This document shows positions 1-43,706 of a stretch of 43,706 bases of DNA, one piece after another (the first letter of the stretch is position 1; each line of letters starts with the position of its first letter). This DNA comes from Fidelibacterota bacterium. GTDB taxonomy: Bacteria > Fidelibacterota > Marinisomatia > SCGC-AAA003-L08 > D37C17. The position numbers and the translations under genes were made by a program. The notes under the pieces are model-generated. The model made no database searches. It was given only the letters and a program-made list of their open reading frames with translations, and was not told where the DNA came from. The stretch is taken from assembly GCA_004124405.1 (NCBI GenBank), contig SCKP01000010.1, forward strand, positions 1-43,706, given 5' to 3'.

Positions 1-1
1 G

Positions 2-124
2 GATGGAGAGGTAAAAACAGCAGTTGTGATGGAAAAATTGAAAGTGGGTGTGGGAGTTACTCAGGAATTATTGAGTGAGAAAAGAGGGTCACTAAGAAAA
101 GTTTTAGCTGGTAATTCGGATTAA
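2..124 (+). CDS. C-terminal end of an unidentified protein (cut by window start)
   Basis: The frame is open from base 2 to a TAA at 122-124 and gives 40 residues, ending in VLAGNSD. The composition (charged, helical, SEKRGSLRKVL) looks like genuine protein, and a strong hairpin follows about 35 bases after the stop, as expected at a gene end. I do not recognise the family from this short tail, so no function is offered. The rest of the gene lies before the window. Confidence 0.4.
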   Translation, partial: DGEVKTAVVMEKLKVGVGVTQELLSEKRGSLRKVLAGNSD

Positions 125-159
125 ATATAATAGCTCCTGCATTTGAATTTCTCCTCTAA

Positions 160-185
160 CCCCCTCTCTTTGGAAGAGAAGGGGG
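160..185. terminator. Strong C-rich/G-rich hairpin after the first gene
   Basis: CCCCCTCTCTT (160-170) pairs with AAGAGAAGGGGG (174-185) with one bulged base and a three-base loop. An A/T-rich stretch follows, but there is no clean T run, so it may be a weak bidirectional terminator or an intergenic hairpin repeat. It lies 35 bases after the first stop codon. Confidence 0.4.
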
Positions 186-556
186 AAATTGATAGTCCCT
201 CTCTTATTTAAAAGCAGGAATTAAGATGAGTTCCAATATCCGAGTAGAGCCAATTAATTATTGGCTTCAAAAATGCCAATTGTTTTAGGTGTATTGTGTT
301 ACAAACAAAATTAATATACATTATTTTGTCCTATTTTTTAATCTGATTGCATAATACATATATAGAAGGGTTAAATATCCGGGTACCTCTAAGAGAATAC
401 CCTGGAAGCAGGGCAGCGTTTCGATAACGTACTCAAAGGGGCGGTTAAGCATTGAGATATGTGATGCACCATTATTGTTTTTGTGACGTAGATAACACTT
501 TAATAAGTGGATGGGCTTGTGGTACATCACGTCTTAATATTTAGGAGGAATACCCT
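186..556. other. Non-coding stretch with one long-range inverted repeat
   Basis: No convincing gene is seen. The only notable structure is GTGATGCACCA (461-471) facing TGGTACATCAC (520-530), a 10-of-11 match, with a smaller internal hairpin CACTT/AAGTG in the loop. A good Shine-Dalgarno sequence, AGGAGG at 543-548, belongs to the broken gene that follows. Confidence 0.35.
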
Positions 557-743
557 GTGAAAAATTTACTATTTCTAGTTTGCACTGCAGGGCAGGGAGG
601 TATTTACACTTATTAGCGGTAATATGCATGCTGGCTATCATTCAGTTCAGTGGAATGCAGAGGCCCAAGCAAGCGGCGTCTATTTTGTGAAGATGGTAGC
701 TGGAGAGTATGTAAGTACCCAAAAATTGATGCTTGTAAAATAG
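557..743 (+). pseudogene. Internally deleted, frameshifted remnant of a T9SS-exported protein
   Basis: An excellent AGGAGG site (543-548) precedes a GTG start at 557. The product begins like a signal peptide (MKNLLFLVC) but stops at 614-616. In another frame, from about 585 to the stop at 741-743, the DNA encodes a classical type IX secretion C-terminal sorting domain: GREVFTLISG, then GYHSVQWNA, then SGVYFVKMVAGEYVSTQKL and a final MLVK. A start and signal region are therefore joined, out of frame, to the tail of the same kind of protein, with the whole mature domain missing. This is best read as the scar of an internal deletion. The identity of the lost passenger domain cannot be seen. The family assignment of the tail is secure; the single-gene origin of both ends is inference. 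Confidence 0.7.
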
Positions 744-750
744 AATTGCT

Positions 751-909
751 GAACTGATGCTACCGGTAAACTGCTCCTATGGGCGGTGGTAGCACTCGAT
801 CAGTTTAGCCGCTGGAGGTAAACCTACCTTACATCCAGGCCATTGAATGGTCTGTTGTAAGATGGGTTCCTCCGGACTTTTAGCCCTCAGTTAACGCTGG
901 GGGCTTTTT
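751..909 (+). ncRNA. Candidate structured RNA: two long hairpins and an intrinsic terminator
   Basis: Hairpin 1: AACTGAT (752-758) and GCTACC (759-764) pair with GGTAGC (788-793) and ATCAGTT (799-805), separated by a bulge. An apical stem CTGCTC/GGGCGG carries a CTAT loop. Hairpin 2 runs from about 811 to 875: CCGCTGGAGG pairs with CCTCCGG, AACCTACCTTACA with TGTAAGATGGGTT, and an apical GGCCATT pairs with AATGGTC. An intrinsic terminator follows at once. No start codon, repeat unit or reading frame explains this folding. It does not match the tRNA, tmRNA, SRP RNA or common riboswitch cores I know. It could be a small RNA or an upstream leader element; it lies about 330 bases before pyrR, rather far for a simple pyr attenuator. 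Confidence 0.5.
882..909 (+). terminator. Rho-independent terminator of the candidate RNA
   Basis: A nine-base-pair stem, AGCCCTCAG (882-890) with CTGGGGGCT (897-905), closes a TTAACG loop and is followed by a T-rich run. This is a textbook intrinsic terminator on the + strand. It ends transcripts coming from the structured region upstream rather than from a protein gene. Confidence 0.75.
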
Positions 910-1236
910 GTTATCAAGACTTTCAAAAATACAGCCATTTTATCGCTTGGTCTGTCTACAGATGGGCACCCCCTTCAGGGGGTTTCTGTTATCGTTTTTA
1001 CGTTATCTTTCATTCGAGGGAGTCTGTTATAAATTATCCCACCCATCTCCAAGCCCGGAATCACGCTTGAAGCCTGCCATCTCTGCAGCAGGCTGCGTCT
1101 CTACAAATACTTTGAATGATTCATTTAATCTATCTTAACTTTCACAGCGCGAATTTCCTTTAAATCTACCCGGGAGGTGGAAAAGGATGAAACAAACCCC
1201 CACGGCGTTTTTAGGAATTCCACACTATAAAATATT
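910..1236. other. Leader/intergenic region upstream of pyrR with two small hairpins
   Basis: No gene is supported here. One hairpin, ACCCCC-TTCA-GGGGGT (968-983) followed by TTT, resembles a second short terminator. Another, AGCCTGC (1071-1077) with GCAGGCT (1088-1094), lies in the part nearest pyrR. Since PyrR family members can bind their own leader RNA, this stretch was checked for a PyrR binding loop with attenuator; no convincing match to the Bacillus consensus was found. No clear promoter or Shine-Dalgarno sequence stands before the pyrR start. Confidence 0.35.
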
Positions 1237-1788
1237 ATGAATAAAATTAAAGCCAAATTATCCGGCAAGAAGGAAATTGCACGCAGTCTAACCCGTCTTG
1301 CCCATGAAATAATTGAAAAAAATGATGATCTCAGTCGAATAGCCATTGTGGGTATTCGGACCAGAGGTGATTTCTTAGCCAAGCGACTGCATTCCCAAAT
1401 TGAAAAATTGGCCGATATTGAAATACCCATCGGCACCCTGGATGTTACCTTCCATCGAGATGATTTCCGTACCAATTTAGGCTCGCCAAAAGTGGGGGCA
1501 TCCCATATTCTGTTTGAGGTTGAGGGGAAAAATGTCATTTTAATTGATGATGTGCTCTACACAGGCCGAACCATCCGTGCGGCTATGGACGAAATTTTCA
1601 CCTATGGCAGACCGGCATCCATTCAATTGGGTATTCTGGTGGATAGAGGCCATAAAGAACTGCCCATTCGTGCGGATTATGTAGGCAAAAATTATCCCAC
1701 ATCCATTAACGAACATATCCATGTGCATGTTGAAGAAGTGGATGGTGAAGATGCTATTCTGCTTATGGAATATGAGGACAGCGAATAG
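1237..1788 (+). CDS. pyrR: PyrR, bifunctional pyr operon regulator / uracil phosphoribosyltransferase
   Basis: 183 residues, the normal PyrR length. It is a type I phosphoribosyltransferase fold with the PRPP-binding signature VILIDDVLYTGRT at residues 100-112 and the flexible-loop and base-recognition regions expected of PyrR (HRDDF near 73-77, LVDRGHKELPIRADYVGK in the C-terminal third). PyrR proteins convert uracil and PRPP to UMP, and in many bacteria they bind pyr mRNA to regulate it in response to UMP. It is the first gene of pyrR-pyrB-pyrC and its stop codon abuts the pyrB GTG directly, so translation is probably coupled. No RNA target for regulation could be recognised upstream. The ATG at 1237 lacks an obvious ribosome-binding site. 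Confidence 0.93.
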   Translation: MNKIKAKLSGKKEIARSLTRLAHEIIEKNDDLSRIAIVGIRTRGDFLAKRLHSQIEKLADIEIPIGTLDVTFHRDDFRTNLGSPKVGASHILFEVEGKNVILIDDVLYTGRTIRAAMDEIFTYGRPASIQLGILVDRGHKELPIRADYVGKNYPTSINEHIHVHVEEVDGEDAILLMEYEDSE

Positions 1789-2727
1789 GTGGGCGCTCTT
1801 AAAAATAAACATTTAATTGGTTTAGAGCATACTCCTGCCAGAGATATCCAAAAACTCATAGATACCGGCTTCACTTTTCGTGAAGTTTTAGACCGGCCCA
1901 TCAAAAAAGTACCTTCACTCACAGGTAAAAATATTGTAAACCTCTTTTTTGAGAATTCTACCCGTACCCGAATTTCATTTGAACTTGCAGAAAAGAGATT
2001 ATCAGCCGATGTAACCAATTTTTCTGCCAGCGCTTCCAGTGTGAGTAAGGGGGAGGGGCTTAAAGATACAGTACAGAATATACATGCCATGAAAATGGAC
2101 TGTGCCGTTATGCGCCACCCCGTACCAGGGACATGTCTACAATTGAGTAAATTTGTTGATGCTGTTGTGATCAATGCTGGCGATGGAACCCATGAGCATC
2201 CCACCCAGGCTTTATTGGATATGATGAGCATCAAGGAAAAATTTGGCAAACTGAAAGGGCTTAAAATCGCCATTGTGGGAGATATACTGCATAGCCGTGT
2301 GGCGCTTTCTAATATTTATGGGCTGCAGAAGATGGGAGCAAAGGTTACCCTTTGTGGACCGCCCCATTTAATTCCACGGGGAATACAGGAGTTAGGTGTG
2401 TCGGTGAATACTGATATTGATGAAGTCATTGAATGGGCAGATGCCTTGAATGTGCTGCGAATCCAGAGAGAGAGAATGGGAGTGGGAATTATTCCCTCTG
2501 TGCGCGAGTACAGGGATTTCTTCGGCATTACACAGGAAAGATTGGATAATCATAAAAAAGAAATTGTTATCATGCACCCGGGACCTATGAACAGAGGGGT
2601 GGAAATTGACAGCTCAGTGGCTGATGGTGACCAGGCCATAATATTGGATCAGGTATTAAATGGAGTAGCCATCCGCATGAGTATTTTATATTTGTTGCTG
2701 GGACCGGATGAAGGAGAAGAAAGTTAA
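1789..2727 (+). CDS. pyrB: Aspartate carbamoyltransferase catalytic subunit
   Basis: 312 residues, the usual length for the catalytic chain. It condenses carbamoyl phosphate with aspartate to N-carbamoyl-aspartate, the committed pyrimidine step. The carbamoyl-phosphate motif STRTR is at 57-61 and HPTQ at 137-140, and MHPGPMNRG near 262-270 is the conserved aspartate-side loop. The start is GTG at 1789, immediately after the pyrR stop. No pyrI regulatory subunit is present in the window, so control is presumably by PyrR or simple feedback. The stop overlaps the pyrC ATG by one base (TAATG). Confidence 0.96.
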   Translation: MGALKNKHLIGLEHTPARDIQKLIDTGFTFREVLDRPIKKVPSLTGKNIVNLFFENSTRTRISFELAEKRLSADVTNFSASASSVSKGEGLKDTVQNIHAMKMDCAVMRHPVPGTCLQLSKFVDAVVINAGDGTHEHPTQALLDMMSIKEKFGKLKGLKIAIVGDILHSRVALSNIYGLQKMGAKVTLCGPPHLIPRGIQELGVSVNTDIDEVIEWADALNVLRIQRERMGVGIIPSVREYRDFFGITQERLDNHKKEIVIMHPGPMNRGVEIDSSVADGDQAIILDQVLNGVAIRMSILYLLLGPDEGEES

Positions 2728-4016
2728 TGGGAAAATCAATTAATCTAATCATCCTTGAAGGCGGTACTATTTACGACCCTTATAAGAATAAAAAGAAAGC
2801 AGGCTCTATATTAATAGAAGATGGTGTTGTAAAAGAGGTTGGGAAAGTAATAACCCCTGATAATGCGCAAAAAATTGATTGTACCGGAAAATTAATTGTC
2901 CCGGGCTTGATTGATATTCATGCCCATTTCAGGGAACCCGGGCGAGAGGATAAGGAAACATTAGCCACAGGCGCGAGGGCAGCATTCTCCGGGGGGTTTA
3001 CACGGGTATGCGTAATGCCCAATACCAATCCTCCTTTAGATTCACCAGAGGCCATTCGTTTTATTATAGAAAAGTCTGCAGATTTGCCCGTAAAGATTTT
3101 TCCAATCGGCGCCATAACATTTGGGCAAAAGGGATTAGAGCTTACTGAATTTGGCGAAATGGTGAAGGCTGGTGCCGTTGCAATTTCTGATGACGGCTTG
3201 CCGGTGCAGAATGGACAGGTTTTAAGAAATGCCCTGGAATATGCCCAGAAATATGGAATCCCGGTAATTAACCATGCAGAGGATATTCATCTGAGAAATG
3301 ATGGTGTCATTAATGAAAGCAGCCTTTCAACCCGATTGGGGCTCCCCGGGAATCCTGATATTTCTGAATCGGTAATGGTTCACCGGGATTTGGAGATTGC
3401 GGATTATACAGGCGGTACAATTCATGTGCCTCATGTATCCACCAAGCGTTCTGTTGATCTTATCCGGAAGTATAAAAAAATGGGAGTAAATGTTACGGCA
3501 GAGGTTACTCCTCATCATATCGGCTTAACGGAAAATAAATTAACAGAGTATGATACCAGCGCAAAAGTAGCGCCCCCCTTACGGACAGAATTAGACAGGA
3601 AGGCATTAATAAAGGGATTATTAGATGGTACTATTAATTGCATCGCCACCGATCATGCACCTCACACCATTGAAGAAAAGGAAATGGATTTCATTCATTC
3701 TCCCTGTGGCATGATTGGTTTGGAGTCTGCCTTTGGTTTGAGCCATACTGTGCTTACGGAATCAGGAGCATCAACGGAAAGGGTTGTTCAGTGGTTTACA
3801 AAAGGACCTGCAGACATTATGGGGTGGGAGATCGTTCCTTTCCAAATAGGCAAACCAGCGGAAATTGCAATTATCGACTCAAAACAAAAATGGACATTTA
3901 AAGAATCTCATATCCAATCTAGGTCAAAAAACAGTCCTATGTTAGGTATGAAATTTACTGGCAGAGTAGTTGGAACAATTTCCGGTAAAAATACTTATGG
4001 AAATCTCTTAGATTAA
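2727..4016 (+). CDS. pyrC: Dihydroorotase (class I type)
   Basis: 429 residues, typical of the long multifunctional-type dihydroorotase. It cyclises carbamoyl-aspartate to dihydroorotate. The amidohydrolase metal motif HAHFREPG is at 65-72; further signatures are PNTNPP, NHAED, PHHIGLTE and TDHAPHT, covering the remaining metal and substrate ligands. The start ATG overlaps the pyrB stop, so the three pyr genes form one translationally linked unit. PyrC is an active-looking copy, not the inactive PyrX seen in some pyrB complexes, because all metal histidines are kept. Confidence 0.95.
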   Translation: MGKSINLIILEGGTIYDPYKNKKKAGSILIEDGVVKEVGKVITPDNAQKIDCTGKLIVPGLIDIHAHFREPGREDKETLATGARAAFSGGFTRVCVMPNTNPPLDSPEAIRFIIEKSADLPVKIFPIGAITFGQKGLELTEFGEMVKAGAVAISDDGLPVQNGQVLRNALEYAQKYGIPVINHAEDIHLRNDGVINESSLSTRLGLPGNPDISESVMVHRDLEIADYTGGTIHVPHVSTKRSVDLIRKYKKMGVNVTAEVTPHHIGLTENKLTEYDTSAKVAPPLRTELDRKALIKGLLDGTINCIATDHAPHTIEEKEMDFIHSPCGMIGLESAFGLSHTVLTESGASTERVVQWFTKGPADIMGWEIVPFQIGKPAEIAIIDSKQKWTFKESHIQSRSKNSPMLGMKFTGRVVGTISGKNTYGNLLD

Positions 4017-4019
4017 TTC

Positions 4020-4049
4020 TTGACAAAGTAAAATAATTCCTCCTAATTT
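4020..4049 (+). promoter_or_regulatory. Probable sigma70-type promoter for the rplM operon
   Basis: A perfect TTGACA (4020-4025) is followed after 18 bases by TAATTT (4044-4049), about 53 bases before the rplM start. It sits in the only gap between pyrC and the ribosomal operon, where a promoter is expected. The assignment rests on motif and position only. Confidence 0.45.
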
Positions 4050-4101
4050 TACAGGCTGTAATTGCCAGCATAATTAATCATTTCATATTTAAGGATAATT
4101 A

Positions 4102-4533
4102 ATGGAAACCACATCAATTCGTGCAGATGAAATAAGCCGTGAATGGTTTATAGTTGATGCAGAAGGACAGACTTTAGGAAGGCTCGCAAGTGAAATCGCT
4201 CAGATAATCAGAGGGAAAAAGAAACCCTTTTTCACACCTCACATGGATATGGGCGATTTTGTTGTTGTTGTGAATGCAGAAAAAATAAAGGTAACGGGAA
4301 ACAAAGAAAAGGATAAAACCTATTTTCGTCATTCTGGTTATCCGGGTGGTGTTACTCAAATCAGTTTGCGGGAGGTTCGTCAGGATTATCCTGAACGGAT
4401 CATTACAAATGCCGTCAAGGGTATGTTGCCACATAATAGATTGGGAAGGCAGTTGTTAACCCATCTGAAAGTTTATTCTGGGGCTGATCATCCGCATGCA
4501 GCCCAGTTACCCAAAACAATTACATTTAATTAA
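4102..4533 (+). CDS. rplM: 50S ribosomal protein L13
   Basis: 143 residues, full length. Typical L13 features are present: [15 protein letters not shown] near the N terminus, [18 protein letters not shown] in the middle and [14 protein letters not shown] towards the C terminus. It is an early-assembly protein of the large subunit that binds 23S rRNA. An AAGGA site precedes the ATG. It opens the translation operon rplM-rpsI-rpsB-tsf-pyrH-frr and is followed by rpsI after 13 bases. Confidence 0.97.
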
Positions 4534-4546
4534 TTAAAGGAAAATA

Positions 4547-4945
4547 ATGCCAAAAAAGAGTGAAAGTTGGTCAGCAATCGGACGGCGGAAGTCATCAGTT
4601 GCCCGTGTGCATATGTCAATTGGAAAAGGTACGTTTATTATAAATAAACGCCCTATCGAGAATTATTTTGGAAGAGACACATTAAAAATGGTGATGGGTC
4701 AACCACTTGAATTATTGCAGTTAACCGGTAAATATGATATTTCGGCTAAAGTTAATGGTGGTGGTCTTTCAGGTCAAGCAGGTGCAATCCGGTTGGGAAT
4801 TGCTCGATGTATCGAGAAAATTAACCCCGATAATAGGCCGTCATTAAAACAGGCAGGAATGTTAACTCGTGATAGCAGAGAAGTTGAACGAAAGAAATAT
4901 GGCCAACCGGGTGCACGCAAAAAATTCCAATTCTCGAAAAGATAA
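4547..4945 (+). CDS. rpsI: 30S ribosomal protein S9
   Basis: 132 residues, full length. It has the N-terminal AIGRRKSSVARVH motif, the central VNGGGLSGQAGAIRLGIAR, and the basic C-terminal tail ending in SKR, which reaches the P-site tRNA in the ribosome. An AAAGGA site precedes the ATG. It pairs with rplM as in most bacteria. Confidence 0.97.
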   Translation: MPKKSESWSAIGRRKSSVARVHMSIGKGTFIINKRPIENYFGRDTLKMVMGQPLELLQLTGKYDISAKVNGGGLSGQAGAIRLGIARCIEKINPDNRPSLKQAGMLTRDSREVERKKYGQPGARKKFQFSKR

Positions 4946-4964
4946 AGATAATAAAAAAGGATTT

Positions 4965-5831
4965 ATGAATCAATTAACTGTAGAAGAATTAATAAAAGCA
5001 GGCGCTCATTTTGGGCATCCTACCCATCGCTGGAATCCAAATTATAAGGGTTATATCACCATGAAGAAAAATGGTGTATATATTATTGATATGGAACAGA
5101 CCAGTCAATGCATGGTGAAAGCAGCAAAAGAAATAACCAGAATTGTTCGTGAAGGCGGCAATGTTCTTTTTGTTGGTACTAAAAAGCAGGCAAAAGATGC
5201 GGTTCAGCAAGCTGCAGACAGATGCAGCATGTATTATATTGTGGAACGCTGGCTCGGTGGAACATTGACTAATTATGGAACCATTAAAAAAAGTATTAAA
5301 AGATTATTGATTCTGGAAAAAGAATCATCTGAAATCTACACCAACCTAACTAAAAAAGAGTTAAGTATGCTGGAAAGAGAACGGATAAAATTGGCAGATC
5401 TTCATCGGGGCATTAAGGATATGAAGCATTTGCCTAAAGCTCTTGTCTTTGTAGATGGAATCCATGAAAAAATTGCTATTTCTGAAGCTATTAATCTTGG
5501 CATCCCAACCTTTGGTATTGTAGATAGTAATACAGATCCCAGGAATATTGATTTTCCAATACCTGCAAATGATGATTCCATGAAAACAATTGGATTAATC
5601 GTAAACTATATTGCAGATACCATTATAGAAGCAACTGGTGGCACAGCTCAAATGGATGAGGCTGTTTATACCACCCCGGATTCTGAAACCAGTGAAGAAG
5701 AAATAACGGAAGAAAGTTCGGCAGAAGAGAATGCTGGGACTGAACCTGAAAGTGAGCCTGAAGCTGCAGAAGAATCAGCTCAGGCAGAAGAAGAAGTAAT
5801 TGAGGAAGTTCAAGAAGAAAATCAGGAGTAA
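4965..5831 (+). CDS. rpsB: 30S ribosomal protein S2 with long acidic C-terminal tail
   Basis: The start is placed at ATG 4965 because an AAGGAT site lies just upstream and the protein then begins MNQLTVEELIKAGAHFGH, the normal S2 opening; an in-frame start at 4869 would lie inside rpsI. The body (residues 1-235) has the conserved VERWLGGTLTNY and VDSNTDPRNIDFPIPANDD segments. After this comes a tail of about 50 residues made almost wholly of Glu, Ser and Ala. S2 tails of this sort occur in some phyla, with unknown role. It is co-operonic with tsf, the standard arrangement. Confidence 0.96.
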   Translation: MNQLTVEELIKAGAHFGHPTHRWNPNYKGYITMKKNGVYIIDMEQTSQCMVKAAKEITRIVREGGNVLFVGTKKQAKDAVQQAADRCSMYYIVERWLGGTLTNYGTIKKSIKRLLILEKESSEIYTNLTKKELSMLERERIKLADLHRGIKDMKHLPKALVFVDGIHEKIAISEAINLGIPTFGIVDSNTDPRNIDFPIPANDDSMKTIGLIVNYIADTIIEATGGTAQMDEAVYTTPDSETSEEEITEESSAEENAGTEPESEPEAAEESAQAEEEVIEEVQEENQE

Positions 5832-5840
5832 TTGAAACAC

Positions 5841-6467
5841 ATGTCAACAATATCTGCAACAGCAGTAAAAGAATTAAGAGAATTGACCGGAGCTGGAATG
5901 ATGGACTGTAAAAAAGCTCTTACTGAAGCATCTGGAAATTTAGAGGATGCAATTGATAACCTGCGTAAAACGGGAATTGCAAAAGCGGAAAAAAAATCTG
6001 GCAGGTCAGCAAAAGAGGGTCGTGTGTTTCCTTATATCCATCCCGGGTCAAAATTAGGAGTGCTGCTTGAAATTAACTGTGAAACAGACTTTGTAGCAAA
6101 TACAGATGATTTTAAGGATTTGTGTAAAGATATTTCAATGCATATTGCAGCTTCCGCCCCCATGGCAGTTACTCGAGAAGAAATTCCCTCAGATATATTA
6201 ACCAGGGAAAAAGCAATATATGCTGATCAGGCTCGTCAAAGTGGTAAGCCTGAAAATATCATTGAAAAAATGACTGAAGGCCGATTAAACAAATTTTATC
6301 AAGAAAATGTATTGCTTGAACAGACTTTTGTGAAAGATCCTGATAAAACAGTGAATGATCTTATTACTGGCACCGTAGCAAAATTAGGCGAGAATATAAT
6401 CGTCTCTAGATTTTCACGCTTTCAGCTTGGTGAAAAGTCCAGTAATTCAGTTCCGGCCGAAAATTAA
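5841..6467 (+). CDS. tsf: Elongation factor Ts (short form)
   Basis: 208 residues with the ATG at 5841, chosen because the product then starts [20 protein letters not shown] as in other EF-Ts proteins. A TTG nine bases earlier is closer to the AGGAG at 5824-5828 and cannot be excluded. The N-terminal UBA-like domain carries MMDCKKAL, and the core has ETDFVAN, the EF-Tu contact motif. EF-Ts recycles EF-Tu by GDP release. The short length, without the second large subdomain of the E. coli protein, resembles the Thermus-type factor. Confidence 0.95.
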
Positions 6468-6481
6468 ATTTCAATCATAAA

Positions 6482-7195
6482 TTGCCGAAATTATCTTTTA
6501 ACCGCATTTTAGTAAAACTTAGCGGAGAAATACTTGCCGGAAAAAAAGGGTTTGGTATCGATCCCGATATAACCAAAGACCTGGCTTTAAAAATTAAAGA
6601 GGTTGCAGAAAAGGGAATTCAAGTTGGTATTGTAATTGGCGGAGGAAATATTTTCAGGGGTATCTCAGCAGAATCCAAAGGATTGGACCGCGTTCCTGGT
6701 GATTACATTGGAATGATGGCAACAATTATGAATTCAGTTGCACTGCAATCTGCCCTGGAAAGACTCGGGTGTGATACCAGAGTCATGTCCGCTTTATCCA
6801 TTACTCAATTAGCAGAACCCTATATCCGTAGAAGGGGCATTCGCCACTTGGAAAAAGGCAGAATTGTGATTTTTGCCGGTGGCACTGGAAATCCATATTT
6901 CAGTACTGATACAGCTGCAGCCTTGCGAGCAATTGAAATTAATGCAGATGTAATTATCAAAGGCACTAAAGTGGATGGCGTTTATTCTGCAGACCCCGAA
7001 ATTCACTCCGAAGCTACAAAATATAATACACTTACTTTTAAAGAAGTAATTGAGAAAGAACTGAGAGTCATGGATCTCACTGCGGTCACACTTTGTAAAG
7101 AAAATAATCTCCCTATTATCGTGTTTGATATTAAAAGTAAAAATGGATTGGTTGATATTGTCAATTCTGTACCAATTGGTACGACAGTATCCTAA
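6482..7195 (+). CDS. pyrH: UMP kinase
   Basis: 237 residues. It phosphorylates UMP to UDP and belongs to the amino-acid kinase fold. Seen motifs are LVKLSGE at the N terminus, [10 protein letters not shown], and the [17 protein letters not shown] loop, followed by KVDGVY. The start is TTG at 6482, with no good Shine-Dalgarno; no better start gives a full N-terminal strand. Its place between tsf and frr is the classical gene order, and it functionally follows the pyrBC products made upstream. Confidence 0.95.
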
Positions 7196-7212
7196 ATAGG
7201 AGTAATTTAATT

Positions 7213-7767
7213 ATGATAAATGAATTATTTGTAGATGTAAAAGATAGAATGAATAAGGCTGTAGAACACTATCTTCATGAGGTGTCCACTATCAGGACTG
7301 GGCGTGCTTCCACCAATATTTTAGATGTGGTTAAGGTAGATTATTACGGTACACCAACACCCTTGAATAATATCGCCCACATTACAGTACCAGAGGGTCA
7401 ATTAATTGTTATTCAGCCATTTGATCCAAGTAGTTTAGAAATTATTGAAAAGGCAATAATGAGTTCAGATGTTGGACTTACACCGAATAATGATGGCAGC
7501 GTAATACGGTTAAATATTCCCTCCCTAACTGAAGAGAGAAGAAAAGAGCTCGTGAAAGTTGTTCATAAAATCATAGAAGAGGGTAGGGTTGCAGTTAGAA
7601 ATATTCGGAGGGATGCCAACGATCTTTTAAAAAAGAGTGAAAAAGACCATGATCTTTCTGAGGATAATTTGAAACGTGCTACAGATAATATTCAAGAGAT
7701 GACGGATGAATATATTAAGAATTTAAATCAAATCCAAGATGCAAAAGAGAAAGATATTATGGATTAA
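7213..7767 (+). CDS. frr: Ribosome recycling factor
   Basis: 184 residues, full length. With EF-G it splits the post-termination ribosome. The family pattern is clear: the STIRTGRAST motif near residue 26, YYGTPTPLNNIA, and RKELVKVVHKIIEEGRVAVRNIRRDAND in the long helix. A TAGGAG site precedes the ATG. It is the last gene of the operon; a terminator follows 20 bases after the stop. Confidence 0.96.
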   Translation: MINELFVDVKDRMNKAVEHYLHEVSTIRTGRASTNILDVVKVDYYGTPTPLNNIAHITVPEGQLIVIQPFDPSSLEIIEKAIMSSDVGLTPNNDGSVIRLNIPSLTEERRKELVKVVHKIIEEGRVAVRNIRRDANDLLKKSEKDHDLSEDNLKRATDNIQEMTDEYIKNLNQIQDAKEKDIMD

Positions 7768-7786
7768 TTTTGCCCAGTTTTCATCG

Positions 7787-7817
7787 AAAGCCCTTCAATT
7801 TATTGCGGGGCTTTTTT
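7787..7817 (+). terminator. Intrinsic terminator after frr
   Basis: AAAGCCC (7787-7793) pairs with GGGCTTT (7808-7814), followed by a run of T. It closes the rplM-frr operon and also faces the end of the convergent TerB-like gene. Confidence 0.7.
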
Positions 7818-7825
7818 ATTTAGGG

Positions 7826-8233
7826 TCAGTCTAAATAGCTTTCTATTTCCGCCTTGGCAGAAATGATTTCATTTTTATCCAGGTGTAAAATATTTGCAAT
7901 TTTCTTCACTGTATGATGCTCTAAATAATGGAGTTCACCATCGGCATATGCAACTTCAAATACACAGCTGATAAAATCGAGTTTATCATCGTGGGAGAAA
8001 TTTTGATTTAATTGAGTACCAAATTGAAATAACCCAGTAGAATTCTTCCATTCTTCATGAGCATTTTGCATTAATGATTTCACAGAAGACTCATCAATGG
8101 AGAAAAATTCTTGAAGAATTTCACTAATAGTTATTAATTCCTGCTCTTCTAAAATTTCATCTGCATCTGCCACAGAAAGTAGAATACAGGCTGCTGCCAA
8201 TTGTGTTTGAGTAGAATCGGTTGTATTTTTCAT
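7826..8233 (-). CDS. TerB-like / tellurite-resistance-fold domain protein
   Basis: 135 residues from the ATG at 8233, preferred to an upstream start at 8299 because the family begins shortly before the first helix (MKNTTDSTQTQLAAACILL). It is all helical and shows two TerB-type acidic metal-binding repeats: SVADADEILEEQEL and, later, YADGELHYLEHH. Such proteins (COG4103-like) are of unknown function despite the name; there is no tellurite gene set nearby. It lies alone on the - strand between two + operons. Confidence 0.7.
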   Translation of the reverse strand: MKNTTDSTQTQLAAACILLSVADADEILEEQELITISEILQEFFSIDESSVKSLMQNAHEEWKNSTGLFQFGTQLNQNFSHDDKLDFISCVFEVAYADGELHYLEHHTVKKIANILHLDKNEIISAKAEIESYLD

Positions 8234-8441
8234 AGGTGAATTTAAATAAAGTCTAAAATAGTATTCACGATAAATAATTACAATAAAGATTGCCTGCAAC
8301 TTAAGTAATAGTTTTTTAGAAATAGATGCAAATATTACTTATTTTTATGGTTTTATAATAATTCACAGAGCATGTTTTTTTTCAATTCAATTCTTCTCTG
8401 TCCGTAAATTTACCTATCATTTATCTAAGAAAAATAGCATA

Positions 8442-9728
8442 ATGAAAATTATAAAAGTATTTCCAGATAGTTTAGGCGAAACCATTGGTATTCAACCGGG
8501 AGACAGATTATTGAAAATCAATGGAAAACGTGTACAGGACGAAATTGATTATCAATTCCGCATAACGGAAGAGATACTTACATTAGATTTCGAAATTTCC
8601 GGTCGTTTGGAAAAAGTGGAAATCGAAAAAGAGTATGATGATGATTTAGGTGTTGAATTTGAAGAAATGAAAATCCGCAGTTGTGCTAATGACTGTGTTT
8701 TCTGCTTTGTGGATCAAAATCCTCCCGGAATGCGGGAAGGGATGTATTTTCGGGATGGGGATTATCGCATGTCTTATCTTCATGGTCATTATATTACCAT
8801 GACCAATATGGGGCAAAATGAACTGAATCGTATTGTAGAACAGCGATTATCTCCCCTTTATATTTCAGTACATGTGACCGATATTCAGCAAAGGCAAAAG
8901 CTGTTTCTGTATAAAAAGGATGATGGGCTGCTTGAAAAGTTGGAATTCCTCACCAGCAATGGAATTGAACTGCATACGCAGATTGTTTTAATGCCTGATT
9001 TGAACGATGGTGATTACCTGATAAAAACGTTGGCAGATTTATACCAATTTTATCCCACTTTGAATTCCTGTACCATTGTACCAGTTGGGCTTACGGGTCA
9101 CCGAAAGGGATTGATGGAAATTCAATCTGTTGATCCCCAATATGCTAAAAAATTGTTAAATGAAATTCCTCATTTGAGAAAACAATTTCCAGGTGGAAAA
9201 TCGCCTTTTCTTCTCTACTCTGATGAATGGTTTATTTTGGCAGATCAACCTTTCCCACCACTATCTGATTATGGCGGCTTAGATTTGGCTGAAAATGGAG
9301 TGGGGCAGGTACGGCAATTCCTGACTTTGTTTGAAGAAGAATCTCTAAAATTTCCCAATGAACTAAATGTTGAAACCAATATCACTATGGCCACGGGAAC
9401 ATTGATTTATGAGACCTTCCAAAAAGAAGTTCTTCCCGTTTTGAATCAAATTAAAAACCTCACCGTTACCCTTTGTCCCATTATCAATAACTTTTACGGA
9501 GAGTCTGTCACAGTTACGGGTTTGTTGACAGGTACGGATATTATTAAACAATTAGCTTCTGAAAAATTGGGTGATGCTGTTTGGATGAGTCATCGTATTT
9601 TAAATGATGAAGGTACATTAACATTGGATAATTTGACCCTGGAAGAAATTTCAACTGCAATTGATTGTCCGTTGCAATTGAGTAATGATAGTTTTTTAAC
9701 ACTTTTAAATAATTTAAATCATGCCTAA
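8442..9728 (+). CDS. DUF512 family protein: PDZ domain plus radical-SAM-like core
   Basis: 428 residues. The N terminus (about 1-55) is a PDZ-like domain (DSLGETIGIQPGDRLLKING). Residues 76-90 have CANDCVFCFVDQ, a CX3CX2C iron-sulfur motif of radical SAM type, followed by PPGMR, and the C-terminal half is DUF512. Homologues are widespread, of unknown biochemical role, and very often sit next to der, as here, where the two genes overlap by eight bases. That linkage suggests a role near ribosome biogenesis, but this is inference. The family call is firm; the activity is not known. Confidence 0.85.
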   Translation: MKIIKVFPDSLGETIGIQPGDRLLKINGKRVQDEIDYQFRITEEILTLDFEISGRLEKVEIEKEYDDDLGVEFEEMKIRSCANDCVFCFVDQNPPGMREGMYFRDGDYRMSYLHGHYITMTNMGQNELNRIVEQRLSPLYISVHVTDIQQRQKLFLYKKDDGLLEKLEFLTSNGIELHTQIVLMPDLNDGDYLIKTLADLYQFYPTLNSCTIVPVGLTGHRKGLMEIQSVDPQYAKKLLNEIPHLRKQFPGGKSPFLLYSDEWFILADQPFPPLSDYGGLDLAENGVGQVRQFLTLFEEESLKFPNELNVETNITMATGTLIYETFQKEVLPVLNQIKNLTVTLCPIINNFYGESVTVTGLLTGTDIIKQLASEKLGDAVWMSHRILNDEGTLTLDNLTLEEISTAIDCPLQLSNDSFLTLLNNLNHA

Positions 9729-11037
9729 CCCCACCATTGCAATTTTAGGCAAGCCCAATGTAGGCAAATCCACATTGTTTAATCGGTTGGTAGGAAGTGG
9801 ACATTCCATTGTGTCCCCTGAAGAAGGTGTTACCCGGGATCGGATTTATGGTAGATTTGATTGGTGCGGGAGAGAATTTAATTTAATTGACACCGGTGGA
9901 TATATTCCTTCATCAGAAGATATTATTGAAAACCATGTGAGGCTGCAGGCTGAAATTGCTTCACATGAAGCTGATCTGGTAATTTTATTGGTTGATGGCC
10001 GCTCTCCCATTACATCATCAGATCAGTATTTAGCACAAAAAATACAAAAATCTGAAAAACCCTATATTCTGGCAGTAAATAAAATTGATGAACTAAAGAT
10101 GGAAGAATCTGCCTTTGACTTTTATGAATTGGGGTTGGGAGAATTTTATACTTTATCTGCACAAAATAATCGCAGTGTAGGGGATATGCTGGATGGGGTT
10201 GTGGAAAAACTTCCTGAGAAAGATTTTACGGATGAGCATATGAAAGATTGTGTTAATTTGGCCATCGTAGGCATGCCTAATGTAGGCAAGAGTTCCCTCA
10301 TGAATGGACTGCTACAAGAGGAGAAATCTATTGTAACACCAATAGCTGGGACAACTAGAGATTCTATTGATTCCTTTTTACGCTATAATAAACAGGATTT
10401 CCGTCTTATTGATACTGCCGGTCTGCGCAAAAAATCGAAAATCACAGGTGATATAGAATTCTACAGCACCGTTCGAACTTATAGAGTCATTCAGGATTGC
10501 GATTTAGCAGCCGTTCTTATTGATGCAGATAAGGGCTTTAATAATCAGGATAAGGATATCATCCGTTATGTCATAGATTCTGGAAAAGGATTGGTGATTG
10601 TTGTAAATAAATGGGATTTACTGGAGAAAGATACCCACACCCAAAAAGAGTATCGCCTTGATATTATTGAAGAGTATCCCATGTTGGAATATTATCCCAT
10701 ATTATTTATTTCGGTTGCCCATAATTTACGGACACGGGAAGTATTAAAAATTTCTCTGGAAATATATAAAGAACGCCAACGGAAACTGAAAACAGCAGAA
10801 TTTAATGAATTTATTAAAAAGGCTATGGCATATCATTCACCGCCGATTATAAATGGGAAAAATATCACAATAAAATATGGAGCCCAGGTACACCATTCAC
10901 CCCCCATATTTGCGTTATTTTCAAATCATCCCAACGATATTCCAGTGCAGTATAAACGCTATCTGGAAAATAGCCTTCGTGACAGATTTGGATTTAATGG
11001 CGTTCCTATTAAAATATCCTTCAGAGAAAATAAGTGA
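9721..11037 (+). CDS. der: Ribosome biogenesis GTPase Der (EngA)
   Basis: 438 residues with two GTPase domains in tandem and a C-terminal KH-like domain, the hallmark of Der. The first P-loop is GKPNVGKST near residue 11 with DTGG and NKID; the second is GMPNVGKSS near residue 184 with DTAG and NKWD. The C-terminal domain contains NGKNITIKYGAQVHHSPP. Der is needed for 50S assembly. The start overlaps the DUF512 gene, and the stop overlaps the next GTG start (GTGA), giving a translationally coupled trio. Confidence 0.97.
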   Translation: MPNPTIAILGKPNVGKSTLFNRLVGSGHSIVSPEEGVTRDRIYGRFDWCGREFNLIDTGGYIPSSEDIIENHVRLQAEIASHEADLVILLVDGRSPITSSDQYLAQKIQKSEKPYILAVNKIDELKMEESAFDFYELGLGEFYTLSAQNNRSVGDMLDGVVEKLPEKDFTDEHMKDCVNLAIVGMPNVGKSSLMNGLLQEEKSIVTPIAGTTRDSIDSFLRYNKQDFRLIDTAGLRKKSKITGDIEFYSTVRTYRVIQDCDLAAVLIDADKGFNNQDKDIIRYVIDSGKGLVIVVNKWDLLEKDTHTQKEYRLDIIEEYPMLEYYPILFISVAHNLRTREVLKISLEIYKERQRKLKTAEFNEFIKKAMAYHSPPIINGKNITIKYGAQVHHSPPIFALFSNHPNDIPVQYKRYLENSLRDRFGFNGVPIKISFRENK

Positions 11038-12833
11038 AAAATATCATCCTGCTTGGCATACTATTTTTGTCATTGGTTTTTGCACGTAGGGATTGTCTTC
11101 AATTTGCCCCCAGAGATGTGCTTGGCAGAACCATGAGACCCGATAAAGATACGTTGGCAATTTCTCCATCAGGGCATTTTTATATTCATTTTGACACTAC
11201 TGGATCTGCAGCGCCTGATTTAACAGATAGCGATGGAAATGGTATTCCTGATTATGTAGATGAAGTGGGAATAATTGCGGATTCTGCCCGTCATGTTTTG
11301 GTAAATATAATGGAATGGGTGGAGGAACCATTCGATGGAGAAGGCGGATATGATATTTATATTATGAGTTATGCTGCCGGTGTTTATGGCTACAATTATA
11401 AGGAAAATGGGAACACCTCCTATCTCCAAATTGATAATGACTATGTGGGATTTAATTCTAAATTTGATCTTGATCCCCTTGAAATTATGCGAATAACAGT
11501 GGGGCATGAATTTTTTCATGCCATTCAATGGGGGTATGAAGAAAATTTGGGTTCGAATAAATATTTTTATGAAATGACATCCATGTGGTTTGAAGATATC
11601 CTCATCCCGGATGGAAATGACTATTTGGATGGCTGGGCAGATGATTTATTAGATGACCCTTCAGCAGATATTGATGATACAGGCAATGGCTATGAACTGG
11701 CACTCTTTGGGCATTATCTAAGCAGTTTTCTTGATCCTAAGGGAATTGATACTGCCAAGAATAGTACCATTATCAGAGAAATGTGGGAAAGATACGGAAG
11801 CACTAATTCCAATGCCTTTTATGCTGTGGAATATGTGCTGGAAAACAACTATGATATTTCTTTCATTGAAACTTGGATAGATTTTATCAGTCGAAATTTA
11901 TATAATGGCATATACGAAAATATGGACAATCCATTTTATTATTATATTGATCAATCTATAGTTGACCCAATCCGTACAACAACCACCTTACTTTTAGACA
12001 GCGCGGACTTTGAATTAGAATTGGATAATAAATCAGCAGCCATTGAATCTTTCCAGATTGGAAGTATGGAATCAATATTTACAATTGAGCATGGTGGGGA
12101 GAATTATTCTGGTAGGGTGGCAATAGTATCAAGTAATAAGCCCGAACTCAATAATTTATTTTGGGGAAGTGACACTACCCTTGATGAATCTTATTCGGAT
12201 GTAAAAGTTCATTTTATTTACGGGATAGATGGGTCATCCGTCACTTTTCTTATTGAAATTACTGCCCATACGGTGCCCCTGCCTCCGTCAAATCTCATGG
12301 CAGTTGCGGCTCAGGATAGCATTATACTATCCTGGATTCCCTCTCCCGGTCCGGGTGAAGATTTGTCCTATGTGATATATCGAGAAGGAGATTCGGTTGG
12401 TATATCAATTGACACAAATTATGTAGATAAACAGAGTATAGAGGTCGGTCTGCCTTATACATATAAAGTCACCTGTCGTAATGACATTGGAGAATCTAAT
12501 CCCTCAAGCACCATTACAGTTACGAGTTGGCCAGATGAAGAAAATGTATTAAGTTCTAAAATTATGAATATATATCCCAATCCCATTAGACAGACCCAAG
12601 AGCTCATCATATTGTATGCATTAGATTCAGATTATTCAAATCCAATAATTGATCTCATTAATATAAGGGGGGAAGTAGTGAATAGCATTAAATTGTCTTC
12701 ATTTGCCCAGGGGTGGCATAGGGAAAACATTCATCACGTACTAAATAATAATCCTTCATCAGGGATATATTTTATCCGTCTCAATCCTGAAAAAGTCACT
12801 GGACAAGCAGTGAAAATTACCATTTTAAATTAA
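11034..12833 (+). CDS. Secreted MXAN_6640-type putative metalloprotease with FnIII domain and T9SS tail
   Basis: 599 residues. A signal peptide (about 1-17, ILLGILFLSLVFA) leads into a protease-like domain with HEFFH near residue 160 (an HExxH zinc motif) followed by MTSMWFED, the pattern of the MXAN_6640 family. A fibronectin type III-like domain covers roughly 415-500 (PPSNLMAVAAQDSIILSW). The last 85 residues are a type A T9SS sorting domain: NIYPNP, then LINIRGEVV, then SGIYFIRL. The protein is therefore expected at the cell surface or outside. The GTG start overlaps the der stop by four bases, an odd partner for a ribosome GTPase. Substrate unknown. Confidence 0.82.
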   Translation: MKNIILLGILFLSLVFARRDCLQFAPRDVLGRTMRPDKDTLAISPSGHFYIHFDTTGSAAPDLTDSDGNGIPDYVDEVGIIADSARHVLVNIMEWVEEPFDGEGGYDIYIMSYAAGVYGYNYKENGNTSYLQIDNDYVGFNSKFDLDPLEIMRITVGHEFFHAIQWGYEENLGSNKYFYEMTSMWFEDILIPDGNDYLDGWADDLLDDPSADIDDTGNGYELALFGHYLSSFLDPKGIDTAKNSTIIREMWERYGSTNSNAFYAVEYVLENNYDISFIETWIDFISRNLYNGIYENMDNPFYYYIDQSIVDPIRTTTTLLLDSADFELELDNKSAAIESFQIGSMESIFTIEHGGENYSGRVAIVSSNKPELNNLFWGSDTTLDESYSDVKVHFIYGIDGSSVTFLIEITAHTVPLPPSNLMAVAAQDSIILSWIPSPGPGEDLSYVIYREGDSVGISIDTNYVDKQSIEVGLPYTYKVTCRNDIGESNPSSTITVTSWPDEENVLSSKIMNIYPNPIRQTQELIILYALDSDYSNPIIDLINIRGEVVNSIKLSSFAQGWHRENIHHVLNNNPSSGIYFIRLNPEKVTGQAVKITILN

Positions 12834-13438
12834 TGGAGGAGGTTACCCTCTCTTCAAAATCAGAGGGAAGATACAGTGAAAAGGGATCCACATTTTCTGC
12901 CTTAGCCATACCCGTTTCTGATGTTGCAGAGGTAAAAACAAATTTACAGCAATTAAAAGAACAATTTCCAGATGCGAGCCATATCTGTTATGGCTACCGG
13001 GTAAAAGAAAATGACCGTTTAGATGAATTTTCTACAGATGCCGGTGAACCAAAAGGCAGCTCTGGAATCCCCATATTAAATGTCTTAAAACGAAAGCATT
13101 TAGTGAATGTGGTCATATTTGTCATCCGTTATTTTGGTGGCAGCAAATTGGGTATTCCCGGGCTGATCCATGCCTATGGCAGGGCAGCTGAAAATGCTAT
13201 TGAAACAGGAAATCTAAAAAAATGGATATTATATCAACAAATATCCATCTGTTACAATTATGATCTTCAAAAGAAGGTGGATTCGCTGCTTCAGCAGTTT
13301 GCAATAAATATTATAAAAATAGAATTTGGTGAATCAATAAAAACGGATATGGAAGTAGAGATTGAAATTACTGAAGCCTTAGCTCAAGATTTACGTGAAA
13401 TTTCAAACGGTGCAATCAGAATGAAACAAATATCCTAG
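12833..13438 (+). CDS. YigZ / IMPACT (UPF0029) family protein
   Basis: 201 residues. The N-terminal IMPACT domain has the family signatures SHICYGYR, STDAGEPKGSSGIPIL and VIRYFGGSKLGIPGLIHAYG; the C-terminal DUF1949-like domain follows. Bacterial YigZ proteins have no proven reaction. Eukaryotic IMPACT acts on the Gcn2 translation control pathway, and the bacterial role is unclear. Its ATG overlaps the stop of the upstream protease gene by one base. Confidence 0.9.
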   Translation: MEEVTLSSKSEGRYSEKGSTFSALAIPVSDVAEVKTNLQQLKEQFPDASHICYGYRVKENDRLDEFSTDAGEPKGSSGIPILNVLKRKHLVNVVIFVIRYFGGSKLGIPGLIHAYGRAAENAIETGNLKKWILYQQISICYNYDLQKKVDSLLQQFAINIIKIEFGESIKTDMEVEIEITEALAQDLREISNGAIRMKQIS

Positions 13439-13475
13439 CCAGTTTTTTACAATCTGGCAGGTTGTCATAGCTGAA

Positions 13476-14138
13476 TTAATTGATTATTGGGTCTCGCACA
13501 CCTGCCTGGTCAAATCCTCTGGCTCGCAGGGCACATGAATCACATTCACCGCAAGGAACATCTTCATTCTTATAACAACTCCAGGTGAAATGGAGGGGAG
13601 CATTTAGGGCAATCCCTTTCTCCACAATTTCTTTTTTTGACAAATTAATGAGGGGAGTAATAATTTTGATTTTTGTTCTAGGCTTGGTACCTCTGTCAAT
13701 TGCCCGTTCAAAGGCATCGAAAAAGGACCGCCTGCAATCCGGGTAGCCGGAGGAGTCATCTTCCACTGCACCAAAATAAATAGCCTCTGCACCAATTACT
13801 TCCGCCCAGCTCACCGCTGCTGACAGGATGTTAGCATTCCGAAACGGGACATAGGAGATGGGAATATCTTCATTCTCTAAATCTGCGGCGGGAACCTCAA
13901 TATTTTCATCCGTCAGGCAAGAAGCACCGATGTCAGCAAGGTGGGAGATATCTACCACTAATTTTCGTTCAACCTGGTAGTAATCGGCAATTTCGTTAAA
14001 TGCTGTTAACTCTCGGGACTCAGTTCGTTGTCCATAATTAATGTGCAGAAATACTGGTTGGTACCCATCTTTTATGGCTGCAGCCGCTGTAACACAGCTA
14101 TCCATTCCACCGGAAACCAATATGACAGCAATTTTCAA
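13476..14138 (-). CDS. queC: 7-cyano-7-deazaguanine synthase (QueC)
   Basis: 220 residues. It converts 7-carboxy-7-deazaguanine, ammonia and ATP to preQ0, the precursor of queuosine. The PP-loop ATP motif SGGMDS is near residue 9; the zinc site is formed by CYKNEDVPCGECDSC near the C terminus, all four cysteines present. The start is a TTG at 14138, giving MKIAVILVSGG, the normal opening. It is the last gene of the - strand run and follows queE by 70 bases, with its end facing the convergent yigZ. Confidence 0.94.
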   Translation of the reverse strand: MKIAVILVSGGMDSCVTAAAAIKDGYQPVFLHINYGQRTESRELTAFNEIADYYQVERKLVVDISHLADIGASCLTDENIEVPAADLENEDIPISYVPFRNANILSAAVSWAEVIGAEAIYFGAVEDDSSGYPDCRRSFFDAFERAIDRGTKPRTKIKIITPLINLSKKEIVEKGIALNAPLHFTWSCYKNEDVPCGECDSCALRARGFDQAGVRDPIIN

Positions 14139-14208
14139 TTAATAAATACTATTAATTCCGAAACACGTAATCCAAATTCTGGTTGGTGAGTTTGTCGAAC
14201 CCAAATCC

Positions 14209-14850
14209 CTAAACCCCTTTCTCTTCCGGACTCCAAATCATCTTATGCATTTGCATTTGCATCCTTACAGGCAGGTTATCAGCCAATATCCATTCCACAA
14301 TTAACTGAGGGTCAATTTCTCCAAAGGTGGGAGAAAATAATAATGTGCATATTTTGTCTAGGGAATATTCTGTAATTTTATCTTTTGCCCAATCAAAATC
14401 TTCACGGTTGCCAATGACAAATTTTACTTCATCATGACCCTGAAGATCATCCACAATGGACCACAGATTCTTCTTTTCCATTTTGCTGCTGGGACATTTA
14501 AAGTCCACTATTTTAATAACCTTTTTGGGTACATCAGAAATAGAAAGCGATCCGCCTGTCTCTAACATTACCTCGTAATTACTATTGATCAATTCATGCA
14601 GCAGATCAATACATTCTTCCTGAAACAGGGGTTCGCCGCCAGTGACTTCTACCAAATTGCAGTCCCATTGTTGGATTTCACTTATGATCTGAGCAATTTC
14701 CATATCCTTACCTTCATAAAAGGCATATTCGGTGTCACAATAACTGCAGCGCAAATTACAATAGGTAAGTCGAATAAAAATACAGGGTCGTCCCGTGTGA
14801 GTGGACTCACCCTGAACCGAGTAATAAATCTCATTTATCTTCAGTGCCAT
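14209..14850 (-). CDS. queE: 7-carboxy-7-deazaguanine synthase (QueE, radical SAM)
   Basis: 213 residues, the short QueE form. It performs the radical ring contraction of 6-carboxy-tetrahydropterin to 7-carboxy-7-deazaguanine. The N-terminal YYSVQGESTHTGRPCIFIRL and the cluster motif CNLRCSYCDTEYAF (CX3CX2C) are diagnostic, and EVTGGEPLFQ is the SAM-binding GGE motif. It sits with queC; the earlier pathway steps (folE and a QueD homologue) are 19 kb away at 33772-34754. Confidence 0.95.
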   Translation of the reverse strand: MALKINEIYYSVQGESTHTGRPCIFIRLTYCNLRCSYCDTEYAFYEGKDMEIAQIISEIQQWDCNLVEVTGGEPLFQEECIDLLHELINSNYEVMLETGGSLSISDVPKKVIKIVDFKCPSSKMEKKNLWSIVDDLQGHDEVKFVIGNREDFDWAKDKITEYSLDKICTLLFSPTFGEIDPQLIVEWILADNLPVRMQMQMHKMIWSPEEKGV

Positions 14851-14863
14851 GGGGAAAATTTAT

Positions 14864-15808
14864 CTAAGTAATTATCCCACTTTTCACAATTCCCGATCCT
14901 TCACGGGAGGAGGTGGTGATGAGCGAATTACAGTCAACCCCTTTATTATTAAATGCGGCTACCATAGCAGATTCAATTTTCACAGCAGTATTTTGTGTGT
15001 TGGTTATGGCAAAAACGGTGGGACCAGAACCTGAAATAGTCATTCCATGGGCACCGGCATCCAGGGCAGCTTCTTTTGCTTCGGGAAATCCCGGTATGAG
15101 AGTTGACCGGGTGGGCTCGATAATATAATCAAATAAATTATCTTTGAGTAAATTATAGTCATTTTTACAAAAGGCGGCGGTAATACTTGCTGTATTGGCC
15201 AGATTAACCACAAAATCTGATAAGGTAACATTCTCAGGGAGTATTTTACGAGAATCCTTGGTGAGGATTTTAACTTTTGGCATTACCAGAATAATGATGA
15301 GATCAGAAATAATTCCCAATGGCGTAACTTCTAATGGGTGTAGTGACCGAGTAAGGGTAGCGCCTCCATAAATTGCAGGTGCAACATTATCAGCAAAGTA
15401 TCCACCACTAACAGAATATTCACCTGCCATAGCTGCTTCAAGTACTTTTTCTTTAGAAAGCGAATTTCCAAACAGGCAATTAACAGCATTGGCACCTGCA
15501 ACCGCTGATGCAGCACTGCTGCCCAGTCCACTACCAGACGGCATACCTTTGGTAATGGTGAGTGCCACACCATTGGTGATATTCATGAGTTTCAGTGCTT
15601 TTTGGGCAGCGATTCCAGCCGTATTTTTATCCGGATTAGTTGAAATGTCGTGATCTGCCTCTAAAACTGCTTCAATTATTAATTTATTTCCGGGGATTTC
15701 TCTGGCTTCTACAATATCACCTATCCCTTTAATGGCAAGTCCCAATACGTCAAATCCCGGTCCAATATTACCAATGGTTGCTGGTGCAAATACTCTTACT
15801 GATTTCAT
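14864..15808 (-). CDS. thrB: Homoserine kinase
   Basis: 314 residues of the GHMP kinase family. It phosphorylates homoserine for threonine synthesis. Family features: APATIGNIGPGFDVLG at the N terminus, the ATP loop PSGSGLGSSAASAVAGA near 85-101, and TISGSGPTVFAI near the C terminus. The start ATG overlaps the thrC stop by four bases, so the pair is translationally coupled, and queE follows after 13 bases. Confidence 0.95.
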   Translation of the reverse strand: MKSVRVFAPATIGNIGPGFDVLGLAIKGIGDIVEAREIPGNKLIIEAVLEADHDISTNPDKNTAGIAAQKALKLMNITNGVALTITKGMPSGSGLGSSAASAVAGANAVNCLFGNSLSKEKVLEAAMAGEYSVSGGYFADNVAPAIYGGATLTRSLHPLEVTPLGIISDLIIILVMPKVKILTKDSRKILPENVTLSDFVVNLANTASITAAFCKNDYNLLKDNLFDYIIEPTRSTLIPGFPEAKEAALDAGAHGMTISGSGPTVFAITNTQNTAVKIESAMVAAFNNKGVDCNSLITTSSREGSGIVKSGIIT

Positions 15809-17061
15809 AAATTTAAAACACTTTCCAGATTTTTTAAATTGGGAGGAATGGTATGGGTTTGATTTGCAAATTGATTTACACTGTTTTTATGGTACTCAAC
15901 GGATGTATTTGAAAATTTACTGCCATGAGCGGTGAGAATGACAACCACATCCTCATTTTCTTTAATGACTCCATCTCTATTCAGTTTCATTGCTCCAGCT
16001 ACAGCTACAGAACTATTGGGACAAATAGAAATTCCCAATCGGTCAATTTGTGCTTTCCAGTCCATTAATTCTTTTTCAGATACAGCCTCAACAACTCCGT
16101 CAAAATGTTTCAGCTCCCGTATTGCTTTCTTATAACTCACAGGGTCACCAATCTGAATTGCTGAGGCTTTAGTTGGTTTTGCTTTCTGCGGTACTAATTT
16201 AGTATATCCATTTTTAAAACTCTCAAACAATGGTGATGCTCCTTCCGTTTGGATACCTGCTAAACGAGGTAGTTTATCAATGATACCCAATTCGTATAAT
16301 TCTCGTAATCCTTTTCCCAGAGCCGAAATATTACCGGCATTGCCAACAGGGATCACAAACCAGTCCGGAACCTGCCAATTCAGCTGGTGCAGGGTTTCAA
16401 TGCCGATGGCTTTCTGCCCTTCAATACGGACGGGATTCATGGAATTCAAGAGGTATATCTTATGCTTTTGCGTTAGTTCCTGCACCAGATTCATGCAGCC
16501 GTCAAAATCTGTTTCAATGCCAATGGTGAGGGCACCAAATGAAATGGACTGAGCCAGCTGTTCAGGTGAAATTTTACCTTTGGGAAGTAGGACAATACCT
16601 TTCATATTTGGGGCAGCGGCAGCGTAGGCCGCCATAGCGGCAGAGGTATCTCCGGTTGAGGCACAGATAACATTTTCACAACCTAAATGATTTGCCCAGG
16701 AAACACCAGCTACCATTCCCCTATCTTTAAAACTCAAAGTGGGGTTCAAACCCTCATGTTTTAACTTAATGCTTTTAAAACGGGGAATTGAATGGGTTAC
16801 ATCATAAAGCGGGGTATCACCTTCAAATAGAGTTATAAGCTTATCTTCAGGGAGAGAAGGAAATAACACTGCTTGATAGCGCCGGAAAGCGATATCAGCC
16901 ATCTGACCATCTAAAGACTTTTTCCAGTCATTTGGATTTGGTATGGATTGGGATAAATCATGAATAACTTCCAGCAGGTCACCACATTCACAGCGGTAAC
17001 GGATTTCCTGAATATCGTATTCTTTATTACAATAAATACATTTAAAAATGGATAATGCCAT
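15805..17061 (-). CDS. thrC: Threonine synthase
   Basis: 418 residues. It is a PLP enzyme that turns O-phosphohomoserine into threonine. An N-terminal zinc-ribbon-like part with CIYCNKEY and YRCECGDLL precedes the catalytic fold. The PLP lysine lies in LSFKDRGM, and GNAGNISALGKGL is the phosphate-binding loop. It is the plant-type/class II-like long form with the N-terminal cysteines. It follows the PrpD-family gene after eight bases, so the threonine pair is probably expressed with the tricarboxylate cluster. Confidence 0.94.
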   Translation of the reverse strand: MALSIFKCIYCNKEYDIQEIRYRCECGDLLEVIHDLSQSIPNPNDWKKSLDGQMADIAFRRYQAVLFPSLPEDKLITLFEGDTPLYDVTHSIPRFKSIKLKHEGLNPTLSFKDRGMVAGVSWANHLGCENVICASTGDTSAAMAAYAAAAPNMKGIVLLPKGKISPEQLAQSISFGALTIGIETDFDGCMNLVQELTQKHKIYLLNSMNPVRIEGQKAIGIETLHQLNWQVPDWFVIPVGNAGNISALGKGLRELYELGIIDKLPRLAGIQTEGASPLFESFKNGYTKLVPQKAKPTKASAIQIGDPVSYKKAIRELKHFDGVVEAVSEKELMDWKAQIDRLGISICPNSSVAVAGAMKLNRDGVIKENEDVVVILTAHGSKFSNTSVEYHKNSVNQFANQTHTIPPNLKNLESVLNL

Positions 17062-17069
17062 TTTAATTG

Positions 17070-18503
17070 TTACACATTCAATGTTTCCATAAACTCTACT
17101 GCGTTCATCTCTTCACAGTTGAAAATAGTTTCTTTCAATTGTTTTTTTGCAGAAGCATCAAATTTATCGCCTGCCAGTGAATTAAACTTATTTTCTAGAT
17201 CATCCATGGTCATAGGCTCCCTGGGATCACCTTTCGGATATTCCAGGTATTCTTCAAACATTCTGCCATCATTGGTAGTGACCACAACCCTTGATGGCTG
17301 TTTAGCTGGGAACATCTTTTCAAATTCCTGTGAGGGTTCTCCAATTATTTTATCAATGACCTCATAAATCCGTGGATCATTTAGTTTTTCATCTGAAAAT
17401 GAATCGGTGGTTATTTTCTTATCTACCATAGCCACGGCCATACAATAGGGCAGGGAGTGATCTGCCGTTTCCCGTGATTCCGGCCGGTATTTGGTGGGGT
17501 CAAAAAGGATATCATATGCCTGTGCAAAGCAGGTCACTTTAACCTCTTTAATATCCGAATATTCCAGGTTATTTCCAATCATAGCATTGAGTACACAAGA
17601 GAGGTGGGTGTGGGTTAGGGCTTCGGTGGGGAAGGCTTTCATGCTGCATTCCATAATTTTATAGCTGTCTCCCAATCCCCCCACTAGAGCATCAATATCC
17701 CAACTCCATGAGGAAACACCATCACGGCCTTCCATATCTGTTGGTTTCAATGATTCGTCTTTTGCATTCCAGCCAATGAAGGTATCCATGAAACCTTCTT
17801 TTCCCTCAAATACCTTCTCAGTACCGGAAAATCCTTTTTGAGCCATGAGTGCTGCAAATACGCCAGATTGTACTGCCATTGGGTCAACGGTATTTTTCAT
17901 CATGGTAAGTTTACCCGCGGTGGGACAGCCAATGGTATGATTATGACAGCCACTGATTCCAATGGCATGCACCATTTCATCAACCGTTAAGCCTAAGAGT
18001 TTACCGGCCACTATAGGTGAAACAAATTGGGTGAGAGTGGCATGATGCCATTTCCTTTCCCGCACACCTGGTTTGGCAAAGAGGCAGAGGCGCTGCTCAA
18101 ATTCATATGCCAAAACGATGGCAACGATGACATCCTTCATATTGGTATTTACCAGTTCTCCAACAGCCCAAGCTGCAGGAATAATATCTGATGGATGGGA
18201 AGGGTCATCTTTCCAGTAAATATCATTAAAATCCAATGCTCGTACCATAAGAGAATTAATAAGAGTTGCATTTACAGCTGGAAGTTTATCACCAAATCCT
18301 AGAACGGTGGCGTCACCTTTTCCGCCTATATCAATGTAAATATCCCGAATGATATTCAAGTCTTTTGTATGATACCCGCCATAGGCGCAGCCAATGGAAT
18401 CGTACATATAACGCTTTACCTCATTAACAACCTCTTCTGGAAGGTCTGCAAATTTTAGTGAAACTGCAAATTCAGCCATTTGTCTTGAAATTGATTTATT
18501 CAT
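17070..18503 (-). CDS. MmgE/PrpD family protein (2-methylcitrate dehydratase-like)
   Basis: 477 residues. The family core is clear: DFNDIYWKDDPSHPSDIIPAA near residues 90-110 (DFND..HPSD motif) and HHATLTQFV further on. Family members include 2-methylcitrate dehydratase PrpD, cis-aconitate decarboxylase and iminodisuccinate epimerase, so the reaction cannot be fixed from sequence. No prpB or prpC is present. In this setting, between an isocitrate-dehydrogenase-like gene and thrC and downstream of citrate lyase and a homoaconitase-like enzyme, a tricarboxylic acid substrate is likely. A good AAGGA site precedes the ATG, nine bases after the upstream stop. Confidence 0.85.
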   Translation of the reverse strand: MNKSISRQMAEFAVSLKFADLPEEVVNEVKRYMYDSIGCAYGGYHTKDLNIIRDIYIDIGGKGDATVLGFGDKLPAVNATLINSLMVRALDFNDIYWKDDPSHPSDIIPAAWAVGELVNTNMKDVIVAIVLAYEFEQRLCLFAKPGVRERKWHHATLTQFVSPIVAGKLLGLTVDEMVHAIGISGCHNHTIGCPTAGKLTMMKNTVDPMAVQSGVFAALMAQKGFSGTEKVFEGKEGFMDTFIGWNAKDESLKPTDMEGRDGVSSWSWDIDALVGGLGDSYKIMECSMKAFPTEALTHTHLSCVLNAMIGNNLEYSDIKEVKVTCFAQAYDILFDPTKYRPESRETADHSLPYCMAVAMVDKKITTDSFSDEKLNDPRIYEVIDKIIGEPSQEFEKMFPAKQPSRVVVTTNDGRMFEEYLEYPKGDPREPMTMDDLENKFNSLAGDKFDASAKKQLKETIFNCEEMNAVEFMETLNV

Positions 18504-18511
18504 TTATTTCC

Positions 18512-19708
18512 TTATAATTTTGCAATAATGGCATCAGCCATTTCTGTCGTAGAAGCAGCCCCTTTTTCAACTACATCGGCTTTTCCCGTCATTTTAGCCA
18601 TATCATAGGTTTTTACTTTTCCTTCTGATACCACCTTCGACACTGCTTTTCTTATTTTTTTAGCAATTTCCTGCTCATCAATAAAATCCAGCATCATGCA
18701 GGATGATTCAACCATGGCAATTGGGTTTACTATGGAAACAGGGTAGTCTGCATATTTAGGTGCGCTGCCGTGCGTAGGTTCGAAAACACCAATGCCAGTT
18801 TCTGGATTATATTGGGCGCTGCAGGCAAATCCCAGTCCGCCGATGAGCCCGGCAAAGCCGTCAGAGACAATATCGCCAAACATATTGCCTGCTACAATAA
18901 CACCGTAATTTTCCGGGTTCTTAGTAAGCCACATCATCTGGGCATCAATATTGGTATTCCACAGTTCAATTTCCGGAAAATCAGCTTTTTGCATCTCTTG
19001 CGCCATTTTGCACATCATACCTGAAGTTTCTCGAATTACATTTGGTTTTTCACAGACAGTAACCGATTTATATCCATTATTTTTAGCATGTTCAAAGGCG
19101 GCACGGAGAATTCTCTCTGTACATTTCTTAGTAAAGATTCTGGTGGAAACCGAAACCTCCTCAACCGGTGCATCACCAAAATTCTGTCTAAATTTAGGAT
19201 GAGTCATAAGCGCATCATATACTTGTTTTGGCGGATTACTCCATTCTACTCCGCCGTAGAGACCTTCGGTATTCTGCCGGAAAATAGCCACATCAACTTC
19301 CGGTTCCTGGATTGAATCATTGGGGCCACGGCGAATAAAGTTTAAGGGGTTGCCTTTGTAAGTTCGGCAGGGACGTAGGCAAATATCCAATCCGAAATGC
19401 TGGCGAAGTCCCACAATGGGGCTGGAATAGACCAAGCCTTTCTCCTGAAGTTCAGGAGAAAGCTCATTAAATGCTTCATCCTTGGGTTTGGATGTAATGG
19501 CGCCGAACAGACCGATTTTATGTTCAGCGATAAGATCAAGTGTACGCTGGGGCAGGGGATTACCTTCACTGCGCCAGAATTCCCAGCCGATATCTCCTTC
19601 TACATAATTTGCTTCAAATCCAGCGGCATCCAGTACCTTGATAGCTTCATCTAATACTACTTTTCCGATACCATCTCCCGGCATGGCTACTATGGTTCTT
19701 TTTGACAT
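18512..19708 (-). CDS. Isocitrate/homoisocitrate dehydrogenase family enzyme
   Basis: 398 residues of the beta-decarboxylating dehydrogenase family. Conserved: GDGIG near 11-15, LRQHFGLDICLRPCR from 101 (substrate arginines), QNTEGLYGGVEW near 145, and GNMFGDIVSD from 274 (metal aspartates). The segment resembles bacterial isocitrate dehydrogenase, but the usual Asn in the S-x-N-x-x-x-R substrate motif is Ile98 here. APKYA (316-320) has the Lys-Tyr pair linked to NADP preference in the E. coli enzyme. Isocitrate is the leading substrate, homoisocitrate the alternative. The start ATG has an AGGAG site. Its place after a Lys4-like enzyme is consistent with consecutive steps. Confidence 0.82.
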   Translation of the reverse strand: MSKRTIVAMPGDGIGKVVLDEAIKVLDAAGFEANYVEGDIGWEFWRSEGNPLPQRTLDLIAEHKIGLFGAITSKPKDEAFNELSPELQEKGLVYSSPIVGLRQHFGLDICLRPCRTYKGNPLNFIRRGPNDSIQEPEVDVAIFRQNTEGLYGGVEWSNPPKQVYDALMTHPKFRQNFGDAPVEEVSVSTRIFTKKCTERILRAAFEHAKNNGYKSVTVCEKPNVIRETSGMMCKMAQEMQKADFPEIELWNTNIDAQMMWLTKNPENYGVIVAGNMFGDIVSDGFAGLIGGLGFACSAQYNPETGIGVFEPTHGSAPKYADYPVSIVNPIAMVESSCMMLDFIDEQEIAKKIRKAVSKVVSEGKVKTYDMAKMTGKADVVEKGAASTTEMADAIIAKL

Positions 19709-19753
19709 AAAACTCCTAATTATTTATTTTTAATAAAAAACGATTATAATAAT

Positions 19754-21733
19754 CTAGTCTTTGTTAATTCGCTCCTTCACCCAGTTTTCCAACCCTTTAG
19801 TAAGAATCAGTTCCTGGGCAGCAGTGCCAACCGGATTGATTGGATACTTCTTGCCCCCAATGCTTATTTTACAATTTTTGAAATCTACCTGCATTTTCCA
19901 TCCCGTTTTAACTGATAATTTAGTTTCTCCAAATTCTGATTTTAGATCGGCTAATAACTCCGGAACCTCAATAACTAGGAATCCATTATTGATGGCGTTT
20001 CGTTTATAGGTTTGACTGAATGAGCCAGCCATCACCATTTGGATGCCTCTATACATTAGGGAAGTGGCTGCCTGCTCCCGGGAGGAGCCGGTACCAAAAT
20101 TATAACCCCCAACGATAATATCTCCCTTCTCCACAATCTTCTCAAATTCTGGATCATAATTTTCCATTACAACTTTTGCCATTTGCTCAGGAGTAAAATC
20201 ATCAATATATGTATATTTGCCGGGATAAATTCCGTCCGTATTCAGATTATCCTGATAGCAAAAAATAATTTCACCCTCTAATAATTCAGGAAAACCTTCC
20301 AATAATCTAACACTGCCTTCTCCGGTTTCAGGTTTTTCATTTACAGTAATTTGTCCATCTGGAGCGCTATTTTCAAATTCAAAGGGAGGAGCTATTTTCC
20401 CAGCAATGGCAGATGCCGCCACCACAGAGGGGGATGCCAGGTAAGCTTCAGCAGTGGGATCTCCCATTCTACCCTTAAAATTTCGGTTGGTGGCAGAAAT
20501 ACCCACCTCACCGGGTCCCAGCAACCCAACGCCCAGCCCAATACAGGGACCACATCCTGGCGGTAGGGGAGTGGCTCCGGCATCTACAAGCGTCTGCCAA
20601 TCACCCCTGGTTTCACTTTCTGCTTGTACTTCACTGGATGCTGCTGCAATATAAAATTCTACTCCTGCTGCAACCTTTTGCCCTTTAATCACTTTTGCAG
20701 CATCAGCCAGATCCTGAACCCGGCTGTTCACACAGCTTACAAGATAGGCTTTATCAATTTTGATATTTTTACCTACGGCATCATATAAACTGGTCATTAT
20801 CTTAACATGATTGGGGCCGGATATATGGGGGCTTACCGAGCCTAGGTCCAACCTGATTTCTTTGGTATAAAAGGCTCCGCTATCTGCTTTGAGTGGATTG
20901 GTTATTAATCTTTCAATTCTGACATGATTAATTCGGGGATGACTGCCATTTTCTCCATCATTATCAGAGGGTACACCTTCTAATCCACGCTTGCTGATAA
21001 ATTCTGCCCTATTCTTAAGCCAGTTGGCAGTGATTTCATCGCTGGGAAATACTCCTGCCAAAGCTCCCCACTCCGTAGTCATATTGGCAATGGTTAGTCT
21101 TTCATCAATACTTAAATATGCGATTCCATCTCCAATAAACTCCAGTACATGGTTTAATACTTCATCATTGTTAAACAGGCCGCATAGAGTAATGATGATA
21201 TCTTTGCCGGTTACACCTTTGCGTAGTTTACCGATCAGCTCCACTTTGGTAATGGGAGGGACCTGCCACCAAGTCCGTCCGGTTGCCCAGAGTGCAGCAG
21301 CATCCGTTCGCACAACGGGTGTCCCCAGACATCCCAATCCGCCATACATATTAGAGTGGCTGTCAGACGCCACGGCTAAGGTCCCAGGCCAGGCATAGCC
21401 TTCCTCACACATAATTTGATGACCTATACCTCTACCAGCAGGATAGAAGTCAACTCCCATTTCCTTACCAAATGCTTCAATTCCGGCATATTTTTTTAGA
21501 TTCGTTTCGGATTTATCCTGCACATTATGGTCCAGTGTGAACACAGGCTGCCGTGGATTGGCCATCTTACTGGCACCGATGGCTTTGAATTTTCCCATCA
21601 CTGCGCCGGTATTATCATGGGTCATCACATGGGTTGGTTGTATGGATATAAAATCACCAGATTTTACTACATGCCCAGGTTCTAATCCCACTGCATGTTG
21701 CTGTACTATTTTTTCAATAAGTGTTTGAGTCAT
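19754..21733 (-). CDS. Aconitase-family hydro-lyase, Lys4 (homoaconitase)-like
   Basis: 659 residues with large and swivel domains in one chain. Cluster cysteines are C334 (LVSCVNSR), C394 and C397 (PPGCGPCIG); the swivel domain has GTGSSREQA. Several long stretches match what I recall of fungal mitochondrial homoaconitase Lys4: YPAGRGIGHQ, SDSHSNMYGGLG, TWWQVPP, TIANMTTEWGALAG and GEVGISATNRNFKGRMG. The length equals Lys4 without its presequence. It could act on homocitrate, citrate or both; with citrate lyase and an isocitrate-dehydrogenase-like neighbour, citrate/isocitrate interconversion is plausible. The family is certain; the Lys4 relation is from memory of that sequence and should be tested by a tree. 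Confidence 0.88.
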   Translation of the reverse strand: MTQTLIEKIVQQHAVGLEPGHVVKSGDFISIQPTHVMTHDNTGAVMGKFKAIGASKMANPRQPVFTLDHNVQDKSETNLKKYAGIEAFGKEMGVDFYPAGRGIGHQIMCEEGYAWPGTLAVASDSHSNMYGGLGCLGTPVVRTDAAALWATGRTWWQVPPITKVELIGKLRKGVTGKDIIITLCGLFNNDEVLNHVLEFIGDGIAYLSIDERLTIANMTTEWGALAGVFPSDEITANWLKNRAEFISKRGLEGVPSDNDGENGSHPRINHVRIERLITNPLKADSGAFYTKEIRLDLGSVSPHISGPNHVKIMTSLYDAVGKNIKIDKAYLVSCVNSRVQDLADAAKVIKGQKVAAGVEFYIAAASSEVQAESETRGDWQTLVDAGATPLPPGCGPCIGLGVGLLGPGEVGISATNRNFKGRMGDPTAEAYLASPSVVAASAIAGKIAPPFEFENSAPDGQITVNEKPETGEGSVRLLEGFPELLEGEIIFCYQDNLNTDGIYPGKYTYIDDFTPEQMAKVVMENYDPEFEKIVEKGDIIVGGYNFGTGSSREQAATSLMYRGIQMVMAGSFSQTYKRNAINNGFLVIEVPELLADLKSEFGETKLSVKTGWKMQVDFKNCKISIGGKKYPINPVGTAAQELILTKGLENWVKERINKD

Positions 21734-21743
21734 ATTTTTCTTT

Positions 21744-21812
21744 AACCACTAATTTCACGAATTACACGAATGCAAAAACCATATTAGTGAAAATCCGTGT
21801 CAATTCGTGGTT
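21744..21812. repeat. Intergenic inverted repeat of the ACGAATTACACGAAT type
   Basis: The gap between the HD gene and the aconitase-like gene is filled by AACCAC...ACGAATTACACGAA facing CCGTGTCAATTCGTGGTT, an imperfect inverted repeat with CTAATTTCAC and ATTAGTGAAAAT in the middle. Similar wordy intergenic sequences recur in many unrelated bacterial genomes. It could fold in RNA from either strand. Function unknown. Confidence 0.5.
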
Positions 21813-21814
21813 TA

Positions 21815-22348
21815 TTATGCTTTAAAAGGTTCAAAGGATACGAAGTCTGCATGATGTACGATTATGGATTCCACAGTCCGTTTGCCTAAATCACCTTCCT
21901 TAGAATGAGTGCCGATAATATGTTGAACTTCTGGGGGTAAACCGAATCGGGCGGCAATGGCTACACCGCTGAATGGATGCCGGACGATCTTACCATAATC
22001 ACTGGTAGTTAGTTTCCCTTCTACAATTTCATATTCAAGTAATTTTCCAATATCTATGAGAATGGCGCCAGAAATCAATACATCCATATTCACCTTGATT
22101 TCATCACCAAAATTAGCCATCATTTTTTTAGCCATATCCACCGCCAGTTGAACGCATGTCCGTTTGTGATTCATAAATGAAATATTGCAGTCCTTAATGA
22201 GCAATGAAAAGGGAATTTCCTCTAAATCCTTTGGCTCTAAGGGACTGTTCTCAATGGCATATACCCATGCGTCCAGGGTTTTGTTTCGCAAGCCTTCATC
22301 TTTAATCCAATTAATTTCTGGCCAAATTTTAAAAACTTTGTCTTTCAT
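21815..22348 (-). CDS. HD-domain protein with a degenerate metal site
   Basis: 177 residues. The pattern follows an HD phosphohydrolase: H61 (NHKRT), then SGAILIDIGKLLEY, HPFSGVAIAARFGLP (H124), IIGTHSKEG (H143/H148) and HHADF (165-169). At the position of the name-giving His-Asp pair, residue 98 is Ile, so the pair is Ile98-Asp99, while the other histidines and aspartates remain. Activity is therefore uncertain, and the protein may bind rather than cut. An AAAGGA site precedes the ATG. It sits between citF and the homoaconitase-like gene on the same strand, which suggests an accessory or regulatory role in that module, but no direct evidence shows this. Confidence 0.75.
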   Translation of the reverse strand: MKDKVFKIWPEINWIKDEGLRNKTLDAWVYAIENSPLEPKDLEEIPFSLLIKDCNISFMNHKRTCVQLAVDMAKKMMANFGDEIKVNMDVLISGAILIDIGKLLEYEIVEGKLTTSDYGKIVRHPFSGVAIAARFGLPPEVQHIIGTHSKEGDLGKRTVESIIVHHADFVSFEPFKA

Positions 22349-22419
22349 TTTATCCTTTCTATGCCCATGAAAAATATGAAATTTATGAAAATATTATGAG
22401 CTTCTTATTTTTTATTTAT

Positions 22420-23985
22420 TTAGCGGTTCACTTTAAATATAGAATCTAACACCGTTCCATCCACCCATTTAACTACGCCTACCACTTCATCAGAGAAAAT
22501 TGGTTTATCTAATGGAGCGCCGACTAAATCATCAACTTCTCCCTTAATCTCTTCGATCCTGCGAAGGGGTAAACCGCTTCTCTTGGTCGCCTTAATGAGA
22601 TCTTCACGCCGGGGATTTATTGCAATTCCTCTTTCTGTTACAATTACATCTATGAGTTCGCCAGGTCCCACCAAGGTAGTGACTTCATCTACAATAATAG
22701 GGATTCTATTTCTAAAGGATGGAATAGGTAGAATAGTGCATTTACTGGAAAGGCAATTCTGCCAGCCACCAATACCGTGCAGCATTTGTCCATCAGAATG
22801 GGTGACAACATTGGCATTAAAATTGATGTCCACTTCAGTGGCTCCTAAAACGACAGCATCCAGCATGGAGGCAAAATTTCCCTTTCCATGCCAATTATAA
22901 CTGGTGAAAGGGGAAGTATTTACATGACCAGAATTTTCCCGCATGGAGCGCACACCTTCTAAATCAAAAGTCTGGCCATCCAGAATATAATCGGTTAATC
23001 CTTCTTCAAGCATCTCAACCAGGTATTTGGTAGAGCCACCCCGGATAAATCGAGCCTTGATACCTGCCTCAATCATCATTTCTTTTAAATAAATGGCAAA
23101 GGCAAGAGCGGTACCGCCAGCGCCGGACTGGAAGCTGAAACCAGCTTTCATAATGCCGGCAGCCTGGACAAATTTAGCGGTAAGTTCAGCAATATACAAA
23201 CGATCTGGGGATTTGGTAAGAAGAGTTGTCCCGGATACAATTTTGTCAGGATCACCAATTTTATCCATCACCACCACATAGTCTACATTATTTCCTTGTA
23301 TTTGCCAGGGGATGCAGGGGAAGTCCACCAAATTATCGGTAACCACTATTACTTTATCAGCATAGAGAGAATCAACCAATCCAAAGCCTAACAAGCCGCA
23401 GGCTGAGGGACCTCTGTCACCAGTGCAGTTGCCAAAGGGATCTGCAGTGGGAGCCGCTATTACGGCAACATCAATATGGACTTCACCATCCTGAACTGAT
23501 TGCCAACGCCCGCCGTGGGATCGAAGAACAGCCAATCCGTTCATTTTACCATCGGAGGCATATTTCCCAAGAGGTCCATTCATGGAGCCTTCAATATGGC
23601 TAATGACTCCATTTTCCATGTGCTTAATCATGGGTTCATGGCAAGGGAATGAAGCTGAGGGGAACCAGCGTAATTTCTTTTTCCCCATTTTAGCCAATAT
23701 ATCAAAGACCTGATTCATTACCAGGTCACCATTGCGAAAATGATGATGATTGGAAATGGTCATTCCATTTTTGATATTACACTTATCAAGGGCTTCCTTA
23801 AGGGAAGAAACTACTTTATCTCCAGAGGATGGAAAATCTTGGCAGGTTCGGATAGGAGGAGCCGCTTTAACTCCATTTGGTGAATGTTTACCAATACCTT
23901 TAAAGGGAATTGATTTAACACCATTTACTATGGTGGGTACCATTCTTCCGGCTTTGTTTTTAATTAATTTGAGTTTCTGTCCCAT
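22420..23985 (-). CDS. citF: Citrate lyase alpha subunit (citrate CoA-transferase)
   Basis: 521 residues, full CitF length. CitF exchanges the acetyl group on the acyl carrier CitD for citrate, making citryl-ACP. Recognised stretches include SNHHHFRNGD, IEGSMNGPLG, LRSHGGRWQ, GDRGPSACGLLGFG, SFQSGAGGTALAFA and VTERGIAINPRR. It follows the CitD-CitE fusion gene in the same orientation after 81 bases, so the two supply all three lyase subunits. No citC, citX or citG (activation and prosthetic-group genes) occurs in the window. The ATG at 23985 lacks a strong Shine-Dalgarno sequence. Confidence 0.93.
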   Translation of the reverse strand: MGQKLKLIKNKAGRMVPTIVNGVKSIPFKGIGKHSPNGVKAAPPIRTCQDFPSSGDKVVSSLKEALDKCNIKNGMTISNHHHFRNGDLVMNQVFDILAKMGKKKLRWFPSASFPCHEPMIKHMENGVISHIEGSMNGPLGKYASDGKMNGLAVLRSHGGRWQSVQDGEVHIDVAVIAAPTADPFGNCTGDRGPSACGLLGFGLVDSLYADKVIVVTDNLVDFPCIPWQIQGNNVDYVVVMDKIGDPDKIVSGTTLLTKSPDRLYIAELTAKFVQAAGIMKAGFSFQSGAGGTALAFAIYLKEMMIEAGIKARFIRGGSTKYLVEMLEEGLTDYILDGQTFDLEGVRSMRENSGHVNTSPFTSYNWHGKGNFASMLDAVVLGATEVDINFNANVVTHSDGQMLHGIGGWQNCLSSKCTILPIPSFRNRIPIIVDEVTTLVGPGELIDVIVTERGIAINPRREDLIKATKRSGLPLRRIEEIKGEVDDLVGAPLDKPIFSDEVVGVVKWVDGTVLDSIFKVNR

Positions 23986-23994
23986 AGATGTTTT

Positions 23995-24066
23995 ACCACT
24001 GAGACCACAGAGAACACAGAGGAAAAGAAATAATAAAAAATCTCAGTATCTCAGAATCTCTGCGGT
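23995..24066. repeat. Intergenic inverted repeat of the CACAGAGAACACAGAG type
   Basis: The citDE-citF gap contains ACCACTGAGACCACAGAGAA and, after an A-rich loop, TCTCAGTATCTCAGAATCTC followed by TGCGGTT. The arms are imperfectly complementary. It is the same style of wordy intergenic repeat as at 21744-21812 and likewise separates two genes of the same cluster. Function unknown. Confidence 0.5.
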
Positions 24067-25275
24067 TCAATTTTTCTTCCAATTTTTATTGAGTAACTTT
24101 GTAGAAATTGCTAATTCCACAGTATGTAAAGCCCGTTTCACTACTGGCGGATCTATCATTTTACTGCCCAGCGACACCACACCTAACCCTTTTGTTTCTG
24201 CCTCATCAAATGCCAAAACAACCTTTTTAGCTTTTTCAATTTCAGATATAGTAGGAGCAAACTCTTCATGAATGGGTCTAATCTGCCGGGGATGGATGCA
24301 GCCCTTGCCATCAAAGCCTAATTCTTTAGCCTCTTGCACAGAAGACCTCAATCCCTCATCATCACCCACATCACTGAAAACTGTGTCAATTGCCTGTATC
24401 CCAGCAGATCGGGCAGCATTTACAACCTGGCTTCTGGCAAATAAGGATTCCCTGCCCTGATTCGTCCGTTGTACGCCGATGTCGGCAGTGTAATCTTCTA
24501 ATCCGATTGCTATGGCTACATTATTTTTACTGGCTTTGGCAATTTCTAAACTATTTAGTATCCCCTTTGCACTTTCCAGGATGGGCATGAGATAGACCGG
24601 TTCTTTTCTACCACAATCCTTTCTGATATTCTGGATTTTATCATCCACTGCTTTTAGCTGTTTGGCATTTTCCACTTTTGGTACCAAAATGAGGTGTACA
24701 TTATGTGGAACGATCGCTTCTAAATCTTTCAATCCCAATTTCCCCTGGTTAATTCGTACCATCCGCTCTGCACCAAAAAAATCAAGTGTCATCAGGGCAT
24801 TCCGTACAATTAAGCGGGCGGCATCCTTTTCCGAGGGCGTCACTGAATCCTCCAAATCAAGAATTACCGCATCTGGTTTATGAATTCCGGCATTGAGCAT
24901 GAGTTTTGCCTGGTTACCGGGAAGATACAGACGGCTCCGACGGAAGCGATCTCTTGCAGATTTATAATGAACATGTTTGTTGAAGAGTGGAAGAGATTCG
25001 TTTATAGTGCCGGGGTGAGCTGCTTTTATTACAGCCTCAATTCGTGCCTGAAGGACAAAATACTGTCCACCATTATCAAATACAGAAAGTTTTCCATGTT
25101 TTATTTTCAGGTCAGTAAGCGATTTTTGAGAAGTACTTTCTAATTTTGAAAGGTGGAGAACCTTGGTTTTAGATTGGATATCAATATTGATTCCACCAGA
25201 ATTTGCAGGCACAAATTCTACAAAAAAATCTGACTTAGTTGTTGGATTTCCGCTGGTGAAATTCTTCTTTGGCAT
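24067..25275 (-). CDS. citE: Citrate lyase acyl carrier-beta subunit fusion (CitD-CitE)
   Basis: 402 residues. Residues about 7-90 look like the acyl carrier CitD: KSDFFVEFVPANSGGINIDI, then LSVFDNGGQYFVLQARIEAV. Ser15 in KSD aligns with the prosthetic-group serine of E. coli CitD. Residues about 112-395 are a full CitE (citryl lyase): SRLYLPGN, DLEDSVTPSEKD, EDYTADIG, ARSAGIQAIDTVFSD, GFDGKGCIHPRQI and GLGVVSLGSKM. CitD and CitE are normally separate proteins in the citrate lyase complex, so this is a natural subunit fusion, with citF next door. CitE alone is certain; the CitD part rests on pattern and the conserved tail. It is the first gene of the - strand module. Confidence 0.88.
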   Translation of the reverse strand: MPKKNFTSGNPTTKSDFFVEFVPANSGGINIDIQSKTKVLHLSKLESTSQKSLTDLKIKHGKLSVFDNGGQYFVLQARIEAVIKAAHPGTINESLPLFNKHVHYKSARDRFRRSRLYLPGNQAKLMLNAGIHKPDAVILDLEDSVTPSEKDAARLIVRNALMTLDFFGAERMVRINQGKLGLKDLEAIVPHNVHLILVPKVENAKQLKAVDDKIQNIRKDCGRKEPVYLMPILESAKGILNSLEIAKASKNNVAIAIGLEDYTADIGVQRTNQGRESLFARSQVVNAARSAGIQAIDTVFSDVGDDEGLRSSVQEAKELGFDGKGCIHPRQIRPIHEEFAPTISEIEKAKKVVLAFDEAETKGLGVVSLGSKMIDPPVVKRALHTVELAISTKLLNKNWKKN

Positions 25276-25448
25276 TGATCTCTTGAAAGAGTATTAAATA
25301 ATAATGAAAATTAAGATGTGAAAGTTAATGTATTCTAATTGCATTGACCTTACAATATTTCTGATGAAAATAAATAGGATTTTTATTTTTTTAGATTTAA
25401 TCTTTGAGTAAACTACGGGGTCAATCAAGGTATAAAATGGAGTAGAAT

Positions 25449-25916
25449 ATGAAGTATTTTTCAATTATATATTATAGTGTCTTAATGGTATCATTGTCAT
25501 TTATGGCAGAACATCCTGAACATCCTGAACACCCAGAGCACCCGGAGCATCCAAGTAAAAAGACCTCCCAAATTTCTGCGCAGGCTGTTGGAAAGGCTGT
25601 GGCTGAATTTATAGCAAGTGATGCAAAATTAAAAGGAGGTAAATTCATGGTGTTTGATGGATCTGCTAAAGAAGTACTGCAGCTGGATCTACTTAAAATT
25701 CACATGGATAAACTCACCGGCTTAGGAAATGATTCCTATTTTGCCTGTGCTGACTTTAAGGCTTCAAATGGGAAGGTCTACGACTTGGATATTTTCATGA
25801 ATGGCGAATCAACCGATGACTTAGCTGTGACGGAAATTTCTGTTCATAAGGAAGATGGGGTAGAACGCTATGGCTGGCAGGAAAATAGTGGAGTTTGGGT
25901 AAAAGTGAATAAATAA
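25449..25916 (+). CDS. Small exported protein with five Glu-His-Pro repeats
   Basis: 155 residues. A signal peptide of about 20 residues (IIYYSVLMVSLSFMA) is followed directly by EHPEHPEHPEHPEHP (21-35), then a globular domain of about 110 residues ending in GWQENSGVWVKVNK. If cleaved after Ala20, the mature protein starts with the repeat, giving a histidine-rich end that might bind metal ions. Short exported proteins with AEHP-type starts occur in several phyla, without known function. A GGAG site precedes the ATG. It is divergent from the citrate lyase gene and shares the 173-base gap at 25276-25448. Confidence 0.7.
   Translation: MKYFSIIYYSVLMVSLSFMAEHPEHPEHPEHPEHPSKKTSQISAQAVGKAVAEFIASDAKLKGGKFMVFDGSAKEVLQLDLLKIHMDKLTGLGNDSYFACADFKASNGKVYDLDIFMNGESTDDLAVTEISVHKEDGVERYGWQENSGVWVKVNK
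25509..25553 (+). repeat. Nine-base tandem repeat, five copies, in coding sequence
   Basis: Five consecutive nine-base units of the form GAACATCCT encode Glu-His-Pro. The first two copies are identical at DNA level; the next three differ only at synonymous sites (CAC, CCA, GAG, CCG). The array is in frame, so gain or loss of a unit would not break the gene. Confidence 0.85.
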
Positions 25917-26084
25917 ATCTGTAAAACGTAAATAGTTAATAGAATGTAAGTTAGCAAGCAATTACGTTTTAATAATTACATATTTTATCCTAAATAATAG
26001 CACTAACTTTCATTTGATAATGTAATGCCGAAGTAGTACCATAAAATAAACTTGCGGGGGTTCAAATTATTGGAGCCCTACTGT

Positions 26085-27338
26085 TTATTGGCTGGATTTC
26101 GAAAAATAACGTTCATAAAGTACCCTGGTGAAACCGGTTTCCTGACTGTAAATAAGGAAAGAGGTGACCAGAAAACTGAATAAAATTACCATATAAACCA
26201 CCGCTCGTATTTCTATAAAGGTACTCTCTACTTCCATGGGTAGTCCCATGTGCATAGGGACTTCTGCCAGCACTGCCGCCGCCAACCCTTTGGGGATAAT
26301 AAAGGAGATCATGGCTGCCTCACTAATTGGTGTTTCTCTGCTAATCAGCAGTCTGCTTAATAGCAGACGACCGCCATAAATAAGAATGGTTAGTAAAATT
26401 CCAATAAACAGGATCTTGGAATTCCCAAATTGAATGGACATCCCTAGAAAAATAAAAAAGAAGGTTTTTACCAGAAATATGACTTCTGAAAAGAGCGTCT
26501 TCTCAATACTGGTAAACTCGGTTAAGTGGTCAGCGCCGAACTTCTGCACAATACTGAGGGGAATTTTCTTTGAATTTGCCAATACTACACCAAATATTAA
26601 AACTGAAATAGGACCGCTATACCCAAGATTTTCGGATAAGCCATACAGAAGGAAGATAAATGCCAGGGAGGTGAAAATAGTATTGGGGAATTTGCGGATT
26701 TTCTCCAAAATTGTTGACCAGATTACAGCGCCCCCAAAACCCACCGCCAGCGACATTGCCATTGTAGCGATAAGATTGGTTCCGATAAATTCCATTAAAG
26801 TCTTATGGCCCGCCTGAAAGGTTTTCATTATTCCCAGGGCAATGATAATACTCAATACATCAGTAATAGCAGATTCTACCACTAAGGTTGATTTTGTATT
26901 TTCGGAAAGATCTAACATTCGGACAATGGGAACCACTACTGCTGGTGAAATACTCCCTAAAACTACGCCAATAAAAAGTGCTGGCATGAGGTCATTCCCC
27001 ATAATGTAATATGCTATTCCGGTGGTAATAAGTACCGTGAAAATAAAAGTTGCCAATGTGAGAACAACACAGTCCTTTAGAGAAGTTTTCAGGGTGTCCA
27101 GAGTTAAGTGACTGCCGCCTTCAAACAGCATCAATACCAATGCCACTGCACTAAGCAGGGGACCCACATAGCCGAAATCATCTGGTGATAGGATACCAAA
27201 TAAAGGACCAATCAGAATTACAATAAATAACAGGTGCAGAACATCCGGAAATCGAGTGCGTTCAAAAAGTGCTGTAAAAAAATGGGCTGCAAAAATAATG
27301 AGTCCCACATAAAATACAAAAGTTGAAATAGTTTCCAT
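26085..27338 (-). CDS. CPA-type sodium (cation)/proton antiporter
   Basis: 417 residues with about 12 predicted membrane segments, e.g. FVFYVGLIIFAAHFF at the start and MVILFSFLVTSFLIY near the end. Motifs of the NhaP/CPA1 family: ALVLMLFEGGSHL in the fourth segment, GSISPAVVVPIVRML (a variant of the TDP-type unwound region) and ESAITDVLSIIIALGI (the ESxxxD ion-site aspartate). Inner-membrane pH and sodium homeostasis is the likely job. It stands apart from its neighbours in function; the gap before it (25917-26084) shows only a weak AAAACGTAA/TTACGTTTT pair that could end the previous gene. Confidence 0.85.
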   Translation of the reverse strand: METISTFVFYVGLIIFAAHFFTALFERTRFPDVLHLLFIVILIGPLFGILSPDDFGYVGPLLSAVALVLMLFEGGSHLTLDTLKTSLKDCVVLTLATFIFTVLITTGIAYYIMGNDLMPALFIGVVLGSISPAVVVPIVRMLDLSENTKSTLVVESAITDVLSIIIALGIMKTFQAGHKTLMEFIGTNLIATMAMSLAVGFGGAVIWSTILEKIRKFPNTIFTSLAFIFLLYGLSENLGYSGPISVLIFGVVLANSKKIPLSIVQKFGADHLTEFTSIEKTLFSEVIFLVKTFFFIFLGMSIQFGNSKILFIGILLTILIYGGRLLLSRLLISRETPISEAAMISFIIPKGLAAAVLAEVPMHMGLPMEVESTFIEIRAVVYMVILFSFLVTSFLIYSQETGFTRVLYERYFSKSSQ

Positions 27339-27385
27339 TAATTAGATCTTTTTTGATTCTTATAAATTAGACAATTAGACTGGTA

Positions 27386-29083
27386 TCAGTAAATAATTTT
27401 TGAAATTGATTTATAATAACTTAAATTAATTTTATTTTTTTTAATGTGAAGATTAATAAAAAATGTTAAACAATTTAACTTTGAATCTGAACAATTGTGT
27501 TTTATTTGGTGAAGCCCTTCTTTAAGTAATTGAATAGCAGAAAAAAGCAAGATCATCTGATGAACAACATATCTGATATTGAGTTGTTTTAAATTAATTT
27601 CACTTTCCAATAAATCAATTATTTCTTTTTTCAGTTCATTTAATTTCTTTTTTAACAGTTGAGTAATTTCAGGTTGATCTTGAATACCAACTAATTCTTT
27701 TTTCAGGTGCTCAAGAAATGTAGTATGGATTTGAAATTTCTCCATATCCCTGAGAATCTGCATGCGCAGAGTATTATGGGTGCCCTCCCAATTTTCCAGG
27801 ACAATACTATCCCGCAGTAAACGGGGCAGGGGCGAAAAACTCTCAATAGCTCCATTGCCTGCTAAAACATCAATAGCATGATGGACATGTTCGACCATCC
27901 AAAAAGCAGTGATATATTTGTTTAAATTAGCCAGCAAGCGGAGAAGTAAGGCATCCTTTGAACTGGAATTTTTACTCGAATCATACTTGTCCTGCAGAGA
28001 GGTAGTGTGCATTATAGCTGCGAGCATTGCAGTATTTTCTGCTTTAATTTTTGCCAGGTTTTCCATAACCAGAGGATAATGAATGATTGGGTTCCCAAAT
28101 GCATGCCGGAAGCGGCTGTAACTATGGGCTATCTGGTAAGCACGATAACTGATACCCAGGGTTGCAAAGCTATTGTATAGGCGGGATAAATGCAGAACAT
28201 TGGACATGAGTGATTTAAACCCCTCCTCAACTGGCCCCATAGGGATAGCCCATGCTCCTTCAAAATCTATCTCACCTGATGCCATGGTCCGGGTGCCTAT
28301 TTTTTCCTTCAAACGTCGGATAGAGTATTTATTCCGTTCACCGTTTTCTAAAATTGCAGGAACTAAAAATAGTCCCAACCCTTTTGTTCCGGAAATTACT
28401 TCATCATACCGTGCCGTAATGAGGATTAGATCAGCATCCGCATTACTGCAGAACCACTTTTCACCATATATTTCCCATTCACTGTTGGGAGCCTTTGTTG
28501 CTTTGGTAGCATTTTTACCCACATCTGAACCGCCCTGAACTTCAGTAACAAATTGCGCTCCAGTATAGTTCGTTTCAAAATTGGGGTCGGTTAACTTCTT
28601 CCAATAATTTTTCTTTTGAGGAAAATCGGGTGAATTCCGAAATACTCTAAGAATACCAGCGGTGCATGCAATGGGACAGTTATGGCCAGCTTCTCCCGCA
28701 TGGCTACTCAAAAAGAAATAACATAAACTTTCAAGCAGGTTTCCTGGTTTATTAGCCAATTTCATCATACCTGACCCATAAATGATTTTTCCTGCCTCAA
28801 TATAATTTGGATGGTGGACAATTTCATCTGTGAATTCCCCAATTCCGGAATATTTTTCCAGTCTGGGGAGGTTTAAGCGATAATCATTTTCGTTGACTAA
28901 GGGTTCTAATTTTCTGGCTACATTTCCCCCAAAATCATATAATTGTTTGGATAAGCTATCCGCTCTTTTGGTGTAATAATATTGAATGGAATGCTGAAAA
29001 TCAGGATTCTCCTGATAAATATTTTTTCTGAGTTCCCTTTTCCAATGAATTAAATCATTGCGGCCTTTTTGTGTATTATTCAT
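27386..29083 (-). CDS. AidB-like acyl-CoA dehydrogenase family protein
   Basis: 565 residues. An acyl-CoA dehydrogenase fold with the AidB-type signature TGAQFVTEVQGGSDVG near 195-210, then IYGEKWFCSNADADL and the C-terminal HHAIDVLAGNGAIESFSPLPRLLRDS and NWEGTHNTLRMQILRDM. AidB-type proteins bind FAD and, in E. coli, respond to alkylating agents; the substrate is unknown. Residues beyond about 455 form a lysine-rich helical extension with no family signature. There is no ada or alkB nearby. Alternatively a very long-chain acyl-CoA dehydrogenase relative; AidB-like is preferred. Confidence 0.8.
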   Translation of the reverse strand: MNNTQKGRNDLIHWKRELRKNIYQENPDFQHSIQYYYTKRADSLSKQLYDFGGNVARKLEPLVNENDYRLNLPRLEKYSGIGEFTDEIVHHPNYIEAGKIIYGSGMMKLANKPGNLLESLCYFFLSSHAGEAGHNCPIACTAGILRVFRNSPDFPQKKNYWKKLTDPNFETNYTGAQFVTEVQGGSDVGKNATKATKAPNSEWEIYGEKWFCSNADADLILITARYDEVISGTKGLGLFLVPAILENGERNKYSIRRLKEKIGTRTMASGEIDFEGAWAIPMGPVEEGFKSLMSNVLHLSRLYNSFATLGISYRAYQIAHSYSRFRHAFGNPIIHYPLVMENLAKIKAENTAMLAAIMHTTSLQDKYDSSKNSSSKDALLLRLLANLNKYITAFWMVEHVHHAIDVLAGNGAIESFSPLPRLLRDSIVLENWEGTHNTLRMQILRDMEKFQIHTTFLEHLKKELVGIQDQPEITQLLKKKLNELKKEIIDLLESEINLKQLNIRYVVHQMILLFSAIQLLKEGLHQIKHNCSDSKLNCLTFFINLHIKKNKINLSYYKSISKIIY

Positions 29084-29115
29084 AATTAAATAGTATTAAG
29101 TATTTTCTTGATTCG

Positions 29116-29808
29116 TTAAATTGGTTTCAATTCCAATGCATCCCGGCTCATATAGGTCGCCCACAGCGCCATGATAAGGGAGGGGATATAAGCTGCTCCG
29201 AATAGGACTTTAAAGAAGGGAGGATTCCAATAAGCCAGCAGAGCAAAAAATACCAAAAAGTTAGTTTCCCACCCCATCCAGATATTTAAATATTTAATCA
29301 ACCATGAATTTCCATGGGGATTTTTCAGATGCTGCTGCATCAGGAACCAGGCATACCAGCGGAAACAGAGGAATTCCAATACCAGCATAGTTCGATGCAG
29401 CCATTCTGGCGCAGGCCAGTTTTTCCATATATTGAATGGCTCAATTGGTAAGGGCCAGAGAAAGTGAATTTCACGAAACCAAAAAAAGGTATCCAAAACG
29501 ATATGGGTGAGCATTCCCAAAACTAATCCCTTGCCAACTGATTTTAGGGTGGAATTATTTTTCCATTCCCCCCAAATTGCAAAAAAGAGATATATTAATA
29601 TCAGGGTGAAAAAACTGTGTGAAAATGTTCTGTGCAGGATTGTTTCTGCATCATGAATGGTTATAAAAATAGACCCGATTGCAACGGCGATAACATCCAG
29701 GTCAGGTAAAATTGCGCCAAATATTATTGCTGGGAAGAGCCTTGTTTTATGAGATAGAAATCGTCGAAATTGATTTCCAAAAGCGGCGTGTAATCCAGCT
29801 TGGGGCAT
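29116..29808 (-). CDS. YdjM-like (DUF457) membrane-bound metal-dependent hydrolase
   Basis: 230 residues from ATG 29808, preferred to a TTG seven codons earlier. It has an N-terminal HAAFGNQFRRF, then a LPDLDVIA motif and HRTFSHSFF, the His/Asp pattern of the DUF457 (YdjM) family, and four to five membrane segments. The family is called membrane-bound metal-dependent hydrolase; substrates are not known. LPDLD and HRTFSHS probably form the metal site. Divergent from the flavin reductase gene on the + strand. Confidence 0.75.
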   Translation of the reverse strand: MPQAGLHAAFGNQFRRFLSHKTRLFPAIIFGAILPDLDVIAVAIGSIFITIHDAETILHRTFSHSFFTLILIYLFFAIWGEWKNNSTLKSVGKGLVLGMLTHIVLDTFFWFREIHFLWPLPIEPFNIWKNWPAPEWLHRTMLVLEFLCFRWYAWFLMQQHLKNPHGNSWLIKYLNIWMGWETNFLVFFALLAYWNPPFFKVLFGAAYIPSLIMALWATYMSRDALELKPI

Positions 29809-29950
29809 ATTAATATATAAATCCGTCAAATGGCTGCATATATCAATTTACATATTCATTGGTTAATTGAACGAAATCATTTTTCAGGGTAGAAAATTAA
29901 AGAGTAAATTTAGCAACCTGATTAAGGTGAAAAAATATGCAGAAAAAATC

Positions 29951-30424
29951 ATGAATGAAAAATCCCGAAAGCAATCCTTACGGATGTTATCCTACGGGGT
30001 GTATGTCCTCTCCTCTATGAGTGAAGGTACGTATTGTGTCTCAACAGTTACTTGGGTAAGCCAGGCATCCTTTGAACCACCGCTGATATCAGTCTGCATT
30101 AAAAGGGAAAGCGCCTCCTATGAAATTGTCAAAAAGAGAGGTGAATATTTTCTTCATATATTAGGAGAAAATCAACAGGATATGGCCTCATCTTTTTTTA
30201 AACCCACCGTACTTGAGCATGGGAAATTGAATGGACATGAATTTAGATTGTATAATGAGCTGCCATTACTTAAAGAAGTTCCTGCCTATCTCCAATGTAA
30301 AGTAGTTGAGATATTAGAAAATGGAGATCATCCCCTGTTTTTAGCAGAGGTAGTTGATGCAGTAATTAATTATGATTGCAAACCGCTAGAATTAAGAAAA
30401 ACAAACTGGTCTTATGGTGGCTGA
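29951..30424 (+). CDS. Flavin reductase-like (FMN-binding) protein
   Basis: 157 residues from ATG 29951, chosen because the family starts just before LRMLSYGVYVLSS; an upstream TTG at 29867 would add 28 lysine-rich residues with no match. FMN-binding core: TWVSQASFEPPLISVCIKRES is the usual substrate/flavin segment, and YEIVKKRGEYFLHILGENQ follows. Proteins of this type reduce flavin with NAD(P)H, or are electron-transfer partners. It overlaps the next gene by 11 bases, so it heads a tightly packed run of unrelated-looking genes reaching to folE. Confidence 0.82.
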   Translation: MNEKSRKQSLRMLSYGVYVLSSMSEGTYCVSTVTWVSQASFEPPLISVCIKRESASYEIVKKRGEYFLHILGENQQDMASSFFKPTVLEHGKLNGHEFRLYNELPLLKEVPAYLQCKVVEILENGDHPLFLAEVVDAVINYDCKPLELRKTNWSYGG

Positions 30425-31268
30425 TCCTTCTTCGAAAATAAATGAGTTGAAAATTCATTTGGAAGCACTGTTTAATTTTGCTTCACAGGTTCCTTATAGC
30501 CAACAGCATCTTCTCCCGGCAATCCAGGCTGGAAAATCATTAATTGGAATAAAACCAGATGATCCCCCTAAAAACTTATTGAAATGGCTGGAAGGGTATG
30601 TGAAAGAATTTTCCCTGGGAAAAGAGGAAAATGTTAAAGAAATAAAGCAAAAATCTCCTGAAGTTATTGAAATAACAAAATTAGGAGAATTGGTCAATGC
30701 AAATCAGAAAACGGAAGCTTTAAAATATCTCCAATTTTTAAAACAAGTAGCAAACCAGGAATATATTGCTGAATATTTAATGGAACTGGCAACTTCAAAG
30801 TCCCCCTTTCAGCTGATGTTTTGCTGGTATATATTTAAAACGATAAGGCATACAGAGAATGAAAACCAATTTTTACTGCTTGAATTGGGAATCTCTTGTC
30901 TGATGGATGAAAATAAGAATAAAAATGCCAATCAATTTGAGCTAATCTGCTATCAAAACCAGATTCTAAATACAGCCATGATTCGGTCTGAAACTATTAT
31001 TCCCAAATTGAATGAAATGGTTGAGATTGTTAAAACTGAAATATCTGAAAATGGTTATACTTTTATTCTACAGGAATTGGTTCCATTAATTTATGAAAGA
31101 AAAGAAATGGGGGTATGGACATTTTTATCTGGATTGAACATGGAAGAATTGAATCCTGAATTAATATTACGATTGGATGCGGTGAGATCAGCAGTTAGAT
31201 ATTCAAGCAATAAAAATGATTGGTTTATGGGAAAAATAATTAATTCTCGAATAAAAACAGTATGTTGA
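30414..31268 (+). CDS. Unknown all-helical protein
   Basis: 284 residues, no family recognised. It is rich in Leu, Glu, Lys and Asn, with helical stretches such as LEALFNFASQ, NQKTEALKYLQFLKQ and EIVKTEISENGY; there is no signal peptide, membrane segment or catalytic motif. The pattern is reminiscent of helical repeat proteins, but no regular repeat could be defined. It overlaps the flavin reductase gene (11 bases) and the MBL-fold gene (7 bases), so it is translationally coupled to both. Confidence 0.6.
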   Translation: MVADPSSKINELKIHLEALFNFASQVPYSQQHLLPAIQAGKSLIGIKPDDPPKNLLKWLEGYVKEFSLGKEENVKEIKQKSPEVIEITKLGELVNANQKTEALKYLQFLKQVANQEYIAEYLMELATSKSPFQLMFCWYIFKTIRHTENENQFLLLELGISCLMDENKNKNANQFELICYQNQILNTAMIRSETIIPKLNEMVEIVKTEISENGYTFILQELVPLIYERKEMGVWTFLSGLNMEELNPELILRLDAVRSAVRYSSNKNDWFMGKIINSRIKTVC

Positions 31269-32122
31269 ACCAAATAGGAAAATGGAAAATATTTCCATTA
31301 GAAACTGGCGATTTCCGTTTAGATGGTGGTGCCATGATGGGCTCTGTACCCAAGACGCTCTGGGAAAAGACAAATCCTGCAGATAAATATAACCGCATTG
31401 ACCTTTCCCTGCGCTGCCTGCTATTGGATGACGGTGAAAACAGGGTATTAATAGATACAGGACTGGGAACCAAGGGAAGCGAGAAATTCAAAACGATGTT
31501 CCATATTGTCCAGCCTGAAAATCCTTTAAAGAATGCGTTGAGTAAAATCGGTTTTTCACCCAAAGATGTAACTCACGTTATTTTTTCCCATTTACACTTT
31601 GATCATGCTGGAGGGGCAACGGAACTCAATCAGGATGGGCAGCCGGTACCTGCATTTCCTAATGCGGAGTATTTTATTACCGAGTCCCAATGGAAGCAGG
31701 CCAATCAACCCAATACCAGGGACAGAGCCAGTTTTCAGCAGGCGGATTTTCTCCCATTGCAGGAAGCAGGATTGCTGCAGCTCATTCCTGAAAATACAAC
31801 TATTATAAATGGGATATCCACCTATTGCGTGCATGGGCATACCTGCGGACAGCAACTCGTAAAACTGGAAGATGGTGATGAGGCTTTGATCTTTTGCAGT
31901 GATTTAATTCCTCTTAAATCTCATCTGCAAATCCCCTGGATTATGGGTTATGATCTGAATGCATTATTGACATTAGAAGAGAAAACTCAATTTCTGTCAC
32001 AGGCCGGCGATGAGAACTGGTGGCTGGTGTTTGACCATGATCCTATAACATCAGCCGTTAAAATTAAGCAGGGGGAAAAATATTATGATATAGTGGATGA
32101 AGTGTTGAGGAAGTTTGACTAA
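31262..32122 (+). CDS. MBL-fold metallo-hydrolase
   Basis: 286 residues. The metallo-beta-lactamase motif HLHFDHAGG near 110-118 gives two metal sites; further ligands are the His in HGHTCGQQ (about 195) and the Asp in FCSDLIPLK, with VFDHDP at the end. It resembles the subgroup of quorum-lactonase-like and general hydrolases, whose substrates vary. It has no signal peptide, so is cytoplasmic. It overlaps its neighbours on both sides. Confidence 0.88.
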   Translation: MLNQIGKWKIFPLETGDFRLDGGAMMGSVPKTLWEKTNPADKYNRIDLSLRCLLLDDGENRVLIDTGLGTKGSEKFKTMFHIVQPENPLKNALSKIGFSPKDVTHVIFSHLHFDHAGGATELNQDGQPVPAFPNAEYFITESQWKQANQPNTRDRASFQQADFLPLQEAGLLQLIPENTTIINGISTYCVHGHTCGQQLVKLEDGDEALIFCSDLIPLKSHLQIPWIMGYDLNALLTLEEKTQFLSQAGDENWWLVFDHDPITSAVKIKQGEKYYDIVDEVLRKFD

Positions 32123-32480
32123 AGAAGAGCAATTATTTAATCAGGGTATTACCGCATTCAATAATAGGCAATTTTATGATGCCCATGAGTATTGGGAGGA
32201 ATTATGGCTGGAATACAAATTGGATGATGCGAAATTTATTCAAGGATTAATTCAATTGGCAGTGAGTTACTTTCATTTTTTTAATAAAAATTTAAATGGC
32301 GCCAGAAGCATGATGAAGAAATGTCTCACTAAATTTGAACCATATCAAAATGAGAGAGGTATGGATATTCAGGGTTTAAAAAAGCAAATAATTACGGTAC
32401 AAAACTATTTTAATGAAATTATGGATACATCAGTTATTGCGGATAGATATATTATAACACTTAAAGTATTACTTGACTAA
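32115..32480 (+). CDS. DUF309 family protein
   Basis: 121 residues, all helical. The family pattern GITAFNNRQFYDAHEYWEELW (shown in two parts: AFNNRQFYDAHE and YWEELW) and FIQGLIQLAVSYFHF is clear. DUF309 proteins are small, widespread, and of unknown function; the His-Glu pair in DAHEYWEE may bind a metal. The start is TTG, overlapping the MBL gene by eight bases. Confidence 0.85.
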   Translation: MTKEEQLFNQGITAFNNRQFYDAHEYWEELWLEYKLDDAKFIQGLIQLAVSYFHFFNKNLNGARSMMKKCLTKFEPYQNERGMDIQGLKKQIITVQNYFNEIMDTSVIADRYIITLKVLLD

Positions 32481-32481
32481 T

Positions 32482-32829
32482 ATGACTGTTTTAGCCTGGA
32501 TGGATGATTGGCAAATGAGCGCTCGCCTTGCCAAACTTTCTACAATATATTCTTATCAACTCATTTTCTGTGAAAACCTTAAAGAATTATCTGAACCTGA
32601 TGCTCAAAATTTGATGATTATTGATTTGAGAAATATGCAGAAAGAAGATTTAGAACGAATTCAACATATTGGTAATGATAGCAGTATTTTCATTATAGGT
32701 TATGCTCAATTAATTAATGGTAAACAGATGAAATATTTTAAAGCGTATGGATGTGATATGGTACTAAGGCGTAATAAATTACTAAAAAATTTAGAATCAA
32801 TATTGAAAAAAATAAATAATGCCAGTTGA
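32482..32829 (+). CDS. Degenerate receiver-like small protein
   Basis: 115 residues from the ATG at 32482, three codons after an alternative TTG. Secondary-structure pattern is alternating strands and helices like CheY: VLAWMDD (acidic pair), LMIIDLRN (the phosphate-site Asp), SIFIIGYAQL and CDMVLRRNKLL. The Thr/Ser and Lys usually found in the last two strands are replaced (Gly and Arg), so it may be a phosphorylation-independent receiver or unrelated with the same fold. It begins right after the DUF309 stop and overlaps nth by 11 bases. Tentative. Confidence 0.45.
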   Translation: MTVLAWMDDWQMSARLAKLSTIYSYQLIFCENLKELSEPDAQNLMIIDLRNMQKEDLERIQHIGNDSSIFIIGYAQLINGKQMKYFKAYGCDMVLRRNKLLKNLESILKKINNAS

Positions 32830-33472
32830 ATCCCTGAAAAAAAAGCAAATTCGCATGGAAAATATTGTTTCAAAATTGAAAAAGGAATACCCCGACTCAA
32901 AATGTTCTCTTAGATATGAGTCCTCTTTCCAATTGTTAACGGCTACAATACTGTCTGCTCAATGTACAGATGAACGAGTTAACAAGGTAACCAAGGGAAT
33001 GTTCTCAAAATATCCAACTCCAAGTGATTTTGCAAATCTTCCCTTAGAAACAATCAAAAAAGAAATTTATAGTACCGGGTTTTATAATAACAAAGCAAAA
33101 TCAATAAAAGCAATGGCTGAAATGCTAGTAAACTCCCTTAGTGGGGATGTGCCAAATACTTTGGATGAAATGGTGAAACTTCCTGGAGTTGGTAGAAAAA
33201 CTGCCAATGTTGTATTGGGTAATATTCAGGGAATTCCGTCAATCGTAGTAGATACGCATGTTACCCGGATAACCAATCTGCTAAAATTTGTAAAGACAAA
33301 AAATGCGGTAAAAATAGAATCTGAATTATCAAAATTAATTAATAAAAATGACTGGACACTTTTCGCACATCTTCTCATTGATCATGGCCGAGCAGTATGC
33401 ATTGCAAATAGACCGAAATGCAATAGTTGTGTGATATCCAATTTGTGTCCATCAAAATTAGGAGATACTTAA
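32819..33472 (+). CDS. nth: Endonuclease III
   Basis: 217 residues, full length. A DNA glycosylase/AP lyase that removes oxidised pyrimidines. The helix-hairpin-helix motif LPGVGRKTANVVL carries the catalytic Lys; VVDTHVTR carries the catalytic Asp. The C-terminal iron-sulfur loop C-X6-C-X2-C-X5-C is intact (CIANRPKCNSCVISNLC). The start overlaps the receiver-like gene. Confidence 0.95.
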   Translation: MPVESLKKKQIRMENIVSKLKKEYPDSKCSLRYESSFQLLTATILSAQCTDERVNKVTKGMFSKYPTPSDFANLPLETIKKEIYSTGFYNNKAKSIKAMAEMLVNSLSGDVPNTLDEMVKLPGVGRKTANVVLGNIQGIPSIVVDTHVTRITNLLKFVKTKNAVKIESELSKLINKNDWTLFAHLLIDHGRAVCIANRPKCNSCVISNLCPSKLGDT

Positions 33473-33473
33473 A

Positions 33474-33659
33474 ATGGATCAATTATTTAATAAAGCTGAG
33501 TTTTACCTTGCATTACAGTCCTGTGGATTGGGAGTAATTGTGGGTGTTATTTTTGCCATTTTTGGCTTGAAACCTCCATCCCCAGACAATATTGCCGGCA
33601 TTATGGGCATTGTTGGTATATTTTTTGGTTGGGTAATCATGGGTTATTATTTCAAGTAA
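33474..33659 (+). CDS. XapX-like (DUF1427) small membrane protein
   Basis: 61 residues with two membrane segments: LGVIVGVIFAIFG and GIMGIVGIFFGWVIM. The linking GLKPPSPDNIAG resembles the RSPAPP motif of XapX/DUF1427 proteins. Function unknown in the family. It starts one base after nth ends, with a GGAG site in the nth end. Confidence 0.65.
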   Translation: MDQLFNKAEFYLALQSCGLGVIVGVIFAIFGLKPPSPDNIAGIMGIVGIFFGWVIMGYYFK

Positions 33660-33771
33660 ATTTCTACAAACTCCCATTGGGTAAATTCATATAGAACCTG
33701 TAAATTTTATATTCTGTAAATATTTGCAGAATACAATAAAATAAAAGGGATTTTCACCAAGACCAATTCAT

Positions 33772-34182
33772 ATGCCATTTATTACCAAACAATATAAATT
33801 CTGTGCAGCGCATCGCTATTGGAATAACCGTTGGACAGAAGCAGAAAATTTTGAAAATTTTGGTGACGACATTTATTTGCATGGTCATAATTACAATCTG
33901 GATATTACCATTTCTGGAGAAATAAATACTGATTCTGGGTTTATTGTAAATCTGCAAAAATTAAATAATATTGTTCAAGAAAATGTTATTTCAATAATGG
34001 ATCATAGCCAAATCGAAAAGGATATTGACTGGTTTGAAAATCGTCAACCTTCTACAGAAAATATGGTGGTATTCATTTGGGAAAGGTTGGTAGGTAAAAT
34101 TCCATCACCTGCCAAACTTCATTCAATAAAGCTCCAGGAAACGCCAACCATATCAACAATTTACTACGGGTCAAAACCATAA
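33772..34182 (+). CDS. 6-pyruvoyl-tetrahydropterin synthase / QueD homologue lacking the usual catalytic Cys
   Basis: 136 residues. Zinc histidines are seen: His14 (FCAAHRYW) and H37/H39 (LHGHNY), and MDHSQ (about 74) and LQETPT (about 122) match the rest of the active site. Canonical QueD has a catalytic Cys just before LHGH (Cys-x-x-x-HGH); here that position is Asp33 (DDIYLHGH). A Cys11 beside the first His is not the usual catalytic residue. The gene overlaps folE by one base, so it probably works on dihydroneopterin triphosphate from that enzyme, either for preQ0 (with queE and queC at 13476-14850) or in folate-like synthesis, as in variant PTPS proteins. The fold is certain, the reaction is not. 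Confidence 0.8.
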
Positions 34183-34754
34183 TGACTGAAAAGAATGCAT
34201 CAAAAATTGAATCGCTGATTAAAGAATTACTTATCGAAATAGGGGAAGATCCAACAAGAGAAGGTTTGGTGAAAACCCCAGAACGGGTTGCAAAAGCCTG
34301 GCAATTTTTAGCAAATGGGTATAAAGAAGACTTGGGATCAATAATTAATGATGCCATATTTCGGGAAGATTATGATGAAATGGTAACGGTGAAGGATATC
34401 GATTTTTTCAGCTTATGTGAACACCATTTGCTTCCATTCTTTGGAAAGGCTCATGTCTCATATATTCCTAATGGAAAAATTATTGGACTTTCCAAAATTC
34501 CTCGAATAGTTGACATGTTTGGGCGAAGACTTCAAGTGCAGGAAAGAATGACCCAGCAAATTGCTGAAACTATTAATGATGTTTTGTCACCTAAGGGAGT
34601 TGCAGTTGTATTGGAAGGCCAACATATGTGTATGCAAATGAGAGGTGTGGAGAAACAAAATTCCTATGCCACCACCTCAGCAATGATTGGGCAATTCCGA
34701 AAGGACTCCAAAACCAGAGATGAATTCTTAAAGATAATTTCAATGAGGAAATGA
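34182..34754 (+). CDS. folE: GTP cyclohydrolase I
   Basis: 190 residues, standard length. It opens GTP to 7,8-dihydroneopterin triphosphate, the common precursor of folate and queuosine. Zinc ligands are seen in [12 protein letters not shown] (Cys and His) and [11 protein letters not shown] (Cys); [24 protein letters not shown] is the conserved core. The ATG overlaps the stop of the PTPS/QueD-like gene. Confidence 0.95.
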
Positions 34755-34765
34755 GGACGGAAATT

Positions 34766-34843
34766 AGAAACTTGAAATTTGAAAACAATTATAATTTTGA
34801 GACTAAATGTGTACAATCTTAAATCTTATATCTTAATTCTTCA
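34766..34843 (+). repeat. Low-complexity wordy intergenic sequence
   Basis: The folE-lpd gap contains AGAAACTTGAAATTTGAAAA and then AATCTTAAATCTTATATCTT followed by AATTCTT, short periodic words. A similar TTGAAATTTGAAAATAGAAC occurs after lpd, at about 36237-36256. No gene or terminator is seen. Confidence 0.35.
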
Positions 34844-34846
34844 ATT

Positions 34847-36229
34847 ATGTCCTCTTATGAAGTAATCATAATAGGTGGCGGACCCGGTGGGTATGTAGCC
34901 GCCATCAGAGCAGCTCAATTAGGGAAGAAGGTGGCTGTTGTAGAAGCCAATCATTTAGGTGGAATCTGCCTTAATTGGGGCTGTATTCCCACTAAGGCAC
35001 TGTTGAAAAATGCAGAAGTATTTGAGCTTGTCCAAAATGCAAAGAAGTATGGGATAGAAACAGGGAAGGTCTCGGTTAATTGGGAGAAAATGATTAAACG
35101 ATCCCGGGATGTAGCGAAACGGCTTTCAAAGGGGATTGAATTCCTCATGAAAAAAAATGAGATTGATTATATTCCAGAACGAGGAAAATTGTTAGGAAGC
35201 GGAAAAGTCGAAACCACTGATGCGGATAGAAAAAAAACTGAGATTTTAGCTGACAATATCATAATTGCAACCGGGGCGCGAGCCAAATGGTTTCCGGGGA
35301 TGGAGCCGGATGGCAAGCAAATAATTACCTATAAAGAAGCTATGATCCCGAAGAAACAGCCGAAATCAATGGTCATAATTGGTGCCGGAGCCATTGGTGT
35401 GGAATTTGCCCATTTTTACCATACTTTTGGAACAGAAGTTACACTCATCGAGGCTCTTCCAAATATCTTACCTATGGAAGATTTAGACATTTCTAAAGAA
35501 CTTGAAAAAATATTCAAGAAACGTAAAATGAATATTCTTACGAATACGATGGTGGACAAAATTGAAAAATTAAAGTCTAAGGTGAAAGTTCATTTAGAGA
35601 ATGGTGAGATTGTTGAAGCCGAACAAGCGCTCATCGCTGTGGGTGTTAAAGGGAATATTGAAGACCTGGGACTTGAAGATTGCCGCATTGCGGTTGACAA
35701 AGGCTGGATAAAAATAAATGAATACCTGCAGACATCCCTCCCTAATGTGTATGCCATTGGAGATGTGGCCGGCCCCCCCTGGCTGGCGCATAAAGCCTCA
35801 GCAGAAGGCATCATAGCTTCAGAGCATATAGCCGGACTTAATCCCGAACCCATGAAGTATGATAATATCCCCGGCTGTACGTATTGTCATCCCGAGGTAG
35901 CCTCAGTAGGGCTCACCGAAAAAGCAGCTCTAGAAAAAGGGTACGAAGTAAAAATCGGTAATTTTCCTTTTAGGGGATTGGGAAAATCCATGGCCGTGGG
36001 AGATACAGACGGATTTGTAAAAGTAATCTATGATGCCAGATATGGTGAAATGCTGGGCTGTCACATTATTGGCGCTGAAGCCACCAATCTTATAACCGAA
36101 GCAGTAATCGCCCGTAATTTGGAAACAACCCACCATGAAGTATTAAAGACCATACATCCCCATCCAACTCTGTCTGAAGCTATAATGGAAGCCACTGCCG
36201 ATGCATTGGGGGAGGGGATTCATATTTAA
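34847..36229 (+). CDS. lpdA: Dihydrolipoyl dehydrogenase (E3)
   Basis: 460 residues. It is the flavoprotein that reoxidises the lipoyl arm of 2-oxoacid dehydrogenases with NAD+. FAD motif GGGPGGYVAA near 10-19; redox disulfide C41/C46 in GGICLNWGCIPTK; NAD motif IGAGAIGVEFAHF; C-terminal HPHPTLSEA carries the catalytic His-Glu pair. It is the first gene of the 2-oxoacid dehydrogenase and lipoate locus running to lipA. Confidence 0.95.
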   Translation: MSSYEVIIIGGGPGGYVAAIRAAQLGKKVAVVEANHLGGICLNWGCIPTKALLKNAEVFELVQNAKKYGIETGKVSVNWEKMIKRSRDVAKRLSKGIEFLMKKNEIDYIPERGKLLGSGKVETTDADRKKTEILADNIIIATGARAKWFPGMEPDGKQIITYKEAMIPKKQPKSMVIIGAGAIGVEFAHFYHTFGTEVTLIEALPNILPMEDLDISKELEKIFKKRKMNILTNTMVDKIEKLKSKVKVHLENGEIVEAEQALIAVGVKGNIEDLGLEDCRIAVDKGWIKINEYLQTSLPNVYAIGDVAGPPWLAHKASAEGIIASEHIAGLNPEPMKYDNIPGCTYCHPEVASVGLTEKAALEKGYEVKIGNFPFRGLGKSMAVGDTDGFVKVIYDARYGEMLGCHIIGAEATNLITEAVIARNLETTHHEVLKTIHPHPTLSEAIMEATADALGEGIHI

Positions 36230-36284
36230 ATGTTTTGAAATTTGAAAATAGAACATTAATAACAAATACCCAAAACGATAATCA

Positions 36285-36554
36285 ATGGCAAAAAAAGAAA
36301 TTAGAAAATCTCAGAATAGAAGAATTAAATAAAAAGAAAAACAGGGAAAACTTGTATTGATGATTCTTGGTAGCGCCGCATTGATAGTTTTAATTGCAAA
36401 CGGCATAATATATTTTAAAAACCAATCCTCTTTCTCCTGGACGAATGTTGGAATTATATTTGCATGCGTTCCAATTTCCATTGGCCTCTATAGTGGAATA
36501 AAACAAATTGATGCAGAACTTAAAAATAGAGAAGAAATTGAATCTGATAATTAA
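36285..36554 (+). pseudogene. Small two-helix membrane protein gene with an in-frame stop
   Basis: From the ATG at 36285 the frame reads MAKKEIRKSQNRRIK, hits TAA at 36330-36332, then continues in the same frame as KEKQGKLVLMILGSAALIVL and onwards through a second membrane helix (NVGIIFACVPISIGLYSG) to the stop at 36554. Together this makes a credible small protein: a basic cytoplasmic start, two membrane helices and an acidic tail. The stop is one base from AAA (Lys), which fits the lysine-rich context. Alternatively a shorter intact protein starts at ATG 36360 or TTG 36357. Function unknown. Confidence 0.5.
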
Positions 36555-36581
36555 TATATCACAATTTCAATTAGAATTTAA

Positions 36582-37295
36582 TTGAACCCATTAGTAGAAA
36601 TAGCACCAAGACTAATTATATTGGATAAACCAGATTCCCTCTGGGAATATCTTTCAGCTGATAATGAAATTCAATATTTTTACTTAGGTCGTCAATCCTA
36701 CCAACCAGTATGGAAACTCCAAAAGCAGCTTCATGCTAAACGGGTGGCTGGCGACATCCCGGATGTGGTATTATTTGTGGAACATGATCACGTCTATACC
36801 TTTGGGAAAAATGCGGACACCAATAATTTATTAGAGTCTAAGCCAAGGAATGCAGAGGTAGTGCAAATTGACAGGGGTGGCGAAGTAACTTACCATGGTC
36901 CCGGTCAATTGGTCTGTTATCCCATTATTGATTTGCATGATTATAAAATGTCCGTTTCCTGGTATATGCGTCTGCTGGAAAATGTTGTCATAGATTGTCT
37001 GAAGTCCTATGGAATTGAATCGGGGCAAAAGGAAGGACTCACAGGTGTTTGGGTGGATGATGATAAAATTTGTGCCATGGGAGTGCGACTCTCAAAATGG
37101 GTCACCATGCATGGATTTGCACTGAATTTAAATCCGGACATGACTTATTTTGATGGGATGATTCCCTGTGGAATTTTTGAATATGGCGTTACCTCATTGG
37201 AGGATTTGGACATTCAGTTTAACAGTGATGATATCCGGACTGAAATTATGAATTCATTTAATTATTTTCTCTCAAAGGATACAAATGAAGTTTAA
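36582..37295 (+). CDS. lipB: Octanoyltransferase LipB
   Basis: 237 residues. It moves octanoyl from acyl carrier protein onto lipoyl domains. RGGEVTYHGPGQLV is the family signature, ICAMGVRLSKW has the catalytic Lys region, and MIPCGI the catalytic Cys. The start used is TTG at 36582; the protein is then slightly long at the N terminus, and a later TTG (36619) is possible. It overlaps the fused E1 gene by 11 bases and serves, with lipA at the far end, to lipoylate the E2 encoded here. Confidence 0.93.
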   Translation: MNPLVEIAPRLIILDKPDSLWEYLSADNEIQYFYLGRQSYQPVWKLQKQLHAKRVAGDIPDVVLFVEHDHVYTFGKNADTNNLLESKPRNAEVVQIDRGGEVTYHGPGQLVCYPIIDLHDYKMSVSWYMRLLENVVIDCLKSYGIESGQKEGLTGVWVDDDKICAMGVRLSKWVTMHGFALNLNPDMTYFDGMIPCGIFEYGVTSLEDLDIQFNSDDIRTEIMNSFNYFLSKDTNEV

Positions 37296-39282
37296 GGGAT
37301 TTACAAAAAAACAATTATTGGAAATCTATCAGCAAATGGCATTATCCCGTTACTTGGATGACAAACAGTTAATATTACTCAAACAGGGAAAGGGCTTCTT
37401 TCATATTGGTGGGGCTGGTCATGAAGCTGCCGGCATGGCTGCCGCCCTGGCATTCAAACCTGGCTTTGATTATGCCTATCCTTATTATCGAGAACAAGCC
37501 TTTTGCTTAGGCTGGGGTATGACCAGTAGAGAACATCTTTTGGCATTTTTAGCAAAGGAAGATGACCCAAGTTCAGGTGGGCGACAAATGCCGCAGCATT
37601 ATGGGCATAAAGAATTAAAAATCGTAAGTCAGTCAAGCTCTACCGGAACCCAATTTCTCCAAGCCGTAGGAGCTGGATTTGCTCTCCAGAGAAATGGAGA
37701 AAATGGAGTTGTATATACCAGCTCCGGTGAAGGGACATCCAGTCAGGGAGATTTTCATGAAGCCTTGAATTGGGCCAGTAGAGATAAATCGCCAGTAATT
37801 TTTCATATTGAAAATAATGGCTATGCTATATCCGTTCCTATTGAAGACCAAACTGCCGGAGGGTCAGTCTATAAAATAAGCGCTGGCTATGATAATCTGG
37901 CACGCTTTAATGTGGATGGAACTGATTTCTTTGAAACCCATCTCGCCTTTAAAAAAGCTGTAGAAAGGGCTCGTAGAGGAAAGGGACCATCCCTTATTCA
38001 ATCGGATGTTGTACGCTTATTGCCACATTCCTCATCTGATGATCAGCGGAAATATCGCCCTAAAGAAGAATTAGAAGCAGATCGAAAGCGGGATCCCCTG
38101 TTGGTATTCGCAAAGACCTGTATTCTTAAAAAAATAGCAAGCCAGAATGATTTTGACCTTATAATGGAAAAAGTGAAAACTGAGGTAGATTCTGATGCTG
38201 AATGGGCTGAGGTGCAAGCTGATCCCAATCCAGAAGAAAGTATGAGTAATATTTTCGCTGAAAATACCAAATTCACTCAGACCGAGCCCCAACCTAATGC
38301 CTCAGAAAATATTGTACTGGTAGATGCCATTAATCATGCCTTAGATGAAGAGTTGACCCATAATGATAAAATGATGGTTTATGGTCAGGATGTTGCCGGG
38401 GGAAAGGGAGGAGTATTTACAGCTACTCGAGGACTTACTGATAAACATGGTGTTAATAGAGTATTTAATTCCCCCTTGGCAGAATCATCCATTATAGGGA
38501 CTGCCATTGGTCTGGCAACTCTTGGGTACAAGCCTGTAGTTGAAATTCAGTTTGGCGATTATATCTGGTACAGCATGATGCAAATACGAAATGAGGTTGC
38601 AACCATGCGCTATCGTTCCAATGGAAAATGGAGTTGCCCCCTTGTCATGCGAGTTCCTGTTGGTGGATACATTCATGGGTCACTCTGTCACAGCCAATCT
38701 ATTGATGGTTATTTCACCCATTTACCTGGAATTTATATTGCCTATCCCTCCAATGCGTCGGATGCAAAAGGATTATTGAAAATGGCCTGTCGGATGGATG
38801 ATCCGGTCATGTTCATGGAACATAAAGGATTATACCGTCAGGGGTTTGCATCGTCTCCTGAACCCGATGAAAATTATCTCCTTCCATTTGGAAAGGCTCG
38901 TATTGTTCAGGAAGGCTCAGAAATAACCATTATTACCTGGGGAGCATTGGTGCAAAAATCAATTGAAGCTGCTCGTAATTCCGGACTATCCATAGAAATA
39001 ATTGACCTGCGAACTTTAAATCCCTTGGATATGGAAACTATTTTAATATCCCTCCAAAAAACGAACCGCGCCATTGTGGCTCATGAAGATAATCTCACCA
39101 ATGGGTTTGGCGCTGAAATTTCCGCTAGAATAAGCGATGAAGGGTTTAAATATCTGGATGCGCCCATAAAACGGGTGGCATCAAAAGACTCTCCGGTTGC
39201 CTATGCAGAAGTGCTGGAAAATGAGCTTTTGGTACAAACCTCCTGGATTGAAACTGCCATTAAAGATTTAGCAGCATTCTAA
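37285..39282 (+). CDS. 2-oxoacid dehydrogenase E1, alpha and beta subunits fused
   Basis: 665 residues. The alpha part (about 1-320) has the thiamine-diphosphate motif SSGEGTSSQGDFHEALNWA and IENNGYAIS; the beta part (about 345-660) has YGQDVAGGKGGVFTATRG, EIQFGDYIW and PVGGYIHGSLCHSQSIDG. Fused E1s of this pattern resemble branched-chain 2-oxoacid or pyruvate dehydrogenase; I lean towards the branched-chain type, without proof. It decarboxylates a 2-oxoacid and loads the lipoyl arm of the E2 encoded two genes later. Confidence 0.9.
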   Translation: MKFKGFTKKQLLEIYQQMALSRYLDDKQLILLKQGKGFFHIGGAGHEAAGMAAALAFKPGFDYAYPYYREQAFCLGWGMTSREHLLAFLAKEDDPSSGGRQMPQHYGHKELKIVSQSSSTGTQFLQAVGAGFALQRNGENGVVYTSSGEGTSSQGDFHEALNWASRDKSPVIFHIENNGYAISVPIEDQTAGGSVYKISAGYDNLARFNVDGTDFFETHLAFKKAVERARRGKGPSLIQSDVVRLLPHSSSDDQRKYRPKEELEADRKRDPLLVFAKTCILKKIASQNDFDLIMEKVKTEVDSDAEWAEVQADPNPEESMSNIFAENTKFTQTEPQPNASENIVLVDAINHALDEELTHNDKMMVYGQDVAGGKGGVFTATRGLTDKHGVNRVFNSPLAESSIIGTAIGLATLGYKPVVEIQFGDYIWYSMMQIRNEVATMRYRSNGKWSCPLVMRVPVGGYIHGSLCHSQSIDGYFTHLPGIYIAYPSNASDAKGLLKMACRMDDPVMFMEHKGLYRQGFASSPEPDENYLLPFGKARIVQEGSEITIITWGALVQKSIEAARNSGLSIEIIDLRTLNPLDMETILISLQKTNRAIVAHEDNLTNGFGAEISARISDEGFKYLDAPIKRVASKDSPVAYAEVLENELLVQTSWIETAIKDLAAF

Positions 39283-39283
39283 T

Positions 39284-40459
39284 ATGACGGCATTGGCTGA
39301 TTATATAATTCGCAAACAGGTACCATTAGGTGAAAATCCAGAGTTGCCAAAATTCAGAGGAAATATTGGAATTGCCCAGGGATGGATTTCAATAGTTGCC
39401 AATTTTATTATATTTGTTTTAAAGTTAGTTTTTGGATTTATTTCCAATAGTATTGCCCTCATTGCCGATGCCTTTCATTCCCTTTCCGATATGGCCAGCA
39501 GTGGAGTGGTCGTCTTCGGGTTTAAAATGGCTTCCAAACCAGCAGACAAGGAACATCCTTTTGGACATGGAAGGGCTGAAACCATTGCGGCGCTCACCAT
39601 CTCTATTCTAATTGGATTTACCGGAATTGAATTTATCAAAACTAGTATTACCCGATTTATGAATCCAAACTCCATTGAAGTCAGTTGGGCTGTAATTTTG
39701 GTGGTTTTAATTACCATTGTATTAAAGGAAGTGTTGGCGCGATTAAGTTATAATTTAGGGGATAAAATAAATTCAAGTACACTCATTGCAGATGCTATAC
39801 ATCACCGCAGTGATATGTGGTCTTCTGTATTGGTATTATCAGCATTTGGCGGCGCTTGGTTGGGATATCCTAAAATAGATGCCATCATGGGATTGGGTGT
39901 GGCTGGGATGATGATTCAATCCGCTTATGCAATTGCCCGCACAGCTATTGATGATCTTCTGGGCAAACCTGTGGATACAGAGACTATCAAAAATATTAAA
40001 GAATATGCCATGCAATCCCCAGAAGTATCCAATGTCCACGACATCGTAGTTCACAGTTATGGTGCACATCGGTTTATTTCCCTGCATTTAGAAATTGCAG
40101 AGGGTAAAAGCCCTGAAAGTATGCATGATATTGCAGATAGTGTGGAAAAATTATTATCCCATGAAATGGAAGCAGATGTGATAACGCATGTGGATCCTGT
40201 GTCTCTGGGAGGCAAAGAAATTGCTATCATTAAGGATATCATCTTAAAAAATCAAAAATTGTTCAACTTAGAGGAATCTATTCAGGATTTACGGATTGTA
40301 AAAAACCATCATGTGGAATCTATCCTATTCCAGGTACCAGTTCCGGTAGAATTTAACAAGCAGGAAAAATTTAGTAAAAAGTGCAGTGAGGATTTGAGTA
40401 AAAAATATCCGGATTGCAAAATTGATATCGAATTTAAATCTCAAATGAGTATGAGGTAA
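39284..40459 (+). CDS. Cation diffusion facilitator (CDF) transporter
   Basis: 391 residues, six membrane segments and a C-terminal cytoplasmic domain. Metal-site motifs ADAFHSLSDM in segment 2 and ADAIHHRSDMWSS in segment 5 are the HxxxD pairs of zinc/iron/manganese exporters, and HPFGHGRAE is the family loop. Unusually it lies between E1 and E2 of a 2-oxoacid dehydrogenase, one base after E1 and two before E2, so it is almost surely co-transcribed. The metal is not determined. Confidence 0.9.
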   Translation: MTALADYIIRKQVPLGENPELPKFRGNIGIAQGWISIVANFIIFVLKLVFGFISNSIALIADAFHSLSDMASSGVVVFGFKMASKPADKEHPFGHGRAETIAALTISILIGFTGIEFIKTSITRFMNPNSIEVSWAVILVVLITIVLKEVLARLSYNLGDKINSSTLIADAIHHRSDMWSSVLVLSAFGGAWLGYPKIDAIMGLGVAGMMIQSAYAIARTAIDDLLGKPVDTETIKNIKEYAMQSPEVSNVHDIVVHSYGAHRFISLHLEIAEGKSPESMHDIADSVEKLLSHEMEADVITHVDPVSLGGKEIAIIKDIILKNQKLFNLEESIQDLRIVKNHHVESILFQVPVPVEFNKQEKFSKKCSEDLSKKYPDCKIDIEFKSQMSMR

Positions 40460-40461
40460 TT

Positions 40462-41772
40462 ATGACAGATGTTGTAATGCCCAAAATGGGTGAATCAATT
40501 ACAGAAGGGACTATCCTTGAATGGAAAAAGCAGGTAGGGGATAGTATTGCCAAAGATGAGACCTTATTAGAAATTGCCACAGACAAAGTGGATTCTGAAA
40601 TTCCATCACCAGCATCTGGAACGATTGTAGAAATTCTTGCTCAAGTGAATGATACTATACCCGTTGGTGATGTCATTGCAAGAATTGGATCTGCAGATGA
40701 AAAGGTGGATAATGCACCAGAAAAAACGGAAGAAATTGCTGATGAAACACAAAAGCCTCAGACTGAACCAACTGCAAAACCGGAAACAAATCAAATAGAA
40801 GCAGTCTCTACTCTTCCCACTCAAAAAGATAAAGTCAAATCATCTCAGAAGAGATTTTATTCACCATTGGTTAAATCCATAGCCAGAGAGGAAGGACTAT
40901 CTCAAAGTGAACTGGATGCAATTCCCGGATCTGGCAGAGAGGGCCGCGTGAATAAATCGGACATCCTTAATTTTATTGCCAACCGAGGTAAGGAAGTAGC
41001 ACCGATAATTTCCCAAGCACCATCAGTATCTCCTTCAAAACAGCCTGTTCAATTGGCTATGTCAGATGAAGTTGAGCCCATGTCACGTATGCGTAAACGA
41101 ATTGCAGACCACATGGTGCAATCTTTGCAGACATCCGCTCATGTTTATACTGTAGTTGAGGCGGATGTAACCAATTTGGTACAAATTCGTGCAGAGAATA
41201 AGGAGTCATTTAAAGCCAAATCTGGAGTAAATCTAACTTATACTCCCATGCTATTAGATGCCTGTATTCGAGCCATTCAGGAATTCCCTCTAATGAATGC
41301 TTCCTTAGATGGGGATAATATCGTGCACCACCGAAATATCAATATGGGTGTGGCTGTGGCATTGCCGGATGATAATCTTATTGTCCCAGTAATTCATTCA
41401 TCAGAAGAGAAAAACTTTTTAGGTTTAGCACGTTCGGTTTCTGACTTAGCGGGTAGGGCTCGAGAAAACAAGCTTACTCCGGACGAAATATTTGGCTCCA
41501 CTTTCACCGTTACCAATCCCGGGGTGTTTGGCGGACTATTTGGAATGGGTATTATCAATCAGCCCAATGTGGGAATACTCTCAATAGGCTCTTTCCAAAA
41601 GCGGCCAGTAGTGAAGGAGACTGAATATGGCGATACTATTGTAGTGCGGAGTATGGTTTATCTAACCCTCAGTTATGACCATCGAATTATTGATGGCGCC
41701 TATGGTACCAAGTTTCTGGCACGGTTGGTAGAAATAATTGAACAGTATAATAATGATAGAATCAAAAATTAA
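40462..41772 (+). CDS. Dihydrolipoamide acyltransferase (E2)
   Basis: 436 residues. One lipoyl domain (1-75; lipoyl Lys42 in TDKVDSEI), an Ala/Pro/Glu/Thr-rich linker (about 80-125), an E1/E3-binding domain (about 129-168: SPLVKSIAREEGLSQ), and the catalytic domain with DHRIIDG near the C terminus. It transfers acyl groups to CoA. It is the core of the complex with the fused E1 and lpd nearby; lipA follows after six bases. Confidence 0.94.
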   Translation: MTDVVMPKMGESITEGTILEWKKQVGDSIAKDETLLEIATDKVDSEIPSPASGTIVEILAQVNDTIPVGDVIARIGSADEKVDNAPEKTEEIADETQKPQTEPTAKPETNQIEAVSTLPTQKDKVKSSQKRFYSPLVKSIAREEGLSQSELDAIPGSGREGRVNKSDILNFIANRGKEVAPIISQAPSVSPSKQPVQLAMSDEVEPMSRMRKRIADHMVQSLQTSAHVYTVVEADVTNLVQIRAENKESFKAKSGVNLTYTPMLLDACIRAIQEFPLMNASLDGDNIVHHRNINMGVAVALPDDNLIVPVIHSSEEKNFLGLARSVSDLAGRARENKLTPDEIFGSTFTVTNPGVFGGLFGMGIINQPNVGILSIGSFQKRPVVKETEYGDTIVVRSMVYLTLSYDHRIIDGAYGTKFLARLVEIIEQYNNDRIKN

Positions 41773-41778
41773 ACTTCA

Positions 41779-42663
41779 ATGTTAGCTCAAACACCAATTA
41801 AAAAACGAACCCGCCCTGACTGGCTGAAAATAAAACTCATTACATCTGGAAAGTTTTTGGAAACCCGAAAACTGATTCGGGAGAATAATCTTCATACGGT
41901 CTGTGAAGAAGCAAGATGTCCTAACATTTACGATTGCTGGGGAAGACAGATCGCCACCATCATGATTTTGGGCGATACTTGTACTCGTTCCTGTGGATTT
42001 TGCTCTGTGAAGACTGGGAAGCCACTTTCGGTAGACATATTGGAGCCGATCCGTACGGGACATACGGTGAATGCTATGAATCTGCGTCATGTGGTCATAA
42101 CCTCTGTAGATCGAGACGATTTGAAAAATGATTACGGAGCAGAGATTTGGGCGGAGACTATTAAACAAATTCGCCTACAATCTCCAGATTGCACCATAGA
42201 AGTATTAACGCCTGATTTTAGAAATTATCGCCCTGCATTCGAGCAGGTATTTCAGGCAAGACCGGATATTTTTTCTCATAATGTCGAATGTGTCCGGCGA
42301 ATATCAAAAGGGGTGCGTCCCCAATCTGATTGGAATCGATCCCTTTCAATACTCAGGGCTTCCGTTGCATGGGGGTTGAAAACCAAAACAGGTATGATGG
42401 TGGGATTGGGCGAAAATGATTCCGAAGTTTTGGAAACTATGCAGGAATCCGCAGATTTAGGAATTGCCATATTTAACATTGGTCAATATCTACAGCCCAC
42501 GCTCAATCATTTACCGGTTCAGAGATTTGTTCATCCAGATACATTTGATATGTTTAAAGAAAAAGGTCTTGCGATGGGCTTTGCAGTGGTTGAGTCAGGA
42601 CCATTGGTGCGATCGTCTTACCATGCAGATGAACAAGCCCGGCGCTTAGAGCAAGCCAATTAA
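41779..42663 (+). CDS. lipA: Lipoyl synthase
   Basis: 294 residues, radical SAM. It inserts two sulfurs into octanoyl groups. The auxiliary cluster cysteines are in CEEARCPNIYDCWG, and the SAM cluster motif is CTRSCGFC (CX3CX2C). VGLGENDSEVLETM and QYLQPT fit the family. With lipB upstream, the locus supplies its own cofactor for E2. Confidence 0.96.
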   Translation: MLAQTPIKKRTRPDWLKIKLITSGKFLETRKLIRENNLHTVCEEARCPNIYDCWGRQIATIMILGDTCTRSCGFCSVKTGKPLSVDILEPIRTGHTVNAMNLRHVVITSVDRDDLKNDYGAEIWAETIKQIRLQSPDCTIEVLTPDFRNYRPAFEQVFQARPDIFSHNVECVRRISKGVRPQSDWNRSLSILRASVAWGLKTKTGMMVGLGENDSEVLETMQESADLGIAIFNIGQYLQPTLNHLPVQRFVHPDTFDMFKEKGLAMGFAVVESGPLVRSSYHADEQARRLEQAN

Positions 42664-42677
42664 TAAAGGGAATTACC

Positions 42678-43037
42678 ATGGAAGCCATATCCGTTTTTAA
42701 AGACCTCGTCTTAAATATGCCGGAAAAACCAGAACGGTTGGAGCAAATAAAATCAGGGCTTATTAAGAGTATCAATGCCAATCGCCCCAGTTTCAGGAGT
42801 TTTCCATCCCGGGTATCCAATTGGATCAAGCAGGGCTATAGGGATGATCCACGGAAAGAACAGGTGAGTTTTTATGAGAATATGTCCTTTGATGATATTG
42901 TTAATTTCCAGAAGGATAATATCGCAGGGAGACCCAGGGTTATCACCTTGCTAACGGACACCAAACAAGTAAATTCAGTAGAACTTAGTCAATTTGGGAA
43001 GGTGATTAAGTTGAAGAAAAAGGATATATTGAATTAA
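42678..43037 (+). pseudogene. C-terminal remnant of an M16 (insulinase-type) peptidase
   Basis: 119 residues that match only the last part of Bacteroidetes-like M16 peptidases: NRPSFRSFPSRVSNW, QGYRDDPRKEQV, FDDIVNFQKDNIAGRP and a closing GKVIKLKKKDI. Full-length proteins of the family have about 900 residues, and the zinc motif HxxEH lies far upstream of this part, so nothing catalytic is left. An ATG with an AAAGGGA site stands at the front, so a short product may still be made. It sits at the end of the lipoate operon, followed by a terminator. The truncation is probably a deletion scar. Confidence 0.75.
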
Positions 43038-43058
43038 CTGAAAATACGATGGAAAAAT

Positions 43059-43088
43059 AAAAGCCCTCGATGTTTTGAGGGCTTTTTT
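43059..43088 (+). terminator. Intrinsic terminator of the lipoate/M16-remnant operon
   Basis: AAAGCCCTC pairs with GAGGGCTTT around a GATGTTTT loop and is followed by a run of T. It ends the + strand operon that began at lpd. Confidence 0.75.
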
Positions 43089-43121
43089 ATAACCAATAGA
43101 ATTTTTAACAAATATTGATAG

Positions 43122-43224
43122 AAACCGTTTCAATGGTTCATAATATTGTTCCTTCGGTTAGCCCACGATTTTAAAATCGTGGGTTGCTCAATATTATTAT
43201 TTCAATAAACCATTTTAATGGTTT
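43122..43224. repeat. Composite palindromic element (REP/MITE-like)
   Basis: The layout is symmetrical: AAACCGTTTCAATGGTTC (43122-43139), then TAATATTG, then the perfect palindrome CCCACGATTTTAAAATCGTGGG (in parts CCCACGATTTT at 43162-43172 and AAAATCGTGGG at 43173-43183), then CAATATTA, then AAACCATTTTAATGGTTT (43207-43224). The outer units are copies of one another and are themselves palindromic. This is the style of REP elements mobilised by RAYT (TnpA_REP) transposases. No transposase is in the window. Confidence 0.6.
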
Positions 43225-43249
43225 AGAAGAGGATACTATTACAATTTAC

Positions 43250-43706
43250 CTACGGTAAAATAAAGTCAATATCACTCTCTTCTAACTGGTCAAAGAAATA
43301 ATTCCACATGAATTCAATTCCCCAATTACCATTGTTGGATTCAGCAGTTCGATATAAAATGAATGTAAAAGTACTATGTGAATCTCTAAAATCGTCATCA
43401 GTAATACCCAAGCCATAGCTAGTGATTGGTTGGGTAAAATCAAATTTATCTCCTATAACTGCCACATCATAAAATAAAAATATGGGAGTTGTTATAATAG
43501 GAGAAGTTAAATCAAAGTAATGATATTCAAATTTGGCCAACACCATTTGATTGCCCGAAAACTTTTTGGTATCCATATATTCAAAACCTCTTACTGATCC
43601 TTCGCCCCCCACATAGAATAATTTCTGAACAGGTAATTTCTTTTTACTAAAGCCTCCCATAAATCTGAATGCTAAAGCATCTTGAGGAGATAAAGTGCGA
43701 ATTGCT
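43250..43706 (-). CDS. Omp85/BamA-TamA-type outer-membrane protein, C-terminal part (cut by window end)
   Basis: The - strand frame is open from the window end (AIRTLSPQDALAFRF before the first Met) to the stop at 43250. The sequence GGEGSVRGFEYM with KFSGNQMVLAKFEYHYF is the conserved surface-antigen (POTRA-barrel) pattern in which a VRGF/RGF loop enters the barrel, and the last strands are aromatic-rich (WGIEFMWNYFF). It is a C-terminal beta-barrel fragment of a protein that starts beyond the window. Not confidently BamA itself; may be a patatin-type or other Omp85 relative. Confidence 0.7.
   Translation of the reverse strand, partial: AIRTLSPQDALAFRFMGGFSKKKLPVQKLFYVGGEGSVRGFEYMDTKKFSGNQMVLAKFEYHYFDLTSPIITTPIFLFYDVAVIGDKFDFTQPITSYGLGITDDDFRDSHSTFTFILYRTAESNNGNWGIEFMWNYFFDQLEESDIDFILP

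Follow-up and report, generated by a model that had tools for sequence, protein, structure and literature searches.

The window (the whole 43,706 nt stretch of Fidelibacterota DNA analysed here) probably encodes a citrate lyase of two chains, a fused CitDE protein and CitF, which has given up the covalent cofactor and uses free CoA thioesters. Its CitD domain, its CitE metal-binding and lid residues and its CitF are all homologous to those of the classical, ATP-independent CitDEF of E. coli, Klebsiella and Enterococcus, an enzyme with an unusual covalent cofactor and dedicated maturation genes. In contrast to the classical enzyme, CitD and CitE are here one chain, Ser14 of CitD is replaced by Arg or Lys, and there is no CitG or CitX and probably no CitC.

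The fused gene is located at positions 24067–25275 on the reverse strand, starts with ATG and encodes 402 aa with no internal stop; the forward-strand translation of this interval is closed. Its CitD-like (acyl-carrier) domain, residues 14–85 (25021–25236), is matched by the Pfam profile PF06857 (CitD/MdcC carrier) at 30.6 bits (E 4.1e-7; cut-off 25.1), and the NCBIfam profile TIGR01608 (citD) spans residues 14–86 only below its equivalog cut-off (35.4 against 63.5 bits). The CitE (lyase) domain, residues 110–391 (24103–24948), is spanned by the NCBIfam profile TIGR01588 (citE), likewise under the equivalog cut-off (299.9 against 443.4 bits), and the Pfam profile PF03328 (HpcH/HpaI lyase family) covers residues 113–329 with an E of 5e-58. 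Within the phylum, which is also named Neomarinimicrobiota/Marinimicrobia or SAR406, the CitD domain is present in 88 of 245 genomes, with 91 matches; 86 of these are in frames of 389–528 aa, and the remaining five are shorter because a contig end cuts them off. Every readable copy (86/86) thus has CitD joined to CitE in place of a separate small subunit, and the 245 genomes yielded no split CitD. These counts rule out a chance match or a mis-assembly, and the fusion, first proposed in the initial annotation of this DNA, is confirmed.

Structure prediction with AlphaFold2 gave a pLDDT of 95.8 and a pTM of 0.92 for the whole fused chain, and 93.4 and 0.85, respectively, for the CitD domain by itself. 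The domain is confidently predicted to be folded and packed, with strands at residues 16–23, 29–35 and 61–69 and helices at 38–55 and 72–86. MdcC, the carrier of malonate decarboxylase, was absent among the first 50 Foldseek matches of the CitD domain, the majority of which were EF-G or entries for ribosomal protein S9. EF-G domain IV is given as a top neighbour of MdcC itself (PMC5534430), and the EF-G matches of the predicted domain are consistent with, rather than direct proof of, kinship with MdcC. In the CitE part, E142-D143, R174, E234, D261 and D375 are invariant or nearly so among 60 aligned proteins, so that the Mg ligands (Glu, Asp), the Glu-Asp pair, the Arg and the lid Asp are all present in the fused chain. 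The equivalent residues of malyl-CoA lyases bind Mg and catalyse (PMC3832036). The fold of the model matches CitE-like structures at an E of about 1e-24. Solved relatives of the CitE part are CLYBL, a citrate lyase β subunit (1sgj) and malyl-CoA lyases.

The gene for CitF, the citrate lyase α subunit (acyl/CoA transferase; 521 aa), adjoins the fused gene at 22420–23985 on the same strand. PF04223 is covered over profile positions 2–466 of 466 (E 2.6e-135), whereas TIGR01584 falls 0.35 bits short of its cut-off (501.1 against 501.45 bits). The protein matches the solved CitF structures 2hj0 (E 2.6e-123) and 1xr4 (E 1.6e-107) and is 38% identical to E. coli CitF. Both genes are found together in 86 of the 92 Fidelibacterota genomes that carry either one; two genomes have the fused gene only, four CitF only and 153 neither, and as these genomes are related by descent and not independent, a Fisher p-value for the co-occurrence is only indicative. 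Of the 74 related loci with enough sequence, 68 have citF downstream of the fused gene and in the same orientation.

Further genes follow citF on the reverse strand. A small HDIG-motif protein of 177 aa (21815–22348; TIGR00277, E 2.8e-9) is present in most related loci with enough sequence, adjoins citF in the cassette across many phyla, and is possibly regulatory for the lyase. Next are an aconitase-family hydratase of 659 aa (19754–21733; PF00330), an isocitrate dehydrogenase family protein of 398 aa (18512–19708) and an MmgE/PrpD family protein of 477 aa (17070–18503; PF03972, PF19305). The hydratase scores as homoaconitase-type despite adjoining citrate genes (TIGR00139, 883 bits; cut-off 530). 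The MmgE/PrpD protein scores far too low to pass the cut-off of any known 2-methylcitrate dehydratase equivalog; its gene is a frequent member of the cassette and is conserved in many related loci. In many loci the cassette comprises fused CitDE, CitF, the HDIG protein, aconitase and isocitrate dehydrogenase, often with MmgE/PrpD. Upstream of the fused gene, at 25449–25916 on the forward strand, is a 155 aa protein in which an apparent signal sequence is followed by a series of His-Pro-Glu repeats.

The genome of the window, searched family by family, holds one citrate synthase, two aconitase-family genes (the second, of 779 aa, located elsewhere) and, as the sole PF00180 member found, the isocitrate dehydrogenase of the cassette. 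With this cassette and gene complement, the lyase falls at the citrate node of central metabolism. In one family (f23), all 12 genomes searched are without a PF00285 citrate synthase and keep fused CitDE and CitF; they include G003, G006, G021 and nine others, with loci L130 and L131.

A CoA-dependent lyase of the same build could instead have a substrate related to citrate, such as 2-methylcitrate, citramalate or homocitrate. The homoaconitase-type hydratase next to the lyase, with another aconitase elsewhere in the genome, would suit such a substrate, yet in other groups the adjoining aconitase is of a different type (28–40% identity) and the association with the lyase persists. The MmgE/PrpD protein in the cassette, and the scores of CitE and CitF under the curated equivalog cut-offs (CitF by a fraction of a bit), also point towards a citrate relative, but the isocitrate dehydrogenase of the cassette, having no other PF00180 counterpart among the genes found, probably serves the main cycle. 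A citrate relative as the substrate is judged unlikely.

The dedicated maturation genes of the classical enzyme appear to be missing. CitX (PF03802) and CitG (PF01874) were each found in 0/80 genomes bearing the fused gene, with positive E. coli controls; 42 of these 80 genomes have a completeness of 90% or more, two of them in a single contig. The genome of the window likewise has neither gene. CitG was found in 1 of 46 genomes of other groups, where it sits in a canonical operon of a Coatesbacteria genome. Matches to PF08218 (CitC) occur in 67 of the 80 genomes, nearly all in frames of 159–235 aa that match part of the model only, as against 352 aa for E. coli CitC. By length and coverage these are judged, short of proof, to be cross-matches rather than CitC, and they are read as probable CoaD-like nucleotidyltransferases. 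The genome of the window has no PF08218 match. In tblastn searches with E. coli CitC, CitX and CitG, no match was found in any of the best 80 related loci, and none of the three genes is among the neighbours of the fused gene in the window.

The fate of the carrier serine was examined in a MAFFT alignment of 87 fused proteins with seven canonical CitDs (E. coli, Enterococcus, Melissococcus, Gluconobacter, two from Klebsiella, and Azospirillum), its register set by the invariant Asp16, beside which there is no gap. In canonical CitD the prosthetic group is attached to Ser14. This position is Ser in all seven canonical sequences and in none of the 87 fused proteins, which have Arg in 65, Lys in 17, Gln in 3 and Gly in 1, one row being truncated there. 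The fused protein of the window has Lys14 (codon 25234–25236, reverse strand) at this position. The next column, that of Ser15 (codon 25231–25233), is Ser in six canonical CitDs and Gly in one, and Ser in 81, Gly in 3 and Ala in 2 fused proteins. The Gly belongs to E. coli CitD, which agrees with Ser14 as the attachment site; as E. coli CitD is a working carrier via Ser14, Ser15 is the neighbour of the site and not the site itself. In malonate decarboxylase, the equivalent Ser25 of MdcC is documented as the modified carrier residue (PMC5534430).

The initial annotation had read the locus as a CitD–CitE fusion with citF next door, the whole lyase in two chains, no citC, citG or citX nearby, and Ser15 as the prosthetic-group position. 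All of this holds apart from the last point, which is off by one residue, Lys14 being aligned with Ser14. A one-residue deletion that would make Ser15 the counterpart of Ser14 is disfavoured by a single Coatesbacteria genome (G268) that has both a canonical CitD with VESSDC and a separate fused protein with VRSDC, and by the proteins without Ser15, which carry Gly in the five genomes examined from genus g62 and Ala at two loci (L067 and L078).

Most simply, Ser15 is not modified. Its retention in all but a few of the fused proteins is nevertheless beyond what a plain spacer would seem to need, and as a feature of the alignment it counts against the use of free CoA. Together with the invariant Asp that follows, and with the predicted fold of a domain kept under purifying selection, it would fit a lyase that is still a covalent carrier, whose prosthetic group sits on Ser15 and is made by enzymes from outside the CitG and CitX families. 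Such a carrier is improbable, since E. coli CitD manages with Gly in this column, CitX and CitG are absent from all 80 genomes searched, and citF still adjoins the fused gene in the Gly15 and Ala15 loci wherever the contig permits, along with much of the cassette in some of them.

Selection on the CitD domain is evident from a dN/dS of about 0.12, alike for the CitD and CitE domains (within the genus; one unsaturated pair, G157–G158). The CitD domain is under purifying selection, and a decaying relic is rejected on this value, albeit from a single pair. The lower mean pairwise identity of the CitD domain (45%, against 68% for CitE) might suggest a functionless remnant beside a CitE that works alone as a generic CitE-like acyl-CoA lyase, but this is very hard to reconcile with a dN/dS equal to that of CitE, with retention of the domain in every readable copy and across many phyla, with the tight co-occurrence with CitF and with a confidently predicted packed domain.

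The data directly show the fusion, the lack of Ser14, of CitG and of CitX, the selection on the CitD domain, the strict co-occurrence with CitF and the gene neighbourhood; we infer the use of free CoA, a docking role for the CitD domain, a role for Arg/Lys14 and the direction of flux. In the proposed free-CoA lyase, CitF would replace the acetyl group of acetyl-CoA with citrate, so that citryl-CoA forms and acetate is released, and the CitE domain would split citryl-CoA into oxaloacetate and acetyl-CoA. As the second step regenerates acetyl-CoA, acetyl-CoA would turn over as a catalyst. The former carrier would persist as a rigid part of the CitE chain and serve to dock CitF onto CitE. Its Arg/Lys14, which has replaced the serine of the cofactor, may bind CoA non-covalently at the phosphate end. 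That a basic residue at the site of the former cofactor-phosphate link binds the CoA phosphate end is put forward as a hypothesis. With the adjoining aconitase and isocitrate dehydrogenase, citrate, isocitrate and 2-oxoglutarate could be linked to acetate and oxaloacetate.

In 1975, Dimroth and Eggerer are said to have found that the subunits of classical citrate lyase use free CoA thioesters. Biochemically characterized CitE-like enzymes use free acyl-CoA (PMC3832036). Family II transferases, the type of CitF, act through a ternary complex with no covalent enzyme intermediate (PMC5534430; PMC9196870), so that a free CoA thioester could replace the acyl carrier. MdcD-MdcE of malonate decarboxylase decarboxylates malonyl-CoA, with an activity substantially weaker than that of a dedicated enzyme (PMC5534430), and free-CoA activity of this kind may be weak. 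Unmodified MdcC still bridges the malonate decarboxylase complex (PMC5534430), which suggests a docking role for the fused CitD domain.

Malonate decarboxylase (MdcA-MdcC-MdcD/E) is built along similar lines: it combines a family II acyl transferase and a catalytic unit with MdcC, a carrier from the CitD family that bridges the subunits (PMC5534430). It differs in that MdcC is separate and has its modified Ser25, and in that the catalytic unit is a decarboxylase and not CitE. The CitE-like CoA lyases (malyl-CoA lyase, CLYBL, RipC and M. tuberculosis CitE) share the lyase fold and active site, act on free acyl-CoA substrates and are the best structural matches to the model, the annotated solved members matching the CitE part only. 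We know of no solved CitE-like CoA lyase with either a CitD domain or a CitF partner. Citryl-CoA synthetase and citryl-CoA lyase of Hydrogenobacter cleave citrate in two steps via free citryl-CoA, as is proposed here; the first step there uses ATP and an enzyme similar to succinyl-CoA synthetase, in contrast to the CitF-type transferase of the two-chain lyase.

Relatives in named genomes were surveyed as the best 80 of 229 loci. Besides Fidelibacterota, about ten other phyla are represented within these 80: the fused form occurs in Eisenbacteria, WOR-3, Aminicenantes, KSB1 and Calditrichota, and also in Planctomycetota/Phycisphaerae, Chloroflexota/Anaerolineales, Cloacimonadota, Electryoneota, Coatesbacteria and some further groups. 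The majority of the genomes are metagenome-assembled, so single odd placements (one 'Thermoplasmatota' and one 'proteobacterium') are untrustworthy. A maximum-likelihood tree built on the CitE part sets the fused proteins apart from seven canonical CitEs, with a support of 100/97. The Coatesbacteria canonical sequence has a very long branch in this tree; it comes from a canonical citC-D-E-F-G operon (locus L146, 4240–8858) in the genome that also has the fused form, and this CitE may act on another substrate. In the genus of the window the fused gene occurs in only four members, and the other listed genomes of its small-genome family (f1) are without it, a pattern that suggests loss or local gain. 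The fused form is not a one-genome curiosity; it is the sole form found in the phylum and is widespread beyond it.

A literature search that covered few subscription papers yielded no description of fused CitD-CitE. In the Marinimicrobia clade SHBH1141, a 'citrate lyase' together with 2-oxoacid:ferredoxin oxidoreductases has been reported as a reductive TCA cycle, and the relevant passages of that study do not describe a fused CitD-CitE (PMC5688066). We tentatively raise the possibility that the fused form represents a class of citrate lyase that is widespread yet has escaped description. In this class the carrier would have become a non-covalent CoA-holding domain by fusion and by replacement of Ser with Arg or Lys. 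The enzyme would serve the central carbon cycle of many uncultured phyla, next to aconitase and isocitrate dehydrogenase, and in the family without PF00285 it would be what cleaves, or possibly forms, citrate. If so, this large natural group, with carrier, transferase and lyase retained but the attachment serine and the maturation genes lost, would illustrate the conversion of a covalent carrier enzyme into one that works with free CoA. The genes annotated as 'citrate lyase' would then have to be reread wherever the metabolism of Marinimicrobia and other uncultured phyla is reconstructed, and claims of reductive TCA cycles in these organisms would be affected.
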